Below are positions 1-64,000 of a stretch of 64,000 nucleotides of DNA, piece by piece (the first letter of the stretch is position 1; every line of letters starts with the position of its first letter). The DNA comes from Bacteroidaceae bacterium (GTDB lineage Bacteria; Bacteroidota; Bacteroidia; Bacteroidales; Bacteroidaceae), in contig JAKSIO010000008.1 of assembly GCA_024398785.1 (NCBI GenBank), forward strand, positions 1-64,000, read 5' to 3'. The translations under genes were made by a program, and so were the position numbers. The notes beneath the pieces were generated by a model, which worked only from the letters and a program-made list of their open reading frames with translations, did not search any database and was not told where the DNA came from.

Positions 1-47
1 TGTATCAACATTTCAATGATCGTGTGCTTTGTTTTTCAAAAGCGGTG

Positions 48-78
48 CAAAGGTATAGCCTTTTTTTATACCCACAAA
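48..78 (-). promoter_or_regulatory. Bacteroidetes-type promoter reading out of the window
   Basis: On the minus strand there is a -7 box TACCTTTG (48-55) and a -33 TTTG (75-78), exactly 19 nt apart. It would drive a gene lying left of position 1. Positions 1-47 contain no start codon or RNA gene that I can recognise. Confidence 0.6.
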
Positions 79-230
79 ACAAAATCCAATATTTTTTTCT
101 GTTTTTGTTGATTTTTTTTCAAAGTCCATGAAATATGGGCAAGAAATTAGAAAAAATACCAATTATATTCAAAAAACAGAGCATTTTCAGACTCATGTTC
201 ATCTGTCAATTGTCGCGAACTTTAACAAAA

Positions 231-268
231 AAAAACAGGGTGGCTTCTCCAAGTCACCCTGTTTTTTA
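231..268 (-). terminator. Intrinsic terminator after rplQ
   Basis: The stem ACAGGGTG/CACCCTGT is followed on the minus strand by a run of T. It closes the long ribosomal protein run. No gene is visible between it and the left-edge promoter. Confidence 0.9.
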
Positions 269-282
269 TTTAAGCAATCTGA

Positions 283-774
283 TTATTCTGCTTTAGGAGC
301 ATCTTCAGCTTTAGGAGCCTCTTCTACAACTTCCTGGACAGGAGTTGCTTCAGCCTTAGCTGTTGACTTACGTGAACGGCGTGTCTTAGCCTTCTTAGCT
401 GTCTTAGCCATGTTCTCATCGTAATCAACAAACTCAATGAAAGCCATTTCTGTGGCATCGCTCTTACGGATACCAAGTTTGATTATACGCAAGTAACCAC
501 CTTCACGCTCAGCAATCTTCTGAGAGATATTCTTAAACAACTCAGTAACAGCCTCCTTATTCTGCAGATATCCGAAAACGATTCTGCGAGAGTGAGTATT
601 ATCCTGTTTAGCCTTGTTGATAATAGGCTCGGCATATACTCTAAGAGCCTTTGCCTTTGCCAATGTTGTTGTGATTCTCTTATGCATGATAAGAGAAATT
701 GTCATATTTGCCAACATTGACTGTCTGTGAGAGGCTGTGCGGCTCAAATGATTGAATTTTTTATTATGTCTCAT
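283..774 (-). CDS. rplQ: 50S ribosomal protein L17
   Basis: L17 binds 23S rRNA in the large subunit. The first ~115 residues are a standard L17 domain starting MRHNKKFNHLSRTASHRQ. The protein is 163 aa, longer than the ~120-130 aa of many bacterial L17s. The extra C-terminus is a basic stretch (KKAKTRRSRK) followed by an Ala/Pro/Glu-rich acidic tail with repeated EAPKAEDAPKAE-like units. It is the last gene of the alpha operon, 2 nt after rpoA, and is followed by a terminator. Confidence 0.98.
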   Translation of the reverse strand: MRHNKKFNHLSRTASHRQSMLANMTISLIMHKRITTTLAKAKALRVYAEPIINKAKQDNTHSRRIVFGYLQNKEAVTELFKNISQKIAEREGGYLRIIKLGIRKSDATEMAFIEFVDYDENMAKTAKKAKTRRSRKSTAKAEATPVQEVVEEAPKAEDAPKAE

Positions 775-776
775 TT

Positions 777-1769
777 TTAATCTTTATCTAATTTATATCT
801 TGAAATATCAGCACCAAAAGACAGATTAAGACCTTCCAGCAAGTTCTCCAACTCAGTGAGAGTTTTCTTACCAAAGTTACGGAACTTAAGCAAGTCAACC
901 TTATTGAACTGAACAAGTTCGCCAAGAGTTTCAACCTCGGCAGCCTTAAGGCAGTTCAATGCACGTACAGAAAGATTCATCTCTGAAAGTTTAGTCTTCA
1001 AGAGTTGACGCATATGCAATACTTCCTCATCAAACTCCTCATTACCGTCAAGATCAATATTTTCCATTGAAATCTTGTCATCTGAGAACAGCATCAAATG
1101 ATAAATCAGGATCTTGGCTGCATCACGCATTGCATCCTTAGGATGAATGGATCCGTCAGTTGTAATCTCAAGAACCAACTTATCAAAGTCTGTTTTCTGT
1201 TCAACACGATAAGGTTCAATGTAATACTTAACGTTACGTATAGGAGTGTAAATAGAATCAATTGGAATTGTATTGACTTCTGTGCAATACTCTTTGTTTT
1301 CTTCCGATGGAACATAACCGCGACCTTTGTTGATAGAAATTTCTATCTGGAAAGAAGCTTTTGCATCCATACGGCAGATAACCAACTCCGGATTCAGTAC
1401 TTCAAAGTTCTGAAGAACCTTGCCTAAATCACCGGCTTTAAACTCTGTGGTATTCTCTACTTTGACAACTACTTTTTCACCTGTTGCGTCATCAACAATC
1501 TTCTTGAAGCGAACCTGCTTGAGGTTAAGGATAATGTTTGTAACATCTTCCATAACACCCGGAACTGTTGCAAATTCATGCTCAACACCATCAATTTTGA
1601 TAGTGTTTATTGCAAAGCCTTCCAAGGATGACAACAAAACACGGCGAAGAGCGTTTCCAATAGTGATACCAAAACCAGGTTCCAATGGACGGAATTCAAA
1701 CTTACCATAACGGTCAGATGATTCTACCATCAGAATCTTATCGGGTTTTTGAAATGCTAATATTGCCAT
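777..1769 (-). CDS. rpoA: DNA-directed RNA polymerase subunit alpha
   Basis: Alpha dimerises to nucleate RNA polymerase assembly. The 330 aa show the N-terminal assembly domain (about 1-235, with [20 protein letters not shown]) and the helix-hairpin-helix C-terminal domain (about 255-315, with [19 protein letters not shown] and FGKKTLTEL) that contacts upstream DNA and activators. It lies between rpsD and rplQ with gaps of 14 and 2 nt, as in most bacterial alpha operons. The length is normal for the phylum. Confidence 0.99.
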
Positions 1770-1783
1770 GAATTCACTATTTA

Positions 1784-2389
1784 TTATTTAGAATACAATT
1801 CGACGATAAGCTGCTCCTTAATGTTCTCAGGAATATCTTCTCTTTCAGGTTTGTGAAGGAACTTTCCTGACTTTGAAGCCTCGTCCCATTCAATCCATGC
1901 ATACTTTGCATGGTTAAAACCTGCCAAAGAAGCAGCAATTACTTCAAGAGATTTAGATTTTTCACGTACTCCAACTACCTGACCAGGTTTAACCTGATAT
2001 GAAGCGATGTTTACAATAGCACCATCAACTACAATGTGGCGATGAAGCACCAACTGACGTGCAGCAGCACGACTGACAGCCAAACCAAGACGGAATACAA
2101 CATTATCCAAACGAGATTCCAATGCCTGCAAAAGATTGACACCGGTAATACCAGGAGCGGCATTTGCAGCATTGAACATGTTACGGAACTGTTTTTCAAG
2201 TACACCGTATGTATATTTAGCCTTCTGTTTCTCCAAAAGCATTACACCATACTCGCTTGTTTTGCGACGGCGATTGTTTCCATGCTGTCCAGGAGCGTAT
2301 TTTTTCTTTTCAAAATATTTGTCAGCACCATAAATCGGCTCACCGATTTTGCGGGCAATCTTAGTTTTAGGTCCAGTATATCTAGCCAT
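1784..2389 (-). CDS. rpsD: 30S ribosomal protein S4
   Basis: S4 is a primary 16S rRNA binder of the small-subunit body. In many bacteria it also represses the alpha operon, which is not tested here. The 201 aa contain an S4 RNA-binding domain around 95-155 ([20 protein letters not shown]). The N-terminus ([20 protein letters not shown]) lacks the cysteine cluster of zinc-binding S4, so this is the zinc-free form. It sits between rpsK and rpoA. Confidence 0.98.
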
Positions 2390-2410
2390 TTTACTCTAAA
2401 GATTTTTAAA

Positions 2411-2800
2411 TTAAACTCTTCTTCTTTTTGGTGGACGGCAGCCATTATGTGGCAGTGGAGTCACATCAATAATCTCAGTTACCTCAATACCTGCAGTATT
2501 TACGGCACGAATTGCAGATTCACGTCCATTACCTGGGCCCTTTACATAAGCCTTAACCTTACGGAGGCCTAAATCAAAAGCTATCTTAGAACAATCTTCT
2601 GCTGCCATCTGAGCTGCATAAGGAGTATTCTTTTTTGAACCACGGAAACCCATCTTTCCTGCAGATGACCATGAAATTACCTGACCATCGCTGTTAGCTA
2701 ATGTAACAATAATATTATTGAAAGATGAATGTACATGAAGCTGACCCATTGCGTCAACTTTCACGTTTCTCTTTTTTGCTGATACGGTTTTCTTTGCCAT
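2411..2800 (-). CDS. rpsK: 30S ribosomal protein S11
   Basis: S11 lies on the 30S platform near the mRNA exit. The 129 aa end with the family's conserved C-terminus [16 protein letters not shown] and contain [20 protein letters not shown]. The N-terminus is a short Lys-rich extension ([16 protein letters not shown]). It follows rpsM by 7 nt and precedes rpsD in the standard alpha-operon order. Confidence 0.98.
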
Positions 2801-2807
2801 GACTCAA

Positions 2808-3188
2808 TTATTTAGTAGCTTTTTTCTTATTAGCAACAGTCTTTTTACGACCCTTGCGTGTACGAGCATTGTTTTTTGTACTTTGACCACGAACCGGTAA
2901 ACCATTACGATGACGGATACCACGGTAGCAACCGATATCCATTAGTCGCTTGATGTTTAACTGAACCTCACTACGGAGGTCGCCTTCTACTTTATACTCT
3001 GCACCAATAACCTCACGAATCTTTGCAGACATATCGTCTGTCCAATCTTTGGCTTTGATGTCTTTGTCTACACCGGCCTTAGCTAATATTTTGATGGCGC
3101 TACTGCGACCAATACCAAATATGTAGGTCAGTGCAATTTCACCCCTCTTATCCTGAGGGATATCTACTCCAGCGATTCTTATTGCCAT
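2808..3188 (-). CDS. rpsM: 30S ribosomal protein S13
   Basis: S13 is in the 30S head and contacts the P-site tRNA and the 50S bridge. The 126 aa start [20 protein letters not shown], have the helix-hairpin-helix region ([20 protein letters not shown]) and the conserved [17 protein letters not shown]. The C-terminal tail is very basic and ends in poly-Lys. It is the first large gene of the alpha operon, after rpmJ. Confidence 0.98.
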
Positions 3189-3216
3189 ATTGTTTAATTA
3201 AATTACACTCTAACTA

Positions 3217-3333
3217 TTAACCCTGACGCATTTTCATCTTGGGTTCTTTTTTATTAATAACATACAAACGTCCTTTTCTGCGTACAATTTTGCAGTCGGC
3301 AGAACGTTTTTTCAGAGAAACTCTAACTTTCAT
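3217..3333 (-). CDS. rpmJ: 50S ribosomal protein L36
   Basis: A 38-aa reading frame, [17 protein letters not shown] to EPKMKMRQG, matches L36 in length and ends. L36 normally carries a C-C-C-H zinc ribbon. Here only one cysteine (residue 14) is present, so this is the zinc-independent form. It lies between infA and rpsM, its usual place. The minus-strand ATG is at 3331-3333 and the TAA at 3217-3219. Confidence 0.96.
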
Positions 3334-3344
3334 ATTCTTTAGTT

Positions 3345-3563
3345 TTATTTGTATCTGAAGACAATTCTACCCTTTGACAGATCATATGGAGACATCTCCA
3401 CACGTACCTTGTCACCGGGAAGTATTCTGATGTAATTCATTCTCATCTTACCGGAAATATGACCGGTAATCTCATGTCCATTCTCAAGTATAATACGAAA
3501 CATTGCATTAGATAATGCTTCAACAATTGTTCCGTCCTGTTCTATAGCAGATTGTTTAGACAT
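3345..3563 (-). CDS. infA: Translation initiation factor IF-1
   Basis: IF-1 occupies the A site of the 30S subunit during initiation. At 72 aa it is a single OB fold with the family motifs [33 protein letters not shown] and [17 protein letters not shown]. It is 9 nt after map and 11 nt before rpmJ, the standard map-infA-rpmJ arrangement. Confidence 0.98.
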
Positions 3564-3572
3564 ATAATAAAA

Positions 3573-4367
3573 TCAAATAATATCTCCTAAAACTTCTTCA
3601 ATATATTGGAAAGTTGAAAGAATTTTTGCCTTACCATGGCAAACAGCAATTGAATGTTCAAAGTGAGCAGCTGGTTTACCGTCACGGGTACTTACACCCC
3701 AACCGTCATTATGAAATTTCAAATGGTAGTCACCCATGGTTATCATCGGTTCGATTGCAATACAGAGACCTTTCTTTAACATTGTACCACAGCCTCTGCG
3801 ACCATAGTTACAAACCATAGGATCTTCATGCATCTCGCGACCTACACCATGACCTACAAATTCTCTTACAACACCATATCCATTGGCTTCGCAATGATTC
3901 TGAACAGCATAACCTATATCACCAAGCCTCTTGCCTGCCACTGCATTATCAATGCCAAGATAAAGAGACTCCTTTGTAGTCTTGAGCAGTTTCATAACAT
4001 CAGCTGAAACTTCTCCAACAGGAAATGTATATGCAGAATCACCACAAAATCCATTAATAAGTGTACCGCAGTCTACCGAAACGATGTCACCATCTTTAAG
4101 AGGCTCGTCGTTCGGTATTCCGTGTACAACCATATCATTAACCGAAGTACAAATTGCTGCTGGGAATGGAACTCCATCCTGATTCGGGAATCCCTTGAAT
4201 ACAGGAATAGCTCCATTGTCACGAATAAATTCGTCGGCAATCTTATCCAACTGCTTTGTGGTAACTCCGGGTTTGATAACTTTCGCTATCTCGCCAAGAG
4301 TCCTTCCAACCAGCACGTTGGCCAATTGCAACAACTCAATTTCTTCTTCAGTTTTAAGATATATCAT
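3573..4367 (-). CDS. map: Methionine aminopeptidase, type I
   Basis: This enzyme removes the initiator methionine from nascent proteins. The 264 aa carry the five metal ligands: two Asp in SVDCGTLINGFCGDSAY, His in GHGVGREMHEDP, Glu in IAIEPMI and Glu in AHFEHSIAV. There is no N-terminal zinc-finger extension, so it is the short type Ia form. It lies between secY and infA within the spc/alpha run, a common location. Confidence 0.98.
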   Translation of the reverse strand: MIYLKTEEEIELLQLANVLVGRTLGEIAKVIKPGVTTKQLDKIADEFIRDNGAIPVFKGFPNQDGVPFPAAICTSVNDMVVHGIPNDEPLKDGDIVSVDCGTLINGFCGDSAYTFPVGEVSADVMKLLKTTKESLYLGIDNAVAGKRLGDIGYAVQNHCEANGYGVVREFVGHGVGREMHEDPMVCNYGRRGCGTMLKKGLCIAIEPMITMGDYHLKFHNDGWGVSTRDGKPAAHFEHSIAVCHGKAKILSTFQYIEEVLGDII

Positions 4368-4382
4368 GAATATATATGCAAA

Positions 4383-5786
4383 TTACATATTACTGCGTCC
4401 CTTGATGCGACCGGTCTCAAGAAGACCGTCATAATGACGCATCAGAAGATGACTTTCAACCTGCTGTAATGTATCAAGAACAACACCTACCAAAATGATA
4501 AGTGATGTACCACCAAAGAACTGGGCAAACTGATCATTAACACCAAATAACCTTGCAAATGCAGGCATAACAGCAACAACTGTCAGGAACAAAGCACCCG
4601 GCCATGTGATACGAGACATAATCAGATCAATGTAATCAGCTGTCGGTTTACCAGGTTTAACACCAGGAATAAAGCCGTTGTTACGCTTCATATCATCTGC
4701 CATCTGCTGTGGATTGATAGTAATTGCAGTATAGAACAATGTAAATACAATTATCAGTACAGCATAAATAACATTATATACCCAGCTGTTCATATCCATA
4801 AGCTTAAGTGCAAAGCCAGAAAGATTCTGGACATTTGTACCAAGTATTGTAATAGGAATAAACATGATAGCCTGAGCAAAAATGATAGGCATTACGTTAG
4901 CAGCATTTACCTTGAGAGGTATATACTGACGGGCGCCGCCGAACTGTCTTCCACCTTCAACACGTTTTGCGTACTGAACAGGAACTCTGCGAACACCTTG
5001 CACTAACATGATGGTACCAGCTGTCACCAATAACAGGACAACAAGTTCGAAAAGGAACATTACTAATCCACCACCTGAAGCACCAACAGAAGACATACGT
5101 GATGTCAACTCCTGAATGAAAGCAGATGGGAAACGAGCAATGATACCAACCATAATGATGAAAGAAACTCCATTGCCGATACCTTTATCAGTAATTCTCT
5201 CACCCAGCCACAAAATAAATGAGCTGCCGGCTGCAAGAATTATTGTAGAGGTAATAATGAACGGAACCCAATCAATTGGCGGGTTGATGCCGGGGCCCAT
5301 TGTATGCTTTAGATTTGCAAGATATGCAGGAGCCTGCAGAACAAGGATCAGCAATGTCAGATAACGAGTATACTGATTAATCTTCATTCTACCGCTTTCA
5401 CCCTCTTTCTGAAGTTTCTGGAAACTTGGAACAGCTATTGTCAAAAGTTGAAGAACAATAGATGCAGAAATGTAAGGCATAATACCCAATGCAAAAATAG
5501 AAGCATTCGAAAAAGCACCACCGGAGAACATATCCAACAAAGACATCAAACCGGAACTGGTCTGTGACTTTAAGTTAGCAAGCATTGTTGCATCAACACC
5601 TGGAAGCAGTATGTGACTTCCTAAACGGTATACTGCAATAAACAGTACCGTTGTAAGAATTCTCTTTCTAAGATCTTCGATCTTGGAAATGTTCTTTAGT
5701 GTATTCCAGTTCTTGATAACTACGAAAGCAACTAAAAGAACTACTACACCGATGATGATGTATTTCAATATATTCTCTTCGTTCAT
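4383..5786 (-). CDS. secY: Protein translocase subunit SecY with an N-terminal hydrophobic extension
   Basis: SecY forms the protein-conducting channel of the inner membrane. The 467 aa include all usual parts: KIEDLRKRILTTVLFIAVYR (start of TM1), the GGAFSNASIFALGIMPYISA plug/TM2 region, QREG-like QKEGESGRMKINQYTRY, and the last helices. The N-terminus is odd: MNEENILKYIIIGVVVLLVA adds a ~17-residue hydrophobic segment before the normal N-terminal amphipathic helix. No ATG, GTG or TTG lies between this segment and TLKNISKIEDL, so the extension cannot be removed by choosing another common start. The ATG is only 5 nt after rplO. Confidence 0.97.
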   Translation of the reverse strand: MNEENILKYIIIGVVVLLVAFVVIKNWNTLKNISKIEDLRKRILTTVLFIAVYRLGSHILLPGVDATMLANLKSQTSSGLMSLLDMFSGGAFSNASIFALGIMPYISASIVLQLLTIAVPSFQKLQKEGESGRMKINQYTRYLTLLILVLQAPAYLANLKHTMGPGINPPIDWVPFIITSTIILAAGSSFILWLGERITDKGIGNGVSFIIMVGIIARFPSAFIQELTSRMSSVGASGGGLVMFLFELVVLLLVTAGTIMLVQGVRRVPVQYAKRVEGGRQFGGARQYIPLKVNAANVMPIIFAQAIMFIPITILGTNVQNLSGFALKLMDMNSWVYNVIYAVLIIVFTLFYTAITINPQQMADDMKRNNGFIPGVKPGKPTADYIDLIMSRITWPGALFLTVVAVMPAFARLFGVNDQFAQFFGGTSLIILVGVVLDTLQQVESHLLMRHYDGLLETGRIKGRSNM

Positions 5787-5791
5787 GAGAT

Positions 5792-6238
5792 TTACAATTT
5801 AACAGCTGAACCACCAACTGCCTCAATAGCAGCGATTGCACTCTGTGAGAATGCATTTGCTTCGATTGTAGCCTTTGATGTCAACTTACCACGACCAAGT
5901 ACTTTAACAAGTTGGTTGCTAGAAACATAACCAGCGGCAATAAAATCTGCAATAGTAACCTTTTCCAAGTTAGCTGCAGAAATCATTTCCTGAATAGTAT
6001 CAAGGTTTATTGCCTTATACTCAACATGATTAATGTTCTTGAAACCATATTTCGGGACAAGACGCTGAAGAGGCATCTGTCCGCCTTCAAAACCAATCTT
6101 TCTTGAATAACCAGAACGAGACTTGGCACCTTTACTACCTCTTGTTGAAGTACCACCAAGACCTGAACCAGGACCGCGACCGATTCTCTTTCTTGTTTTT
6201 ACAGAACCGTCAGCAGGTTTCAATGTATTTAATTTCAT
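5792..6238 (-). CDS. rplO: 50S ribosomal protein L15
   Basis: L15 is a late-assembly protein of the large subunit. The 148 aa have the Gly/Arg-rich extended N-terminus (GRGPGSGLGGTSTRGSKGAK) and the conserved GFEGGQMPLQRLVPKYGFKN. The C-terminal domain ends FSQSAIAAIEAVGGSAVKL. It precedes secY and follows rpmD as in nearly all spc operons. Confidence 0.98.
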   Translation of the reverse strand: MKLNTLKPADGSVKTRKRIGRGPGSGLGGTSTRGSKGAKSRSGYSRKIGFEGGQMPLQRLVPKYGFKNINHVEYKAINLDTIQEMISAANLEKVTIADFIAAGYVSSNQLVKVLGRGKLTSKATIEANAFSQSAIAAIEAVGGSAVKL

Positions 6239-6250
6239 ACCTCTAGTTTT

Positions 6251-6427
6251 TTAATCGATTATGGTTACCATATGGTTAACCTTATTAATCATACCTCTAA
6301 TTGATGGAGTATCCTCAACTTCAACAACACTATTAAGTTTGTGGAAACCAAGAGCATCCAAAGTTCTTCTCTGATCAATTGGGGAATTTATACGACTCTT
6401 TATCAATTGTAATTTAATCTTTGCCAT
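6251..6427 (-). CDS. rpmD: 50S ribosomal protein L30
   Basis: A 58-aa frame on the minus strand, beginning MAKIKLQLIKSRINSPIDQR and ending MINKVNHMVTIID, fits L30 in size and motif (RRTLDALGFHKLN, TPSIRGMI). It fills the gap between rpsE and rplO, where L30 is expected. The ATG is at 6425-6427 and the TAA at 6251-6253. Confidence 0.96.
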   Translation of the reverse strand: MAKIKLQLIKSRINSPIDQRRTLDALGFHKLNSVVEVEDTPSIRGMINKVNHMVTIID

Positions 6428-6443
6428 AATAATATCTCCTTAA

Positions 6444-6953
6444 TTAACCATTAAACACTCTATTAAGATTGATTCCTCTATCCTGTGCTACCATACGTGC
6501 ATCACGAACCTCAGATAAAGCCTTAAGAGTAGCTTTAACAAGATTGTGAGGGTTTGAAGAACCCTTTGACTTAGCAAGCACATCAGTAATACCTACACTT
6601 TCAAGCACCGCACGCATAGCACCACCGGCAACAACACCGGTACCAGGAGCGGCCGGTTTCATGAATACCTCTGAGCCACCGAAATGAGCACTTTGTTCGT
6701 GAGGTAATGTACCTTTAAGAACAGGAACCTTAATCAAATCTTTCTTTGCAGCCTCAACGCCTTTAGCAATGGCAGCAGTAACTTCACTGGCCTTACCAAG
6801 ACCAATGCCTACAATACCTTTACCATCACCTACAACTACGATAGCTGCAAAACTAAAAGTACGACCACCCTTGGTAACTTTTGTTACACGGTTGATTGCA
6901 ACCAAGCGGTCTTTCAACTCAACGTCGTTAGAAACTTTTACTTTATTAGTCAT
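6444..6953 (-). CDS. rpsE: 30S ribosomal protein S5
   Basis: S5 helps shape the mRNA entry channel and decoding accuracy. The 169 aa contain the N-terminal dsRNA-binding-like domain ([20 protein letters not shown], then [15 protein letters not shown]) and the C-terminal S5 domain ([19 protein letters not shown], then [16 protein letters not shown]). It lies between rplR and rpmD in standard order. Confidence 0.98.
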
Positions 6954-6965
6954 TGTAATTGAATT

Positions 6966-7307
6966 TTAGAAATTAAGGCCACCTTTACGGGCAGCATCTG
7001 CCAACTCTTGAACTCTACCGTGATACAAGAAACCGTTACGGTCAAATACCACAGATGTAATACCTGCTTCCTGAGCATTCTTGGCAATAAGTTCACCAAC
7101 CTTAGCAGCCTGTTCTTTCTTAGGCATTTTTTCCATGCCAAGAGAAGAAGCTGCAGCAAGTGTCTTACCGCTCAAATCATCAATTACCTGAGCATAAATC
7201 TGCTTGTTGCTGCGGGATACAGACAAACGCGGACGTTCCGGTGTTCCGGAAATCTTATTACGTACGCGGAATTTTATCTTAATTCGTCTTTCTGATTTTA
7301 CTGACAT
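6966..7307 (-). CDS. rplR: 50S ribosomal protein L18
   Basis: L18 binds 5S rRNA in the central protuberance. The 113 aa include [38 protein letters not shown] and the C-terminal [20 protein letters not shown]. It follows rplF and precedes rpsE by 12 nt. Confidence 0.98.
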
Positions 7308-7328
7308 AATACAACTTTTTTGATGTTA

Positions 7329-7898
7329 TTACTTTGCAGCAGCCGATTTACCAGACTTGCGACGCAGAACTTCGCCAACAAACTTAATACCTTTACCTTT
7401 GTAAGGTTCTGGTTTACGGAATGTACAAATCTTAGCACAAACCTGACCAAGCAACTGTTTATCACAAGACTCAAGAATAATCAATGGATTCTTGTTACGC
7501 TCAGACTTAGTCTCAACCTTAATTTCAGCCGGAAGAGCCAAAACAATAGAGTGAGAATGCAAAAGTTCAAATGTAATTACATTTCCCTGATTTGAAACAC
7601 GATAACCAACACCGACAATTTCAAGTTCAGCCTTGAAACCGGTTGATACACCAACAACCATGTTGTTTACCAATGAACGGTACAAACCATGGAAAGCATG
7701 GCGCTGTTTTGGATTATCCTGTAATACTTCCTGATTTTCTTCAAATGTGATGACACCATCAGCAATTGAAACGTTAATAGAAGGATTGATTTCCTGAGAA
7801 AGAGATCCTTTAGGACCTTTTACAGAAATAACGCCATCCTGAAAGTTTACTGTAACACCTGCAGGAATGTGAATAGGCAATTTTCCAATTCTAGACAT
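7329..7898 (-). CDS. rplF: 50S ribosomal protein L6
   Basis: L6 sits near the factor-binding site of the 50S subunit. The 189 aa contain two L6 repeats. The first starts MSRIGKLPIHIPAGVTVNF. The second ends with the signature PEPYKGKGIKFVGEVLRRKSG. It lies between rpsH and rplR. A stretch CTCC just upstream of the ATG on the plus strand (GGAG on the coding strand) is one of the few purine-rich ribosome-binding sites here. Confidence 0.98.
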   Translation of the reverse strand: MSRIGKLPIHIPAGVTVNFQDGVISVKGPKGSLSQEINPSINVSIADGVITFEENQEVLQDNPKQRHAFHGLYRSLVNNMVVGVSTGFKAELEIVGVGYRVSNQGNVITFELLHSHSIVLALPAEIKVETKSERNKNPLIILESCDKQLLGQVCAKICTFRKPEPYKGKGIKFVGEVLRRKSGKSAAAK

Positions 7899-7913
7899 AT
7901 TCTGTACCTCCTA

Positions 7914-8309
7914 TTAATATACATAGCAAAGAACCTCACCGCCAATTTTTGCAGCAGCAGCTTCCTTGTCTGTCATAACACCTTTAGAAGTGGATACAAT
8001 AGCTATACCCAATCCGTTAATAACTCTCGGCATTTCACGATAACCGGTATACTTACGCAAACCAGGAGTAGAAACTCTGATAAGTTTCTTAATGGCATTG
8101 CTACGACCGGTGACATCGTATTTCAGAGCAACTTTGATAGTGCCCTGAGGTCCATCTTCAACAAATTTGTAGTTCAAGATGTAACCCTTCTCAAAAAGGA
8201 TTTTTGTAATCTCTTTTTTGAGATTCGAGGCTGGAATTTCAACAACTCTGTGCTTTGCCTGAATAGCATTGCGCAACCTCGTCAGATAATCTGCAATAGG
8301 ATCTGTCAT
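7914..8309 (-). CDS. rpsH: 30S ribosomal protein S8
   Basis: S8 is a primary 16S rRNA binder and, in E. coli, the translational repressor of the spc operon. The 131 aa start [20 protein letters not shown] and end with the conserved [19 protein letters not shown] and CYVY region. The 71-nt gap before it contains a short palindrome (see 8331-8345). Confidence 0.98.
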
Positions 8310-8330
8310 AATAAAATTAGTTTAAATTGA

Positions 8331-8345
8331 TCAGGACTGTCCTGA
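8331..8345. repeat. Short perfect palindrome between rpsN and rpsH
   Basis: TCAGGACTGTCCTGA is a 7-bp inverted repeat with a 1-nt centre. It lies in the longest gap of the spc portion. It could be an RNA element for ribosomal-protein feedback or chance. Nothing else supports a function. Confidence 0.35.
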
Positions 8346-8380
8346 CAATATTTAATTAACACTCACTTTTCAGCTATAAA

Positions 8381-8680
8381 TTACCAGCTGGCTTTACGTA
8401 CACCCGGGATAAGGCCTTGAGAAGCCATCTCACGGAACTGCATACGTGAAAGACCAAAAAAACGCATATAACCTTTTGGACGGCCTGTAAGCTTGCAACG
8501 ATTGTGCTGGCGGATAGGATTAGAGTTGTAAGGTAAATCCTGAAGTTTCTGAGCAGCTTCGTAAGCTGCCTCATATTCTCCAGTACGTACAATTTCCTTA
8601 AGTGCAGCGCGCTTCTTTGCATATCTGGCAGCCATCTTGGCTCTCTTAACTTCGCGAGCCTTCATTGATTCTTTAGCCAT
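8381..8680 (-). CDS. rpsN: 30S ribosomal protein S14, zinc-free long form
   Basis: S14 is in the 30S head. At 99 aa it is the long form, and the C-terminal core ([20 protein letters not shown], then [19 protein letters not shown]) has a single cysteine instead of the two CxxC pairs of zinc-binding S14. It lies 5 nt downstream of rplE in normal spc order. Confidence 0.98.
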
Positions 8681-8685
8681 AGTGC

Positions 8686-9243
8686 TTAGTTTTTATCTGT
8701 TTTAAAAGGTAAACCGAACTCTTTGAGCAATGCATAACCTTCCTCATCTGTTGGAGCAGATGTAACAAAGGTAATGTTCATACCCAAAATTTGAGAAATG
8801 CTATCAATGTTGATTTCAGGGAAAATAATCTGCTCCTGGATACCAAGAGAATAATTACCCATACCATCAAACTTGCTTTCAATACCCTTAAAGTCACGGA
8901 TACGAGGAAGAGCAACGCGAACAAGTCTTTCAAGGAACTCATACATACGTTCTCTACGCAGTGTAACCATAACACCGATAGGCATTTTCTTACGCAACTT
9001 GAAGTTTGCAATATCTTTCTTAGAAACTGTAGCAACAGCTTTCTGACCGGTAATTGCAGTTAACTCATTAATAGCAGTATCAATGATTTTCTTATCGGCT
9101 ATAGCCAATTTACCTAAACCCTGATTAATTACAATCTTCTTCAGAACAGGAACCTGCATTGAAGAAGAATAATGGAATTTCTCCATCAAAGCCGGAGCGA
9201 TACGCTCGACATACTCTTTTTTAAGACTTGCAGTGTTAGCCAT
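8686..9243 (-). CDS. rplE: 50S ribosomal protein L5
   Basis: L5 contacts 5S rRNA and the P-site tRNA. The 185 aa include [17 protein letters not shown], the conserved [20 protein letters not shown] and the C-terminal [20 protein letters not shown]. Its ATG overlaps the stop codon of rplX by one base (TAATG), which suggests translational coupling. Confidence 0.98.
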
Positions 9244-9563
9244 TACTTAATCTCCTCTCCTGATTTTTTTGAATAACGTACTATTTTACCTTCATCGTTG
9301 CGACGGCGGCCGATACGGGTCGGAGCGCCACTCTTAGGATCAACAACGTTAAGGTTGGAAATATGAATAGGTGCCTCCTGCTTGATGATACCACCCTGAG
9401 GATTCTTGGCACTTGGCTTGGTGTTCTTTGAAACAAAGTTAACACCTTCCACGATGGCACGTTGCTCCTTTACAAGGACCTTGAGTACCTTACCAGTTTT
9501 GCCTTTGTCGTTACCGGCATTCACAAATACTGTATCGTTTTTCTTTATATGTAACTTACTCAT
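9243..9563 (-). CDS. rplX: 50S ribosomal protein L24
   Basis: L24 is an assembly initiator of the 50S subunit. The 106 aa have a KOW motif at the N-terminus ([36 protein letters not shown]). The frame stays open 48 nt further upstream, but that would run into rplN and add a hydrophobic leader never seen in L24. The ATG at 9561-9563 is therefore chosen. Confidence 0.97.
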
Positions 9564-9582
9564 TACTGTAACTGTTAAAAAA

Positions 9583-9948
9583 TTAAAGTACTTCCGGAGC
9601 AAGAGAAACAACCTTCATATTGACGGCACGCAACTCTCTGGCTACTGGACCGAAAATACGGCTACCTCTAATTTCACCGGTGTTGGCAAGCAACACACAA
9701 GCATTGTCGTCAAAGCGGATGTATGAACCATCGGCACGACGAATCTCTTTCTTTGTACGAACTACCAAAGCCTTTGAAACGGCACCCTTCTTAAGTTCGC
9801 TTGAAGGGAGAACGTTCTTGACTGTTACTACGATAGTATCGCCCACTGTGGCGTAACGTTTACCGGTACCGCCCAATACACGGATACAGAGGCACTCTTT
9901 AGCACCACTGTTATCACATACTGTCAGTCTTGATTCTGCTTGTATCAT
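9583..9948 (-). CDS. rplN: 50S ribosomal protein L14
   Basis: L14 forms an intersubunit bridge. The 121 aa start [20 protein letters not shown] and carry the family signature ending [19 protein letters not shown], then [14 protein letters not shown] and a normal C-terminus. It lies 2 nt downstream of rpsQ and 19 nt upstream of rplX. Confidence 0.98.
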
Positions 9949-9950
9949 AA

Positions 9951-10208
9951 TTACTTAGCCTTTTCAACGATTTCTATTAATCTCCATCTCTTAGTCTTGC
10001 TCAAAGGACGAGTCTCCATAATACGGATTGTATCACCAATACCGCACTCATTGTTCTCGTCATGAACATGGTATTTCTTTGTCTTGCGGACAAACTTACC
10101 GTAAATCGGGTGTTTCTCTTTGAAAACAGAAAGAACAACGACTGTCTTATCCATTTTGTTGCTGATTACAACACCCTGACGCTCTTTACGCAAATTTCTT
10201 GTATTCAT
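9951..10208 (-). CDS. rpsQ: 30S ribosomal protein S17
   Basis: S17 is an early-binding 30S protein. The 85 aa are an OB fold with [37 protein letters not shown] and [20 protein letters not shown]. It is 8 nt after rpmC and 2 nt before rplN, as in the standard S10/spc junction. Confidence 0.98.
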
Positions 10209-10216
10209 GCGAAATC

Positions 10217-10411
10217 TTATTTATTAAGTTCTCTCTTTCTAATTTCTGTATTCATCCTTGCGATAGTTCTGCGTTGCTTCTTAATATCGGAAGGGTTTGC
10301 AATAGGAGAGATAGCATGATTTAAAACCAACATTTTATAACTTGCGGCCTCGGCATCTCTGCGCTCAATCAACTCTGCAGTTGACAATTCTTTAATTTCG
10401 GCATTTTTCAT
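10217..10411 (-). CDS. rpmC: 50S ribosomal protein L29
   Basis: L29 lies beside the peptide exit tunnel and helps dock chaperones and SRP. The 64 aa form two helices: [20 protein letters not shown] and a C-terminal [18 protein letters not shown]. It lies between rplP and rpsQ. Confidence 0.97.
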
Positions 10412-10433
10412 AACAAAAGCGGCTTTAAATCAA

Positions 10434-10862
10434 TCATTCATTTTTAAAATCATAATCGCGACGAACTACCAGTTTTGTTGTAACAGGCAGTTTCTGAGCT
10501 GCTAAACGAAGAGCTTCTTTTGCAACTGCAAATGGAACGCCCTCTGCTTCAATAATAATACGACCAGGAGTAAGTGGGAATACATAACCCTCAACATCAC
10601 CTTTACCTTTACCCATACGTACATCCAATGGCTTCTTGGTAATTGGTTTATCCGGGAATACGCGAATCCAAATCTGTCCCTGACGTTGCATATAACGTGT
10701 AACAGCAACACGAGCTGCCTCTATCTGTCTACCGGTCAACCAGCAGGTTTCAAGAGACTTTATACCGAAAGATCCAAAAGCAAGCTGGTTACCGCGCTGA
10801 GCGTTACCCTTGCAACGACCTTTCTGCATTCTTCTGTATTTAGTCCTTTTAGGCTGTAACAT
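10434..10862 (-). CDS. rplP: 50S ribosomal protein L16
   Basis: L16 helps position A-site tRNA. The 142 aa start [19 protein letters not shown] and contain the conserved [35 protein letters not shown] and [15 protein letters not shown] regions. It lies between rpsC and rpmC. Confidence 0.98.
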
Positions 10863-10896
10863 AATATCAATTTATATACAATTTACATTTACAATC

Positions 10897-11616
10897 TTAA
10901 CGATTGCCTTTATTTCTCTTTTTGAAAGGTTTCGGACCTCTCTCAGCACCACGTGAGTTCTCTTTGCTCGGTGTAAAATTAGGAGCAAGATCTCTCTTTT
11001 CATAAACCTCACCAAGGCAAATCCATACCTTAACACCCTGAGCGCCTACCTTAGTATTGGCTACAGCCTCGCAATAGTCAATGTCTGCACGGAATGTGTG
11101 AAGAGGAGTACGGCCTTCTTTAAACATCTCTGAACGAGCCATTTCAGCACCATTCAAACGACCTGAAATCTGGACCTTAATACCTTCAGCACCCATGCGC
11201 ATTGTATTTGCAATGGCATTTTTGATAGCACGACGGTAAGCAATTTTACCTTCAACCTGACGAGCGATATTGTTTGCTACAAGTACAGCGTCAAGTTCAG
11301 GTTTCTTAACCTCTACAATATTGATCTGAACCTCTTTGTCGGTTACCTTCTTAAGTTCCTGCTTCAAGTTGTCAACCTCTGTACCACCTTTGCCGATAAT
11401 CATACCTGGACGCTGTGTAAATACAGTGATTGTAACCAACTTCAAAGTACGCTCTATGACAATCTTTGAAACGCTTGCTTTTGCAAGACGGGTATTGAGA
11501 TACTTACGGATCTCGTAGTCTTCAACGATACGCTCGTCATACTTCTCGAACCAGCTTGAATCCCAACCTCTGATTATACCTAATCTGTTACTAATTGGAT
11601 TAATTTTCTGTCCCAT
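10897..11616 (-). CDS. rpsC: 30S ribosomal protein S3
   Basis: S3 lines the mRNA entry channel. The 239 aa contain a type II KH domain with [20 protein letters not shown] and the C-terminal S3 domain ([31 protein letters not shown]). The last ~25 residues are Lys/Arg-rich. It lies 5 nt after rplV. Confidence 0.98.
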
Positions 11617-11621
11617 GTTTC

Positions 11622-12038
11622 TTACTCTTGATTGTCGTTATTAACAGGTTTTTTAGCCTCAACGAACAAAGTGATATGATTTGAACGTTTACGGATACGA
11701 TAACCTCTACCCTGTGGAGCCGGTCTAAGTCTCTTTAATGATGCACCGCAATCAACAGATACTGATGATACGAACAATTCGCCGGCTTCAGCTTTGCGCT
11801 CATTTTTCTGCTCCCAATTGGCAATAGCGGAACGCAATACCTTTTCTACATCTTTTGAAGCAGCTTTATTTGAAAAGCGCAGAGTACCCAAAGCACGGTT
11901 AACCTCCATACCGCGAATCATATCAACCACATAACGCATCTTGCGTGGTGATGAAGGAACCTCGTTCAGCTTTGCAAAGTATAAAGACTTCTGAGCCTCT
12001 TTACGCTGTTGTGCTGCCAAATGTTTTCTTTTTCCCAT
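11622..12038 (-). CDS. rplV: 50S ribosomal protein L22
   Basis: L22 lines the exit tunnel, and its hairpin is a site of macrolide resistance changes. The 138 aa include the core ([20 protein letters not shown], then [15 protein letters not shown]) and the tunnel hairpin [19 protein letters not shown] with no visible deletion. It follows rpsS and precedes rpsC. Confidence 0.98.
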
Positions 12039-12073
12039 TATCTTATTTTATTTATTTCTGAGATAAATGCAAT

Positions 12074-12340
12074 TTACTTACGGTTACCGGAGTGACCACG
12101 GAAAGTACGTGTAAGTGAAAATTCACCAAGTCTGTGACCTACCATGTTCTCAGTAATATATACCGGAATAAACTTATTACCATTATGAACTGCGATGGTA
12201 TGACCTACAAAATCAGGAGAAATCATCGAAGCTCTTGCCCAAGTTTTCACTACGGTCTTCTTGCCACTTGCATTCATGGCCAGTACTTTGTCCTCCAATT
12301 TTTTATAAATGTACGGACCTTTTTTTAATGAACGACTCAT
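12074..12340 (-). CDS. rpsS: 30S ribosomal protein S19
   Basis: S19 is in the 30S head near S13. The 88 aa start [20 protein letters not shown] and include the signature [20 protein letters not shown] and [16 protein letters not shown]. It lies between rplB and rplV. Confidence 0.98.
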
Positions 12341-12363
12341 ATAAATCTACTTAGGTTAAATTA

Positions 12364-13191
<828 letters not shown>

Positions 13192-13196
13192 TTTTA

Positions 13197-13490
13197 TTAA
13201 ATGTTGCTATAAAAATCTATAGTTTCGCCCTCTTTAAGTGTTACAATAGCCTTCTTAAATGCATTTGTACGGCCTTTTGTATAACCTTTACGGGTGTAAC
13301 GTGACTTGCTCTTGCCCATATAGTTAATGGTGTTTACATCAAGAACAGTTACGTTATACAATTCTTCAATTTCTTTCTTAATCTCCAGTTTGCTGGCCTG
13401 TGGAAGTACAACAAAACCGAATCTATTAGACAATTTTTCGGTTGCAGCATTCATTTTTTCTGTAACCAACGGTTTAATTATGCATCCCAT
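13197..13490 (-). CDS. rplW: 50S ribosomal protein L23
   Basis: L23 forms the tunnel-exit docking site for trigger factor and SRP. The 97 aa start [20 protein letters not shown] and contain [22 protein letters not shown] two codons upstream also keeps the frame open, but the ATG at 13488-13490 fits the family N-terminus and leaves a 2-nt gap after rplD. Confidence 0.97.
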
Positions 13491-13492
13491 AT

Positions 13493-14128
13493 TCAAGCCT
13501 CCTTATTTAATATATCATTAATAATTTGGAGAGAGCCTTCAGTAATAACCAAAGTATCAGCAGCAAGTACTGAATATGTATTCAATAAAGCTGCAGACAT
13601 TACCTGAGTTCCCTTCAAATTTCGAGCCGACAAAGTTACCATTTTATTGCTTTCCGGCAAAACGAACAGTGAACTTTTATCACAAACTTTAAGATTATTT
13701 AAGATATTAACAAACTCTTTTGTCTTAGGAGCTTCCATAGTAAAGTTCTCAATAACAAGGATCTTGTTATCCTGAGCTTTATATGTAAGAGCTGAACGAC
13801 GAGCAAGCTGTTTTACCTTCTTGTTAAGTTTAAAGCTATAATCGCGTGGAGTAGGACCAAATACGCGTGCACCACCCACCAATACAGGAGAATTGATGTC
13901 ACCACGACGAGCTCCACCACCACCTTTCTGACGTCCAAGTTTCTTTGTAGAACCTGAAATCTCACTTCTCTCTTTAGATTTGTGAGTTCCCTGACGGTTG
14001 TTAGCCATAAACTGCTTAACATCCAAGTAAATGGCATGATCATTAGGCTCAATACCGAAGATTGAGTCATTCAAGGTTACCTTTTTACCGGTATCCTCAC
14101 CTTTTATGTTTAATACACTGATTTCCAT
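13493..14128 (-). CDS. rplD: 50S ribosomal protein L4
   Basis: L4 has a globular domain and a loop reaching into the exit tunnel. It autoregulates the S10 operon in E. coli. The 211 aa carry the loop sequence [20 protein letters not shown] and [19 protein letters not shown]. Its ATG overlaps the rplC stop codon by one base. Confidence 0.98.
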
Positions 14129-14745
14129 TACTTAAGAACTGAAACAATTGAACCTTTATAACCCGGAATAGAACCCTTGATAAGAAGGAGATTGTGCTCC
14201 GGAATAACCTTCAAAACCTGGAGGTTTTGGATTGTAACTCTCTCATTGCCCATGTGACCTGCCATGCGCATTCCTTTAAATACCTTTGCAGGGTAAGAAC
14301 AAGCACCAATAGAACCCGGCTTACGACCGCGGTTGTGCTGACCATGAGTCTGCTGGCCTACACCACCAAAACCATGTCTTTTAACTACACCCTGATAGCC
14401 ATGTCCTTTTGAAATTGCTACAACATCAACGAACTCAGCGTCGTTGAAGAACTCAACAGTGAAAACCTCACCGAGAGCTGGGGTGTTAGCGAAATCTTTG
14501 AACTCGGCCAAGTGTCTCTGTGGAGCTACACCAGCTTTCTTGAAATGACCCATCAAAGGAGCTGTGGTATTCTTCTCTTTAGCTTCGTCGAAACCAAGCT
14601 GAACAGCCTCATAACCATCCTTCTCAAGATTCTTAATCTGGGTAACTACGCAAGGACCAACTTCAATAACGGTGCATGGAACATTTTTTCCATCGGCACC
14701 AAAGATTGATGTCATACCAATCTTTTTTCCTAATAATCCTGGCAT
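14128..14745 (-). CDS. rplC: 50S ribosomal protein L3
   Basis: L3 is one of the first proteins to bind 23S rRNA and reaches towards the peptidyl transferase centre. The 205 aa begin [20 protein letters not shown] and include the family signature [20 protein letters not shown]. It follows rpsJ by 28 nt. Confidence 0.98.
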
Positions 14746-14773
14746 TTCAATAAAAAATTAAATTAATAGTGAA

Positions 14774-15079
14774 TCAAACCTTAATCATTACAACAACACC
14801 ACTAGGCAACTCAAGCTTCATAAGAGCATCTACAGTTTTTGCGGTTGATGAATAGATATCAATCAAACGCTTATAAGCTGAAAGCTGGAACTGCTCACGA
14901 GATTTCTTGTTAACGAAAGTAGAACGGTTAACAGTAAAGATACGTTTGTGAGTTGGGAGAGGAATAGGGCCACTTACAATAGCACCTGTAGCTTTAACAG
15001 TCTTTACAATCTTCTCTGCTGATTTGTCAACCAGATTGTGATCGTAAGATTCAAGTTTAATTCTGATTTTTTGACTCAT
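14774..15079 (-). CDS. rpsJ: 30S ribosomal protein S10
   Basis: S10 is in the 30S head and, as NusE, joins transcription antitermination with NusB. The 101 aa include [40 protein letters not shown] and a normal C-terminus. It is the first gene of the S10 portion and is separated from fusA by a strong hairpin (15111-15148). Confidence 0.98.
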
Positions 15080-15110
15080 AATAAATTTTGATTTATAATT
15101 AAATAAAAGT

Positions 15111-15148
15111 GGATGTTCGGATAAGAGTCATTTGCTATCCGAACATCC
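15111..15148 (-). promoter_or_regulatory. 13-bp perfect hairpin between fusA and rpsJ
   Basis: GGATGTTCGGATA and TATCCGAACATCC form a perfect 13-bp stem with a 12-nt loop in the 79-nt fusA-rpsJ gap. On the minus strand it is followed by ACTTTTATTTAA, a poor T-tract. It may be a partial terminator, an RNA-processing site or a regulatory leader for the S10 operon. Confidence 0.7.
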
Positions 15149-15158
15149 GTTCACACAC

Positions 15159-17276
15159 TTACAATAAATTTACAGCACCTCCGTGTTCTTCAACAACTTT
15201 CTTTGCGATTGTTGTAGAAACAGCTTCATGCTTTTCATAAGACATTGAAGATGTCGCACGACCGGAAGTGATGGTACGCAATGCTGTTACATAACCGAAC
15301 ATTTCCGAAAGTGGAACATGTGCCTTGACAACCTTAGCGCCAGAGTGGTTAGTTTCCATACCCTCTACCTGACCGCGGCGTTTGTTAAGGTCTCCAATAA
15401 CGTCACCTGTACTTTCCTCAGGAGTAACAACCTCAAGACTCATGATAGGTTCCATAAGAACAGGGCCTGCTTTAACACAAGCATTTTTGAATGCCTGAGA
15501 TGCACAAACCTCGAATGACATGGCATCTGAGTCAACCGGATGATACTTACCATCAAGTACTGTTACCTTGAGAGTCTCTACTGCAGCACCCATAAGAACA
15601 CCGTTCTTCATAGCATTTGTAAAGCCTTTCTCGATAGCAGGAAGGAATGTCTTTGGAAGAGCTTCACCCTTGGTGGCATCAACAAACTGAAGACCACCCT
15701 GAGTCCAATCCGGATCAGCAGGACCAACCTCAACAACAATACATGCGTAGTGTCCTTTACCACCGGTCTGTTTTTTATACTCTTCTCTAAGCTGAACAGG
15801 TTTTGTAATAGATTCTTTGTAATTAACCTGTGGACGACCTTGGTTACATTCTACACCAAATTCACGGCGCAGACGGTCAACAATAATATCAAGGTGAAGT
15901 TCACCCATACCTGAAATAATTGTCTGACCAAGTTCTTCGTCTGATTTTACTGTGAATGTAGGATCCTCTTCAGCAAGTCTTGCAAGACCCTCGCCAAGTT
16001 TAGCCATATCCTTCTGAGTCTTAGGTTCAACAGCAATACTGATTACAGGATCAGGGAAGTCCATAGACTCCAATGTGATTGGAGATGTTTCATCACAAAG
16101 AGTATCACCAGTACGGATATCTTTAAGAGCAATTACTGCACCTATATCACCAGCACTGATTTCATCAACCTGAATCTGTTTCTTTGAATACATCTGGAAC
16201 AGACGGCTGATACGTTCTTTTTTACCTGAACGTGAATTATAGATATAACTACCGGTTTTGATTGAACCAGAATAGCAGCGAACAAAAATCAAACGACCTA
16301 CAAATGGGTCAACTGCTATTTTGAATGCAAGACCGGCTGTTTTTTCTTCAGAAGACGGTTTACGAAGTTCAACCTGATCTGTACCTGGAACGGTACCCTC
16401 AACACCTTCGCTGTCAAGCGGAGAAGGAAGGAATGCGCAGACATAATCCAGAAGCGGCTGAACGCCTTTGTTTTTGAAAGAAGAACCGCAAACTACAGGT
16501 ACAAGACCCATACAAAGTGTTCCTTTACGCAATGCATTAAGAATCTCCTGTTCTGAAATTGTTGACGGATCTGTAAGATACTTCTCCATCATTTCATCAT
16601 CAAAATCAGAAGCTGCCTCAAGCATCTTGTCACGATATGACTCTGCATCGGAAAGCATATCAGCAGGAATGTCCTCTACTGTGTACTGAGCACCCAGAGA
16701 TTCATCACGCCAATAAATGGCCTTCATTTTGATAAGGTCAACAATACCTATGAAAGATTCTTCACTACCTATAGGAAGTGTAACAGGAACTGCATTAGCT
16801 CTAAGGATCTCACGCATCTGTGACACTACGCTGTAGAAATCGGCACCTGAACGGTCCATTTTGTTAACGTAACCAAGTCTTGGTACTTTGTACTTATCTG
16901 CCTGACGCCAAACAGTCTCAGACTGTGGCTGAACACCACCTACTGCACAGAATACTGCAATAGCGCCATCAAGTACACGTAATGAACGTTCAACTTCTGC
17001 TGTAAAGTCCACGTGACCCGGAGTGTCAATCAAATTGAACTTATAGGTTTTGTCCTGCCATTTCCAATGTGTAGTAACAGCAGCAGATGTGATAGTAATA
17101 CCACGTTCCTGCTCCTGAACCATCCAGTCCATGGTAGCTGAACCATCGTGAACTTCACCAATCTTGTGAGTAAGACCGGTATAATAGAGAATACGCTCTG
17201 AAGTAGTTGTCTTACCGGCATCAATGTGAGCCATGATACCGATGTTTCTCGTAAACTTTAAATCTTGATCTGACAT
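15159..17276 (-). CDS. fusA: Translation elongation factor EF-G
   Basis: EF-G drives ribosomal translocation with GTP. The 705 aa have the G-domain motifs [17 protein letters not shown] (G1), [11 protein letters not shown] (G2), DTPGHVDF (G3) and NKMDRSG (G4), followed by domains II-V ([38 protein letters not shown]). It lies between rpsG and rpsJ. No tuf gene is in this run, so EF-Tu must be encoded elsewhere. Confidence 0.98.
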
Positions 17277-17296
17277 TTATCTAGGAATAACAGGTA

Positions 17297-17773
17297 TTAG
17301 AATCTGAAATGTGCAAAAGCACGGTTAGCCTCAGCCATACGATGCATATCTTCCTTGCGTTTGAATGCGCCGCCTGTACTGTTGAAAGCGTCAACAATTT
17401 CTGCAGACAATTTGTCTGACATTGATTTACCACCACGCTTACGGGCAAAACTAATAAGGTTCTTCATAGAAATGGATTCCTTACGATCCGGACGGATTTC
17501 AGTAGGAACCTGGAATGTTGCACCACCGATACGACGTGATTTAACCTCAACCTGCGGAGTAACATTATCCAAAGCTTTCTTCCAAATTTCAAGAGCACTC
17601 ATTTCTTCATTAGGAAGTTTTGCTTTTACCTTATCAAGAGATTCATAGAATATCTCGAAAGAGGTATTCTTTTTTCCATCATACATAAGATGGTTAACAA
17701 ACTTTGTAACGGCTATCTCACCGAATATTGGATCCGGAAGGATAATACGTTTTTTTGGTTTTGCTTTTCTCAT
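17297..17773 (-). CDS. rpsG: 30S ribosomal protein S7
   Basis: S7 nucleates the 30S head and contacts the E-site tRNA. The 158 aa start [19 protein letters not shown] and contain [17 protein letters not shown], the conserved [20 protein letters not shown] and a C-terminal helix. It lies 98 nt after rpsL and 20 nt before fusA. The 98-nt gap shows no clear element. Confidence 0.98.
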
Positions 17774-17871
17774 TTTTTCAAATTGTTTTTTTGGGCTGTG
17801 ACTTTAAGAAATCTTCAACATCCTCACCAGGACATTTACTCAACCTATAATCTCAAACCTTAATTTACTAA

Positions 17872-18255
17872 TTATTTTTTACCGGCTTTAGGGCGTTTTG
17901 CACCATACTTAGAACGTCTCTGAAGACGACCGCTTACTCCGGCAGTATCCAATGTACCGCGAACAATGTGGTAACGTACACCCGGAAGATCCTTTACACG
18001 ACCACCACGTACAAGAACAATAGAGTGTTCCTGCAAATTGTGACCCTCACCAGGAATGTAAGAGTTAACTTCTTTCTGGTTTGTTAAACGAACACGAGCC
18101 ACCTTTCTCATAGCTGAGTTAGGTTTTTTAGGTGTAGTTGTGTAAACTCTGACACAAACACCTCTTCTTTGTGGGCAAGAGTCCAATGCCGGAGACTTAC
18201 TTTTGTCTTCAAGCACCTGGCGGCCTTTGCGCACTAACTGTTGAATTGTTGGCAT
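17872..18255 (-). CDS. rpsL: 30S ribosomal protein S12
   Basis: S12 sits at the decoding centre. The 127 aa include [20 protein letters not shown] and [19 protein letters not shown]. Both lysines linked to streptomycin response in other bacteria are the wild-type residue. It heads the whole run, with a Bacteroidetes-type promoter just upstream. Confidence 0.98.
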
Positions 18256-18303
18256 TTTGTTGATTTATTTATTGTTATAACTATATTCAAAATTTTCGGC
18301 TCG

Positions 18304-18333
18304 CAAAGTTACAACTATTTTTTCAAACAGCAA
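18304..18333 (-). promoter_or_regulatory. Promoter of the str-S10-spc-alpha run
   Basis: The minus strand has a -7 box TAACTTTG (18304-18311) and TTG (18331-18333), 19 nt apart, 49 nt before the rpsL ATG. It is the only clear promoter I see upstream of the 18-kb ribosomal run. Confidence 0.65.
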
Positions 18334-18420
18334 TCACTTTGCGCCAAAATAATTCGGTTTGATACCTTATCCTACTCTCAGAGCAGAACCAGGTACCACG
18401 GATTTATATTTAATAAGGTG

Positions 18421-19431
18421 TTATTTAAGTACTCCCTGCTCTACCAAATATTCTGCTATCTGTACAGCATTAAGTGCAGCACCTTTCTTAATCTGATCTC
18501 CTACCACCCAGAAAACTGTTACCTTGGGGTTTGCAATATCCTTACGAACACGACCAACGTATACAGGATCCTTACCGGACAGGAACAACGGCATAGGATA
18601 TTCTTTCTTTGCAGGATCGTCCATAAGAACAAGTCCCTTGCCGTTTGCAAAAGCATTGCGTACGGTCTCAATATCCAAAGCCTGTTCAGTCTCAGCCCAA
18701 ATGGCTTCTGAGTGACAGCGCAAAGCCGGTACACGTACACAAGTTGCGCTGACATTTATATCATTATGAAACATTTTGCGTGTTTCATAAAACATTTTCT
18801 CCTCTTCTTTAGTATAACCGCTTTCCTTAAAGATATCAATATGTGGAATAAGGTTATAGGCAAGCTGGTATGCGAATTTGTTCACTGTAACAGGTTCGCC
18901 GGCCAGAACCTGACGATACTGTTCTGTAAGTTCAGCCATTGCAGCAGCACCAGCACCACTTGCAGCCTGATATGTAGAAACCTGAACATTTTTTACAGGA
19001 GACAAATCATTCAATGCCTTAAGAGCTACAATCATCATAATTGTAGAACAGTTAGGATTTGCAATAATACCTTTAGGACGAACAAGAGCATCCTCCGGAT
19101 TAACCTCAGGCACTACCAATGGAACCTGTGGATCCATTCTGAATGCGCTTGAGTTGTCTATCATGATACAACCATACTTGGTAATTGTCTCTGCATATTC
19201 TTCAGAGGTGCTTCCACCTGCAGAAACAAAAGCAACGTCAATTCCCTTGAAATCGTCGTTGTGCTGCAACTGTTTGACTACAATATCTTTTCCACGGAAC
19301 TTAAAACTTGATCCTGCACTGCGTGAAGAACCGAAAAGTACTAACTCGTCAATTGGAAAATTACGTTCGTCCAGCACTCGCAGAAATTCCTGACCTACTG
19401 CTCCACTGGCTCCAACAATTGCTACTCGCAT
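18421..19431 (-). CDS. asd: Aspartate-semialdehyde dehydrogenase
   Basis: This enzyme reduces aspartyl phosphate to aspartate semialdehyde for lysine/diaminopimelate, threonine and methionine synthesis. The 336 aa have an N-terminal NADP-binding fold ([20 protein letters not shown]), the active-site cysteine C128 in [11 protein letters not shown] and the C-terminal dimerisation region with [17 protein letters not shown]. It stands alone, with a -7 box 40 nt upstream and the ribosomal run downstream. Confidence 0.97.
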
Positions 19432-19471
19432 TTTTTTAGATGTTTAAAAAATTTTATTATTTTTGAGAGCG

Positions 19472-19479
19472 CAAAATTA
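19472..19479 (-). promoter_or_regulatory. -7 box of asd
   Basis: TAATTTTG on the minus strand, followed by GCGCTC. No clear -33 TTTG is present. It is divergent from the tcdA -7 box. Confidence 0.45.
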
Positions 19480-19502
19480 CACTATTTTTTAATAAGTCTT
19501 GC

Positions 19503-19510
19503 TATTTTTG
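19503..19510 (+). promoter_or_regulatory. -7 box of the tcdA-like gene
   Basis: TATTTTTG lies 28 nt before the ATG at 19539. There is no clear -33 element. Confidence 0.4.
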
Positions 19511-19538
19511 CATATATTTATTTGCTAAACTTCACATT

Positions 19539-20255
19539 ATGACCACAAATCAAAGCGGGAATCTGTTCGAAAGAATGGAATTGTTGTACGGGAAAGAGAC
19601 AGTAAATCTCTTATCTGGAAAGACTGTAATGGTTGTAGGCATAGGCGGTGTGGGAGGTTATGCAGCAGAACTGATAGTACGTTCAGGCGTAGGCAACATA
19701 ATAATAATTGATGGAGATACGGTAGAGGAAGGAAACATCAACAGACAGATTATAGCCCTTCACTCCACAGTGGGAAAACTGAAAACGGAAGTCATGAAAG
19801 AACGTTTGCATGACATCAATCCGGACGCAACAGTCAAAGCAATCGGACAATTCATTCTACCCGAAGATGTTGAGACACTCCTGCATGAAAATCCTGCAGA
19901 TATCATAGTCGATGCCATAGACAGCGTCCCAACCAAGGTTGAACTGATAAAGCAGGCATCGGCGAATGGCATTCCAATCATATCGAGCATGGGAGCAGGA
20001 AAACGCAATCAGGCAGAAAAAGTATGCATTACCACACTTGCCAAAACCCATAGCGACGGACTTAGCAAATCTGTCAGAAGAGCTATCGCAGACAAAGAAA
20101 TATGCAACAGACTGCCGGTTGTGTTCAGTAGTCAGGAGCCGATGAACCAGATTGAACCGGAATTACAAACCGGTATCGGTTCAATAAGTTACATTCCGGC
20201 AACATTCGGTATTTATTTGGCGCAATACACCATAAATTATTTACTCAAAGGATAA
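19539..20255 (+). CDS. tcdA: tRNA threonylcarbamoyladenosine dehydratase (TcdA-like E1 family)
   Basis: TcdA cyclises t6A at position 37 of ANN-decoding tRNAs in an ATP-dependent reaction. The 238 aa are a ThiF/MoeB/E1 fold: nucleotide-binding VMVVGIGGVGGYAAELIVRS, then IIIIDGDTVEEGNINRQ and DAIDSVPTKVELI. The C-terminus has PATFGIYLAQYTINYLLKG. It is shorter than E. coli TcdA (about 268 aa), and no CxxC zinc motif is present. It could be another E1-like enzyme, but no thiamine or molybdopterin genes adjoin. The next gene starts 4 nt later. Confidence 0.85.
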   Translation: MTTNQSGNLFERMELLYGKETVNLLSGKTVMVVGIGGVGGYAAELIVRSGVGNIIIIDGDTVEEGNINRQIIALHSTVGKLKTEVMKERLHDINPDATVKAIGQFILPEDVETLLHENPADIIVDAIDSVPTKVELIKQASANGIPIISSMGAGKRNQAEKVCITTLAKTHSDGLSKSVRRAIADKEICNRLPVVFSSQEPMNQIEPELQTGIGSISYIPATFGIYLAQYTINYLLKG

Positions 20256-20259
20256 GAAT

Positions 20260-20916
20260 ATGCAATTCATAGAACTGCACGGAATAACAAAGAGTTACCA
20301 GAACACAAATGTGTTGAAAGGTATAGACTTAACCATAGATCAAGGTGAAATTGTCAGTATAACAGGGCCCTCAGGCGCCGGAAAAAGCACTTTGCTGAAC
20401 ATTATGGGCGGGCTGGACAAGCCGGATAGCGGAACTGTACTGTTTGATGGAACTGACATTGCCCAATTAAACCAGGAGCAGACGGCAAATTTCAGAAACA
20501 GGCATATTGGCTTTGTATTCCAGTTTCACGAATTGCTACCGGAATTTACAGCAATTGAAAACATAATCATTCCGGCTGTCATTGGCGGTAAAAGTAAAGA
20601 TCAGGCATATCGGGAAGCAAAAGAGATATTGAATATGCTTGACATGGAGAAAAAATCGGACCTCAGACCAACACAAATGTCAGGTGGAGAAAACCAAAGG
20701 ATTGCTGTAGCGCGAGCGCTAATCAACAATCCTAAAGTTATATTGGCCGACGAGCCATCCGGAAGTCTTGACAGCAAGAACAGGGATATGCTCCACAATC
20801 TTATTTTCAAACTGCGGCAAGAAACACATCAGACATTCGTAATTATTACTCACGACGAGAATCTTGCACAAAAAGCAGACCGTACAATCCGTCTCAAAGA
20901 CGGAGAAATTATTTAA
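20260..20916 (+). CDS. ABC transporter ATP-binding protein, LolD-like
   Basis: This is an ATPase subunit of the LolD/MacB/FtsE group. The 218 aa have Walker A GPSGAGKST, Q-loop FVFQFHELLPEFTAIEN, signature MSGGENQRIAVARAL, Walker B VILADEPSG and H-loop ITHDE. The FQFHELLPEF sequence favours LolD, the ATPase that extracts outer-membrane lipoproteins with LolC/E. No permease is adjacent, so the partner is elsewhere and the name is tentative. Its 3' end overlaps the convergent aminotransferase gene by 8 bp. Confidence 0.85.
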   Translation: MQFIELHGITKSYQNTNVLKGIDLTIDQGEIVSITGPSGAGKSTLLNIMGGLDKPDSGTVLFDGTDIAQLNQEQTANFRNRHIGFVFQFHELLPEFTAIENIIIPAVIGGKSKDQAYREAKEILNMLDMEKKSDLRPTQMSGGENQRIAVARALINNPKVILADEPSGSLDSKNRDMLHNLIFKLRQETHQTFVIITHDENLAQKADRTIRLKDGEII

Positions 20917-22102
20917 GCAGTTCCAAAGCGCTTGTTACGCGTTTGAATGCTTCACGGATTTTGTCATCGCTAGTAGCGTAGCTGAAGCGGATACATTCAG
21001 GAGAGCCAAACGCAGTACCACCTACAGTTGCTACATGTCCAACCTCAAGCAGGAACATGGCAAGATCTTCTGCAGTGTTGATTGTTCTGTCCTGATACTT
21101 CTTACCGAAATATGAATCGATTTTCGGGAACAGATAGAAAGCACCCTGAGGATTGTTCACTTCAAAACCAGGGACTTTACGGGCAAGATCAACTATAAGG
21201 TCACGACGACGCTGGAACACCTTACGCATGGCCTCCACATCGTCCTGAGGTCCCAAGAATGCAGCCTCGGCTGCCTTTTGAGCAACAGAACAAGTTCCGC
21301 TGGTATACTGTCCCTGCAACTTGTTGCAAGCCTTGATAATCCACTCTGCACCAGCAATGAAACCTATACGCCAGCCTGTCATAGCATAAGCCTTTGACAC
21401 ACCGTTGACAACTATTACGCGGTCAAAAATTTCAGGGAACTGTGCAAGAGAATAATGTTCTCCTATAAAATTGATATGTTCGTAAATCTCGTCAGAGATA
21501 ACATAAATGTCGGGATGTTTTGCTATAACTGCAGCAAGCGATGCCAACTCCTCTTTTGTATATACAGAGCCTGTAGGGTTTGAAGGAGAGCAAAGCATAA
21601 CAGCCTTGGTTTTGGGAGTAATTGCAGCTTCCAGCTGTTCTGCAGATATTTTGAAATCCTGCTGTATTGTCGACTTTATGACAACAGGTGTTCCGTCTGC
21701 CATCTTGACCATTTCAGGATAGCTGACCCAGCATGGAGATGGAAGAATAACTTCGTCGCCCTGACCGACAAGAGCCATCAAGGCATTACAGATAGCCTGT
21801 TTTGCACCTGTTGATACAAGAATCTGAGATTCTGTATAGGAAAGATTATTTTCTTTCTTGAGCTTTTCAACAATAGCTTTTCTTAATGACAGATATCCAG
21901 GAACTGGTGAATAACGTGAGAAATTATCGTCAATTGCTTTTTTGGCAGCCTGTTTGACATAATCCGGTGTATTGAAATCCGGTTCACCCACGCTCATGTT
22001 CACTACATCAACTCCCTTTGCAGACAGTTCGGCACTCTTTTGAGCCATTGCGAAAGTAGCCGATGCTGCGAGTCGATTGATTCTGTCTGACAATTGTCCC
22101 AT
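20909..22102 (-). CDS. Pyridoxal-phosphate aminotransferase, aspartate aminotransferase family (class I/II)
   Basis: A fold-type I aminotransferase of 397 aa, close in sequence to the Bacteroidetes/Thermus-type aspartate aminotransferases. Visible are VNMSVGEPDFNTPDYV, STGAKQAICNALMAL, CSPSNPTGSVYTKEEL, the Tyr/Asp pocket VISDEIYEHI and the PLP-lysine loop VNGVSKAYAMTGWRIGF. Aspartate is the likely substrate, but a broader range cannot be excluded. The lptF/G-type gene lies 10 nt upstream on the same strand, so the two are probably cotranscribed. Confidence 0.93.
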   Translation of the reverse strand: MGQLSDRINRLAASATFAMAQKSAELSAKGVDVVNMSVGEPDFNTPDYVKQAAKKAIDDNFSRYSPVPGYLSLRKAIVEKLKKENNLSYTESQILVSTGAKQAICNALMALVGQGDEVILPSPCWVSYPEMVKMADGTPVVIKSTIQQDFKISAEQLEAAITPKTKAVMLCSPSNPTGSVYTKEELASLAAVIAKHPDIYVISDEIYEHINFIGEHYSLAQFPEIFDRVIVVNGVSKAYAMTGWRIGFIAGAEWIIKACNKLQGQYTSGTCSVAQKAAEAAFLGPQDDVEAMRKVFQRRRDLIVDLARKVPGFEVNNPQGAFYLFPKIDSYFGKKYQDRTINTAEDLAMFLLEVGHVATVGGTAFGSPECIRFSYATSDDKIREAFKRVTSALELLK

Positions 22103-22112
22103 AATATAATAA

Positions 22113-24014
22113 TTATTGTGTTATTTTTCCAGTCTGTAAATATTCAATCAGTTTTCCTGACACATTTTTGATTGTTGCAAGAGAGCTGATTACCGATCTT
22201 TCAAACAAAAATGCACGTATTCTGAAAAGAACGCCCAAAGGTAGTAAAATTCCTACAATATTGTTCAAAAATTTATGTTTGAAAGGAGCAAACATTCCGA
22301 AAACTCTTAAAAAAGGCATCTGGTTAATCAAATCAAGTATCACAGCATTACGGCTGTTGCCCAACTCATTGACCACCCATTCAAGGTATGACGAAATATT
22401 TTCAAGAGCCTCATTTTTATATTCCTTAAAGAATAATGTATAGTAATTCGGGTGTTTCACAGTCCATTTCTTCTCAGCATGATAAACGTCAATCTGCTCC
22501 AACAAGTCATTAAGCATGCCCACACAACCGGCGGCATCGGGTTCTTCAATAATAACCTCCTTGCAAAGAATATTTCGTTTGACACGACCTCCGAACCAGT
22601 ATCTGAAAAAGGATTTGTACACATCCCACTGGAATACGCCGGAATCCTTATTGGCCTGAACGGTAAAGAACACACTCAACGGCAACAGTATCAGAGTACT
22701 GAACCAGCACCCCATAATATTCCAGTCACCTTCTCTGAACAGTTTCTCGCCCTTTATAGAAGTAATGTATGATAGAATAAATGTAAGAACCGAGACTATT
22801 ACCGGAACACCAAGACCGCCTTTTCTTATTATGGCTCCCAAAGGTGCACCTATGAAAAAGAAGATAAGAATTGATATGGATAGCGATATTTTCTTCATCC
22901 ATTCTATCCAATGCTTTCTGACATTCTTTGAAATATACGACATCTGGTTCTTATCCATCCTGAGCTGAGAGCTCAAAGAACTTACATGTTTTTTTACATT
23001 TTCTCTATATTTGAGCTGTTCATTTCGCGTAGCAAGATTGAAAACGCTGTCGCTTTTAATATATGCTTGCCCCTGAGTTTTCAATTTGACTGAATCCTGT
23101 GAACTTAATCTGTACCTGGACAATCCCTGTATCATGTAAGAATCCATAACCCCTTGTCCCTGGTCATCCAGTCTGACATTCAGAGAGTCTATGGTATACA
23201 TAATCATTGACATATTCTTGCTCGCAGCATATCCGCCCATCTGGTTTGCATCAACAACATCAAAACCTGAATCAAAATCCAACAGAAGATGTTTTTCCTT
23301 AAAGGCTTCTCTCATGTAAGGAACATTCTCTCTGTCAAATTGCTGATCATTCAAATTACGGCTCTGCACTCCGTCATACAGGTGCAAATACAGATGTTTC
23401 TGATCTGCAGTTGTTGTCAGTTTTCCTGAATCAGCAACAATAACCTTTGTATCGTCATAAGAACCTGAACGCAAGTCATAAATGATGACATCGTACAGCA
23501 TACCGGTCTTGCCGTCCTTATGCCTTACATAAAAATTCAGGCCTGGCACACGATCATAGAATTCCCCTTCCGGAATATCAAGTTCCGGCGACTTGGTTTG
23601 CATAGTCGCTATAAGGGAATACATTTGCCTTGTGGCATTGGGCACAGTGTAATTCTGGAAATAGAACGACAATCCTGCAAGAAAGACACAAAAAATAATA
23701 AGGGGTTGCATAACTCTGAGAAGAGATATGCCGGCCGTCTTCATTGCAATCAGTTCAGAATTCTCTCCAAAATTACCAAAAGTAATAAGCGATGCCAGAA
23801 GAACCGCCAGTGGCAATGCCTGCGGCACAAGTGTCAGCGATGAATAATAAAAAAATTTTGAAATGATTATCATGCCAAGTCCCTTCCCGACAAGTTCTTC
23901 GACATAACGCCATAATATGTTCATAATCAAAATGAACAGGCATATAAAGAATGTTCCTATAAACAACAACAGGAAACTCTTCAGAATAAATATGTCAAGT
24001 TTTTTGGGACGCAC
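22113..24014 (-). CDS. LptF/LptG family permease (YjgP/YjgQ)
   Basis: LptF/G permeases with LptB move lipopolysaccharide out of the inner membrane. The protein is ~633 aa, longer than E. coli LptF/G (~360 aa) as is common in this phylum. It has N-terminal helices (KSFLLLFIGTFFICLFILIM), TM2-3, a large periplasmic jellyroll-like middle and C-terminal helices (IGAPLGAIIRKGGLGVPVIV), then a ~180-residue extra cytoplasmic tail. The open frame reaches a TTG at 24054-24056, but that codon lies inside the -7 promoter box. The GTG at 24012-24014 (MRPKKLDIFILKSF) is chosen instead. Confidence 0.88.
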   Translation of the reverse strand: MRPKKLDIFILKSFLLLFIGTFFICLFILIMNILWRYVEELVGKGLGMIIISKFFYYSSLTLVPQALPLAVLLASLITFGNFGENSELIAMKTAGISLLRVMQPLIIFCVFLAGLSFYFQNYTVPNATRQMYSLIATMQTKSPELDIPEGEFYDRVPGLNFYVRHKDGKTGMLYDVIIYDLRSGSYDDTKVIVADSGKLTTTADQKHLYLHLYDGVQSRNLNDQQFDRENVPYMREAFKEKHLLLDFDSGFDVVDANQMGGYAASKNMSMIMYTIDSLNVRLDDQGQGVMDSYMIQGLSRYRLSSQDSVKLKTQGQAYIKSDSVFNLATRNEQLKYRENVKKHVSSLSSQLRMDKNQMSYISKNVRKHWIEWMKKISLSISILIFFFIGAPLGAIIRKGGLGVPVIVSVLTFILSYITSIKGEKLFREGDWNIMGCWFSTLILLPLSVFFTVQANKDSGVFQWDVYKSFFRYWFGGRVKRNILCKEVIIEEPDAAGCVGMLNDLLEQIDVYHAEKKWTVKHPNYYTLFFKEYKNEALENISSYLEWVVNELGNSRNAVILDLINQMPFLRVFGMFAPFKHKFLNNIVGILLPLGVLFRIRAFLFERSVISSLATIKNVSGKLIEYLQTGKITQ

Positions 24015-24053
24015 TCTAACAAAAGAAACGCACAAACGCTCTTTACCAAAGTG

Positions 24054-24082
24054 CAAAGGTATAAAGAATCAGGCAAAAACAA
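24054..24082 (-). promoter_or_regulatory. Promoter of the lptF/G-aminotransferase unit
   Basis: The -7 box TACCTTTG (24054-24061) and TTG (24080-24082) are 18 nt apart on the minus strand. This placement excludes the TTG within the box as a start codon. Confidence 0.6.
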
Positions 24083-24105
24083 GGCCAGTTAACTAAAAAA
24101 AAGTA

Positions 24106-24504
24106 CTACAGGCCTTTCCTGTGCAATTCTTCAATAGCAGAATTCCATATACTTCGAACATCATCCAGTTCTGTACCATCGGCAAAATCTATAATTTCCA
24201 GCGCATAAGTCTGAGTGAGTTCATTGCGAGTTATGCGAATCTCAAAATACGTTCCCGGCAACGAATCCAGCCAATGAAAACGGACATATGTAAATTGGCG
24301 GCAATTAATAAGATCCGCATCGCGTGATTCATTCTTGCCCCATGTAAAGGAATATGTTTTATTGCTGATTTTAACACTGTCTGCAAACCATGATTCAAGA
24401 CCTGGGGCAGTTGAAATTGCATCCCATATCATAGTAAGTGACGTAGAATTGAGTTCATACTCTAGTTCAACCTTCTTTCCATTCAATTGATTTTGATTTA
24501 CCAT
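24106..24504 (-). CDS. START-like domain protein (SRPBCC/AHSA1-type fold)
   Basis: A 132-aa cytoplasmic protein with no signal peptide. ELEYELNSTSLTMIWDAIST, GLESWFADSVKI and the C-terminal helix DDVRSIWNSAIEELHRKGL are typical of the Bacteroidetes START-like family, related to AHSA1/SRPBCC ligand-binding folds. No ligand or function is known to me. The frame opens at a TTG three codons upstream, but the ATG at 24502-24504 is preferred. It lies between rplS and the lptF/G gene on the same strand. Confidence 0.8.
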   Translation of the reverse strand: MVNQNQLNGKKVELEYELNSTSLTMIWDAISTAPGLESWFADSVKISNKTYSFTWGKNESRDADLINCRQFTYVRFHWLDSLPGTYFEIRITRNELTQTYALEIIDFADGTELDDVRSIWNSAIEELHRKGL

Positions 24505-24574
24505 AAGAACCAAAATTTAATTCAACCTGTTTTTGCAAAGAAAAGTAAACAAATTAAAAAAAACAAATATTATC

Positions 24575-24612
24575 ATTAAAAAAGGGTGACTGAAAAATCA
24601 GCCACCCTTTTA
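24575..24612 (-). terminator. Terminator after rplS
   Basis: AAAGGGTG...CACCCTTT-type stem extended by CTGA/TCAG (with mismatch), followed on the minus strand by a T-run. Confidence 0.88.
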
Positions 24613-24630
24613 TTTTTTTCAAGCAGTATG

Positions 24631-24990
24631 TCAACCGTTTGAACGCTGCTCCTGAATACGAGCTTTTTTACCTGTAAGTCCGCGCAAATAATACAACTTG
24701 GCACGACGTACAACACCGACTTTATTAACCTCGATGCTTGCGATAGCCGGAGAACTGATAGGGAAGATACGCTCAACGCCTACAGTACCTGACATTTTTC
24801 TTACAGTGAAGCGACGGTTGTCTGCATGACCGCAGATTTTGATAACTACACCACGATAGAGCTGGATACGCTCCTTGTTACCTTCGGTAATACGATAAGC
24901 AACTGTTACAGTGTCACCGGCTTTGAATTCAGGAAATTTACCTTCATTACCTGTTGCAAAAGCCTGCTCTGCTACTTTGATTAAATCCAT
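24631..24990 (-). CDS. rplS: 50S ribosomal protein L19
   Basis: L19 sits at the 30S-50S interface. The 119 aa start [20 protein letters not shown] and contain [28 protein letters not shown] and the signature [19 protein letters not shown]. The frame is open 14 codons further upstream, but the ATG at 24988-24990 matches the family. It stands alone with its own promoter and terminator, outside the usual rpsP-rimM-trmD-rplS cluster. Confidence 0.98.
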
Positions 24991-25077
24991 TGTTTTAAAA
25001 AAATATAGATTACTATTAGCTAGCCGCAACATACCAGGTTACTCTTTCCCTGACAGCGATTGGGGCCAAAGCGGGTG

Positions 25078-25107
25078 CAAAGGTACACATTTTTTTTACT
25101 CGACAAA
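25078..25107 (-). promoter_or_regulatory. Promoter of rplS
   Basis: The minus strand has TACCTTTG (25078-25085) followed by CACCCGC, and TTTG at 25104-25107, 18 nt apart. It is divergent from the azlC promoter. Confidence 0.65.
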
Positions 25108-25127
25108 ATTTTTGCATCAACTTTTTA

Positions 25128-25135
25128 TACCTTTG
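25128..25135 (+). promoter_or_regulatory. -7 box of azlCD
   Basis: TACCTTTG followed by CACCCGC, the same box and downstream bases as the divergent rplS promoter. TTTG at 25111-25114 is closer (13 nt) than the usual spacing. Confidence 0.55.
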
Positions 25136-25157
25136 CACCCGCAAACAGAAAATTCAG

Positions 25158-25898
25158 ATGAACACAAACGATGTCAACGCCAGCGGGTCGGCTCTATTCA
25201 AGCGCGGTATCCGCAACGGAATTCCAATCGGATTAGGATATCTGGCGGTATCTTTTTCGCTCGGCATTGCAGCATGCAACGTTGGCCTCAATGGATCACA
25301 GAGTTTCTGGGCAAGCATATTATGTCTGGCATCTGCAGGAGAATTTGCTGGTTTCACACTGATAGGAGCCGGAGCTTCATATCTGGAGATTGCAATAATG
25401 ACTCTGGTTGTAAATGCACGTTATATGCTCATGAGCTGCTCAATGAGCCAGCGCATGTCTCCAGACACAAAGTTATTTCACAGATTCGCCATGGCCTACT
25501 CCATTACAGATGAATTGTTTGCCATTGCTATAGCACGGCCTGGATATTTAAGACCCGAATATTCATATGGAGCAACACTTGCATCAGCCCCGCTATGGGG
25601 AATCGGCACAGTTCTGGGCTGTCTGTTAGGCAACATCATGCCGGTCAGCCTGATAAGCGCATTCAGCGTAGCATTGTTCGGTATGTTTTTGGCTGTGATA
25701 ATTCCGCCGGCAAGAAAAAACAAGGTAATAGCAGTTCTGATACTCATTTGTTTCGGACTCAGTACAGCAGCACATTATATGCCATCCCTGCAATCCATAC
25801 CTACAGGAACCAAAACAATTGTTCTGACTATTGTAATATCGGCACTGGCCGCCATTTTCTTTCCACACCAGACAGAAGAGGAATCCCATGCAGAATAA
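25158..25898 (+). CDS. azlC: AzlC family branched-chain amino acid exporter subunit
   Basis: AzlC with AzlD exports branched-chain amino acids or analogues. The 246 aa have the family start FKRGIRNGIPIGLGYLAVSF, the loop LASAGEFAGFTLIGAGASYL, NARYMLMSCSMSQRM, and several hydrophobic helices, the last ending in a short cytoplasmic HQTEEESH tail. It overlaps azlD by 11 nt, which suggests coupling. No Lrp-type regulator is adjacent. Confidence 0.93.
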   Translation: MNTNDVNASGSALFKRGIRNGIPIGLGYLAVSFSLGIAACNVGLNGSQSFWASILCLASAGEFAGFTLIGAGASYLEIAIMTLVVNARYMLMSCSMSQRMSPDTKLFHRFAMAYSITDELFAIAIARPGYLRPEYSYGATLASAPLWGIGTVLGCLLGNIMPVSLISAFSVALFGMFLAVIIPPARKNKVIAVLILICFGLSTAAHYMPSLQSIPTGTKTIVLTIVISALAAIFFPHQTEEESHAE

Positions 25899-26190
25899 AA
25901 TAATCTACATAGCAATCATGGCAGCGGTAACATACGCAGTACGTCTGTTACCATTGATTCTGATACGGACGCAGATTAAGAACAGATTTATACAGTCATT
26001 TTTATACTACATTCCGTACGTGACTTTGGCCATTATGACTTTTCCTGCCATAATCGAGGCCACACAAACACCTATTTCGGGAACTGCAGCATTGATATTG
26101 GGAATAGTAGCCGCATGGTGCGGAGCAGGATTATTTGACGTCTCAGTCATCTGTTGCCTGCTTGTTTTCATTCTGGAACGGTTTATCTGA
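25888..26190 (+). CDS. azlD: AzlD family branched-chain amino acid exporter subunit
   Basis: The small partner of AzlC. The 100 aa have four hydrophobic segments and the family motif AAVTYAVRLLPLILIRTQIK near the N-terminus, then YIPYVTLAIMTFPAIIEA. The start codon lies inside azlC. It ends 12 nt before the convergent porT-like gene. Confidence 0.92.
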   Translation: MQNKIIYIAIMAAVTYAVRLLPLILIRTQIKNRFIQSFLYYIPYVTLAIMTFPAIIEATQTPISGTAALILGIVAAWCGAGLFDVSVICCLLVFILERFI

Positions 26191-26201
26191 AATTCCATTC
26201 C

Positions 26202-26930
26202 CTACTCAAAATACAGAGTAAATGCAACTATCTTGTTGTAGATGCTGTTTACAGACTCTGTGTATTTAAGCATATTCTTGTCTTTCAAGTCTGTCCGCTT
26301 GCTGCATAACATATTGCGCAGACCGAAACAGAATTTCAGTTCAGGTATCAGTTTGAAGTAATCGTAATAGATTTCACCGCCGAATGCAATCTCTATCATA
26401 CAATCTGATTTATTCAATAAAATTTCCTTGTCTTTCTTGACGGTCAGATCTGCTACCGGCAGTACACCTACCAGTGCGTATGGTCTGAAATTAACATGCC
26501 TTGGGCCAGCAATCTTGAGTTCAAGCGGCAGTCCTACATATGTTGACTTGATTATTTGGGTACTCCTTTTATTATTAAGCTGATCACAGAAACCAACCGT
26601 TCTTTCACCGAAAAACAATGTGGGAACTATACGAAGTTCCATGAATTCGTTCAATCTGAGTGCTCCCAGCACCCCCACATTAAAACCTGGAGCGTAGCTC
26701 TCTGTTTGTGCATACCATTTCTGCACTTCACCGTCCTGGGATTGTGGACTGAATGTCATACCATTATTATTGATGGTCAGGTATTGCGTGTTGAGACCAA
26801 CTGAAAACCCCCAATGCCACACCCTGCTGTCAATAAACGGGCGTCTCATGACTCTATCTTGTGCGCTTGCACATAGAACCATAATACAGGCTAATATTAC
26901 AAGTATGAATTTTTTCAATCGGTCTGTCAT
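26202..26930 (-). CDS. porT: Outer-membrane beta-barrel protein, PorT family (type IX secretion)
   Basis: PorT/SprT is an outer-membrane protein required for type IX secretion in Porphyromonas and Flavobacterium. The 242 aa have a signal peptide (VILACIMVLCASAQ, cut near residue 23), then RRPFIDSRVWHWGFSVGLN, alternating beta strands, RPYALVGVLPVADLTVKK and the C-terminal strands YFKLIPELKFCFGLRN and VAFTLYFE, ending in an aromatic-rich strand as expected for a barrel. The PorU gene is in the same window. A generic porin-family protein is the alternative. Confidence 0.78.
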   Translation of the reverse strand: MTDRLKKFILVILACIMVLCASAQDRVMRRPFIDSRVWHWGFSVGLNTQYLTINNNGMTFSPQSQDGEVQKWYAQTESYAPGFNVGVLGALRLNEFMELRIVPTLFFGERTVGFCDQLNNKRSTQIIKSTYVGLPLELKIAGPRHVNFRPYALVGVLPVADLTVKKDKEILLNKSDCMIEIAFGGEIYYDYFKLIPELKFCFGLRNMLCSKRTDLKDKNMLKYTESVNSIYNKIVAFTLYFE

Positions 26931-26970
26931 TTGATATACAGGTAAAATAACGAAATTTTGAAGAGATTAT

Positions 26971-27001
26971 TTTGATATCCATTACAAATAAGTTATCTTT
27001 G
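26971..27001 (+). promoter_or_regulatory. Promoter of the ferredoxin gene
   Basis: TTTG (26971-26974), 19 nt, TATCTTTG (26994-27001). The ATG follows at 27026. This is a textbook Bacteroidetes promoter. Confidence 0.75.
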
Positions 27002-27025
27002 CAACAAATATTAAAAACAAACAAT

Positions 27026-27193
27026 ATGGCTTACGTAATTAGTGACGATTGTATCGCTTGCGGTACATGTATCGATGAATGTCCGTCAGAGGCTATCTCA
27101 GCAGGTGATAAATATTCTATTGATGCTGATAAGTGTGTAGATTGCGGTACATGTGCAAGTGTTTGTCCGCAGGAAGCAATTCACGAAGGCTGA
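27026..27193 (+). CDS. Small 2[4Fe-4S] ferredoxin
   Basis: An electron carrier of 55 aa with two clusters' worth of cysteines: CIACGTCIDECP and CVDCGTCASVCP. This is the clostridial-type bacterial ferredoxin. In anaerobes it serves pyruvate:ferredoxin oxidoreductase, hydrogenase or Rnf. The frame is open 18 codons upstream, but that part covers the promoter, so the ATG at 27026-27028 is used. It is a single-gene unit between its own promoter and terminator. Confidence 0.97.
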   Translation: MAYVISDDCIACGTCIDECPSEAISAGDKYSIDADKCVDCGTCASVCPQEAIHEG

Positions 27194-27216
27194 TCAATAC
27201 GGACTTCAAAAAGACA

Positions 27217-27247
27217 GAAGGTGGCTGTTGCAGTCACCTTTTTTATT
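27217..27247 (+). terminator. Terminator of the ferredoxin gene
   Basis: AAGGTGGCTG / CAGTCACCTT stem with a 3-nt loop, followed by a T-run. Confidence 0.9.
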
Positions 27248-27268
27248 TTCAAAAAAACTTGCCATGAA

Positions 27269-27300
27269 TTTGCAGGTATTAAAAGATTATATTAATTTTG
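27269..27300 (+). promoter_or_regulatory. Promoter of tRNA-Met
   Basis: TTTG (27269-27272), 20 nt, TAATTTTG (27293-27300), followed by CACCCGC, as in the rplS and azlC promoters. Confidence 0.7.
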
Positions 27301-27319
27301 CACCCGCAAAAGCAATGAT

Positions 27320-27393
27320 GGCGGGATAGCTCAGCTGGTTAGAGCGCATGATTCATAATCATGAGGTCCCCGGTTCAATCCCGGGTCCCGCTA
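27320..27393 (+). tRNA. tRNA-Met (CAU)
   Basis: A full cloverleaf of 74 nt: acceptor GGCGGGA/TCCCGCT, D-arm GCTCAGCTGGTTAGAGC, anticodon stem CATGA/TCATG with loop TTCATAA, T-arm CCCGGTTCAATCCCGGG, discriminator A. CCA is not encoded. It has an elongator-Met appearance (G1-U72 wobble, not the C1-A72 mismatch of initiators). A lysidine-modified tRNA-Ile2 cannot be fully excluded. Confidence 0.95.
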
Positions 27394-27400
27394 CAAAAAA

Positions 27401-27434
27401 AACTCCCGAACTGTTCCAGTCCGGGAGTTTTTAT
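27401..27434. terminator. Bidirectional terminator between tRNA-Met and ackA
   Basis: AACTCCCG/CGGGAGTT stem with A-run before and T-run after. It can end both the plus-strand tRNA and the minus-strand pta-ackA transcript. Confidence 0.88.
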
Positions 27435-27451
27435 ATTTGACGGCAAGGGCC

Positions 27452-28654
27452 TTATTTCAGAATATCCACTGTATCGCGGGCAATCATAAGTTCCTCGTCG
27501 GTAGGAAGCACAACAACCTTTACCTTTGAATCGGGAGTAGAGATGATGCCATCGGCACCGAACTTGATACCTTCATTTATCTTTTCATCGATCTTGATTC
27601 CAAGGAATTCCATGTTTTGGCAAACAGCCTGACGGATCTCGTCACGGTTCTCTCCTACACCACCGGTAAAGACAATAACGTCAACGCCGCCCATAGCTGC
27701 AGCAAAAGCACCGATATATTTCTTTATGCGGTATGCATACATTTTCTTGGCAAGCGCAGCACGTTCGCTACCCTGCTCCATGGCTGCATGGACTTCGCGC
27801 ATATCGGACGATGCTCCGGAAATACCAAGAAGACCGGATTTCTTGTTGAGCATATTCATAACCTGAGATTCGTTCATATGCTCTTTTTCCATAAGGTATG
27901 TAACAGCACCGGCATCGATGTCACCGCTACGTGTGCCCATCATAATACCCTCGAGCGGAGTAAGGCCCATTGTAGTATCTACGCTCTTGCCGTCCATAAC
28001 TGCAGAAATACTGCCACCGTTACCAATGTGGCATGTGATTATCTTTGAACCCTCGGCCTTGATGCCAAGATAGTTGCAGATTTCCTGAGATACGTAACGG
28101 TGCGATGTTCCGTGGAAGCCGTAACGGCGAACGCCATATTTCTGATAGTATTCGTAAGGAATGGCATAGAGATATGCGTATGCAGGCATAGTCTGATGGA
28201 ATGCCGTATCAAAAACACCTATCTGAGGAACATTTGGAAGAAGTTCCTTAACAGCCTCAACACCTTTCAGGTTGGCAGGATTGTGCAACGGCGCAAGATC
28301 ACTGCAGGCAGCAAAAGCTTCAAGAACTTCTGGAGTAAGCAGAACACTCTTGTTGAATTTCTCTCCTCCATGCACCATGCGGTGACCTACTGCAGAAATT
28401 TCGTCCAAAGATTTGACTACTCCGTATTCTTTACCTGTCAGAATCTCAAAAATAAACTTTACACCGCAAGTATGCTCCGGAATATCTTTCTCGATAACCT
28501 GTTTCTTTCCGTCCTTATCTGTAAGTTTCAGAAAAGAACCGGCCATACCTATTTTCTCAATTCCACCCTGAGCAATCACGCTCTCGCCGGCAGCCATATC
28601 AAACAACTTGTATTTGATGGAAGAACTGCCGCAATTCAATACCAATATTTTCAT
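27452..28654 (-). CDS. ackA: Acetate kinase
   Basis: It makes ATP and acetate from acetyl phosphate, the last step of acetate fermentation. The 400 aa begin MKILVLNCGSSSIKYKLFD (phosphate-binding motif) and include VGHRMVHGGEKFN, GFHGTSHRYVSQ, HIGNGGSISAV and GGVGENRDEIRQ of the ASKHA fold. The ATG at 28652-28654 is preferred over a TTG two codons upstream. It is 10 nt after pta. Confidence 0.98.
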   Translation of the reverse strand: MKILVLNCGSSSIKYKLFDMAAGESVIAQGGIEKIGMAGSFLKLTDKDGKKQVIEKDIPEHTCGVKFIFEILTGKEYGVVKSLDEISAVGHRMVHGGEKFNKSVLLTPEVLEAFAACSDLAPLHNPANLKGVEAVKELLPNVPQIGVFDTAFHQTMPAYAYLYAIPYEYYQKYGVRRYGFHGTSHRYVSQEICNYLGIKAEGSKIITCHIGNGGSISAVMDGKSVDTTMGLTPLEGIMMGTRSGDIDAGAVTYLMEKEHMNESQVMNMLNKKSGLLGISGASSDMREVHAAMEQGSERAALAKKMYAYRIKKYIGAFAAAMGGVDVIVFTGGVGENRDEIRQAVCQNMEFLGIKIDEKINEGIKFGADGIISTPDSKVKVVVLPTDEELMIARDTVDILK

Positions 28655-28664
28655 TTTCAAAATT

Positions 28665-29681
28665 TTAATTCTGTTGTTTGGCCGCCATAGCCTGATTGGC
28701 TGTAACAGCTACCATCTTATAGACATCGTCAATGGAACAACCGCGGGACAAATCGTTGACAGGACGTGCAATACCCTGAAGAATAGGTCCTATTGCATCA
28801 GCACCGGAAAAACGCTGAACAAGTTTGTAAGAAATGTTACCTGATTCAAGGTTGGGGAATACAAGAACATTAGCCTTTCCTGCAATTTCTGATCCAGGAG
28901 CCTTTGATGCGCCAACGAATGGAACAATGGCGGCATCGGCCTGCAGTTCACCGTCAATTTTCAAGTCGGGAGCCATGGCTTTTGCCTTTGCGGTTGCCTC
29001 AATAACCTTGTCAACAACCTCGTTCTTTGCAGAGCCTTTGGTTGAGAAGCTGAGCATTGCAACGCGCGGTTCCTTGAAACCGGCAACGGCAACAGCTGTC
29101 TGAGCAGAGCAAACGGCAATCTGAGCCAGCTGATCAGCATCCGGTACAGGAGTTACGGCGCAGTCGGCAAATACCAGAATACCATTTTCTCCGTATTCCT
29201 GTTTTGGCGTAATCATAATGAATGCACCCGATACACAGGAAACGCCGGGTTGCGTTTTGATAATCTGAAGAGCCGGACGCAAAACATTGCTGGTAGCATT
29301 GCGTGCACCTGCAAGCATACCGTCAGCTTTACCGTTCTTGATAAGTAAAGCTCCAAGATACAAAGGATCCTTAGCCTTTGCCTGAGCCTCCTCTATTGTC
29401 ATGCCTTTCTTCTTGCGAAGTTCAAAAAGCATATTTGTATAAAAATCATATTCGGGGTTATTGTTAGGGTCAATAAGTACAGCCTTATCAATATTTGACA
29501 ATCCCCACTGTTTTGAAAGCGATGCCACCTCTGCAGCATCACCAATCAGTACAATATTGGCAACACCGTCTGCTATTACACGATCGGCAGCCTTCAATGT
29601 ACGCTCTTCTGTAGCTTCTGGCAGAACAATTGTCTGTTTACAGGATTTTGCTCTTGCCACAATTTGATTCATTAAATCCAT
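28665..29681 (-). CDS. pta: Phosphate acetyltransferase
   Basis: It converts acetyl-CoA and phosphate to acetyl phosphate. The 338 aa are the short catalytic form with no N-terminal regulatory domain. Motifs include TIVLPEATEERTLKAADRV, GARNATSNVLRPALQIIKT, CVSGAFIM and VFPNLESGNISYKLVQR. It lies 1 nt after lpxH and directly upstream of ackA, the usual pta-ackA pair. Confidence 0.98.
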   Translation of the reverse strand: MDLMNQIVARAKSCKQTIVLPEATEERTLKAADRVIADGVANIVLIGDAAEVASLSKQWGLSNIDKAVLIDPNNNPEYDFYTNMLFELRKKKGMTIEEAQAKAKDPLYLGALLIKNGKADGMLAGARNATSNVLRPALQIIKTQPGVSCVSGAFIMITPKQEYGENGILVFADCAVTPVPDADQLAQIAVCSAQTAVAVAGFKEPRVAMLSFSTKGSAKNEVVDKVIEATAKAKAMAPDLKIDGELQADAAIVPFVGASKAPGSEIAGKANVLVFPNLESGNISYKLVQRFSGADAIGPILQGIARPVNDLSRGCSIDDVYKMVAVTANQAMAAKQQN

Positions 29682-29682
29682 T

Positions 29683-30447
29683 TTACCCTAATATTGAATT
29701 TTCGTTATAATTATTATATGTAAGGTTCTTGCCGTCAAACTTCAAATAAGAGAAATTGGTTATCCAATCCCCTGCTATAAGTACACGGCTCGAGGAGGAC
29801 AGCATAAGATCAAGTTCTATATGCCTGTGTCCGAATATCATAAAATTTGTCTGCGGATTTTTGTGCAGATAGTCTTTTGCATACAACACCAAAGGTTCCT
29901 TATCTTCTCCCATGTAGGCATCAACACCAGCGTTCTTATGTTTACTCATACTGTTGCTTGCCCATTTCAACCCGAATGCAAGACTGATACGCGGGTGAAG
30001 TGTTGAAAAGCAGAATCGCAGGAAACGGCTATGGAACATGCGTCTGAGGAAGCGGAATCCTGCAGGTGTCCTGCCAAGACCGTCACCGTGGGCCATATAA
30101 AAATTCTTTCCGCCCATCTCAATGGAGAACGGTTCCTTATGTATAATTACGCCACATTCCTTTGTGAGGTAATCTCCACACCACCAATCATGATTTCCAA
30201 GGAAATAATGTACTTCAACACCGCAATCTGTCAACTCTGACAGTTTTCCCAAGAAACGGGTGTACCCCTTTGGAACATTCAGCTTGTGCTCGTACCAGAA
30301 ATCAAACATATCGCCCAACAGAAAAACCTTCTCTGCAGAGTTCTTTATGCTGTCAAGGAAATGCACCAGCAAGCGTTCCCTGTCAAGATTGTCTGCAAGA
30401 GCAAGGCAACCCAAGTGGGCATCGGTTATAAAATACACATCTTTCAT
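29683..30447 (-). CDS. lpxH: UDP-2,3-diacylglucosamine diphosphatase
   Basis: LpxH hydrolyses UDP-diacylglucosamine to lipid X in lipid A synthesis. The 254 aa show the calcineurin-like metallophosphatase set: DAHLG, GDMFDFW, GNHDWW, HGDGLG and GHRHIEL. It overlaps the upstream DUF59 gene by 4 nt and precedes pta by 1 nt. Confidence 0.95.
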   Translation of the reverse strand: MKDVYFITDAHLGCLALADNLDRERLLVHFLDSIKNSAEKVFLLGDMFDFWYEHKLNVPKGYTRFLGKLSELTDCGVEVHYFLGNHDWWCGDYLTKECGVIIHKEPFSIEMGGKNFYMAHGDGLGRTPAGFRFLRRMFHSRFLRFCFSTLHPRISLAFGLKWASNSMSKHKNAGVDAYMGEDKEPLVLYAKDYLHKNPQTNFMIFGHRHIELDLMLSSSSRVLIAGDWITNFSYLKFDGKNLTYNNYNENSILG

Positions 30448-30758
30448 ATGAAGCCCAGTTCAAGTTTGGCCTCCTGGCTCATCATATCCTTGTTCCATTC
30501 GGGTTCAAACACAAGATTGACAGAAACCGATTTGACAGAAGGAATCGATTCAACACGCTGGCGAACATCTTCAACAATAAAATCGGCCAGAGAACAACCC
30601 GGAGCTGTCAGGGTCATATCCAAAGAAACATTGCAATCCTGGTCAACATCGATTTTGTAGATTAAACCCAAATCATAGATGTTCACCGGAATCTCAGGAT
30701 CATAAACAGTCTTAAGAACCTGCACAATCTCTTCTTCTATGTTAAAAATATCGCTCAT
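30444..30758 (-). CDS. DUF59/MIP18 family protein, SufT/PaaD-like iron-sulfur assembly factor
   Basis: A 104-aa MIP18-family protein. IEEEIVQVLKTVYDPEIPVN and LDMTLTAPGCSLADFIVEDV match the family, including the conserved cysteine in TAPGCSL. Relatives help deliver or mature Fe-S clusters (SufT, PaaD, CIA2). No suf genes are adjacent here, so the role is inferred from family only. It lies 3 nt after radC and overlaps lpxH by 4 nt. Confidence 0.88.
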   Translation of the reverse strand: MSDIFNIEEEIVQVLKTVYDPEIPVNIYDLGLIYKIDVDQDCNVSLDMTLTAPGCSLADFIVEDVRQRVESIPSVKSVSVNLVFEPEWNKDMMSQEAKLELGFI

Positions 30759-30761
30759 CAG

Positions 30762-31457
30762 TCAAATACGACCGTTATCCATGTAGCTGTAATATCTGTC
30801 TCCGCCGTAAATAATATGATCCCAAAAATGAATGTCCATCATTTTGCAGGCGGACTTTATCTTCTCTGTTATGGAATCGTCTGCTGAACTGGGAGTAATA
30901 TTTCCGGAAGGATGATTATGACACATTGCAATAGCCACAGCCCTGCGGATAAGTGATTCGCGAATCACCAGACGTATGTCAACCGTAGTGGAACAGATTC
31001 CGCCTTGGCTTATACAAAAATGGCCCAGCGCATTCCCCGACTGACTGATGAAAAGCAGATAGCACTTTTCAACCTGCTGGTCAGCCATTATCGGAGAGAA
31101 ATAATCATAAATATCACATGACATTCTGATTACTTTCCTTACGACCGGTTTTTCGGAAGCTTTCCTGCGGGCAAGTTCCAATGCTGCAAGTACCGTAACG
31201 GCTTTGGTCAACCCTACTCCTTTATAATCACACAACTGTTGGACGTTTAATGCGGCAAGTTGCGTTAAACTATTACCGTTATCCGCCAACAGTCTGCGTG
31301 CCAAGCTGACAACCGATTCATTTCCGCTACCAGTCCGTAGCAATATTGCCAAAAGCTCTGCCGTAGACAAAGCACCGGCTCCAAGTTCAACAAAACGTTC
31401 GCGGGGACGGTCCCCCGCTGCCCATTCCGTAACGGGCATACTGTGTTTTTCAGGCAT
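30762..31457 (-). CDS. radC: RadC family JAMM-motif protein
   Basis: Historically named a DNA repair protein; its true function is unsettled. The 231 aa have an N-terminal helix-hairpin-helix region (LGAGALSTAELLAILLRTGS, QQLCDYKGVGLTKAVTVLAA) and a C-terminal MPN/JAMM metalloprotease-like fold with the metal motif CHNHPSGNITPSSADDSI. It lies 26 nt after efp on the same strand. Confidence 0.95.
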   Translation of the reverse strand: MPEKHSMPVTEWAAGDRPRERFVELGAGALSTAELLAILLRTGSGNESVVSLARRLLADNGNSLTQLAALNVQQLCDYKGVGLTKAVTVLAALELARRKASEKPVVRKVIRMSCDIYDYFSPIMADQQVEKCYLLFISQSGNALGHFCISQGGICSTTVDIRLVIRESLIRRAVAIAMCHNHPSGNITPSSADDSITEKIKSACKMMDIHFWDHIIYGGDRYYSYMDNGRI

Positions 31458-31483
31458 TTAAGATTTATATTGTAGAATTTATG

Positions 31484-32050
31484 TCAGGCTTTTACGCGGC
31501 CAACATAAGAACCGTCGCGAGTGTCAACCTCAATCAGTTCTCCTTCATTGATGAACAATGGAACACGTACCTCTGCACCAGTTTCAACTTTTGCAGGTTT
31601 GGTAGCATTGGTTGCAGTATCACCCTTAAGACCCGGTTCTGTATATGTAACAGCAAGAACAACCTTTACAGGAACTTCAGCAAAAAGGATATCGCCTGAA
31701 GTTGCGTTTGTAACAACCTCAACAACTTCTCCGTCTTTCAGATAGTCAACACCTGTAATGACATCCTTTATAAGAGTAATCTGCTCGTATGTTTCCTGAT
31801 TCATGAAAACATAACCCATTTCATCCTGATACAGATACTGATAAGGACGACGCTCAACACGAACATCTTCCAGTTTGAAACCGATCTGGAATGTACGCTC
31901 CAGAACACGGCCGTTTACAACATTTTTCAGTTTTGTACGGACAAAAGTATTACCCTTACCAGGTTTTACATGAAGAAAGTCGATACAAAAATACAGCTGG
32001 CCTTCCAAATTGATACAGGTACCAATTTTAATGTCTTGACATAAAATCAT
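31484..32050 (-). CDS. efp: Elongation factor P
   Basis: EF-P rescues ribosomes stalled at polyproline stretches. The 188 aa have the KOW-like domain I with the loop [15 protein letters not shown], in which K32 is at the modification position, followed by two OB domains and the C-terminal [20 protein letters not shown]. No modifying enzyme is adjacent. It has its own promoter and heads the efp-radC-DUF59-lpxH-pta-ackA run. Confidence 0.97.
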
Positions 32051-32097
32051 AAACTCTTTTTTTTGATAATTAATATTCCATGTTATAAAAAAACGTA

Positions 32098-32128
32098 CAA
32101 AATTACTACTTTTGCCACATATTTCAAA
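32098..32128 (-). promoter_or_regulatory. Promoter of efp
   Basis: The minus strand has TTTG (32125-32128), 19 nt, then TAATTTTG (32098-32105), giving a ~44-nt leader. Confidence 0.72.
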
Positions 32129-32158
32129 AATGTTTTGGTAAAAAAGAGCAAACCTTTG

Positions 32159-32186
32159 TTTGTTTATAAAAAAAGAACTACCTTTG
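32159..32186 (+). promoter_or_regulatory. Promoter of rpmH
   Basis: TACCTTTG (32179-32186) with TTTG copies at 32155-32158 and 32159-32162 (20 and 16 nt upstream). It is divergent from efp. Confidence 0.65.
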
Positions 32187-32263
32187 TAGCCCGTTAAAAA
32201 ATCAGTTGGTTAGCAACCGGATTTTACCTAAGAAAATAAATAACAACAAAAAATAATAAAGAA

Positions 32264-32425
32264 ATGAAAAGAACATTCCAGCCGTCAAACCGCAAAAGAA
32301 AAAACAAGCATGGTTTCCGCGAAAGAATGGAAACAGCTAATGGTCGTAGAGTATTGGCAGCACGCCGCGCTAAAGGCCGCAAAAAATTAACCGTTTCCGA
32401 CGAATACAACGGATTGAAGAAATAA
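32264..32425 (+). CDS. rpmH: 50S ribosomal protein L34
   Basis: A 53-aa frame starts [20 protein letters not shown] and contains [19 protein letters not shown], the L34 core. The C-terminus has a short extension, [10 protein letters not shown]. It is a single-gene unit with promoter and terminator, and is not next to rnpA or dnaA as in many bacteria. Confidence 0.97.
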
Positions 32426-32445
32426 GTTGATTATTTTAATCAGGT

Positions 32446-32484
32446 AAGTGAGGGTTGCGCATACAAACTCTCACTTTTTTTTTA
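32446..32484 (+). terminator. Terminator of rpmH
   Basis: AAGTGAGGGTT pairs with AACTCTCACTT (11 bp with one G-U), followed by nine T. The T-run abuts the next gene's -7 box. Confidence 0.88.
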
Positions 32485-32492
32485 TAAATTTG
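32485..32492 (+). promoter_or_regulatory. -7 box of the PASTA-protein operon
   Basis: TAAATTTG lies only 5 nt before the ATG at 32498. If used, the transcript would start at or next to the start codon. There is no clear -33 TTTG. Confidence 0.45.
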
Positions 32493-32497
32493 CGCAC

Positions 32498-33115
32498 ATG
32501 AACGCATTTTGGAGAATATTCTTAAACATCATTTGCGTGGTGGCTGCCGTAATACTGGCAATAGTTCTGACATTCAACAGAATTGACAGATACACCATGC
32601 ACGGAGACAGCATTGCTGTACCTCAGGTATTCGGTCTGAATGACACTATTGCGCTTATGACTCTTGACGGGTACGGATTGGAAGGATATATTTCAGACAT
32701 ACGTTTTGATGAAGATTTTCCAGCCAACTGTGTAATAGAGCAGGTTCCCGCTGCCGGCAGTTTCGTAAAAAAAGGCAGACACATTTATCTGACAATCAAT
32801 TCCGGGAATCGCCCGCTGATTGCAATACCGGATGTTGCGGACAACAGTTCACGCCGGTCTGCCGAATTCAAAATCCAGGGAGCCGGATTCCAGTTGACAG
32901 AGCCAATTCTTATTGAAGGAGAAAAAGACTGGGTTTACAAAGTATTATATGACAGTTGCGAGATTGAACCGGGCACAAAAATACCGCAAGGCTCAATACT
33001 TACGCTGGTTATTGGCGGAGCTGTTCCACAAATGGAGGTAGAAGACGCTGATACCATAGATCAGATGCTTGACCCGTTATTCTTTGAATCGGGCATCAAC
33101 CCGGAGTTCTGGTAA
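32498..33115 (+). CDS. PASTA domain membrane protein
   Basis: PASTA domains bind muropeptides or beta-lactams in other proteins. The 205 aa have one N-terminal membrane segment (IICVVAAVILAIVLTF) and two PASTA domains: about 40-105 (VPQVFGLNDTIALMTLDGYG) and 108-180 (IPDVADNSSRRSAEFKIQGA). There is no kinase or transpeptidase domain. It is the first gene of a tight plus-strand run ahead of rluD and ddl. Link to cell wall work is inferred from the fold and the ddl neighbour. Confidence 0.88.
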   Translation: MNAFWRIFLNIICVVAAVILAIVLTFNRIDRYTMHGDSIAVPQVFGLNDTIALMTLDGYGLEGYISDIRFDEDFPANCVIEQVPAAGSFVKKGRHIYLTINSGNRPLIAIPDVADNSSRRSAEFKIQGAGFQLTEPILIEGEKDWVYKVLYDSCEIEPGTKIPQGSILTLVIGGAVPQMEVEDADTIDQMLDPLFFESGINPEFW

Positions 33116-33125
33116 TATTTTCTCT

Positions 33126-34199
33126 ATGGCTGATATCTTTGAAGATATTGATATTTTTTCGGAAGGACTGGATGAATATGAGGATTCCGGCAATCAGACA
33201 CAGCTGTATGAGCATTTCCGCGTGATTGCAGATAAAGGCCAGACGCCATTGCGCGTTGATAAATTCCTGACAGACCATCTGGAACATGCTTCACGTAACC
33301 GCATTCAACTTGCCGCCGATGCCGGCATGATCATGGCAAACGGCACCCCTGTAAAAAGTAATTATAAAGTCAAGCCATGCGATGTCATCACGGTAATGAT
33401 GGACAGGCCGCGGCACGACTCAACCATAGAAGCCGAAGACATTCCTCTGGAAATTGTGTATGAAGATGAGGAACTGATGGTCATAAACAAACCTGCCGGT
33501 ATGGTTGTTCATCCGGGATGCGGAAATTTTCACGGCACACTTATCAATGCAGTTGCATGGCATCTTAGAAACGACAAGGGATTTGATGCCAACAATCCTG
33601 ATGTAGGACTTGTACATAGAATAGACAAAGACACATCGGGTCTGCTTGTTGTTGCCAAAAGGCCTAATGCCAAGACAAGTCTCGGCAAGCAGTTTTTCAA
33701 CAAAACTACAAAAAGAGAATACAATGCATTGGTCTGGGGAGTACCTGATCCTATGCAGGGAAGAATAGAGAGCAATATAACACGTAATCCCAAAGACCGT
33801 CTGCAAATGACTGTAACATTTGATTCTGAAGTGGGAAAACATGCGGTGACACATTACTCCGTCATAAGTCACTACCTGTACGTTTCGTTGGTAAAATGTG
33901 TACTGGAAACAGGCCGTACCCATCAGATCCGTGTTCACATGAAACACATTGGACATCCGCTATTCAACGATGAGCGTTACGGAGGTGATATAATACTGAA
34001 AGGTACTACATTCAGCCGTTACAGACAATTTGTGGAAGAATGTTTCAGGACTTGTCCCCGCCAGGCACTGCACGCCAGAACATTAGGCTTTGTACATCCG
34101 ACCACAGGAGAAGAAATGTTTTTCGAAGCACCGCTTCCGCAGGATATGCAGCGCCTAATTTCAATGTGGGAACAATATACAGAGAATCAGAACAGATAA
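33126..34199 (+). CDS. rluD: RluD-type 23S rRNA pseudouridine synthase
   Basis: It isomerises uridines in 23S rRNA helix 69 or a related site. The 357 aa have an N-terminal S4-like domain (LRVDKFLTDHLEHASRNRIQ) and the catalytic domain with VNKPAG-like VINKPAGMVVHPGCGN and the active-site motif HRIDKDTSGLLVVAK. The first ~35 residues are an acidic extension. The ATG at 33126 is used; an upstream ATG in frame lies inside the PASTA gene. RluC/RluD-type assignment rests on length and motif. Confidence 0.93.
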   Translation: MADIFEDIDIFSEGLDEYEDSGNQTQLYEHFRVIADKGQTPLRVDKFLTDHLEHASRNRIQLAADAGMIMANGTPVKSNYKVKPCDVITVMMDRPRHDSTIEAEDIPLEIVYEDEELMVINKPAGMVVHPGCGNFHGTLINAVAWHLRNDKGFDANNPDVGLVHRIDKDTSGLLVVAKRPNAKTSLGKQFFNKTTKREYNALVWGVPDPMQGRIESNITRNPKDRLQMTVTFDSEVGKHAVTHYSVISHYLYVSLVKCVLETGRTHQIRVHMKHIGHPLFNDERYGGDIILKGTTFSRYRQFVEECFRTCPRQALHARTLGFVHPTTGEEMFFEAPLPQDMQRLISMWEQYTENQNR

Positions 34200-34213
34200 T
34201 TATCATCAATAAT

Positions 34214-35188
34214 ATGAAACAGATAGCAATAGTAGCAGGAGGTGATTCAAGCGAATATAAGGTATCACTGCGCAGTGCCGCCACAATTATGGCAAATATT
34301 GATTGTACACTGTTTAATCCATACCTTACCGTGATTCATGGAAATGAATGGTACGTTGAATACAATTCCAAAAAATATGCCTTGGATAAAAATATTTTCG
34401 GATTCACAACAGAAGACGGAACGACAATAAAATTTGAATATGCTTACATAATTATTCATGGCACACCAGGTGAAAACGGAATTGTTGAAGGTTATCTTGA
34501 ATTGATGCACATTCCGTACTCCACATGCGGGGTTCTGGCAGGAGCTTTGACTTTTGACAAGTTCATGTTAAACAACCTGCTGAAAAGTTTCGGTGTAAAT
34601 GTTGCCGATTCCGTCCTACTCCGTCAGGGTGACACTATTACAGACCAACAGGTAATTGACAGTGTGGGACTGCCCTGTTTCATTAAGCCAAGTACCGGCG
34701 GTTCCAGTTTCGGTACCACCAAAGTAACAAAACCTGAACAGATACAACCGGCAATCAAAGCCGCATTTGATGAAAGTAATCAGGTTATCATAGAACAGTT
34801 TATCAATGGTAAGGAATTTACATCCGGATATTTCAAAACAAAGAAAAGAGAAATGGCATTACCCATCACCGAAGTTGTTCCCAAGCGGGAATTCTTTGAT
34901 TATGAAGCCAAATACAACGGAGCTGTTGATGAAATCACACCAGCCCGTATTCCCGATTCGTTGCGCGACCGCATGCAGAAACTGACAGCTGCCATCTACA
35001 AAATTGTAGGTTGCAAAGGCATTGTCCGTAATGATTACATTGTTACGGAACAGGACAAAATATATCTGCTTGAGGTCAACACCACACCAGGTATGACCGA
35101 AACCAGTTTCATTCCGCAGGAAATCAGATGCGCCGGGCTTAAATTACAGGATGTATTGACAGAGATTATTCAGGATGGAATCAACTGA
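34214..35188 (+). CDS. ddl: D-alanine--D-alanine ligase
   Basis: It makes the D-Ala-D-Ala dipeptide for peptidoglycan. The 324 aa are an ATP-grasp enzyme: MKQIAIVAGGDSSEYKVSL, the HGTPGENG motif, FIKPSTGGSSFGTTKV, RNDYIV and EVNTTPGMTETSFIP. The start is the ATG at 34214, since the frame upstream lies within rluD. It overlaps the next gene by 14 nt. Confidence 0.97.
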   Translation: MKQIAIVAGGDSSEYKVSLRSAATIMANIDCTLFNPYLTVIHGNEWYVEYNSKKYALDKNIFGFTTEDGTTIKFEYAYIIIHGTPGENGIVEGYLELMHIPYSTCGVLAGALTFDKFMLNNLLKSFGVNVADSVLLRQGDTITDQQVIDSVGLPCFIKPSTGGSSFGTTKVTKPEQIQPAIKAAFDESNQVIIEQFINGKEFTSGYFKTKKREMALPITEVVPKREFFDYEAKYNGAVDEITPARIPDSLRDRMQKLTAAIYKIVGCKGIVRNDYIVTEQDKIYLLEVNTTPGMTETSFIPQEIRCAGLKLQDVLTEIIQDGIN

Positions 35189-36332
35189 GACAATCAACAG
35201 CCGCTTTGAGGAAATACGCTCGTATAATGACAGCGAAGTAAGCAGCGCAGTAAAGAGCCTTGTCAAAGACTCCGAATTCCGTTCTGCTGTATGTGCTGCA
35301 ATCGGACCAATCAAATATTGCATATTAAAATCAAGGCTTAAAAAGAGTCATTCAAAAGAAGAGTTACAGCGTTTGGTCAGTTTGCCTTTTGTAAAACAAA
35401 CCATAAAGCATACGTCAAGCGGTCTGACTTCTGATTTTTCAGATCTTGATTTACAGAACACAACACACCTGTTCATTTCAAATCACAGGGATATTGTACT
35501 GGATTCGGCAATACTCTCCTACCTGCTTATTGAACATGGTTCAAAATGTGTTGAAATTGCAATCGGAGACAACCTGCTTATCAAGCCGTGGATACGGTCG
35601 GCCGCAAGACTCAACCGGAGTTTTATTGTTCACCGTTCGTTGCCTCCCAAGGAATTACTGGAAAGCAGCCGCATTTTGTCGGACTATATACGCTACAGGA
35701 TTTGTACCGATGCCACACCATGCTGGATAGCCCAGCGTGAAGGCCGTGCCAAGGATTCCAATGACCGCACACAGAAAAGCGTTCTCAAGATGCTTGCAAT
35801 GAGCGGAGACGGGACTCTTGTAGAGAAACTCTCAACGCTGAACATAACACCGCTCTCAATCAACTATGAATATGACCCGTGCGATTATCTGAAAGCAAAA
35901 GAGTTCCAGTTGAAAAGAGATAATGCCGATTACAGGAAATCTAAGGCTGATGACATTCTCAACATGAAAACCGGTATTATGGGCTACAAGGGACGCATAC
36001 ACTACTGCGCAGCCAGACCGATAAATGACATGCTCAAGCAGATAGTTCAGAGTAAACCAGTCAATGTTCAGCTTGAACAGGTTGCCCAGATGATTGACAA
36101 AAGCATTTTTTCCAATTACGGACTGTTTACAACCAATTACGTAGCGTATGATCTTCTGACAGAGACAGACACTTATTCTGACAAATACACTCCGAAAGAA
36201 AAGAAAGATTTCGCTGAATACATTGAGAATCAATTGAAACGCATAGATATTCCAAATCCTGACATCGCATTTTTACGGACAAAGCTGTTGGAAATCTATG
36301 CAAATATTGTTATTAACAAGCACTCGGTATGA
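35175..36332 (+). CDS. Glycerolipid acyltransferase family protein (PlsC/PlsB-like)
   Basis: A 385-aa member of the 1-acylglycerol-3-phosphate acyltransferase superfamily. It has FISNHRDIVLDSAILSYLL, where the usual HX4D reads as HRDIVLD (His then Asp at +2 and +6), and a later WIAQREGRAKDSNDRTQ substrate-binding region. No membrane helix is obvious. Phospholipid synthesis is the likely role, but the substrate is not evident. It overlaps ddl by 14 nt and the next gene by 4 nt. Confidence 0.82.
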   Translation: MESTETINSRFEEIRSYNDSEVSSAVKSLVKDSEFRSAVCAAIGPIKYCILKSRLKKSHSKEELQRLVSLPFVKQTIKHTSSGLTSDFSDLDLQNTTHLFISNHRDIVLDSAILSYLLIEHGSKCVEIAIGDNLLIKPWIRSAARLNRSFIVHRSLPPKELLESSRILSDYIRYRICTDATPCWIAQREGRAKDSNDRTQKSVLKMLAMSGDGTLVEKLSTLNITPLSINYEYDPCDYLKAKEFQLKRDNADYRKSKADDILNMKTGIMGYKGRIHYCAARPINDMLKQIVQSKPVNVQLEQVAQMIDKSIFSNYGLFTTNYVAYDLLTETDTYSDKYTPKEKKDFAEYIENQLKRIDIPNPDIAFLRTKLLEIYANIVINKHSV

Positions 36333-36667
36333 AAGACAACGATTGGAAAGACAGACTTGGTGTAGTTTTCTCCACAAATCCTGATTATCAATACGAATAT
36401 CAGGAAGATCAAGAACAACAGACTTTGCCATGCAACCAGCAGAAACTGCGTGTCCGCATGGAAAAGAATAATCGTGGAGGCAAAATTGTCACAGTAATTT
36501 CCGGTTTTACCGGGACATCGGACGATATAAAGGAACTTGGTCGCAAACTCAAAACAGCAATCGGTGTTGGGGGCAGCGTTAAGGATGGAGATATCATTAT
36601 TCAGGGAGATATGCGCGAGCGTATTGTCACTCTACTTAAATCATGGGGATACTCTCAGACCAAATAA
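36329..36667 (+). CDS. SUI1/eIF1-family translation factor (YciH-like)
   Basis: A 112-aa protein whose C-terminal ~80 residues form the SUI1 domain: LRVRMEKNNRGGKIVTVIS, GFTGTSDDIKELGRKLKTAI and GVGGSVKDGDIIIQGDMRE. In bacteria such proteins may monitor initiation; the role is not settled. The N-terminal ~35 residues are acidic and Gln-rich. It overlaps the acyltransferase gene by 4 nt. Confidence 0.92.
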   Translation: MKDNDWKDRLGVVFSTNPDYQYEYQEDQEQQTLPCNQQKLRVRMEKNNRGGKIVTVISGFTGTSDDIKELGRKLKTAIGVGGSVKDGDIIIQGDMRERIVTLLKSWGYSQTK

Positions 36668-36679
36668 CACCTGCCGTTT

Positions 36680-37252
36680 ATGAAGATAATATGCAATAAT
36701 GACGGGAATAATCCGTTTAATAATGCAGGTGAACCCAATGTATATTTCAAACCTGATTCGTCACTTTTGAAAAATGGAAAGCCTTTTTTTCTGCCGGATT
36801 TTTCCGAAAACATGACAATCATTCCCGGTCTTGTCTTTATGATAGAACGGCTTGGGAAAGGAATCTCAGAAAAATTCGCTAACAGATACTGGAGTAAAGT
36901 TACTGCCGGAGTTGCTTTTACGGCAACTGACATGAGCAATAATTATTTGGCCACAGGTTTTGATCAAAGTCTTGCAGTTGGCAATTTTATTGGTATTGAT
37001 GACATCAGCAACTTTTCATTCAGTATCCAGGATGGAAAAACATGCAGCTTTCCGATAAAAGAGTATCAGTCTGCAGCAAACATTACATTAGCTGCCATCA
37101 GCAACTATTGCACTCTGAAAACAGGAGATTTAATTTTCATTGGTACACCACAGGACAAAATTCCAGAAGGATTTGACATGCAGGCAAGAATAGGCATGCG
37201 TCTTCAAGGGAAACTGGAACAGGACACTGTCCTTGATTTTTATGTACGTTGA
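36680..37252 (+). CDS. Fumarylacetoacetate hydrolase-fold protein with lost metal ligands
   Basis: The 190 aa resemble the FAH family: NVYFKPDSSLLKNGKPFFLP, FANRYWSKVTAGVAFTATDM and a C-terminal GDLIFIGTPQDKIPEG and VLDFYVR. Active relatives have an N-terminal GxNY..H segment, a Glu-x-Glu pair after PDFS and an Asp in GIDFTARD. Here these read CNNDGNN, MTIIPGLVFM and GVAFTATD, so most Mg/Ca ligands are gone. The frame is intact. It is probably a non-enzymatic relative. It lies between the SUI1 gene and porU. Confidence 0.75.
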   Translation: MKIICNNDGNNPFNNAGEPNVYFKPDSSLLKNGKPFFLPDFSENMTIIPGLVFMIERLGKGISEKFANRYWSKVTAGVAFTATDMSNNYLATGFDQSLAVGNFIGIDDISNFSFSIQDGKTCSFPIKEYQSAANITLAAISNYCTLKTGDLIFIGTPQDKIPEGFDMQARIGMRLQGKLEQDTVLDFYVR

Positions 37253-37268
37253 AAATTAGCCCTGAAGG

Positions 37269-40200
37269 GTGAGGCATTTATTTCTCATATTATTCACACT
37301 TGTATGCCTGAGCAGCAAATCCTATGCTGCTGAGCAATGGGTTGAATCAGATCAGAACAGCTGTTCTGCCGTATTTGCTTTGGGAGAAAACAATATGTAC
37401 AGCTACAGTGCACATATTGAGTATCCCGACTATATTACTGCAGACAAGAGTGACCAGACCGAATATCCGGATGAACCTTCCATTGAATTGCATATTACAG
37501 GTCAGAGCGAGCAATCATATGCAATAGTTCAGTTCGGCACTACCGTACGTACACACGAAGGATTAAAACAAATCAACTCCTGCAAGGTGGTTCTTGACAG
37601 CATACCCAAGATGGCCTATGCCAATAAGGCCCATTACGCCGAGCAATCAGTCCTGTCATCAGGACGGTGGGTCAAAATTGCCATCAGGGAAAGCGGCATA
37701 TACCAGTTGACACACCAGCAGATACGCAGTATGGGATTTTCTGATCCAGACAAAGTATGTCTGTATGGAAATGGAGGATGTGCGCTTCCGGAACAGCAGA
37801 TTGGGGACTGCCCTGATGATTTACGGCAGATTCCGCTTTACAGAGAAGGGTCGCGTATTCTGTTCTGGGCACAGGGAATAATTGAATGGGTTCCTAACGG
37901 GACTTGGTTCAAACACAATGTCAACCCGTATTCCAATTACGGTTATTACTTTCTGACAGATGCAGATTTGCAGCAGAATGCCGTATTTGAGAAATACGCC
38001 AACAATTTGGAGGAGACATCTGTCATTAGTGAATATTGCGCGTTGGAACTGTATGAAAAGGACCAGTACGCATGGTACAGAAGCGGAAGAAAATTATATG
38101 AAGAGACAGACTTTTCCACATTGGCAGGCAATGAAAACACCTACAATATCAAAACACCGAATGCTACCGGAAATGGAATCGGTACTGTCAGAGTATGTTT
38201 TTCAGACGATGATCCCAATGCATCGGGAGTGAATATCTCCATCAACAACAATTCCGTAGGAAGATTCACCATTCCGTCTATTCCTGCAAATGCGGTCGCC
38301 AGTGAAAATACAGGTTATTTTTCATTTGATGCCGCACATCTGGCAGCAGACAATAGAATTACACTAAAGCACAACGCACAGGTTGGTACGCATGGGCATC
38401 TTGATTATATAGAACTGGCATATCAGGCCAGACTGTCATTAGAGAGCAGCATGCTTCAGTTCCGTTTCAACACCGCAGTAAACGGACAAAGACTTAAATT
38501 TGAAAAAGCCGACGCTAATACAGTCATTCTTCAAAAAACTTCTGACAACAGATACATCAGCATTGATTTCACATTGAACAACGATACCCTGCTTACACAA
38601 GCAGTATCTGCAGAAAACAGCGATATGTTCGTTGCTTTTAAGACAAGCACAACATATCCTGCGCCCCAGGTTATAGGTGAGATACCAAACCAGAATCTGC
38701 ATGGCATCAAACAGGCTGACATGGTTATCATTGCACCTGAATCCGGACGTCTTACATCAGCCGCCAATCGTCTGGCAGCCATGCATGTTTACTTTGATTC
38801 CATTACTGCTGTTGTAGTACGTGCAGATCAGATATATAATGAATTTTCAAGCGGAACGCCCGATGCCACCGCATACCGCAGGTTCATGAAAATGCTGTAT
38901 GACCGCGCAGGCTCAACAGAACAGCGTCCGCAATATCTGTTGCTGTTCGGTGACGGTGCATGGGACAACCGCATGCTTTCAAAAGAATGGAAAACATGCA
39001 ACCCCAAAGACTATCTGCTATGTTTCGAATCTGAAAACTCCCTGAACAAAAGCACCTCTTATGTTCTGGAGGATTATTTCGGCTTTCTGCAGGATAACAA
39101 TTCCGAAACATTTCTGACTGATATTCCCGACATAGGTATAGGACGTATTCCGGTTGTGACAAAAGAAGATGCCGATGCCGTAGTAGACAAACTGTACAAC
39201 TACATGAACGGCAACAACAACGCAGCGTGGTGCACCCGTCTTCTTTTCCTTGGGGATGACGGAGATGACAATATGCATATGAGCCATGCCGAATATGTAG
39301 CAACGAATATTGAAAAATCCTACCCGGAATTCACCCAGAAGAAAATATTCTGGGACAGTTATAAAGCAGAAACAACCGCATCCGGATTGAGTTATCCCGG
39401 TGTGCGCAGCGATATTTTAAGCAATCTGAACCAAGGGGTTCTGCTTGTAAACTATTCCGGACATGGAAATGACGATTATCTTTCACACGAACTGGTACTG
39501 AAGAAACAGGATTTTCTGGAATCAAAAACCAAGAATCCGCCACTTTGGATAACAGCATCGTGCGATATTGCTCCGTTTGACAACAGTGCGGACAACATTG
39601 GAGAAGCTGCACTGCTTAATCCTGACGGAGGAGCTATTGCACTGCTCAGCACAACCCGAACCGTATATGCACACCTTAACAAGCCTATCAACAACTTATT
39701 CTCCACATATGTATTGAAGCGCCATCCTGACGGGTCATATTACACATTTGGACAGGCACTGAAAGAAGCAAAAAAACAACTTGTTACAGGAGATGCCAAC
39801 AGAGACCTGTCTGAAAACAAATTCCATTACATATTGTTGGGAGATCCGGCCATGCGTCTTGCGGTTCCAAAAGAAAAAGTAATATTGGACTCCGTAAACC
39901 AGACCGTCTGCGCCGGACAGACAATACATATCAGCGGACACATTGAATATTTTGACGGAACTGAAGATTCTCTGTTTTCAGGAACAATATCAACCCAACT
40001 GTTTGACAGCAAGGATCTGGTCCGTTGTCTTAACAATGCAGGAGCCGCTGACACTGCATTTTCTTACTATGACCGCAAAAACAGATTGTTCAGCGGCATG
40101 GATTCTGTAAAAAACGGCAGATTCAGTATAGATATACCCGTTGGATTGGATATAAATTATACAGGAAACAACGGAGCTTTGTATTTCTATGCAAAGGGAC

Positions 40201-40904
40201 AGAATGACGCTATCGGATACTGTCAGGATTTTAAGATTCAAGGGACATCGCAAGAAATCAAGAATGACACTGTAGGTCCGTGGATATGGTTATATCTGAA
40301 CACTCCTGATTTTTCAAACGGCGATGTAGTACATTCCACTCCGCTGCTTGTTGCAGAAATGAAAGATTCAAGCGGCATCAACCTTGGAAGCAGCGTAGGT
40401 CATGACATTATTGCAATTGTTGACAACGATCCGTCAATGACATACATTCTCAACGATTACTACCAGCCTGTCATCGGAGACTACACGCAAGGGAAGGTTG
40501 TTTATAAGATGCCTGAAATTCCAGAAGGAAAACACAAGCTTATGCTACGCGCCTGGGACACAATGAACAACTCTAAAAGCGTTGTGCTGGACTTTACAGT
40601 TAATCCAAAGCAGAATCCATCCATTATCAAACTTGAAGCAAGCCCCAATCCTGCACACGGCAGCACAACATTCTATCTGTACCATAACCGCGACAGTGAA
40701 GAAGTTGACGTCAGAATAGAGATATTTGATTCCGCCGGAAAAACAGTTGACACTATTGAGGGCATTGTAACCAGCGGGAGCTGCACTGCAGAGTGGAATT
40801 TCTCACAGATAGGATTACGACCGGGTATATATATCTACAGAGCTGTCATCAAATGTAAAAACGGCACACACACTTCCGAAAGCAGCAAACTTATAGTCCT
40901 TTGA
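37269..40904 (+). CDS. porU: Type IX secretion system sortase PorU (gingipain-like, C25 family)
   Basis: PorU cleaves the C-terminal signal of T9SS cargo at the cell surface and attaches it to lipopolysaccharide. The 1,211 aa start at a GTG with a signal peptide (LFLILFTLVCLSSKSYA). The caspase-like catalytic dyad is H732 in VNYSGHGNDDYL and C765 in WITASCDIAPFDN. Their 33-residue spacing equals that of gingipain RgpB (H211/C244). The last ~80 residues look like a T9SS sorting domain (LEASPNPAHGSTTFYLY, GLRPGIYIYRAVIK). Its 3' end overlaps the convergent radical SAM gene by 14 nt. Confidence 0.93.
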   Translation: MRHLFLILFTLVCLSSKSYAAEQWVESDQNSCSAVFALGENNMYSYSAHIEYPDYITADKSDQTEYPDEPSIELHITGQSEQSYAIVQFGTTVRTHEGLKQINSCKVVLDSIPKMAYANKAHYAEQSVLSSGRWVKIAIRESGIYQLTHQQIRSMGFSDPDKVCLYGNGGCALPEQQIGDCPDDLRQIPLYREGSRILFWAQGIIEWVPNGTWFKHNVNPYSNYGYYFLTDADLQQNAVFEKYANNLEETSVISEYCALELYEKDQYAWYRSGRKLYEETDFSTLAGNENTYNIKTPNATGNGIGTVRVCFSDDDPNASGVNISINNNSVGRFTIPSIPANAVASENTGYFSFDAAHLAADNRITLKHNAQVGTHGHLDYIELAYQARLSLESSMLQFRFNTAVNGQRLKFEKADANTVILQKTSDNRYISIDFTLNNDTLLTQAVSAENSDMFVAFKTSTTYPAPQVIGEIPNQNLHGIKQADMVIIAPESGRLTSAANRLAAMHVYFDSITAVVVRADQIYNEFSSGTPDATAYRRFMKMLYDRAGSTEQRPQYLLLFGDGAWDNRMLSKEWKTCNPKDYLLCFESENSLNKSTSYVLEDYFGFLQDNNSETFLTDIPDIGIGRIPVVTKEDADAVVDKLYNYMNGNNNAAWCTRLLFLGDDGDDNMHMSHAEYVATNIEKSYPEFTQKKIFWDSYKAETTASGLSYPGVRSDILSNLNQGVLLVNYSGHGNDDYLSHELVLKKQDFLESKTKNPPLWITASCDIAPFDNSADNIGEAALLNPDGGAIALLSTTRTVYAHLNKPINNLFSTYVLKRHPDGSYYTFGQALKEAKKQLVTGDANRDLSENKFHYILLGDPAMRLAVPKEKVILDSVNQTVCAGQTIHISGHIEYFDGTEDSLFSGTISTQLFDSKDLVRCLNNAGAADTAFSYYDRKNRLFSGMDSVKNGRFSIDIPVGLDINYTGNNGALYFYAKGQNDAIGYCQDFKIQGTSQEIKNDTVGPWIWLYLNTPDFSNGDVVHSTPLLVAEMKDSSGINLGSSVGHDIIAIVDNDPSMTYILNDYYQPVIGDYTQGKVVYKMPEIPEGKHKLMLRAWDTMNNSKSVVLDFTVNPKQNPSIIKLEASPNPAHGSTTFYLYHNRDSEEVDVRIEIFDSAGKTVDTIEGIVTSGSCTAEWNFSQIGLRPGIYIYRAVIKCKNGTHTSESSKLIVL

Positions 40905-41820
40905 AAGTACTGCCCTGGCATGTACCTCTTTTAGCCAGTTCCGCCTGAAGCATAGAGACATACCGATAGCTTTTGATACCCCAGCATGGCCATAGCACCA
41001 TACCATTTGGAGACTGGGTAACAAACCTGTCTATTACAAAAGCGGGATTGAGACGTTCTATGTAGTCAGCAAGCAGGCTGATATAACTGTCAATGGTAAA
41101 ATGTATAAAATCCTGCGGTTTTTCACGGAACTCCCTTTCAATAGGAGTATTTTCAATAATCTGTAACTGATGCAGTTTTATGGTAGTAAGAGGCAGTTGG
41201 GCAATGGCATCGGCCTGAGACAGGATATTATTTTCATCTTCACCAGGCAAGCCCAGAATAAGATGTGCACCGGTCATTATTCCTTTGGAACTAACTTTAC
41301 AGATTGTTTCGCAGGCCTGTTCAAAAGTATGACCACGATTGATTCGTCGCAAAGTGGTATTGTCAGCGCTTTCTACTCCGAACTCTACCAGAACAAAATA
41401 CTTTTCAGAAAGATGCGACAGATAATCTGTAAGTTCATCCGACATACAATCCGGACGTGTGCTGATTATCAGTCCCTTTACTCCATCAACCTGCAAAGCA
41501 CTTTCATACGCTTGGCGCAACCTGTCCAATGGAGCGTATGTGTTGGTATAAGACTGAAAATAAGCCAAATACCTGCAATCAGTATATTTATGCGAAAAGA
41601 AACGTATTCCTTTATCCAATTGTTCTTTTACGGAATCCTGAGCATTGCAATAAGATGGAGTAAAAGCAGCATTACTGCAGAAAGTACACCCTCCTGTAGA
41701 TATCTTTCCGTCACGGTTCGGACATGAGAATCCGCCGTTGACAGAAATTTTCTGGACCTTGCAGCCAAGCCTGGAACGGACAAAAGCGTTAAAACTGTTG
41801 TATAACGTATTATTTTCCAT
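40891..41820 (-). CDS. Radical SAM protein, TIGR01212/YhcC family
   Basis: A 309-aa radical SAM protein. The cluster region is CPNRDGKISTGGCTFCSNAA, with the unusual CxnrdG..GGCxFC spacing of the YhcC group, plus YLAYFQSYTNTYAPLDRLRQ and GAHLILGLPGEDENNIL. The reaction is unknown; an Elp3-like tRNA relation has been suggested for the family. It is the last gene of the thiamine-uptake unit and overlaps pnuC by 11 nt, so its expression may follow the TPP riboswitch. Confidence 0.9.
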   Translation of the reverse strand: MENNTLYNSFNAFVRSRLGCKVQKISVNGGFSCPNRDGKISTGGCTFCSNAAFTPSYCNAQDSVKEQLDKGIRFFSHKYTDCRYLAYFQSYTNTYAPLDRLRQAYESALQVDGVKGLIISTRPDCMSDELTDYLSHLSEKYFVLVEFGVESADNTTLRRINRGHTFEQACETICKVSSKGIMTGAHLILGLPGEDENNILSQADAIAQLPLTTIKLHQLQIIENTPIEREFREKPQDFIHFTIDSYISLLADYIERLNPAFVIDRFVTQSPNGMVLWPCWGIKSYRYVSMLQAELAKRGTCQGSTFKGL

Positions 41821-42415
41821 ACATCAAAAGCCATTTGCGGTAACCGAACACCGCGATCACTACATATATGCCGTAAAGAATTGCTTTGAATGGTATTCCT
41901 TTATGGATATAAAGCTGACAACTTACAATATCCACAACCAGCCACAACAGCCACTGCTCAATATATTTGTTGGTCAATGCCCATAGAGCCACAATACTGA
42001 GAGCAGTAGTAAAGCTATCCCTGACAGGTACAGTTGACGTAGTAGCGTAACTCAGGAACAGGTAAAGTCCAAGCCACAGTACAAGAAAAACAAGCACACA
42101 CGGCAATATGGTTTTAACCGGGAAATGAGAAATTTCCACATTCTTCTTTTTCCTGTTTCCGAAAATACTTCCAGTTTTCCAATATATAAAACCGCAAACC
42201 GATGCCACCGCATAATATACCGCCATTCCGAAATCTGCAAACAGCCCTGCCTTGAAGTACAAGGCCATATCTACCAGAGGCATAATCAAAGAAACAATCC
42301 AGAACCAGATATTTGCCTTATATTCAAGCAATATATACACCAGACCCAGAACTGCTCCGATGATATCCAGCAGACGCAACTGGTGAGCACTCAAAAAATC
42401 AATAAAAGCTTGCAT
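41810..42415 (-). CDS. pnuT: PnuC-family transporter, probably the thiamine permease PnuT
   Basis: PnuC-family proteins carry vitamin precursors across the inner membrane by facilitated diffusion. The 201 aa have about seven hydrophobic segments and the family end NKYIEQWLLWLVVDIVSCQL. It lies 4 nt after a TonB receptor controlled by a TPP riboswitch, so thiamine is the likely substrate, as for PnuT in Bacteroides. Nicotinamide riboside (PnuC proper) is the less likely alternative. Confidence 0.88.
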   Translation of the reverse strand: MQAFIDFLSAHQLRLLDIIGAVLGLVYILLEYKANIWFWIVSLIMPLVDMALYFKAGLFADFGMAVYYAVASVCGFIYWKTGSIFGNRKKKNVEISHFPVKTILPCVLVFLVLWLGLYLFLSYATTSTVPVRDSFTTALSIVALWALTNKYIEQWLLWLVVDIVSCQLYIHKGIPFKAILYGIYVVIAVFGYRKWLLMYGK

Positions 42416-42419
42416 AATA

Positions 42420-44741
42420 TCAGAAATTCAAACTAACGTGACCCATAAACATAATACCTGCACCAGGCATAAAACCAATCTCGTAATAACGGTTATTGTT
42501 GCTATAGCCCTCACTTTCGCAAATGGCTGAATACACCCATCCGTTTGCGGCATAGTGAGCGTTGAAGATATTATCAATATCAAAACCGGCAACAATCATT
42601 TTACATAATCTGGAGTGTTGCGGGATAAAGGTGTACTGAGCATTCAAAGAACTTACCGTATATGACGGCAAGGAGCGCTGGGCGCAATGAGTATTGTCAA
42701 GATACTGACTGCCTACAAAACCTGTATGCCACATCAAAGATACGGGTCCGAATGTAAAATCGGCAAAACCGTTCACTACAACACTAGGAGAAAACGGCAT
42801 ATCGGTATTGTCGTAATGGAAAATACGCGTACCTGTCTGAGTATTATCCCAATCATCAACATATTCATCAAAATCTTTAATCTTATTCAGGCTCAGAGCA
42901 GCATTTCCGCTGACGGAAAGCCAATCGGAAATCCGGAACGTTGCAGAGAACTCAGCACCGGCTCTGTAAGATTTCTTTGCATTGGTTGTAAGAGCCTCTC
43001 CAATATTGCTTACCTGACCGGTCTGAACAAGTTGATTCCTGTATTTCATATAATACAGATCAACTCCAGCCTGAAAAGCCGGTGATGTATAGCAATAACC
43101 GGCTTCGACATCAGTCAAGTGTTCGCTTTTTGGAAGAGGATACGACCCGTTGTCAGTATAATTATTTCTGACAGGCTCTCTATTGCTTATTGCAACTGAA
43201 GCAAAAAACTTTTGGGAATTTTCTGTATAACTGAATCCGGCTTTCGGATTAAAAAAGTTGAACCATTTGACAATGTCCAATTGCTGAGGCAGATACGTCC
43301 CGTCGTTCTGCCGTATAAAGGAATCATTCTCTCCATCAAGTTCATGATAGACAAGCCTGTACTGCAAATCGGCAAACAAATCCCAATTCCCCGCCATATA
43401 ATTCACCTTGGCAAAAGCATTACAGTCACCCTTTACCCCTACGGATTCATAGTATTTATACCTTTTTCCGTCAGGCATATATTTCTCTGAAAGCTTGCTG
43501 TCCGACATATATGTCAGATAACCAAAGTGCTGAGCGCAAAAATTCTGTAGGCTGATGCCACCGTTCACACTCCATTTATCTTTGAAATAAGCCATACGGT
43601 GTACAATACCGTAATCATTTTGCTGACAACCTTTCAGACGTACAAAATCGGCACGGGATATATCATTGCACCAAAGACCAAATTTGGAGAGTTTGTTATC
43701 CTTGCGGAACTCATCATAATAACCATAACCGTATGTATAAAACAAAGTTGTTTTCATAACAAGATGCTGCGTGGGCTTAAAGTCAAACGACAGCAGATTG
43801 TGGTTCTGCCAGAAATTGTCAGTAGTTTTGCTCCAGTATGTACCGTCGGCAAACTGATATCGCACAGTAGAGTAAGTTCCGTCAGTTTGAAGCATTAACT
43901 GTTCATACAATGAGTTATAGCGTCCCAGACCTGATTTGTATAATGATGTATAGCTATTCTTGTCAGAAGTATATGAACCGGATATTACGCCATTCCATGC
44001 CTGTCCCATACGTTCATAGTTCCCTATATTCTTATATGTGACAGTCAACTTTTCAAACGGCAAAGTTAATCCGGCATAATAACTGCCGCTGTGTCCGCTT
44101 GTACCATGAATATAACCATCTGTCTGCGTCTGGTGAAATGCACCGTCAATAATAAGAGTATTAAAAAGTTCACCAAGTGAGAAACTGGCTCCATAGTTTG
44201 CAGTATTATAAGACCCATAACTGCCGTTCAGTTCAAAAAAAGGCACAGTGGAAGCAGGTTTGCTGTCGATGGCAATATTACCACCAAAGGCACCGCCACC
44301 GTTAGTGGAAGAACCCACACCACGCTGTACCTGAATACCACCTACTATGTAAGCATAACTGTTTAGGTTTGCCCAATACACCATCTGGTCTTCGGGGGAA
44401 TTCAGTGCAACACCGTCAAGAGTTACATTGATACGTTCAGAAAAAGAACCACGGATTCGCATTCCGACAGGGCCCTGCCCTATTCCGTTCTCACTCCATG
44501 CCACAATACCGGGCGTTCGTGACAACAAAAACGGCAATTCCTTACCTGTATGGGCAAAACGCTTGATTTGCGGAGCATCAATATTGGCAACCGCAAACGG
44601 TGCACTGTCCGGCACTCTTAAAGATACAATCTCTACCTGATCCAGTTCCTGGTCGCTGAATGCGGCCGTGTCCTGTGCTGCGACATTCAGGTTATACAAC
44701 GCAGCAAACAACAAAGAATAAATAAAAAATCCCTTTTTCAT
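42420..44741 (-). CDS. TonB-dependent outer-membrane receptor, probably for thiamine
   Basis: The 773 aa have a signal peptide (FIYSLLFAALYNLNVAAQ), a plug domain (LPFLLSRTPGIVAWSENGIG, MRIRGSFSERINVTLDGVAL, VQRGVGSSTNGGGAFGGNI) and a beta barrel ending in the outer-membrane signature MGHVSLNF. There is no SusC-type carboxypeptidase-like prefix, so it is not a glycan receptor. Thiamine or its phosphates is inferred from the upstream TPP riboswitch and the following pnuT gene, matching the OMthi-pnuT arrangement known in Bacteroides. Confidence 0.9.
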   Translation of the reverse strand: MKKGFFIYSLLFAALYNLNVAAQDTAAFSDQELDQVEIVSLRVPDSAPFAVANIDAPQIKRFAHTGKELPFLLSRTPGIVAWSENGIGQGPVGMRIRGSFSERINVTLDGVALNSPEDQMVYWANLNSYAYIVGGIQVQRGVGSSTNGGGAFGGNIAIDSKPASTVPFFELNGSYGSYNTANYGASFSLGELFNTLIIDGAFHQTQTDGYIHGTSGHSGSYYAGLTLPFEKLTVTYKNIGNYERMGQAWNGVISGSYTSDKNSYTSLYKSGLGRYNSLYEQLMLQTDGTYSTVRYQFADGTYWSKTTDNFWQNHNLLSFDFKPTQHLVMKTTLFYTYGYGYYDEFRKDNKLSKFGLWCNDISRADFVRLKGCQQNDYGIVHRMAYFKDKWSVNGGISLQNFCAQHFGYLTYMSDSKLSEKYMPDGKRYKYYESVGVKGDCNAFAKVNYMAGNWDLFADLQYRLVYHELDGENDSFIRQNDGTYLPQQLDIVKWFNFFNPKAGFSYTENSQKFFASVAISNREPVRNNYTDNGSYPLPKSEHLTDVEAGYCYTSPAFQAGVDLYYMKYRNQLVQTGQVSNIGEALTTNAKKSYRAGAEFSATFRISDWLSVSGNAALSLNKIKDFDEYVDDWDNTQTGTRIFHYDNTDMPFSPSVVVNGFADFTFGPVSLMWHTGFVGSQYLDNTHCAQRSLPSYTVSSLNAQYTFIPQHSRLCKMIVAGFDIDNIFNAHYAANGWVYSAICESEGYSNNNRYYEIGFMPGAGIMFMGHVSLNF

Positions 44742-44789
44742 TGAAATACATTCATTTGAAAAGGGAACCTAACATATTTGCGACATTTC

Positions 44790-44866
44790 TGCCACTCTTC
44801 CCTACACCGGCATTATCCGGATCAGGTTCATTGGGTATAATCTCAGCTGTTAAGCACCCCTTTATT
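44790..44866 (-). promoter_or_regulatory. TPP riboswitch
   Basis: On the minus strand the THI-box features appear in order: GGGGTGC, CTGAGA, ACCC, GAACCTGATCCGGATAATGC and GGTGTAGGGAA. It lies between the -7 box and the receptor ATG at 44741. Binding of thiamine pyrophosphate would be expected to turn off the receptor-pnuT-radical SAM unit. No intrinsic terminator is obvious between it and the start codon, so control is more likely at translation. Confidence 0.95.
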
Positions 44867-44875
44867 ATTCTGCCG

Positions 44876-44883
44876 CAAAGTTA
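44876..44883 (-). promoter_or_regulatory. -7 box of the thiamine-uptake operon
   Basis: TAACTTTG on the minus strand, 10 nt before the conserved riboswitch core. The region where a -33 box should be is taken by the tsf terminator. Confidence 0.55.
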
Positions 44884-44888
44884 CAATA

Positions 44889-44926
44889 AAAAAAGAGAGT
44901 CCGCATTATAGCGAACTCTCTTTTTA
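44889..44926 (-). terminator. Terminator of rplM-rpsI-rpsB-tsf
   Basis: GAGAGT(C)CGC / GCG(A)ACTCTC stem flanked by A- and T-runs. It ends tsf transcription immediately before the thiamine-uptake promoter. Confidence 0.9.
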
Positions 44927-44949
44927 TATAAAACTTAATAAGAATCTAA

Positions 44950-45948
44950 TTATTCAGCCTTAAGTGTAAAGCGTTTGTATGATGTGATTGCAAGATCCTT
45001 GTCATAAGACTTAAGATATTCGCTAACGGTCTGTTTGCCATCACCGAATGCATAAATCTGGTTTACAAGGCAGTTCTCCTTGAAGAACTTGTTCATACGG
45101 CCTTCTGCAATCTTGTCAATCATAGCGGCAGGCATATTTGCAAGTTTGTCTTCTGCAGTTTTTGCCTTCAAAGCGCGGATTTCATCAGCCTGAGCTTCTG
45201 TAATCTCACCCTTCATGATGCCTTCCTTAATGTGATCTTCGTTCTCAGAGATATAGAGGTTGAAACCAGCCTTGCGAAGAGCAGCCTCAACTGCCTTTGA
45301 AACCTGTTCCTCTCTTGTCTTCTCAATAGCAACCTTCATTTCTTCTGCCTTAACAGATTCCGGAACTTCTGCTTCGCAAAGAGCAACCGGATTCTGAACT
45401 GCTACCTGAAGAGCAATCTCATGAATATAATCCTTATCAGAAACTTCTTTATTGAAAGCTACAAGAACGCAAAGGAAGTTCTTTCCCTGGTGGTTGTAAG
45501 AAGCAATCTCAGGACCTTCAATGAATGAATATCCGTCAAGTTCCATCTTCTCACCAACAATACCTGTACGCTCAAGAACTGCATCTGCTACAGTCTTGCC
45601 TGCAAACGGAAGAGCCTTAACTTCATCTATAGATTTACAGCGTGCAGCTACTGCAGCATCAAGAATATCCTGTGTCAGTTTCTTGAAATCAGCATTGTTT
45701 GCAACAAAGTCTGTTTCGCATTTAAGAGCAATGATAGCACCAAAGTTACCATCAACCTTAACAAGTACACAACCCTCTGAAGCCTCACGGTCAGAACGTT
45801 TTGCTGCTACTGCAAGACCTTTCTTACGGATTTCTTCAACAGCCTTGTCAAAATCACCGTTTGTGGCTGTCAGAGCCTTTTTGCAATCAACCATACCTGC
45901 ACCTGTCTGCTGGCGCAGTTTATTAATATCAGCAAGTGAAATAGCCAT
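44950..45948 (-). CDS. tsf: Translation elongation factor EF-Ts
   Basis: EF-Ts exchanges GDP for GTP on EF-Tu. The 332 aa contain the N-terminal UBA-like domain (LRQQTGAGMVDCKKALTAT), the core with VLVKVDGNFGAIIALKCETDFVANN region, and a C-terminal extended part with a second coiled segment. It is longer than E. coli EF-Ts (283 aa), as is usual here. It is 27 nt after rpsB. Confidence 0.97.
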   Translation of the reverse strand: MAISLADINKLRQQTGAGMVDCKKALTATNGDFDKAVEEIRKKGLAVAAKRSDREASEGCVLVKVDGNFGAIIALKCETDFVANNADFKKLTQDILDAAVAARCKSIDEVKALPFAGKTVADAVLERTGIVGEKMELDGYSFIEGPEIASYNHQGKNFLCVLVAFNKEVSDKDYIHEIALQVAVQNPVALCEAEVPESVKAEEMKVAIEKTREEQVSKAVEAALRKAGFNLYISENEDHIKEGIMKGEITEAQADEIRALKAKTAEDKLANMPAAMIDKIAEGRMNKFFKENCLVNQIYAFGDGKQTVSEYLKSYDKDLAITSYKRFTLKAE

Positions 45949-45975
45949 AATAAATATTTTTGATAAAGTTATTGA

Positions 45976-46821
45976 TTAAGCCTGCTCTGCAGATGCCTCA
46001 CTTTCAGCAGCCTTTGGAGCATCTTCAATAGATGTTTCCTGCTGTCTTACTTTGCGTACGCGCTCGCGACGTGGACGCTCTGATTTCTCTGCATTCTCTT
46101 TGTTCTCATCATTGTTTTCGTCAACCTTCTCAGCCTTACGCTGTGCAAGACCTTCAGCAATTGCTGCACAACAAGCATCAAGAATTACTTCTACAGACTT
46201 TGTTGCATCATCATTTGCAGGAATTGGGAAGTCAACCAAAGTTGGATCAGAGTTTGTATCAACAATAGCAAATACTGGAATACCAAGACGGATAGCCTCG
46301 TGTACTGCAATATTTTCTTTCAATACATCTACTACAAAGAGAGCTCCAGGAAGACGGTTAAGATCTGCAATTGAACCAAGGTTCTTCTCCAATTTTGCGC
46401 GCTGGCGTGAAATCTGAAGAATCTCACGTTTTGACAGATTATCATATGTACCATCTTTGGTAAGCTTATCGATAGTTGCCATCTTCTTCACAGCCTTACG
46501 GATTGTAGGGAAGTTTGTCAGCATACCACCCGGCCAACGCTCAATAACGTATGGCATATTAACAGCAGAAACTTTTTCAGCAACAACTTCTTTAATCTGC
46601 TTCTTTGTACCTACGAAAAGAATACGTTTGCCTTCATAAGCCATATTCTTAAGTACATCAGCAGCATTGTCAATTGCAGTTACTGTCTTGTTAAGATCAA
46701 TAATGTGAATACCGTTACGCTCCATGAAAATGTAAGGAGCCATTGCCGGATTCCATTTTCTACGCAGGTGGCCAAAATGACAGCCGGCCTCCAAAAGCTG
46801 TTCAAAATTTGTTCTAGACAT
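45976..46821 (-). CDS. rpsB: 30S ribosomal protein S2
   Basis: S2 binds late to the 30S platform. The 281 aa start MSRTNFEQLLEAGCHFGHL and include NGIHIIDLNKTV, PYVIERWPGGMLTNF and GIPVFAIVDTNSDPTLVDFP. A ~45-residue tail follows the fold: a basic patch (SERPRRERVRKVRQQ), then an acidic Ala/Glu end. A TTG-started longer frame exists, but the ATG at 46819-46821 fits. It is preceded by a 105-nt leader with a possible stem. Confidence 0.97.
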   Translation of the reverse strand: MSRTNFEQLLEAGCHFGHLRRKWNPAMAPYIFMERNGIHIIDLNKTVTAIDNAADVLKNMAYEGKRILFVGTKKQIKEVVAEKVSAVNMPYVIERWPGGMLTNFPTIRKAVKKMATIDKLTKDGTYDNLSKREILQISRQRAKLEKNLGSIADLNRLPGALFVVDVLKENIAVHEAIRLGIPVFAIVDTNSDPTLVDFPIPANDDATKSVEVILDACCAAIAEGLAQRKAEKVDENNDENKENAEKSERPRRERVRKVRQQETSIEDAPKAAESEASAEQA

Positions 46822-46926
46822 TTTAATTGTTTGTTTACGTTCTTTAAAAACCAACCATCGGGTAGCCGCTTTTCCAAGACAGATCCCGACAGTTTAGATA
46901 CTAAACTCGTATATAATATAAAAATA

Positions 46927-47313
46927 TTAACGCTTGCTGAACTGGAATCTGCGGCGTGCTTTTGGACGACCCGGTTTCTTACGCTCAACAGAACGTGCAT
47001 CGCGTGTAAGGAAGCCTTCAGAACGAAGAGCCTTCTTGTCCTCAGCATTTACCTTAACCAATGCGCGTGCAATTGCAAGACGCAAAGCCTCTGCCTGGCC
47101 ATTATAACCGCCACCTACAAGGTTTACTTTAATATCAAACTTTTCAGCAACCTCAAGTTTGTTGAGAGGCTGAAGTACTATATACTGCAACAATGGAGAA
47201 GGGAAATATTCCTTAAGATCCTTCTTATTTATTGTAATTTTGCCGGCACCTTCGCTCAAATATACACGAGCAACAGCGCTTTTTCTACGGCCTAATGCAT
47301 TGATAACTTCCAT
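46927..47313 (-). CDS. rpsI: 30S ribosomal protein S9
   Basis: The S9 C-terminal tail reaches the P-site tRNA. The 128 aa begin MEVINALGRRKSAVARVYLS and contain GGGYNGQAEALRLAIARALV and the tail GRPKARRRFQFSKR. It lies 5 nt after rplM, the usual pair. Confidence 0.98.
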   Translation of the reverse strand: MEVINALGRRKSAVARVYLSEGAGKITINKKDLKEYFPSPLLQYIVLQPLNKLEVAEKFDIKVNLVGGGYNGQAEALRLAIARALVKVNAEDKKALRSEGFLTRDARSVERKKPGRPKARRRFQFSKR

Positions 47314-47318
47314 GTGAC

Positions 47319-47780
47319 TTAACTTAATGAATTAATATCGATTGATTTTGGCTGCTGAGCCTCATGTGGGTGCTCAGAACCTGCATAAACATAAAGATTG
47401 TTGAGAATAGCGTCACCAAGCTTTGTTTTTGGGAGCATACCCTTAACTGTTCTCTTTATTAATCTTGAAGCACCTTCCGGTTTATTGAGAAGCTGTTCTG
47501 GAGTCATCTCTCTTTGGCCACCAGGAAAACCTGTATAGCGCAGATATATCTTATCTGTCATTTTTTTACCGGTCAATACAATCTGTTCTGCATTGATTAC
47601 AATAACATTGTCACCACAATCTACATGCGGTGTGAAATTAGGTTTGTATTTACCACGCAGCAATTTTGCTACTTTTGCAGCAAAACGGCCTAATACCTGG
47701 TCCTTTGCATCGATAACAATCCACTCTTTAGTAGCTGTGGCACTGTTAGCTGAAACTGTTTTGTAACTTAAAGTATTCAT
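47319..47780 (-). CDS. rplM: 50S ribosomal protein L13
   Basis: L13 is an early-assembly 50S protein. The 153 aa include KEWIVIDAKDQVLGRFAAKV, NFTPHVDCGDNVIVINAEQI and RTVKGMLPKTKLGDAILNNL. It is the first gene of the rplM-rpsI-rpsB-tsf run. Confidence 0.98.
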   Translation of the reverse strand: MNTLSYKTVSANSATATKEWIVIDAKDQVLGRFAAKVAKLLRGKYKPNFTPHVDCGDNVIVINAEQIVLTGKKMTDKIYLRYTGFPGGQREMTPEQLLNKPEGASRLIKRTVKGMLPKTKLGDAILNNLYVYAGSEHPHEAQQPKSIDINSLS

Positions 47781-47867
47781 TCTTTAAATTGTTAATAATA
47801 ATACAATTATGGAGTTTGACACATTTCCCAACGTTTCTAAACCCAAAGATTGATAATAAACGGACTG

Positions 47868-47899
47868 CAAAATTACTCCTTAAATTTTTCTTATCCAAA
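47868..47899 (-). promoter_or_regulatory. Promoter of rplM-rpsI-rpsB-tsf
   Basis: The minus strand has TTTG (47896-47899), 20 nt, then TAATTTTG (47868-47875), giving a leader of about 85 nt. Confidence 0.65.
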
Positions 47900-47904
47900 T
47901 TTTT

Positions 47905-47932
47905 TTTGAATTTTGTTTTTGCATTATCTTTG
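47905..47932 (+). promoter_or_regulatory. Promoter of yraN-birA
   Basis: TATCTTTG (47925-47932) with TTTG at 47905-47908, 16 nt upstream. The ATG follows at 47960. Confidence 0.55.
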
Positions 47933-47959
47933 TAATAATAAATCAACTATCGTAGCACC

Positions 47960-48325
47960 ATGAAAACAAAACAATATGGAAACAACGGAGAAGATATTGC
48001 CGTGCATTTCCTGGAACAGAAAGGATATACAATTGTTGACCGCAACTGGCATAATGGGCATAAAGAACTGGACATTGTGGCAAGAACAGGAAACACACTG
48101 GTCTTTATTGAGGTCAAACGCCGTAGCAGTGAACTTTACGGAAATGCTGCAGATGCAATCAATGAGAAAAAAATCCGTTGCCTTATTGCCGCTGCCAACC
48201 GCTACATCAAACAATATGCCATTGATCTTGAATGCAGGTTCGATGTCATAACCGTTACAGGTATTGGAGCAAAGATGTGCATTGAACATATAGAGAACGC
48301 TTTCATTCCTCCTATTTGGAATTGA
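47960..48325 (+). CDS. yraN: YraN/UPF0102 family protein
   Basis: A 121-aa protein of the UPF0102 family, with a restriction-endonuclease-like fold. The core is present: YGNNGEDIAVHFLEQKGYTI, HKELDIVARTGNTLVFIEVK and KIRCLIAAANRYI, with the D...E-x-K nuclease residues. The biological role is not established. It is followed 5 nt later by birA. Confidence 0.93.
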   Translation: MKTKQYGNNGEDIAVHFLEQKGYTIVDRNWHNGHKELDIVARTGNTLVFIEVKRRSSELYGNAADAINEKKIRCLIAAANRYIKQYAIDLECRFDVITVTGIGAKMCIEHIENAFIPPIWN

Positions 48326-48330
48326 ACTGA

Positions 48331-49104
48331 ATGAATATGACAACAGATATAATTGAAATGAATGAGTTGGCATCGACCAACGACTATGCAAAGAAATACG
48401 CCTTGGAACTGGCAGCTGATGCCGGCAGAATTACAGTCATTACTGCCCGGCACCAGACAAAAGGGCGCGGACAGCAAGGCAATGCATGGGAATCAGAAGA
48501 CGGGAAAAACCTTCTGTTCAGTATATTGTGTCACCCTTTGTATATTAGAGCCGATGCCCAATATGTTCTGTCGGCAGCAATAGCTCTGTCAACCTGCACA
48601 ACAATTAAAGAAATGCTGGGTACTGCATACGCGGACCACATCCGTATAAAATGGCCGAATGACATATACTATAAAGATAAAAAGATGGCAGGCATCCTGA
48701 TAGAAAACGATCTGATTGGGAGTACCATACAGAATTCGATAATCGGTGTGGGCATTGATGTAAATCAGGCAATATTTGTAAGCGATGCCCCCAACCCCAT
48801 CTCAATGGTCAATATCAGTGGAACAGAATATAACTGCACCGATTTGCTGAACAGCATAATTACCAAGTTTGCCACAATGCTGGAAGCACTGCAAAACAAC
48901 ACGAAAGACTATACAGAGCACATCTTTCAGGAATACATGAACACGTTGTTCAGAAACGACGGCAATTCATACCGATTCAAAGATGCCGCAGGAGATTTTA
49001 CCGCACGTATAACGGCAGTTGACCGCACCGGTCGCATTACACTGACAGACACGTCTGGTTCACAGCGCCGCTATGAATTCAAAGAGGTTTCATTCATTCT
49101 TTGA
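48331..49104 (+). CDS. birA: Biotin--[acetyl-CoA-carboxylase] ligase
   Basis: It attaches biotin to carboxyl-carrier proteins. The 257 aa have the catalytic motifs GRGQQGNAWESEDGKNLLFS, IRIKWPNDIYYKDKKMAGIL and GVGIDVNQ. There is no N-terminal DNA-binding domain, so unlike E. coli BirA it should not act as a repressor. A second ATG lies two codons downstream. Confidence 0.95.
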   Translation: MNMTTDIIEMNELASTNDYAKKYALELAADAGRITVITARHQTKGRGQQGNAWESEDGKNLLFSILCHPLYIRADAQYVLSAAIALSTCTTIKEMLGTAYADHIRIKWPNDIYYKDKKMAGILIENDLIGSTIQNSIIGVGIDVNQAIFVSDAPNPISMVNISGTEYNCTDLLNSIITKFATMLEALQNNTKDYTEHIFQEYMNTLFRNDGNSYRFKDAAGDFTARITAVDRTGRITLTDTSGSQRRYEFKEVSFIL

Positions 49105-49112
49105 CACGGAAC

Positions 49113-49147
49113 AAAAAAAGGGGTGGCTTGACGGCCACCCCTTTTCA
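49113..49147. terminator. Shared terminator between birA and the GH43 gene
   Basis: AAAAGGGGTGGC / GCCACCCCTTTT stem with a 6-nt loop. The A- and T-runs on both sides suit both convergent genes. Confidence 0.9.
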
Positions 49148-49162
49148 TTTATGTGAAATCAA

Positions 49163-50620
49163 TTAATGTTTCTTGAAATTCCACTTTGAGTTGTCGCTAT
49201 TGAAATCGTAAGCGCCAAGAGCAGGTGTACTGTCACCGGCAGAAATCAGGATAACCTGTTCGCCTTCAGGAACACCAGGAGCAGATTTTGGAGAAATACG
49301 GAAAGTACCGTCAATCAGCTGTTCAATCTTCCACAACTGTTCAGGAGCACCTGTAAACTCAGGAACTGTAATTACCTGATAGTTCTCGGCTGCTGCAAGA
49401 GCACGCTCTGTTCCTTCAATAACAATCTTGTAGTACGGACCACCAAGATAACCGCTACCGTCAGGAGCAGCTGTAACAGTCCACTTCTGATGAGGACGGA
49501 ACATATAATCACCGATACGTGCAGGGATATTACCCTCTGGCCATGTACCGATAACCTCTTCAAGAGACTGTTCCTTCAATGGTTCCATTGTCTGAGCCTG
49601 ACCACGGCCAAAGAAGCCGCGCATACCGCCATTCATACGAACAAAGTCAACAGCAAGCTCAAGAGCATAACCGCGACGCTCTGACTCAATCTCGTAAGTT
49701 CCTTCCTGGAATTTTTCACCGGCAACTGGCCAATCATTCTTCCAAAGCAACGGACGGATACCAAGAACGCTACGACCACCCTGATTGAAATCTGCTTCAA
49801 AGTGGCATGACATAATTTCGCAACCTTCATCAATAATTACACGACCAAAGTGACCAGGTCCTGTTACACCGTTATGTGCAGCAATAACCATCTTACCGCC
49901 ACCCTTGATCATATCACGGCCCATATTGTCAACATAAGGACCTGTAACAGACTTTGAACGGCCTACTACAATGTTGTATGTAGAGTTGGCACCGTCACAG
50001 CATGTTCCGTGTGTACCAAGCAGATAATACCAGCCATTGTGATAGATAATATCTGTAGCTTCGCAGTCAACAGCGATATTAACCTCTTTGTTTCCTTTCT
50101 TGCGGGCACCTGTAGCGCGGTCAAGTTCTACTATACGGATAAATCCGAAGTATGTACCATAGCAGCACCACAGACGGCCTGTTGTAGGATCAAGGAACAA
50201 ACCGGCATCGATAGCATCACAGTCCTCATCAATTTCAGAATGAGCAACCTCAATAGCTTCTGTGTATGCAAAATCAGGAGATGAAGGATCCATAGTCTTG
50301 TTCCACATTGTCAGAATACGACCTGCGTGACCGCCACCAAGACCACCACCGGTTGCACTGTATGCTACAAGATAACGACCGTCAAGGAACATTGCATCAG
50401 GTGCAGCACCACCACCCGGGCGCTGTGCTCCGCTGTTCCAAGTCCAACCGTCCTCTGAAATCAAACCGCCACCACCGGTTCCGTATGTATAATATTTACC
50501 ATCGCATTCTACAATTGTAGAAGGGTCGTGGATAAATGGAGCTCCAATTTGTGCAATAGCTGCTGTAGAAAAACAAGCGGCTAACATAGAAAGGCACAAT
50601 ATGCTATTTTGTCTTTTCAT
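49163..50620 (-). CDS. Secreted glycoside hydrolase family 43 protein with ricin-like C-terminal domain
   Basis: GH43 enzymes act on arabinan or xylan side chains. The 485 aa have a signal peptide (LSMLAACFSTAAIA), then the five-bladed propeller with candidate catalytic acids: D32 in FIHDPSTIV, Asp in CDAIDAGLFLD and Glu in VDCEATDIIYH. The last ~110 residues hold QxW-like motifs (HQKWTV, EQLWKI, SKWNF), suggesting a beta-trefoil lectin domain. The ATG at 50618-50620 is preferred over a TTG two codons upstream. It is 13 nt after a lipoprotein gene; no SusC/D pair is near. Confidence 0.88.
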   Translation of the reverse strand: MKRQNSILCLSMLAACFSTAAIAQIGAPFIHDPSTIVECDGKYYTYGTGGGGLISEDGWTWNSGAQRPGGGAAPDAMFLDGRYLVAYSATGGGLGGGHAGRILTMWNKTMDPSSPDFAYTEAIEVAHSEIDEDCDAIDAGLFLDPTTGRLWCCYGTYFGFIRIVELDRATGARKKGNKEVNIAVDCEATDIIYHNGWYYLLGTHGTCCDGANSTYNIVVGRSKSVTGPYVDNMGRDMIKGGGKMVIAAHNGVTGPGHFGRVIIDEGCEIMSCHFEADFNQGGRSVLGIRPLLWKNDWPVAGEKFQEGTYEIESERRGYALELAVDFVRMNGGMRGFFGRGQAQTMEPLKEQSLEEVIGTWPEGNIPARIGDYMFRPHQKWTVTAAPDGSGYLGGPYYKIVIEGTERALAAAENYQVITVPEFTGAPEQLWKIEQLIDGTFRISPKSAPGVPEGEQVILISAGDSTPALGAYDFNSDNSKWNFKKH

Positions 50621-50633
50621 ATCCAATAATCAA

Positions 50634-51359
50634 TTAATTGTTTGTAATCTGAATATTCTTAACCGGATTTCCCTTTGCATCTACAAAACGAACGCAGAAA
50701 TCACTCATACCAGGACCGTTGATAACAACGCCGCGTACTATATTCTTACCTTTCTTGAGAGTAAGCAGTCCGGACATACCGTCATCAGCAACCATACGGC
50801 GGTCACCTGAAAGAATAAGAGCCTCTTCTCCGTTAACCCACCACATTGAAGCAGAGTTTGAACCGGCAGCAAGTCTTACATTAGGAATATCCTCCTGACA
50901 ATTCACTACTGTAACAGCCCAGAAAAGAAGTCCATAGTTCTTACCCAAGCTTGTTGCATAACGGAAAAGTTTGACATTGAAAAGTTTGCTGTCAAACTGA
51001 TGCCATGTAAGAGTTTCTTCACCAACTGTAACCTGATCACCTTCGTTAGGAACTACGGTAAACTGACCGGGGAAATACTCTGTGTAAAACGCATCGCGCA
51101 GATAAGAATCTGTGAACACTGTGTTACTGCGGTTAGGTTTTGTGATTGGCTCCAATAAAGTCCAACGGCAAATAAAACCTTCCTCGTTCGGTTTTGCAAC
51201 CGGTTTCTTAACCGGCACCAAATAATTTTCCAATGCCGGACTCTTTGGAGAATCCTGAGCACCTGCCGCATTGCTGTTCTGAGCGCCAGCTCCACAAGAA
51301 GTCAATGCAAACAACAGAGTCGAGAAGACCCATAAACAAGTTTGTTTTCTAATTTTCAT
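50634..51359 (-). CDS. Lipoprotein of unknown function upstream of GH43
   Basis: The 241 aa start with a lipoprotein signal (VFSTLLFALTSC, Cys 22), then a Gln/Ala/Ser-rich linker. The rest (ICRWTLLEPITKPNRSNTVF, WHQFDSKLFNVKLF, SASMWWVNGEEALILSGDRR, KGKNIVRGVVINGPGMSDFC) resembles beta-sandwich accessory domains seen beside carbohydrate esterases and GHs. I do not recognise a catalytic motif. It is probably cotranscribed with the GH43 gene; the gap before it (34 nt) holds no clear promoter. Confidence 0.7.
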   Translation of the reverse strand: MKIRKQTCLWVFSTLLFALTSCGAGAQNSNAAGAQDSPKSPALENYLVPVKKPVAKPNEEGFICRWTLLEPITKPNRSNTVFTDSYLRDAFYTEYFPGQFTVVPNEGDQVTVGEETLTWHQFDSKLFNVKLFRYATSLGKNYGLLFWAVTVVNCQEDIPNVRLAAGSNSASMWWVNGEEALILSGDRRMVADDGMSGLLTLKKGKNIVRGVVINGPGMSDFCVRFVDAKGNPVKNIQITNN

Positions 51360-51393
51360 TTTTTACACTATTAATGGTTTATATGAAATCATG

Positions 51394-51783
51394 TCAAAGC
51401 TGGGCCCTGATGGCAGCAGCTATCTGTTCAAATTCCTGACTGGAAAGTGTGAGTTTAGGATTTGAAAGCAACATATCCTTCTCTGAATCCAGAGGAATAA
51501 GATGGATATGAGTATGCGGAACTTCCATACCAAGGACAGCCTGTCCAACGCGTGCACAAGGGATGGCCTTTTTGATTGCAATTGCAATTTTTTTGGCAAA
51601 AAGTTGCAGTTCAGCCAGTTCATTGTCAGGCAGATTGAAAATATAATCATCCTCACGTTTGGAGATTACAAGAGTATGTCCCTTCTTCATGGGGTTGATA
51701 TCAAGGAAAGCAAAGCAATGTTCACTCTCCGCTATTTTGTAGCAAGGAATCTCACCTGCAATTATTCTGCTGAAAATTGTCAT
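51394..51783 (-). CDS. HIT family nucleotide-binding protein
   Basis: HIT proteins are nucleotide hydrolases or transferases. The 129 aa start MTIFSRIIAGEIPCYKIAES and have the catalytic histidine triad EVPHTHIHLIP, with FLDINPMKKGHTLVISKR before it. This is the Hint-like branch. The ATG at 51781-51783 is preferred over a TTG three codons upstream. It is 5 nt after greA. Confidence 0.93.
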   Translation of the reverse strand: MTIFSRIIAGEIPCYKIAESEHCFAFLDINPMKKGHTLVISKREDDYIFNLPDNELAELQLFAKKIAIAIKKAIPCARVGQAVLGMEVPHTHIHLIPLDSEKDMLLSNPKLTLSSQEFEQIAAAIRAQL

Positions 51784-51788
51784 AATGT

Positions 51789-52253
51789 TCAAATGGAAAT
51801 TTCAAGAATTTCAAAAATTATCTTACCGCTGGGAACGGATATTTCAGCCTTCTCTCCCACCTTCTTGCCCAGGAGTCCCTTTGCAATAGGTGTGTTGCAG
51901 GAAATCTTTCCCTGTTTGAGATCAGCCTCGCTTTCCGGAACAATGGAATATGTTACAACTGCATTGTTCTTGGTATTGCGCAACTTAACTTTGGTAAGAA
52001 TCTGAACCTCGGAGGTATCAATTTTTGTTTCATCAATCAGTTTTGCATCAGCAATAACCATTTTAAGTTGAGCTATTTTACCTTCCAGCATTCCCTGAGC
52101 TTCTTTGGCTGCATCATACTCTGCATTTTCGGACAAATCGCCTTTGTCACGCGCCTCCGCAATCTGCTGGATGATTTCCGGCCGACGCACATTTTCAAGA
52201 TACTGTAATTCGGCTACCAGTTTGTTGTAGCCCTCTTCCGACATGTATGCCAT
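51789..52253 (-). CDS. greA: Transcription elongation factor GreA
   Basis: GreA stimulates transcript cleavage in backtracked RNA polymerase. The 154 aa have the N-terminal coiled coil (AYMSEEGYNKLVAELQYLEN, EARDKGDLSENAEYDAAKEA, with the tip acidic pair in GDLSENAEYD) and the C-terminal domain (SCNTPIAKGLLGKKVGE). It heads a unit with the HIT gene. Its leader holds a terminator-like hairpin. Confidence 0.97.
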   Translation of the reverse strand: MAYMSEEGYNKLVAELQYLENVRRPEIIQQIAEARDKGDLSENAEYDAAKEAQGMLEGKIAQLKMVIADAKLIDETKIDTSEVQILTKVKLRNTKNNAVVTYSIVPESEADLKQGKISCNTPIAKGLLGKKVGEKAEISVPSGKIIFEILEISI

Positions 52254-52286
52254 AATAATTCAATAAAAATAATCTTTAGTAAAAAA

Positions 52287-52330
52287 CGAAAAAAAGTATT
52301 CCAACTTATCTGCATGCAGGAGTTGGAATA
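52287..52330 (-). terminator. Intrinsic-terminator-like hairpin in the greA leader
   Basis: TATTCCAACT and AGTTGGAATA make a perfect 10-bp stem; the loop carries a smaller palindrome CTGCATGCAG. On the minus strand it is followed by CTTTTTTTCGTTTTTT. It lies between the greA promoter and ATG, so it would terminate most leader transcripts at about 80-85 nt unless read through. The rest of the 339-bp greA-SPFH gap holds only promoters. Confidence 0.75.
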
Positions 52331-52375
52331 ATATTTTTCATAAGGACAGACACTATTATGTTGTGCTATCGGTTA

Positions 52376-52406
52376 CAAAAGTAATGTATATAAATCAAAA
52401 AACAAA
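52376..52406 (-). promoter_or_regulatory. Promoter of greA
   Basis: The minus strand has TTTG (52403-52406), 19 nt, then TACTTTTG (52376-52383). The predicted leader is about 120 nt. Confidence 0.72.
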
Positions 52407-52536
52407 TTTTTTGCTGAAAATCTTTTATTATGAATACACCTTATTAAATAGCAGGTATGCATAATGCTCACACAATTGAAAACAGCCAATATGTTAAATA
52501 TTATTAATTGCCAGTCTGATTCCAAAACTATATAAT

Positions 52537-52544
52537 ATATTTGT
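52537..52544 (+). promoter_or_regulatory. Possible -7 box of the SPFH gene
   Basis: TATATTTG, 49 nt before the ATG at 52593. There is no -33 TTTG at the usual distance. Confidence 0.4.
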
Positions 52545-52592
52545 GATATTATTTTGATATCACTCAAACAAACAATTAATTAAACAAACATT

Positions 52593-53531
52593 ATGGAGAG
52601 TAAAGAATTTGAATTCAATGGTGCCAGAACAAGCGGTTTTTTTGGAATTTTTCTGATATTGATTTTGGCTGCGGTAATAATACTGTCAACATGCACTGCA
52701 TCCCTGTCAGCTTATCAGAGAATAATAATACCAACACTCTTGTTGGCAATCTGCCTGATTGCAACAGGCTTTGTACAACTGGAGCCCAACGAGGCACGCG
52801 CTATGGTATTCTTTGGAAAATACAACGGCACACTGCGTGCAAACGGATTCTGGTGGGTTCTGAATCCTTTCTATACAAAGAAAAAAGTATCACTGCGTGC
52901 CCGCAACCTGAATGCCGATGCCATCAAGGTAAATGACAAAAGCGGCAATCCTATACTTATAGGTCTTGTCATGGTATGGAAAATAAAAGATGTCTACAAA
53001 TCTCTGTTTGAGATTGACTCTCAGACAATGAGCAAAGGAATAGGCGGAACAGTCAGTCTTAATTCCACAATGAAAGCATTTGAGAACTTTGTAAGCGTAC
53101 AGTCAGATGCTGCCTTGCGCCAGCTTGCAGGCCGTTACAACTACGATGAAAACAGCGGAACAGCAGGAGAACTGACGCTGCGTTCCGGAGCAGATGAGAT
53201 CAACGAAGAACTTAGAAATACATTGAATGAGCGTCTTGCAATTGCCGGCATCGAGGCAATTGAGGCACGTATCAACTATCTTGCATACGCACCAGAGATT
53301 GCAGCAATCATGTTGCGTCGCCAGCAGGCCGAAGCTATCATATCCGCACGTGAAAAGATAGTAGGAGGAGCTGTATCAATGGTCAAGATGGCTCTTGACA
53401 ACTTGAAACAGGAGGGGGTTGTTAACCTTGATGAAGAGCGAAAAGCTGCCATGGTAAGCAATTTGCTTGTAGTTCTTTGCGGTGATGAACCCGCACAGCC
53501 AGTTGTAAACACAGGAACATTGTACAATTAA
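52593..53531 (+). CDS. SPFH/Band 7 domain membrane protein
   Basis: SPFH proteins form membrane microdomain scaffolds. The 312 aa have two N-terminal hydrophobic segments (about 15-35 and 42-62), then the Band 7 domain (LEPNEARAMVFFGKYNGTLR, GFWWVLNPFYTKKKVSLRAR, IEAIEARINYLAYAPEIAAI) and a helix rich in Gln/Ala/Glu (RRQQAEAIISAREKIVGGA). The role is not known. A small Arc-like gene follows after 10 nt. Confidence 0.93.
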   Translation: MESKEFEFNGARTSGFFGIFLILILAAVIILSTCTASLSAYQRIIIPTLLLAICLIATGFVQLEPNEARAMVFFGKYNGTLRANGFWWVLNPFYTKKKVSLRARNLNADAIKVNDKSGNPILIGLVMVWKIKDVYKSLFEIDSQTMSKGIGGTVSLNSTMKAFENFVSVQSDAALRQLAGRYNYDENSGTAGELTLRSGADEINEELRNTLNERLAIAGIEAIEARINYLAYAPEIAAIMLRRQQAEAIISAREKIVGGAVSMVKMALDNLKQEGVVNLDEERKAAMVSNLLVVLCGDEPAQPVVNTGTLYN

Positions 53532-53541
53532 CTGCTGAAAC

Positions 53542-53709
53542 ATGGCCAAAGACGCCGAAAACAAAAGTTTCCTGCTGAGAATTGACGCACAGACAATGGA
53601 AGCGCTTGAGCGTTGGGCGCAGGACGAATTCCGCAGCATGAACGGCCAGTTGCAATGGATCATTACCGATGCACTGCGCCGCTCAGGCCGCACACCCGGA
53701 AAGAAATGA
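53542..53709 (+). CDS. Arc family ribbon-helix-helix DNA-binding protein
   Basis: A 55-aa frame, start MAKDAENKSFLLRIDAQTME, continuing ALERWAQDEFRSMNGQLQWI and ending in a basic tail GRTPGKK. The beta strand SFLLRID followed by two helices with NGQLQWIITDALRR is the Arc/MetJ pattern. It may regulate the SPFH gene or serve a separate role; it is not paired with a toxin. Its stop is 1 nt from the convergent thioredoxin-like gene. Confidence 0.85.
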   Translation: MAKDAENKSFLLRIDAQTMEALERWAQDEFRSMNGQLQWIITDALRRSGRTPGKK

Positions 53710-53710
53710 T

Positions 53711-54892
53711 TCAACGAGCATATTTTTTGTCTATCAATGCAGCAATCTTGTAAGTAAGACTGTCTGTTGTTACAAGACGTTCCGTAATATTGTTGTCACT
53801 GTCTATCAGAAAAGCAGAAGGGATGGCATCAACTCTGTACAAATCCAACAAAGGGGAATCCAGGCCACGCTCATCGTTAACAGCAATCCACGGCAGAGGA
53901 TCAGCAGCATTGCGCCAGAAATATTGATCAGGGTCAAGAGAAATCTGATAGATTTCAAAATCACTGTGATCAAATCTGCTATAAACATCACGTAACAGCA
54001 GAGTATACTCGGCAGAATAGTCTGTATTGTATGCGGTAAAATCAAGCAGAACCACCTTACCTTTAAGTTCAGACAAAGAGCAAATATTCCCATCCAAGTT
54101 AGGCAGTTCAATATCTATAAGACCTGTTTCACGGACAATACTGTTAAAATACTTCTGAACGGAATCAGAAGCTGGAGTTGAGGCGTATTGCTTTGTTGCA
54201 TCCATAGCTTTGAGCGCAACATTTCTCAAATGTACACCTCGGGTCAGTCCGGGATAATGGAAATCATATTGCGATGCCACTGTAGCAAACGTTTTGGCAT
54301 CGGCTCTGTTGGTTGTAGGCGAAAACAGCGGAATACCGTTCATGCTGATGAACAACGCATAGTAGGCTGCGGGACTCAACGGATTTGGATAGATATAATC
54401 ATTTTTTATGATTGAAGCATCAATCAGAAGCTGCTCACGCAGTTTCTGGTTCTGCACAGTGTATGAATCCTGCGAATTGCGGACCATCCGGACAAGTTCA
54501 CTTTCCATACGCATCTGCTCTGCTATGAGCATACGTAAGGTATCATTTGCTGTTCCTCCGTTTACAGAATAATTACCGTTCATATTAGGAAGTGAGGCAG
54601 TCACTTCAACATTCTGCCCGGGTAGAACTGCAACAGTAATTCCAGTGCCGGATGAACGCAATCTGTACAAATCAAAATGAACAGGGTTCTCAACCTTGAA
54701 ACAGAAACTGCCAACAGAATCAAGAGTTATAGAATCTATAGTATTGACTGCTGTTGTTCCAACCAAATCAATATACAGTTTTTCACCTGCAGCATTCTTC
54801 AACTGGCCACTAACAGCAAGCCTGTCAACTTTTGGTTGGCAGGCTGCAAGTATGGTCAGTGCAAAAAAGAGTAGCAAAAAGCTCTTTTTCAT
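53711..54892 (-). CDS. Thioredoxin-like lipoprotein lacking the redox cysteines
   Basis: The 393 aa start with a lipoprotein signal (LLFFALTILAACQP, Cys 18). Residues about 25-120 look like the DUF4369 beta domain common in Bacteroidetes (SGQLKNAAGEKLYIDLVG). The C-terminal ~140 residues are a TlpA/AhpC-TSA thioredoxin fold (LPNLDGNICSLSELKGKVVL). At the active site, where relatives read WCxxC, this protein reads FTAYNTDYSAEY, so it cannot do thiol-disulfide exchange. It lies 21 nt after pnp. Confidence 0.85.
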   Translation of the reverse strand: MKKSFLLLFFALTILAACQPKVDRLAVSGQLKNAAGEKLYIDLVGTTAVNTIDSITLDSVGSFCFKVENPVHFDLYRLRSSGTGITVAVLPGQNVEVTASLPNMNGNYSVNGGTANDTLRMLIAEQMRMESELVRMVRNSQDSYTVQNQKLREQLLIDASIIKNDYIYPNPLSPAAYYALFISMNGIPLFSPTTNRADAKTFATVASQYDFHYPGLTRGVHLRNVALKAMDATKQYASTPASDSVQKYFNSIVRETGLIDIELPNLDGNICSLSELKGKVVLLDFTAYNTDYSAEYTLLLRDVYSRFDHSDFEIYQISLDPDQYFWRNAADPLPWIAVNDERGLDSPLLDLYRVDAIPSAFLIDSDNNITERLVTTDSLTYKIAALIDKKYAR

Positions 54893-54913
54893 ACTAAAAA
54901 TTTTAAATGTTAT

Positions 54914-57229
54914 TTATTCCTGGTTCTCAACCTGCTCCGGCTGCTGCGGTTTTTCACCTCTTTCACCTCGGTCACGGCGGTCACCTCTTTCACCTCGGTC
55001 ATGACGCGGTCCGCGATTGTCACGGCGGTCACCACGGTCTCCGCGATCCTCACGCGGCGGACGTGCAGGACGTTCAGGGCGTTCTACATAACCCTCAGGT
55101 TTTTCAAGAAGAACTCTGTGAGAAAGTTTCAGTTTACCTGTTTTCTGTTCAATGTCAATCAGTTTGACCTGAATCTTATCACCTTCTTTATAACCGGTTT
55201 CCTCTATTGTCTCATAACGTTTCCAGTCAAGTTCTGAAATGTGGAGAAGACCATCCTTGCCAGGAAGAATCTCTACAAACAGACCATAAGGCATTACACT
55301 GCGGACAGTACCGTCATAAATTTCACCAACTTCTGGAACAGCTACAATAGCCTTGATCTTTGCAATGGCAGCATTGATACTTTCAGCATTGTTGCCGGCA
55401 ATCTCTATACGGCCTGCACCATCAATCTCTTCAATAGAAATCTTGGCACCTGTTTCCTCCTGCATACCCTGGATAATCTTGCCGCCCGGGCCTATTACAG
55501 CACCAATGAACTGCTTGTCAATTATCATTGTCTCAATACGCGGAGCATGAGGTTTGAGTTCAGGACGCGGTTCTGACAGGCACTCCTGAATCTTACCAAG
55601 AATATATTCACGGCCAGCCTTTGCCTGAGCAAGAGCCTTCTCAAGAATATCATAAGAAAGTCCGTCACACTTGATATCCATCTGTGTTGCAGTAAGACCG
55701 TTCTTTGTACCGGTAGTCTTGAAGTCCATATCTCCCAAGTGATCCTCGTCGCCAAGAATATCTGAAAGAACAGCATATTTGTCTTCTCCAGGATTCTTGA
55801 TAAGACCCATAGCAATACCTGATACAGGGTTCTTGATAGCTACACCGGCATCCATAAGAGCAAGAGTACCTGCACAAACCGATGCCATGGAAGAAGAACC
55901 GTTGGATTCAAGGATATCACTTACAACGCGTACGCAGTAAGGATAGTTCTCAGGAATCTGACCCTTGAGAGCACGCCATGCAAGGTGTCCGTGACCAATT
56001 TCACGACGGCCTGTGCTGCGCTGAGCCTTGGCCTCGCCTGTACAGAACGGTGGGAAATTGTAGTGAAGAAGGAAACGCTCGTTATGCTGGTCAAGAACAT
56101 CGTCAACCATCTTCTCGTCATCTTTTGTACCAAGAGTTACAGAACACAGAGACTGTGTTTCACCACGTGTAAAGATTGATGATCCGTGAGGACCGGGAAG
56201 ATAACCGGCCTCGCACCAGATAGGACGGATTTCTGTAGTTTTACGACCATCAAGACGTTTGCCTTCATCAAGAATGCAACGGCGCATTGCATCGCGCTCA
56301 ACATCCATATAGTAACGGTCTATCAATGCATCTTTCTCAGCAAGTTCATCTTCTGACAAATCTGTATGAGCTGCATGATAAGCCTCTTTGAATTCATCGC
56401 GTACAGCCATAAAGTTGTCTTCACGACTGTGTTTGTCTGCATTGCCTGCAGCTGCCAGATCATAAGATTTCTGATAGCAGCCGTCCTTTACAGCCTGACG
56501 CAGTTCCTCGTCATTGACCTCGTGGCAATACTCACGTTTGATTTCCTTTCCGCACTCCTTTGTAAGTTCCATCTGAACAAGGCAATGCTTCTTGATTTCT
56601 TCGTGAGCAGCCTTCATGGCACCCAGAAGATCATCTTCTGAAACCTCTTTCATTTCACCTTCAACCATCATGATGTTGTCATAGGTAGCAGCTACCATAA
56701 CATCCATATCAGCCTGTTCAAGCTGTTTGAAAGTAGGATCAATAACATATTCACCATTGATACGAGCTACACGTACTTCTGAAATAGGTCCCTGGAAAGG
56801 TATATCTGAAACTGCAAGAGCAGCACTGGCTGCAAGACCTGCAAGAGCATCCGGCATCTGTTCGCCGTCTGCAGAGAAAAGTATCACGTTAACAAAAACC
56901 TCTGCGTGGAAATTGTCAGGGAAAAGAGGACGCAAGGCACGGTCAACAAGACGGCATGTCAATATCTCGTAATCAGACGGTTTGCTTTCGCGTTTTGTAA
57001 AACCACCCGGATAACGGCCGGCAGCGGCATACTTTTCTCTGTACTCTACCTGCAAAGGCATAAAATCTGTACCGGGAACTGCATCTTTTGCGGCACATAC
57101 AGTGGCCAGAAGCATAGTCTTACCGCATTTAAGCATGACTGCTCCATCGGCTTGTTTTGCCAGTTTCCCGGTCTCCAGCTCAATAATTCTTCCATCTGGG
57201 AGCTGGATCTCTTTCTTAATAATGTTCAT
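54914..57229 (-). CDS. pnp: Polyribonucleotide nucleotidyltransferase (PNPase)
   Basis: PNPase degrades RNA phosphorolytically from the 3' end. The 771 aa hold two RNase PH domains ([40 protein letters not shown]), a KH domain ([20 protein letters not shown]) and an S1 domain ([20 protein letters not shown]). The last ~55 residues are an Arg/Gly/Asp-rich tail. The frame is open 14 codons upstream of the ATG at 57227-57229, but MNIIKKEIQ fits the family. Confidence 0.97.
54954..55001. repeat. Direct repeat in the pnp 3' end
   Basis: A 21-bp unit starting TCACCTCTTTCACCTCGG occurs at 54954-54974 and 54981-55001, period 27 bp (9 codons). It encodes the DRGERGDRR-type repeat of the PNPase tail. 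Confidence 0.85.
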
Positions 57230-57258
57230 CTTAAATAATTTTGAGAAATAAAATTTGG

Positions 57259-57266
57259 CAAATATA
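57259..57266 (-). promoter_or_regulatory. Possible -7 box of pnp
   Basis: TATATTTG on the minus strand, 30 nt before the pnp ATG. The -33 region is not convincing. Confidence 0.4.
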
Positions 57267-57283
57267 CACATTTAATACAACAA

Positions 57284-57315
57284 TTTGATTAAATTAGACA
57301 AAAACTATATATTTG
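57284..57315 (+). promoter_or_regulatory. Promoter of the BMP-lipoprotein/C13-peptidase pair
   Basis: TTTG (57284-57287), 20 nt, TATATTTG (57308-57315). It overlaps the 5' part of the longer open frame, so the real start must be further downstream (57342). Confidence 0.65.
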
Positions 57316-57341
57316 TCCAGATAAAAAAATTTCAATCAGTA

Positions 57342-58286
57342 TTGGACCGACGTATTACACTTGCCATTATCACTATTGTGCTGGTCTTGTCATCGTGCAC
57401 AAAAGTTTATATTGAGGAACCGGTAGACAGGCAGATTATTGTATTTCCTTCCATAGGCGGAGCAGGTGACAACGGATACAATGACCTTATCACCAAAGGA
57501 CTTACAAGAGTCTATATGGATCATAGCGGAGCCAGTATGAACTATCTGACTCCGGAAACAATGGAGCAGGCGGAAAACCAGATATACAAATGGATAAAAG
57601 AAAGCGGGCGTAAAGCTGCACATACTCTGTTGGTACTAGCTGCATCCGACTACCGTGATATCACAGAAAAAATACTTCTGGATTCTGATTTCAAATCGGG
57701 GAACGGAATTGAAATACTGACCTTTGAAATACCGGAATTGCCGCAATCGCAGAACAATGTCAAGGCATATTCTTTTATGATTTCAATGAATGACGCATCA
57801 TATCAGGCTGGAGTATATGCAGCCCGGATGGGATACACCAATCCGCTTATCTGGCTGGCATACAGCAGCGACGCACTACTGATCAAAGCCGCCGACGGTT
57901 TTGAGGCCGGGTATAAATCAGTGACCGGATTGGAGCCTGACAGAAGACACCTTAGCGAAGACTGGCACGGCTATTCAATGGACAGGGAAGCCTATATGCA
58001 GATGGAGGAAATAGACGGGAAATATGACTTCATATACCCGGTAATGGGTGGTTCCAATATGGGAATCTACCGTTATCTGCGCGAGAATCCTGACGGACCC
58101 TGCGTTGCAGGTATGGATGTTGATCAGAGCCCATACTCATCAAAAGTTGTCGGAAATGTAATAAAGCATATAGACAATCTTCTGGAGCAGATAGTCAGAG
58201 ACTGGATAAATGGAGTTCCAATTGAACATTATATAGAATATGATACACAGAGCGGATATATTGAGTGGTGTCCTGTTGTTGATTGA
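57342..58286 (+). CDS. PnrA/BMP-like substrate-binding lipoprotein
   Basis: A ~314-aa lipoprotein of the basic membrane protein (BMP/PnrA) family, whose characterised members bind nucleosides for ABC import. The start is taken as TTG at 57342, giving MDRRITLAIITIVLVLSSC with lipid Cys at 19; an upstream TTG at 57285 overlaps the promoter and is unlikely. Visible fold motifs: VFPSIGGAGDNGYNDLITKG, MNDASYQAGVYAARMGYTNP, IYPVMGGSNMGIYRYL and CVAGMDVDQSPYSSKVVGN. No permease or ATPase is adjacent. Its 3' end overlaps the next gene by 47 nt, so the two are probably translated together. Confidence 0.82.
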   Translation: MDRRITLAIITIVLVLSSCTKVYIEEPVDRQIIVFPSIGGAGDNGYNDLITKGLTRVYMDHSGASMNYLTPETMEQAENQIYKWIKESGRKAAHTLLVLAASDYRDITEKILLDSDFKSGNGIEILTFEIPELPQSQNNVKAYSFMISMNDASYQAGVYAARMGYTNPLIWLAYSSDALLIKAADGFEAGYKSVTGLEPDRRHLSEDWHGYSMDREAYMQMEEIDGKYDFIYPVMGGSNMGIYRYLRENPDGPCVAGMDVDQSPYSSKVVGNVIKHIDNLLEQIVRDWINGVPIEHYIEYDTQSGYIEWCPVVD

Positions 58287-60336
58287 ACTGATTTTTTTTG
58301 CAGGGTGCACTAAAGAAATACCACTCTATTGCAACGAATCGGACCTTAAGGAATGCAGAGTTGCTGTGGTATTGCCTCTCTCAGACGGACTTGGAAACAA
58401 TTGGAAACAATGTCTTGAGATCTGTTCAAACAATCTGGCTGAAGCCTTCTGTCATACTGGACTGGGTGTCAGACTGGTGTACGAATGGTATGAGGAAATG
58501 TCGCCCGATTTGAAACAGACGGCCGCCACACTTGCATCAAGGAGTGACATCAAGGCAGTAATAGGCGGTCTGTATTCCGACAATGCTCTCATACTGGCCG
58601 AAGCCCTCAGTACCAAGGATAAACCACTTTTCACATTGGCTACAACAGACCAGCTTATACGCGGTTATTCCAGTTGGGGCAATCTGTGGGCCATGACAGA
58701 GACCGACATAACCCAATGCGAAGTAATGCTGAGCAAAGTAATGCAATATGGCGCAAAATCGGTCGCACTGCTGGTAAACGGAGAAAGCGCGTACGGCAAC
58801 ACGTATGTTGACTGGTTCCCATTCCAGGCTCAGGAACTGGGAGTCAGAAACGCAGGTGTATTTTCATGCACAGACAATACTGAAGAACAGACTCGCGCAG
58901 CGCTAGCCACCGATGCCGATTATATTCTGTGCGCATTGTCCAACATAGAAACACTGGGAAAAGTGCTCCGCACTTATAACTCAACCCCACATACGGCAAA
59001 ACTGCTTATGAGTGACGTTGCCTACATAAGCGACGCTCTGACAAAGTTGGGCAATCTGGTAGAAGGTGTTGAGGGAATCTGTTATGGTGCAGACCCATCG
59101 ACAGGCTTTGAAGTTATATACGGAACCATTGTCGGACGTTCCCCAATGCTTGACGAATCACAGGTATATGACGCCGCAATGCTGATAGGCTACGCCTCTA
59201 TGTTGCAGATGGTAAACCGCGGAATGAGTTTCAAAAAAGCAATGAGACAACTTGTGAGCGGAAGGGAGGATGTGGACAGTTTCTGGGGAGCTGACGGCAT
59301 GCTGCGCGTAACGCAATCTTTGGCATCGGGAGGTCATCCGGATATTAACGGTGCATCGGGCAGTTTGGAGTTCGACGAAAAAGTCTATACCAATGTTCTT
59401 GGAACATATTATATGAATTATGTTGTTTATGAACAACAATATCTGGCACTGGGCTACTGTTCCACCAAAGGAGACCGCCGTGCCGGACCTACACTTGCAG
59501 AATGGAACTGGAACAAATCAAAGATGCAGGATATAGAAGAGGGAGGAGATGTGAAATACCCGCCTCTTGATGAACGCTGGGCACTACTGATAGCCACATC
59601 TACAGGGTGGGACAATTACCGTCATCAAGTGGATGTACTGAACATCTACCAGCAACTGAAAGCGGCCGGCTATGACGATGACCACATAGTGCTGATAATG
59701 GAAGACGATCTTGCACACAACGCATCCAATCCGGAAAAAGGTGTGCTGTACTCACGCATGGACGGGGTTAACGTATATAAGGATGTCCATGTGGATTACC
59801 ATATCTCAGATATGCAGGCAACCGATTTGAGGGATATACTTACAGGGCACAAGACCCAGCGTCTCCAGCATGTGATAGGATCCGATGCCGATGACAATGT
59901 TTTTGTTTTCTGGTCCGGACACGGAGCACCGGGTATGTTGAATTTCGGGCATTCCGTAATAACAAAGAACAGAATTGAAGACTGCCTGTCGGCTATTGAG
60001 GCCGAGGGCAACTACCGCCAGGGAATATGGTTCGTGGAGTCCTGCTACTCTGGTTCTGTGGCAAAGGCCGCAGACAACCACAAACATCTGATAGTGTTCA
60101 CCGCCGCCGGTGAAGACGAAACCTCAAAGGGTGACGAATACAACCCCAACTGGAAGGTCTGGATGAGCAACCGTTTCTCCGCAACTCTGCAGGACTGCAT
60201 GAAAAACGAACCGGATATGCCGTTGCGCGATCTGTACTACAGGTTATTCCAATCCACCGTTGGCTCACACGTCCACGTTTATGGCATAAACGGCTATGGA
60301 AGCCTGTACACCCACACCCTTAATGAAATTCTGTAG
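58240..60336 (+). CDS. Lipoprotein fusing a LivK-like binding domain to a legumain-type (C13) peptidase
   Basis: The 698 aa begin with a lipoprotein signal (LLLIELIFFAGC, Cys 23). Residues about 35-400 are a type I periplasmic-binding fold (RVAVVLPLSDGLGNNWKQCL, AVIGGLYSDNALILAEALST, YDAAMLIGYASMLQMV). Residues about 445-690 are a caspase-fold peptidase: WALLIATSTGWDNYRHQVDV, H561 in VFWSGHGAPGML and C602 in WFVESCYSGSVAK. The 41-residue His-Cys spacing equals that of human legumain (H148/C189). The ATG lies inside the upstream gene. The fusion is not one I recognise from described systems. Cargo and target are unknown. Confidence 0.88.
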   Translation: MIHRADILSGVLLLIELIFFAGCTKEIPLYCNESDLKECRVAVVLPLSDGLGNNWKQCLEICSNNLAEAFCHTGLGVRLVYEWYEEMSPDLKQTAATLASRSDIKAVIGGLYSDNALILAEALSTKDKPLFTLATTDQLIRGYSSWGNLWAMTETDITQCEVMLSKVMQYGAKSVALLVNGESAYGNTYVDWFPFQAQELGVRNAGVFSCTDNTEEQTRAALATDADYILCALSNIETLGKVLRTYNSTPHTAKLLMSDVAYISDALTKLGNLVEGVEGICYGADPSTGFEVIYGTIVGRSPMLDESQVYDAAMLIGYASMLQMVNRGMSFKKAMRQLVSGREDVDSFWGADGMLRVTQSLASGGHPDINGASGSLEFDEKVYTNVLGTYYMNYVVYEQQYLALGYCSTKGDRRAGPTLAEWNWNKSKMQDIEEGGDVKYPPLDERWALLIATSTGWDNYRHQVDVLNIYQQLKAAGYDDDHIVLIMEDDLAHNASNPEKGVLYSRMDGVNVYKDVHVDYHISDMQATDLRDILTGHKTQRLQHVIGSDADDNVFVFWSGHGAPGMLNFGHSVITKNRIEDCLSAIEAEGNYRQGIWFVESCYSGSVAKAADNHKHLIVFTAAGEDETSKGDEYNPNWKVWMSNRFSATLQDCMKNEPDMPLRDLYYRLFQSTVGSHVHVYGINGYGSLYTHTLNEIL

Positions 60337-60339
60337 AAA

Positions 60340-60476
60340 TGCGCGATAGCGCACCGCGAAGCGCAAAGGGTCCGGGGAAAGTCAGTGCAAACCGAACGCA
60401 GAGTCAAGCATGCGCTTGAACTATGCTGAGGTGCAGCCTGACTTCATGACTGCGCAGCAGGAATAAAGTGTCCCCG
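60340..60476. other. Structured intergenic segment, possible noncoding RNA
   Basis: After the peptidase stop there are nested complementary blocks: CGGGGA (60373-60378) with TCCCCG (60471-60476); AAGTCAG+TGCA (60379-60389) with TGCA+CTGACTT (60432-60444); and TCAAGC (60404-60409) with GCTTGA (60414-60419). A GCGC-GATA-GCGC hairpin precedes them at 60341-60352. Strand and promoter are not evident. It could be a 3' UTR structure or a small RNA. I do not recognise a known family. Confidence 0.45.
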
Positions 60477-60479
60477 TAT

Positions 60480-60510
60480 AAAAGAAAAGGAGAGACCCGA
60501 AAGTCTCCCC
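60480..60510 (-). terminator. Terminator of tRNA-Asn
   Basis: On the minus strand, GGGGAGAC and GTCTCTCC pair around a TTTCGG loop, followed by TTTTCTTTT. Confidence 0.85.
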
Positions 60511-60544
60511 ACTTCAACCATTATTAACCCATTAAACTCCTCTG

Positions 60545-60618
60545 CTCTCCCTCTTGGACTTGAACCAAGGACCCTCTGATTAACAGTCAGATGCTCTAAC
60601 CGACTGAGCTAAGGAAGA
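60545..60618 (-). tRNA. tRNA-Asn (GUU)
   Basis: A 74-nt cloverleaf on the minus strand: acceptor TCTTCCT/AGGGAGA with one G-U pair, D-arm GCTCAGTCGGTTAGAGC, anticodon loop CTGTTAA, T-arm CTTGGTTCAAGTCCAAG, discriminator G. CCA is not encoded. Confidence 0.96.
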
Positions 60619-60638
60619 ATTTTTTCTCAATTGCGGTG

Positions 60639-60646
60639 CAAAGGTA
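60639..60646 (-). promoter_or_regulatory. -7 box of tRNA-Asn
   Basis: TACCTTTG followed by CACCGC on the minus strand, 21 nt before the tRNA 5' end. The -33 region is poly-A/T. Confidence 0.55.
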
Positions 60647-60670
60647 TAGCCTTTTATTTGAAAAAAAAAA

Positions 60671-60678
60671 TATCTTTG
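60671..60678 (+). promoter_or_regulatory. -7 box of the S41 peptidase gene
   Basis: TATCTTTG, 39 nt before the ATG at 60717. No -33 TTTG at the right distance (one at 60657 is only 10 nt away). Confidence 0.45.
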
Positions 60679-60716
60679 CAAAAATTTTACGTCAAATACA
60701 CATATTTTTTTGAGAC

Positions 60717-62366
60717 ATGAAAATCAAGTCATTGGCCATTGTGTCTGTTGTACTGACAATTGGTTTCTCAAATACTGTCTGCGCCAAACAGGACCAGTTT
60801 TTTGAGATTTCAAAAAACATTGAAATCTTTCATAGCATAATCCGCAACCTTAACCAATACTACGTAGATTCAATAGACATCAATCATATTGTGTCAGAAG
60901 GCATCAATGAGATGCTTTGGGACATAGATCCGTACACGGTTTACTATCCTCATGAAAAGAAAACCGACCTGACTATGATAACTACCGGCAAATATGCAGG
61001 TATTGGAGCCATAATAAGCAAGGTTCAGGATTATCCATGGATTATCATCAATGAACTGTACAAGGAGATGCCAGCCCATACCGCCGGTCTTAAAGTAGGA
61101 GATGAAATTCTATACATTGACGGCAATGACATGAAAGGCAAAAACACCGAATATGTCAGCAACAATCTGCGGGGAACACCAAACAGTACTCTGGTTGTAA
61201 CAGTGCGCCGTCCCGGAGTGACCGACTCACTTGACATAACAATTATCAGGAAAAACATTGCTTTGCCGGCTGTCACATATTACGGGATTATTAAAGGATT
61301 CGGATATATTCTGCTTGACAGTTTTACCGAAAATTGCGAAAGCAGTGTACGTCTGGCCTTGAAAGAGATGACAAAACAAGGTATTAAAGGACTTATTCTT
61401 GATCTCAGAAACAATGGAGGCGGTCTTTTGGATGAAGCTGTCAAAATTGTAAGCCTGTTTACTCCGGAAGGAACTCAGGTAGTTACAACAAAAGGTGTAG
61501 GACAAGGAGAATCAAGAAGCTATACAACACGCAACAAACCGGAAAATACAAAAATACCATTGGCTGTTCTTGTTAATAATGAATCAGCATCAGCATCAGA
61601 AATAGTTGCCGGAGCTTTACAGGATCTGGACCGCGCAGTTATTATAGGACAGCGGACCTACGGTAAAGGTCTGGTTCAATCTACAAGAAATCTTCCGTAC
61701 GGCGGCATGCTCAAATTTACAACTGCAAAATACTATATTCCGTCCGGACGCTGCATTCAGGCTGTGGACTACTCCAAGCGAAATGCAGACGGAAGCGCAA
61801 AAGCAATTCCTGACAGTCTTACAAAAATATTCCATACCAAATCAGGGCGTGAAGTAAGGGATGGCGGTGGCATCAGACCTGACATTGAATGTAAAGTGGA
61901 CACTCTGCCGGAATTGGTATATCAGGTTTCAAACAGCAAAATATTTGTTGATTACCTGAATGAATACTGTGTTGGACATCCTACTATTGATGCTGCCAAA
62001 GATTTCAGTGTTTCAGATTCCGAGTTTGAGGAATTCAAAAAATACATGGCCGAACACAACTTTACATACACAAGCGAGACATCAAAAATTATTGAAGAGC
62101 TTAAGAAAGTTGCAGAAAGCGAAAAACTGCTCAATATTGCACGTGAGGATATTGAAAACTTTGAAAAGAAGACCGCATACAATCCATATCGCGACATGGA
62201 AGCCGTGAAAGAGCCTATGAAAACAGTCATAGGCGCAAGTCTTGTCCGCCGCTACTACTTTCAGCACGGAGTAATAGAATTCAGCCAAAAAGAAGACAAA
62301 ACACTTGATACGGCAATAGACGTATTAAGTAACAATGCCCGTCTTAAATCAATTTTAGGGAATTAA
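60717..62366 (+). CDS. S41 family carboxy-terminal processing peptidase
   Basis: A periplasmic serine protease of the CtpA/Prc family. The 549 aa have a signal peptide (SLAIVSVVLTIGFSNTVCA), an N-terminal helical domain, a PDZ domain (about 85-180, AGIGAIISKVQDYPWIIINE, GLKVGDEILYIDGNDMKGKN) and the catalytic core with S292 in NNESASASEIV and K317 in GQRTYGKGLVQS, spaced 25 as in E. coli Prc. A ~150-residue C-terminal helical region follows. Its 3' end overlaps queA by 12 nt. Confidence 0.95.
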   Translation: MKIKSLAIVSVVLTIGFSNTVCAKQDQFFEISKNIEIFHSIIRNLNQYYVDSIDINHIVSEGINEMLWDIDPYTVYYPHEKKTDLTMITTGKYAGIGAIISKVQDYPWIIINELYKEMPAHTAGLKVGDEILYIDGNDMKGKNTEYVSNNLRGTPNSTLVVTVRRPGVTDSLDITIIRKNIALPAVTYYGIIKGFGYILLDSFTENCESSVRLALKEMTKQGIKGLILDLRNNGGGLLDEAVKIVSLFTPEGTQVVTTKGVGQGESRSYTTRNKPENTKIPLAVLVNNESASASEIVAGALQDLDRAVIIGQRTYGKGLVQSTRNLPYGGMLKFTTAKYYIPSGRCIQAVDYSKRNADGSAKAIPDSLTKIFHTKSGREVRDGGGIRPDIECKVDTLPELVYQVSNSKIFVDYLNEYCVGHPTIDAAKDFSVSDSEFEEFKKYMAEHNFTYTSETSKIIEELKKVAESEKLLNIAREDIENFEKKTAYNPYRDMEAVKEPMKTVIGASLVRRYYFQHGVIEFSQKEDKTLDTAIDVLSNNARLKSILGN

Positions 62367-63605
62367 TATTGAGCTGTCTCCGTAGCTCAGGAAGCGGAAA
62401 TTCTTTTCCAGAGCGTAGTCGTAGATTTTTTTCCAGTCACCGTTGACAAATGCCGAAACAAGCAACAGCAATGTGCTCTGCGGCTGGTGAAAGTTGGTAA
62501 TCATACGCTCAACAATGTGGAACTTGTACCCCGGAGCAATGATTATCTGCGTACGAGCATTAAGTACCTGCAAATCATGTTTTTCCAGATAATCGGCCAG
62601 ATATTGCAAAGATTGGACAGTAGATATTGAATTGTATTCCATCTGCCGTGCGGTATCATACGGTTCCCATTGGAGAACATTGATGTCATCTGGATGCAAA
62701 GCGGGATTCAGGTGAACATCCACGCCTATATAATACAGACTTTCCAATGTCCGGACCGAAGTTGTTCCTACAGCCACTGCCCTACCGCCATGTGCGATAA
62801 GTTTCTTTATCGTACCCAGTCTGACGGATATTGTTTCAGTATGCATCTCATGATGTCCTATATCTTCTGACTTTACAGGTTTGAAAGTTCCTGCACCCAC
62901 ATGCAGTGTAACCTCGTCACGCTCAACCTTATGTGCGTCTATATTGGCAAGCACCTGCGGAGTGAAATGCAATCCGGCAGTAGGTGCGGCAACGGAGCCT
63001 TTTATGCGGGCATACACTGTCTGATATGTTGTTTTGTCCTTTTCTTCTGTATCACGGTTAAGATATGGAGGGATAGGAATTTCACCAACAGCATCAATAA
63101 TCTGCGCAAAGGTCACGGTATTGCTGTTCCATGTAAATGTTATAAGGAAACTGGTCCCGACTACATCGCCGCGTTCTGCAGTGAGTTCTATCTCTTTACC
63201 GTCAATAACTACAGTCTGACGCAGCGGTCCTTCCTTCCAGCGTTTCAGGTTTCCTACAAGGCACAACCATCCGCATGTGCCGGTACATGAAAAAATCCGT
63301 TCGTAATCACGCGGAACATAGGGTTCAAGAAGAAATATCTCTATAAGTGCACCCTGGAGTTTTTCCTGCGGGTTCTCTTTTCTGAAATGCATTCTTGCCT
63401 GAATAACACGCGTATTGTTGAATATCATAAGCGCATCTTCAGGAAGATAGTTATAAACATTCTTGAAAACATCCTGGCTCACTTCACCATGTTTGTAAAC
63501 AAGAAGTTTTGATTCATCTCTCACCGGCAAGGGATACTTTGCAATCCGCTTGTCATCCAGCTGATAATTAAAGTCTGCAATATGAATATCTTTCGGATTA
63601 TTCAT
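62355..63605 (-). CDS. queA: S-adenosylmethionine:tRNA ribosyltransferase-isomerase
   Basis: QueA builds epoxyqueuosine on tRNAs with GUN anticodons. The 416 aa begin with FNYQLDDKRIAKYPLPVRDE and include FNNTRVIQARMHFRKENP, GSVAAPTAGLHFTPQVLANI, HVGAGTFKPVKSEDI and FHQPQSTLLLLVSAFVNGDW. It is longer than many QueA proteins (~350 aa), with insertions in the N-terminal half. It is 6 nt downstream of the purine nucleoside phosphorylase gene. Confidence 0.97.
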   Translation of the reverse strand: MNNPKDIHIADFNYQLDDKRIAKYPLPVRDESKLLVYKHGEVSQDVFKNVYNYLPEDALMIFNNTRVIQARMHFRKENPQEKLQGALIEIFLLEPYVPRDYERIFSCTGTCGWLCLVGNLKRWKEGPLRQTVVIDGKEIELTAERGDVVGTSFLITFTWNSNTVTFAQIIDAVGEIPIPPYLNRDTEEKDKTTYQTVYARIKGSVAAPTAGLHFTPQVLANIDAHKVERDEVTLHVGAGTFKPVKSEDIGHHEMHTETISVRLGTIKKLIAHGGRAVAVGTTSVRTLESLYYIGVDVHLNPALHPDDINVLQWEPYDTARQMEYNSISTVQSLQYLADYLEKHDLQVLNARTQIIIAPGYKFHIVERMITNFHQPQSTLLLLVSAFVNGDWKKIYDYALEKNFRFLSYGDSSILIP

Positions 63606-63611
63606 GATAAA

Positions 63612-64000
63612 TTACAATTCGATTCTTTCAATAATTGTTGTAAAGAGTTTTCCCATCTTTTCCGATGCCCTGTTTCCAATCTCTACCACCTCGTCACCGT
63701 CAAGTTCTACCGGGTTGTCGGCATCGCTTGTGGCGTTTGTTATTACGGAACAGCCGAATACAGGGATACGGGCATGACGCGCTGCAATAACCTCAGGCGT
63801 TGTTGACATACCTACGGCATCGGCTCCTATGGTACGGTAATAATTGATTTCAGCAGCTGTTTCGTAATTGGGGCCGGAATTGGAAAGATAAACACCATGT
63901 TTTATGTTTGTGTAGCCCAACTCTTTACCTATGCTGTCTGCAAGACGGATAACGTCTGTATCGTACGGACGGCTCATGTCAGGAAAACGCACACCGAATT
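63612..64000 (-). CDS. Purine nucleoside phosphorylase, C-terminal part (cut by window edge)
   Basis: It phosphorolyses inosine/guanosine in purine salvage. Only about 129 C-terminal residues are inside the window. They contain GVYLSNSGPNYETAAEINYY, TIGADAVGMSTTPEVIAARH and FGCSVITNATSDADNP, typical of the trimeric PNP-I family (Glu and Asn of the base pocket). The gene continues beyond 64000, and the ATG at 63990-63992 is internal, not the start. Confidence 0.93.
   Translation of the reverse strand, partial: FGVRFPDMSRPYDTDVIRLADSIGKELGYTNIKHGVYLSNSGPNYETAAEINYYRTIGADAVGMSTTPEVIAARHARIPVFGCSVITNATSDADNPVELDGDEVVEIGNRASEKMGKLFTTIIERIEL

What the first reader, a model, noticed from the sequence alone, without database searches (positions are those of the whole stretch)
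58240..60336. Lipoprotein joining a LivK-like sensor domain to a legumain-type protease
One polypeptide carries a lipobox, a type I periplasmic-binding fold and a C13 peptidase with H561/C602, spaced 41 as in human legumain (H148/C189). Known bacterial C13 members are few, and I know of no described fusion to an amino-acid-type binding domain. It could be a ligand-gated surface or periplasmic protease.
Basis: partly seen in the sequence, partly recalled or inferred. Interest (0 to 1): 0.82.

Follow-up and report, generated by a model that had tools for sequence, protein, structure and literature searches.

The report
Sensor-fused legumain-type protease lipoprotein with partner
A gut bacterium carries a surface-type lipoprotein that joins an amino-acid-sensor-like domain to a protease of the mammalian legumain kind; it is nearly always encoded with a second binding protein, and in many relatives the pair sits directly behind genes for pore-forming proteins, which suggests an undescribed system in which a sensor-protease controls a bacterial pore-former.

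Summary
Residues 38-418 have the LivK fold (Z 34.0) and residues 443-698 the legumain fold (Z 36.9, rmsd 1.5 over 253 residues). His561, Cys602 and the S1-pocket Arg461 are invariant in 66 homologues; legumain's Asp231 is replaced by Asn in 63 of 66. The fusion is the second gene of an overlapping operon with a Bmp/PnrA-type lipoprotein, behind its own Bacteroidales promoter. The pair is adjacent in 82 of 87 loci, and in all 10 complete copies checked in Fibrobacter and Treponema. In 22 loci in three phyla, 1-3 MACPF pore-former lipoproteins lie upstream (50 MACPF genes upstream same strand, 1 downstream, 0 opposite). The window's genome has two copies of the pair and no MACPF gene; a congener has the empty site. 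I found no paper describing the architecture or the operon. Most likely it is a surface-tethered protease, gated or steered by two binding-protein-type receptors, that processes co-encoded secreted lipoproteins, pore-formers above all, as C11 fragipain/DpnB does for other Bacteroidales toxins. Activity, ligand and substrate are inferred, not shown.

The parts
57284..57315 (+). Bacteroidales-type promoter (TTTG ... TATATTTG) of the two-gene operon
   Evidence: pattern TTTG-N18-22-TANNTTTG: 14 matches in the window against 2.3 expected; this one lies just upstream of the Bmp gene
57342..58286 (+). Bmp/PnrA-type lipoprotein, first gene of the operon (mechanical ORF starts at 57285; TTG 57342, after the promoter, is the likelier start and gives a normal signal peptide, MDRRITLAIITIVLVLSSC)
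   Evidence: Pfam PF02608 E 3.6e-11; profile hits Lbp 7x0r, TmpC/PnrA 2fqw, BmpD 6shu
58240..60336 (+). LivK-type/C13 peptidase fusion lipoprotein, 698 aa, second gene; overlaps the Bmp gene by 47 bp
58240..58308 (+). signal peptide and lipobox, lipidated Cys23 (58306-58308)
   Evidence: sequence; Cys23 invariant in 66 homologues
58348..59493 (+). type I periplasmic-binding (LivK-type) domain, residues 37-418
   Evidence: VIA-align 3td9 Z 34.0, 4gnr Z 31.4
59566..60333 (+). peptidase C13 (legumain-type) domain, residues 443-698; no C-terminal prodomain follows
   Evidence: VIA-align 7fqk_A Z 36.9; Pfam PF01650
59620..59622 (+). Arg461 = legumain Arg44 (S1 pocket), 66/66 conserved
59920..59922 (+). 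catalytic His561 = legumain His148, 66/66
60043..60045 (+). catalytic Cys602 = legumain Cys189, 66/66
60169..60171 (+). Asn644 in the place of legumain Asp231 (S1 pocket); Asn in 63, Asp in 3 of 66

Best explanation
The two genes make a membrane-tethered sensor-protease module, probably on the cell surface. The protease is a legumain-fold (family C13) cysteine peptidase held on an N-terminal LivK-type binding domain; its partner is a PnrA/Bmp-type binding lipoprotein made from the same overlapping transcript. Binding of a small ligand (amino-acid-like for LivK, nucleoside-like for Bmp) or of a substrate by these domains controls or directs cleavage. In many relatives the substrates are the lipoproteins encoded just upstream, above all MACPF pore-formers, which the protease would mature or release, as C11 proteases (fragipain, DpnB) do for other Bacteroidales toxins. 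In the window's lineage the pair stands alone and would act on substrates encoded elsewhere or taken from neighbours. SHOWN by computation: both folds, the intact dyad, pairing with Bmp, operon linkage to MACPF genes, three-phylum spread, presence/absence between congeners. INFERRED: proteolytic activity, surface location, ligand gating, substrates.
For: Folds and dyad. Pairing: Bmp gene adjacent on the same strand in 81 loci, plus L097 where the two genes overlap more deeply, of 87 with enough flank; 68 of 73 pairs overlap; Bmp and fusion distance matrices correlate, r = 0.92 against a maximum of 0.21 in 2000 permutations; Bmp upstream in 10 of 10 complete Fibrobacter and Treponema copies. 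In the window's own clade the pair sits alone at unrelated genomic sites, so it is the retained unit. MACPF link: 22 of 103 loci, 50 MACPF genes upstream same strand, 1 downstream, 0 opposite; Pfam confirms MACPF in copies from different phyla; in 20 genomes of the genus 10 of 11 MACPF matches lie in the fusion operon or on a contig that looks like its broken-off piece; the MACPF label changes at least 7 times on the fusion tree. Amino-acid-type pocket positions kept: S113 60/66, T/S135, D156 64/66, D259. Acidic residues after the lipid Cys, as in surface-export signals, are commoner in the family than in other lipoproteins of the same loci (two or more in 81% against 37%). Precedent: C11 surface lipoprotein proteases activate CDCL, Fab1 and BcpT toxins (PMC11169675, PMC8406203, PMC9308784).
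Against: No activity, ligand or cleavage site is known. Only about a quarter of the loci with long flanks have MACPF; others carry unrelated lipoproteins or nothing, and the window's genome has no MACPF gene. The window protein itself has a weak surface-export signal (CTKEIP). Asp231 is Asn, so legumain-like Asn/Asp specificity is not assured. Co-evolution of neighbours in one operon is expected without physical contact. MACPF linkage may mark a shared secretion or regulation context, not a substrate relation.
Confidence: 0.45

Rival explanations
1. The protease is real, but the LivK-type and Bmp domains are not small-molecule sensors: they are scaffolds, substrate-recruiting modules or inhibitory prodomains that replace legumain's missing C-terminal prodomain.
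For: No ABC transporter genes next to the pair in the window or in the operon layouts listed; the protein ends right after the C13 domain; binding-protein folds are known to be reused as non-transport parts (own knowledge).
Against: Pocket positions for amino-acid ligands (S113, T135/T136, D156, D259) stay conserved while other parts vary.
Confidence: 0.25
2. Orphan defence: stand-alone pairs, such as the window's, protect the cell by recognising and cutting pore-formers or other weapons of neighbours; copies beside MACPF genes are self-protection.
For: Stand-alone pairs persist without MACPF genes in the same genome; patchy presence and an empty site in a congener.
Against: The immunity described in one Bacteroidales pore-former locus is by a lipoprotein that inhibits pore formation, not by a protease (PMC11169675); no match to the anti-phage defence library.
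Confidence: 0.12
3. Nutritional role: a surface protease makes peptides or amino acids from food or host protein, and the two binding proteins capture the products for uptake.
For: Both partners are solute-binding folds; herbivore gut setting of most relatives.
Against: No transporter linked to the pair in the layouts listed; consistent link to MACPF and other lipoproteins instead.
Confidence: 0.1
4. Transpeptidase: the C13 domain joins or anchors surface proteins, like GPI transamidase or plant asparaginyl ligases, rather than simply cutting them.
For: GPI8 and ligases are almost as close in fold as legumain (Z 34.9).
Against: The upstream proteins already carry their own lipobox anchors; no shared C-terminal sorting motif was noticed, though none was systematically looked for.
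Confidence: 0.06

Closest known systems
Mammalian legumain / plant asparaginyl endopeptidases (peptidase family C13)
   Same: Fold, His-Cys dyad with 41-residue spacing, S1 Arg44, Glu187 (Glu or Asp) and Ser216 equivalents
   Different: No C-terminal prodomain, N-terminal LivK domain, lipoprotein anchor, Asp231 replaced by Asn in 63 of 66
GPI-anchor transamidase catalytic subunit (GPI8/PIGK)
   Same: C13 fold, membrane-associated
   Different: No binding-protein domain; GPI8 works in a multi-subunit eukaryotic complex
Fragipain / DpnB (family C11 surface lipoprotein proteases of Bacteroidales)
   Same: Clan CD cysteine proteases on lipid anchors that activate secreted toxins (PMC11169675, PMC8406203)
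   Different: Different peptidase family, cut after Arg/Lys, no sensor domain known to me, not encoded beside the toxin
LivJ/LivK branched-chain amino-acid binding proteins; class C GPCR ligand-binding domains
   Same: Type I binding fold and amino-acid pocket positions
   Different: Fused to a protease; no transporter genes alongside
PnrA/TmpC/BmpD nucleoside-binding lipoproteins
   Same: Family of the partner gene (PF02608)
   Different: Partner of a protease rather than of an ABC transporter
Bacteroidales BSAP and CDCL pore-forming lipoproteins
   Same: MACPF domain (BSAP) in the neighbours of many relatives; surface lipoproteins
   Different: One to three MACPF paralogues in one operon with a sensor-protease; absent from the window's genome
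Bacterial gasdermin-protease operons (own knowledge)
   Same: Protease encoded next to a pore-former that it may activate
   Different: Intracellular anti-phage system; here exported lipoproteins

Membership tests
Peptidase family C13 (legumain family) | Match to the family profile | tested here: met
   PF01650 178 bits against cut-off 22.8
Peptidase family C13 (legumain family) | Caspase-like C13 fold | tested here: met
   Z 36.9, rmsd 1.5, 253 residues
Peptidase family C13 (legumain family) | Catalytic His and Cys | tested here: met
   H561 and C602 in 66 of 66
Legumain proper (asparaginyl endopeptidase) | S1 pocket Arg44, Glu187, Asp231 | tested here: not met
   Arg kept in all, Glu/Asp kept, but Asp231 is Asn in 63 of 66 including the window
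Legumain proper (asparaginyl endopeptidase) | C-terminal inhibitory prodomain | tested here: not met
   Protein ends at residue 698, the end of the C13 domain
Legumain proper (asparaginyl endopeptidase) | Cleavage after Asn/Asp | not testable with these tools
   Needs enzyme assay
LivJ/LivK amino-acid binding proteins | Type I binding-protein fold | tested here: met
   3td9 Z 34.0, 4gnr Z 31.4
LivJ/LivK amino-acid binding proteins | Amino-acid pocket residues | tested here: inconclusive
   Ser, Thr and Asp positions conserved by alignment; their role as ligand contacts is from own knowledge, no ligand shown
LivJ/LivK amino-acid binding proteins | Encoded with an ABC transporter | tested here: not met
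   No transporter genes beside the pair in the window or in the listed layouts
Bmp/PnrA family (partner gene) | Family profile match | tested here: met
   PF02608 E 3.6e-11; TmpC and BmpD hits
MACPF-linked operon type | MACPF gene upstream in the operon | tested here: not met
   True in 22 relatives' loci, but not at the window and no MACPF in its genome

The most novel reading that the evidence does not exclude
A complement-like bacterial system: two binding-protein-type receptors, one fused to a legumain-type protease, sense a cue at the cell surface and trigger proteolytic assembly of multi-component MACPF pores, shared by gut Bacteroidales, Fibrobacter and Treponema; the window carries the sensor-protease core alone.
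Probability: 0.3. Interest if true: 0.9.

Novelty: new variant of a known kind. Interest (0 to 1): 0.72.

Why it matters
Legumain-family proteases are studied almost only in eukaryotes. Here a large bacterial branch is welded to a receptor-type ligand-binding domain, kept with a second receptor-type protein, and linked to pore-former genes in three phyla. If the link is functional it gives a directly testable case of extracellular sensing that switches on proteolysis and pore formation in gut bacteria, and cultured hosts exist (Paraprevotella xylaniphila with three MACPF genes; Phocaeicola sartorii).

Tried and rejected
Anti-phage defence: no PADLOC match. Plasmid or phage cargo: no tblastn match. 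Contamination as the source of the Fibrobacter and Treponema copies: unlikely, because several species of each genus carry them, always with Bmp where the flank is complete. Self-cleavage in the interdomain linker: no conserved Asn or Asp site seen in the first alignment. C8 (~750 aa lipoprotein in the MACPF position) as a divergent MACPF: only its N-terminal ~126 residues resemble the MACPF family, left open. C2 neighbour: model too poor (pLDDT 58) and no fold match. Bacteroidales promoter as a family-wide feature: only 3 of 70 Bmp genes have the strict motif nearby, as expected if most are transcribed from further upstream. Full-length fusion elsewhere in Bacteroidota: only partial or one-domain matches in the 394 other genomes sampled across the phylum. 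Papers on bacterial C13, on this fusion, or on C13 beside MACPF: none found; subscription journals are largely outside that library. One literature search was badly aimed and is no evidence.

Full report
WHAT IS THERE. The ORF 58240-60336 (+) codes for 698 residues with a signal peptide ending in FFAGC. Pfam finds Peripla_BP_6 (40-277, E 6e-13) and Peptidase_C13 (446-683, E 3.3e-52). A model built on 66 homologues has pLDDT 90.8 and pTM 0.86. Compared with solved structures, residues 443-698 match human legumain at Z 36.9, rmsd 1.5 over 253 residues, and GPI transamidase at Z 34.9; residues 38-418 match LivK TM1135 at Z 34.0 and LivJ 4gnr at Z 31.4. The fusion is therefore real and both halves are complete.

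ACTIVE SITE. Aligned with human legumain, His561 and Cys602 take the places of His148 and Cys189, 41 apart in both. In 66 homologues His561, Cys602, Arg461 (legumain Arg44) and Ser629 (Ser216) are invariant, and Glu600 (Glu187) is Glu or Asp. The one change in the S1 pocket is Asp231 to Asn644, Asn in 63 and Asp in 3. A working enzyme is likely, but strict Asn specificity should not be assumed. The C-terminal prodomain that holds legumain inactive is missing, so control must come from elsewhere; the N-terminal domain is the obvious candidate (inference).

SENSOR DOMAIN. Positions that contact amino-acid ligands in LivJ/LivK and class C receptors (own knowledge) are kept: S113 (60 of 66), A134-T135-T136, D156 (64 of 66), D259. 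This fits an amino-acid-like ligand but does not show one.

PARTNER GENE. The fusion's start lies 47 bp inside a Bmp/PnrA-type lipoprotein gene (PF02608; TmpC, BmpD and Lbp in the PDB). A Bacteroidales promoter motif lies at 57284-57315, which makes TTG 57342 the likely start of the first gene. Of 87 loci with enough flank, 81 have a Bmp gene directly upstream, and in L097 the two overlap more deeply; 68 of 73 pairs overlap, and the two distance matrices correlate at 0.92. The exceptions include a separate clade within the genus linked to an alpha/beta-hydrolase lipoprotein.

OPERON CONTEXT. Upstream of the pair relatives carry varied secreted lipoproteins. The most telling are MACPF pore-formers: three related paralogues of about 480, 660 and 780 residues in the fullest Bacteroidales operons, single ones in several Fibrobacter and Treponema loci. 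In 103 loci 50 MACPF genes lie upstream on the same strand, 1 downstream and 0 opposite (L124 and L173 are the same contig, so 21 of the 22 loci are distinct). In 20 genomes of the window's genus, 10 of 11 MACPF matches fall in the fusion operon or on a contig that looks like its broken-off end. On the fusion tree the MACPF label needs at least 7 changes, so cargo comes and goes while the pair persists. A lipoprotein of unknown fold (C2) often lies between MACPF and Bmp.

SPREAD. 416 relatives were found in the species-level genome set, and the 80 kept are nearly all Bacteroidales from animal guts, with cultured hosts such as Phocaeicola sartorii and Paraprevotella xylaniphila. Several Fibrobacter species (strong matches in 8 of 41 genomes) and Treponema species (4 of 59) have it too. 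An even sample of the phylum shows no full-length copy outside the window's own genome among 395 genomes, most of them outside the order. Within the genus it is patchy: the window's genome has two copies (74% identical), while congener G001 has the empty site, its pnp upstream region running straight into the intergenic element that follows the operon in the window.

HOW IT MOST LIKELY WORKS. Best reading: an exported, lipid-anchored sensor-protease in which the LivK domain and the Bmp partner sense a ligand or hold a substrate and so control cleavage of co-encoded secreted lipoproteins, pore-formers where present. The precedent is activation of CDCL, Fab1 and BcpT toxins by C11 surface proteases in Bacteroidales (PMC11169675, PMC8406203, PMC9308784). 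Surface location is suggested by acidic residues after the lipid Cys in most members, though the window's own signal (CTKEIP) is weak. The window's pair is the core without cargo, and its genome has no MACPF gene. Proteolysis, ligand, gating and substrate remain inferred.

RIVALS. The binding domains may be scaffolds, substrate holders or inhibitory prodomains rather than sensors; stand-alone pairs may defend against neighbours' pore-formers; the pair may serve nutrition; or the C13 domain may be a transpeptidase. The conserved pocket, the lack of transporters and the one-sided MACPF linkage favour the best reading, but none of the rivals is excluded.

NOVELTY. It is a member of peptidase family C13 by profile, fold and dyad, but not a legumain in the strict sense. 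The fusion, its Bmp partner and the MACPF link were not found in the papers searched. I rate it a new variant of a known kind (protease-activated secreted systems of gut bacteria), with a real chance of being a new type of system.

Noticed in passing
60337-60480: GC-rich intergenic element after the operon with a stable predicted RNA fold (z -4.0), no Rfam family above threshold, 99% identical over 101 bp in congener G001, where it joins directly to the pnp upstream region (empty site); partial copies flank the pair in L047.
   Followed up: partly
G000:C41:26773-28866 (L017, L029): Second complete Bmp plus fusion pair in the same genome, 74% identical, next to a BspA-type leucine-rich-repeat lipoprotein gene on the other strand.
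   Followed up: partly
L032:203-2848: C10 (streptopain-type) peptidase with leucine-rich repeats in the operon upstream of a fusion pair: a second protease family in the same setting.
   Followed up: no
L038, L041, L042, L043, L045: Divergent fusion clade in the same genus, mostly without Bmp, next to an alpha/beta-hydrolase-like lipoprotein.
   Followed up: partly
L056:3214-5463 and relatives (C8): About 750-residue lipoprotein family in the MACPF position with no Pfam match; only its N-terminus resembles the MACPF lipoproteins.
   Followed up: partly
L066:7152-7709 and relatives (C3): Small lipoproteins ending in a zinc-ribbon-like Cys motif, related at the N-terminus to C2, upstream of the pair together with LemA-like and DUF4421 genes.
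   Followed up: no
57285: The mechanical start of the Bmp ORF lies inside the promoter motif; TTG at 57342 is the likelier start.
   Followed up: yes
L100: Contig labelled Oscillospiraceae carries a pair nested among Bacteroidales copies; probably a mis-binned contig.
   Followed up: no
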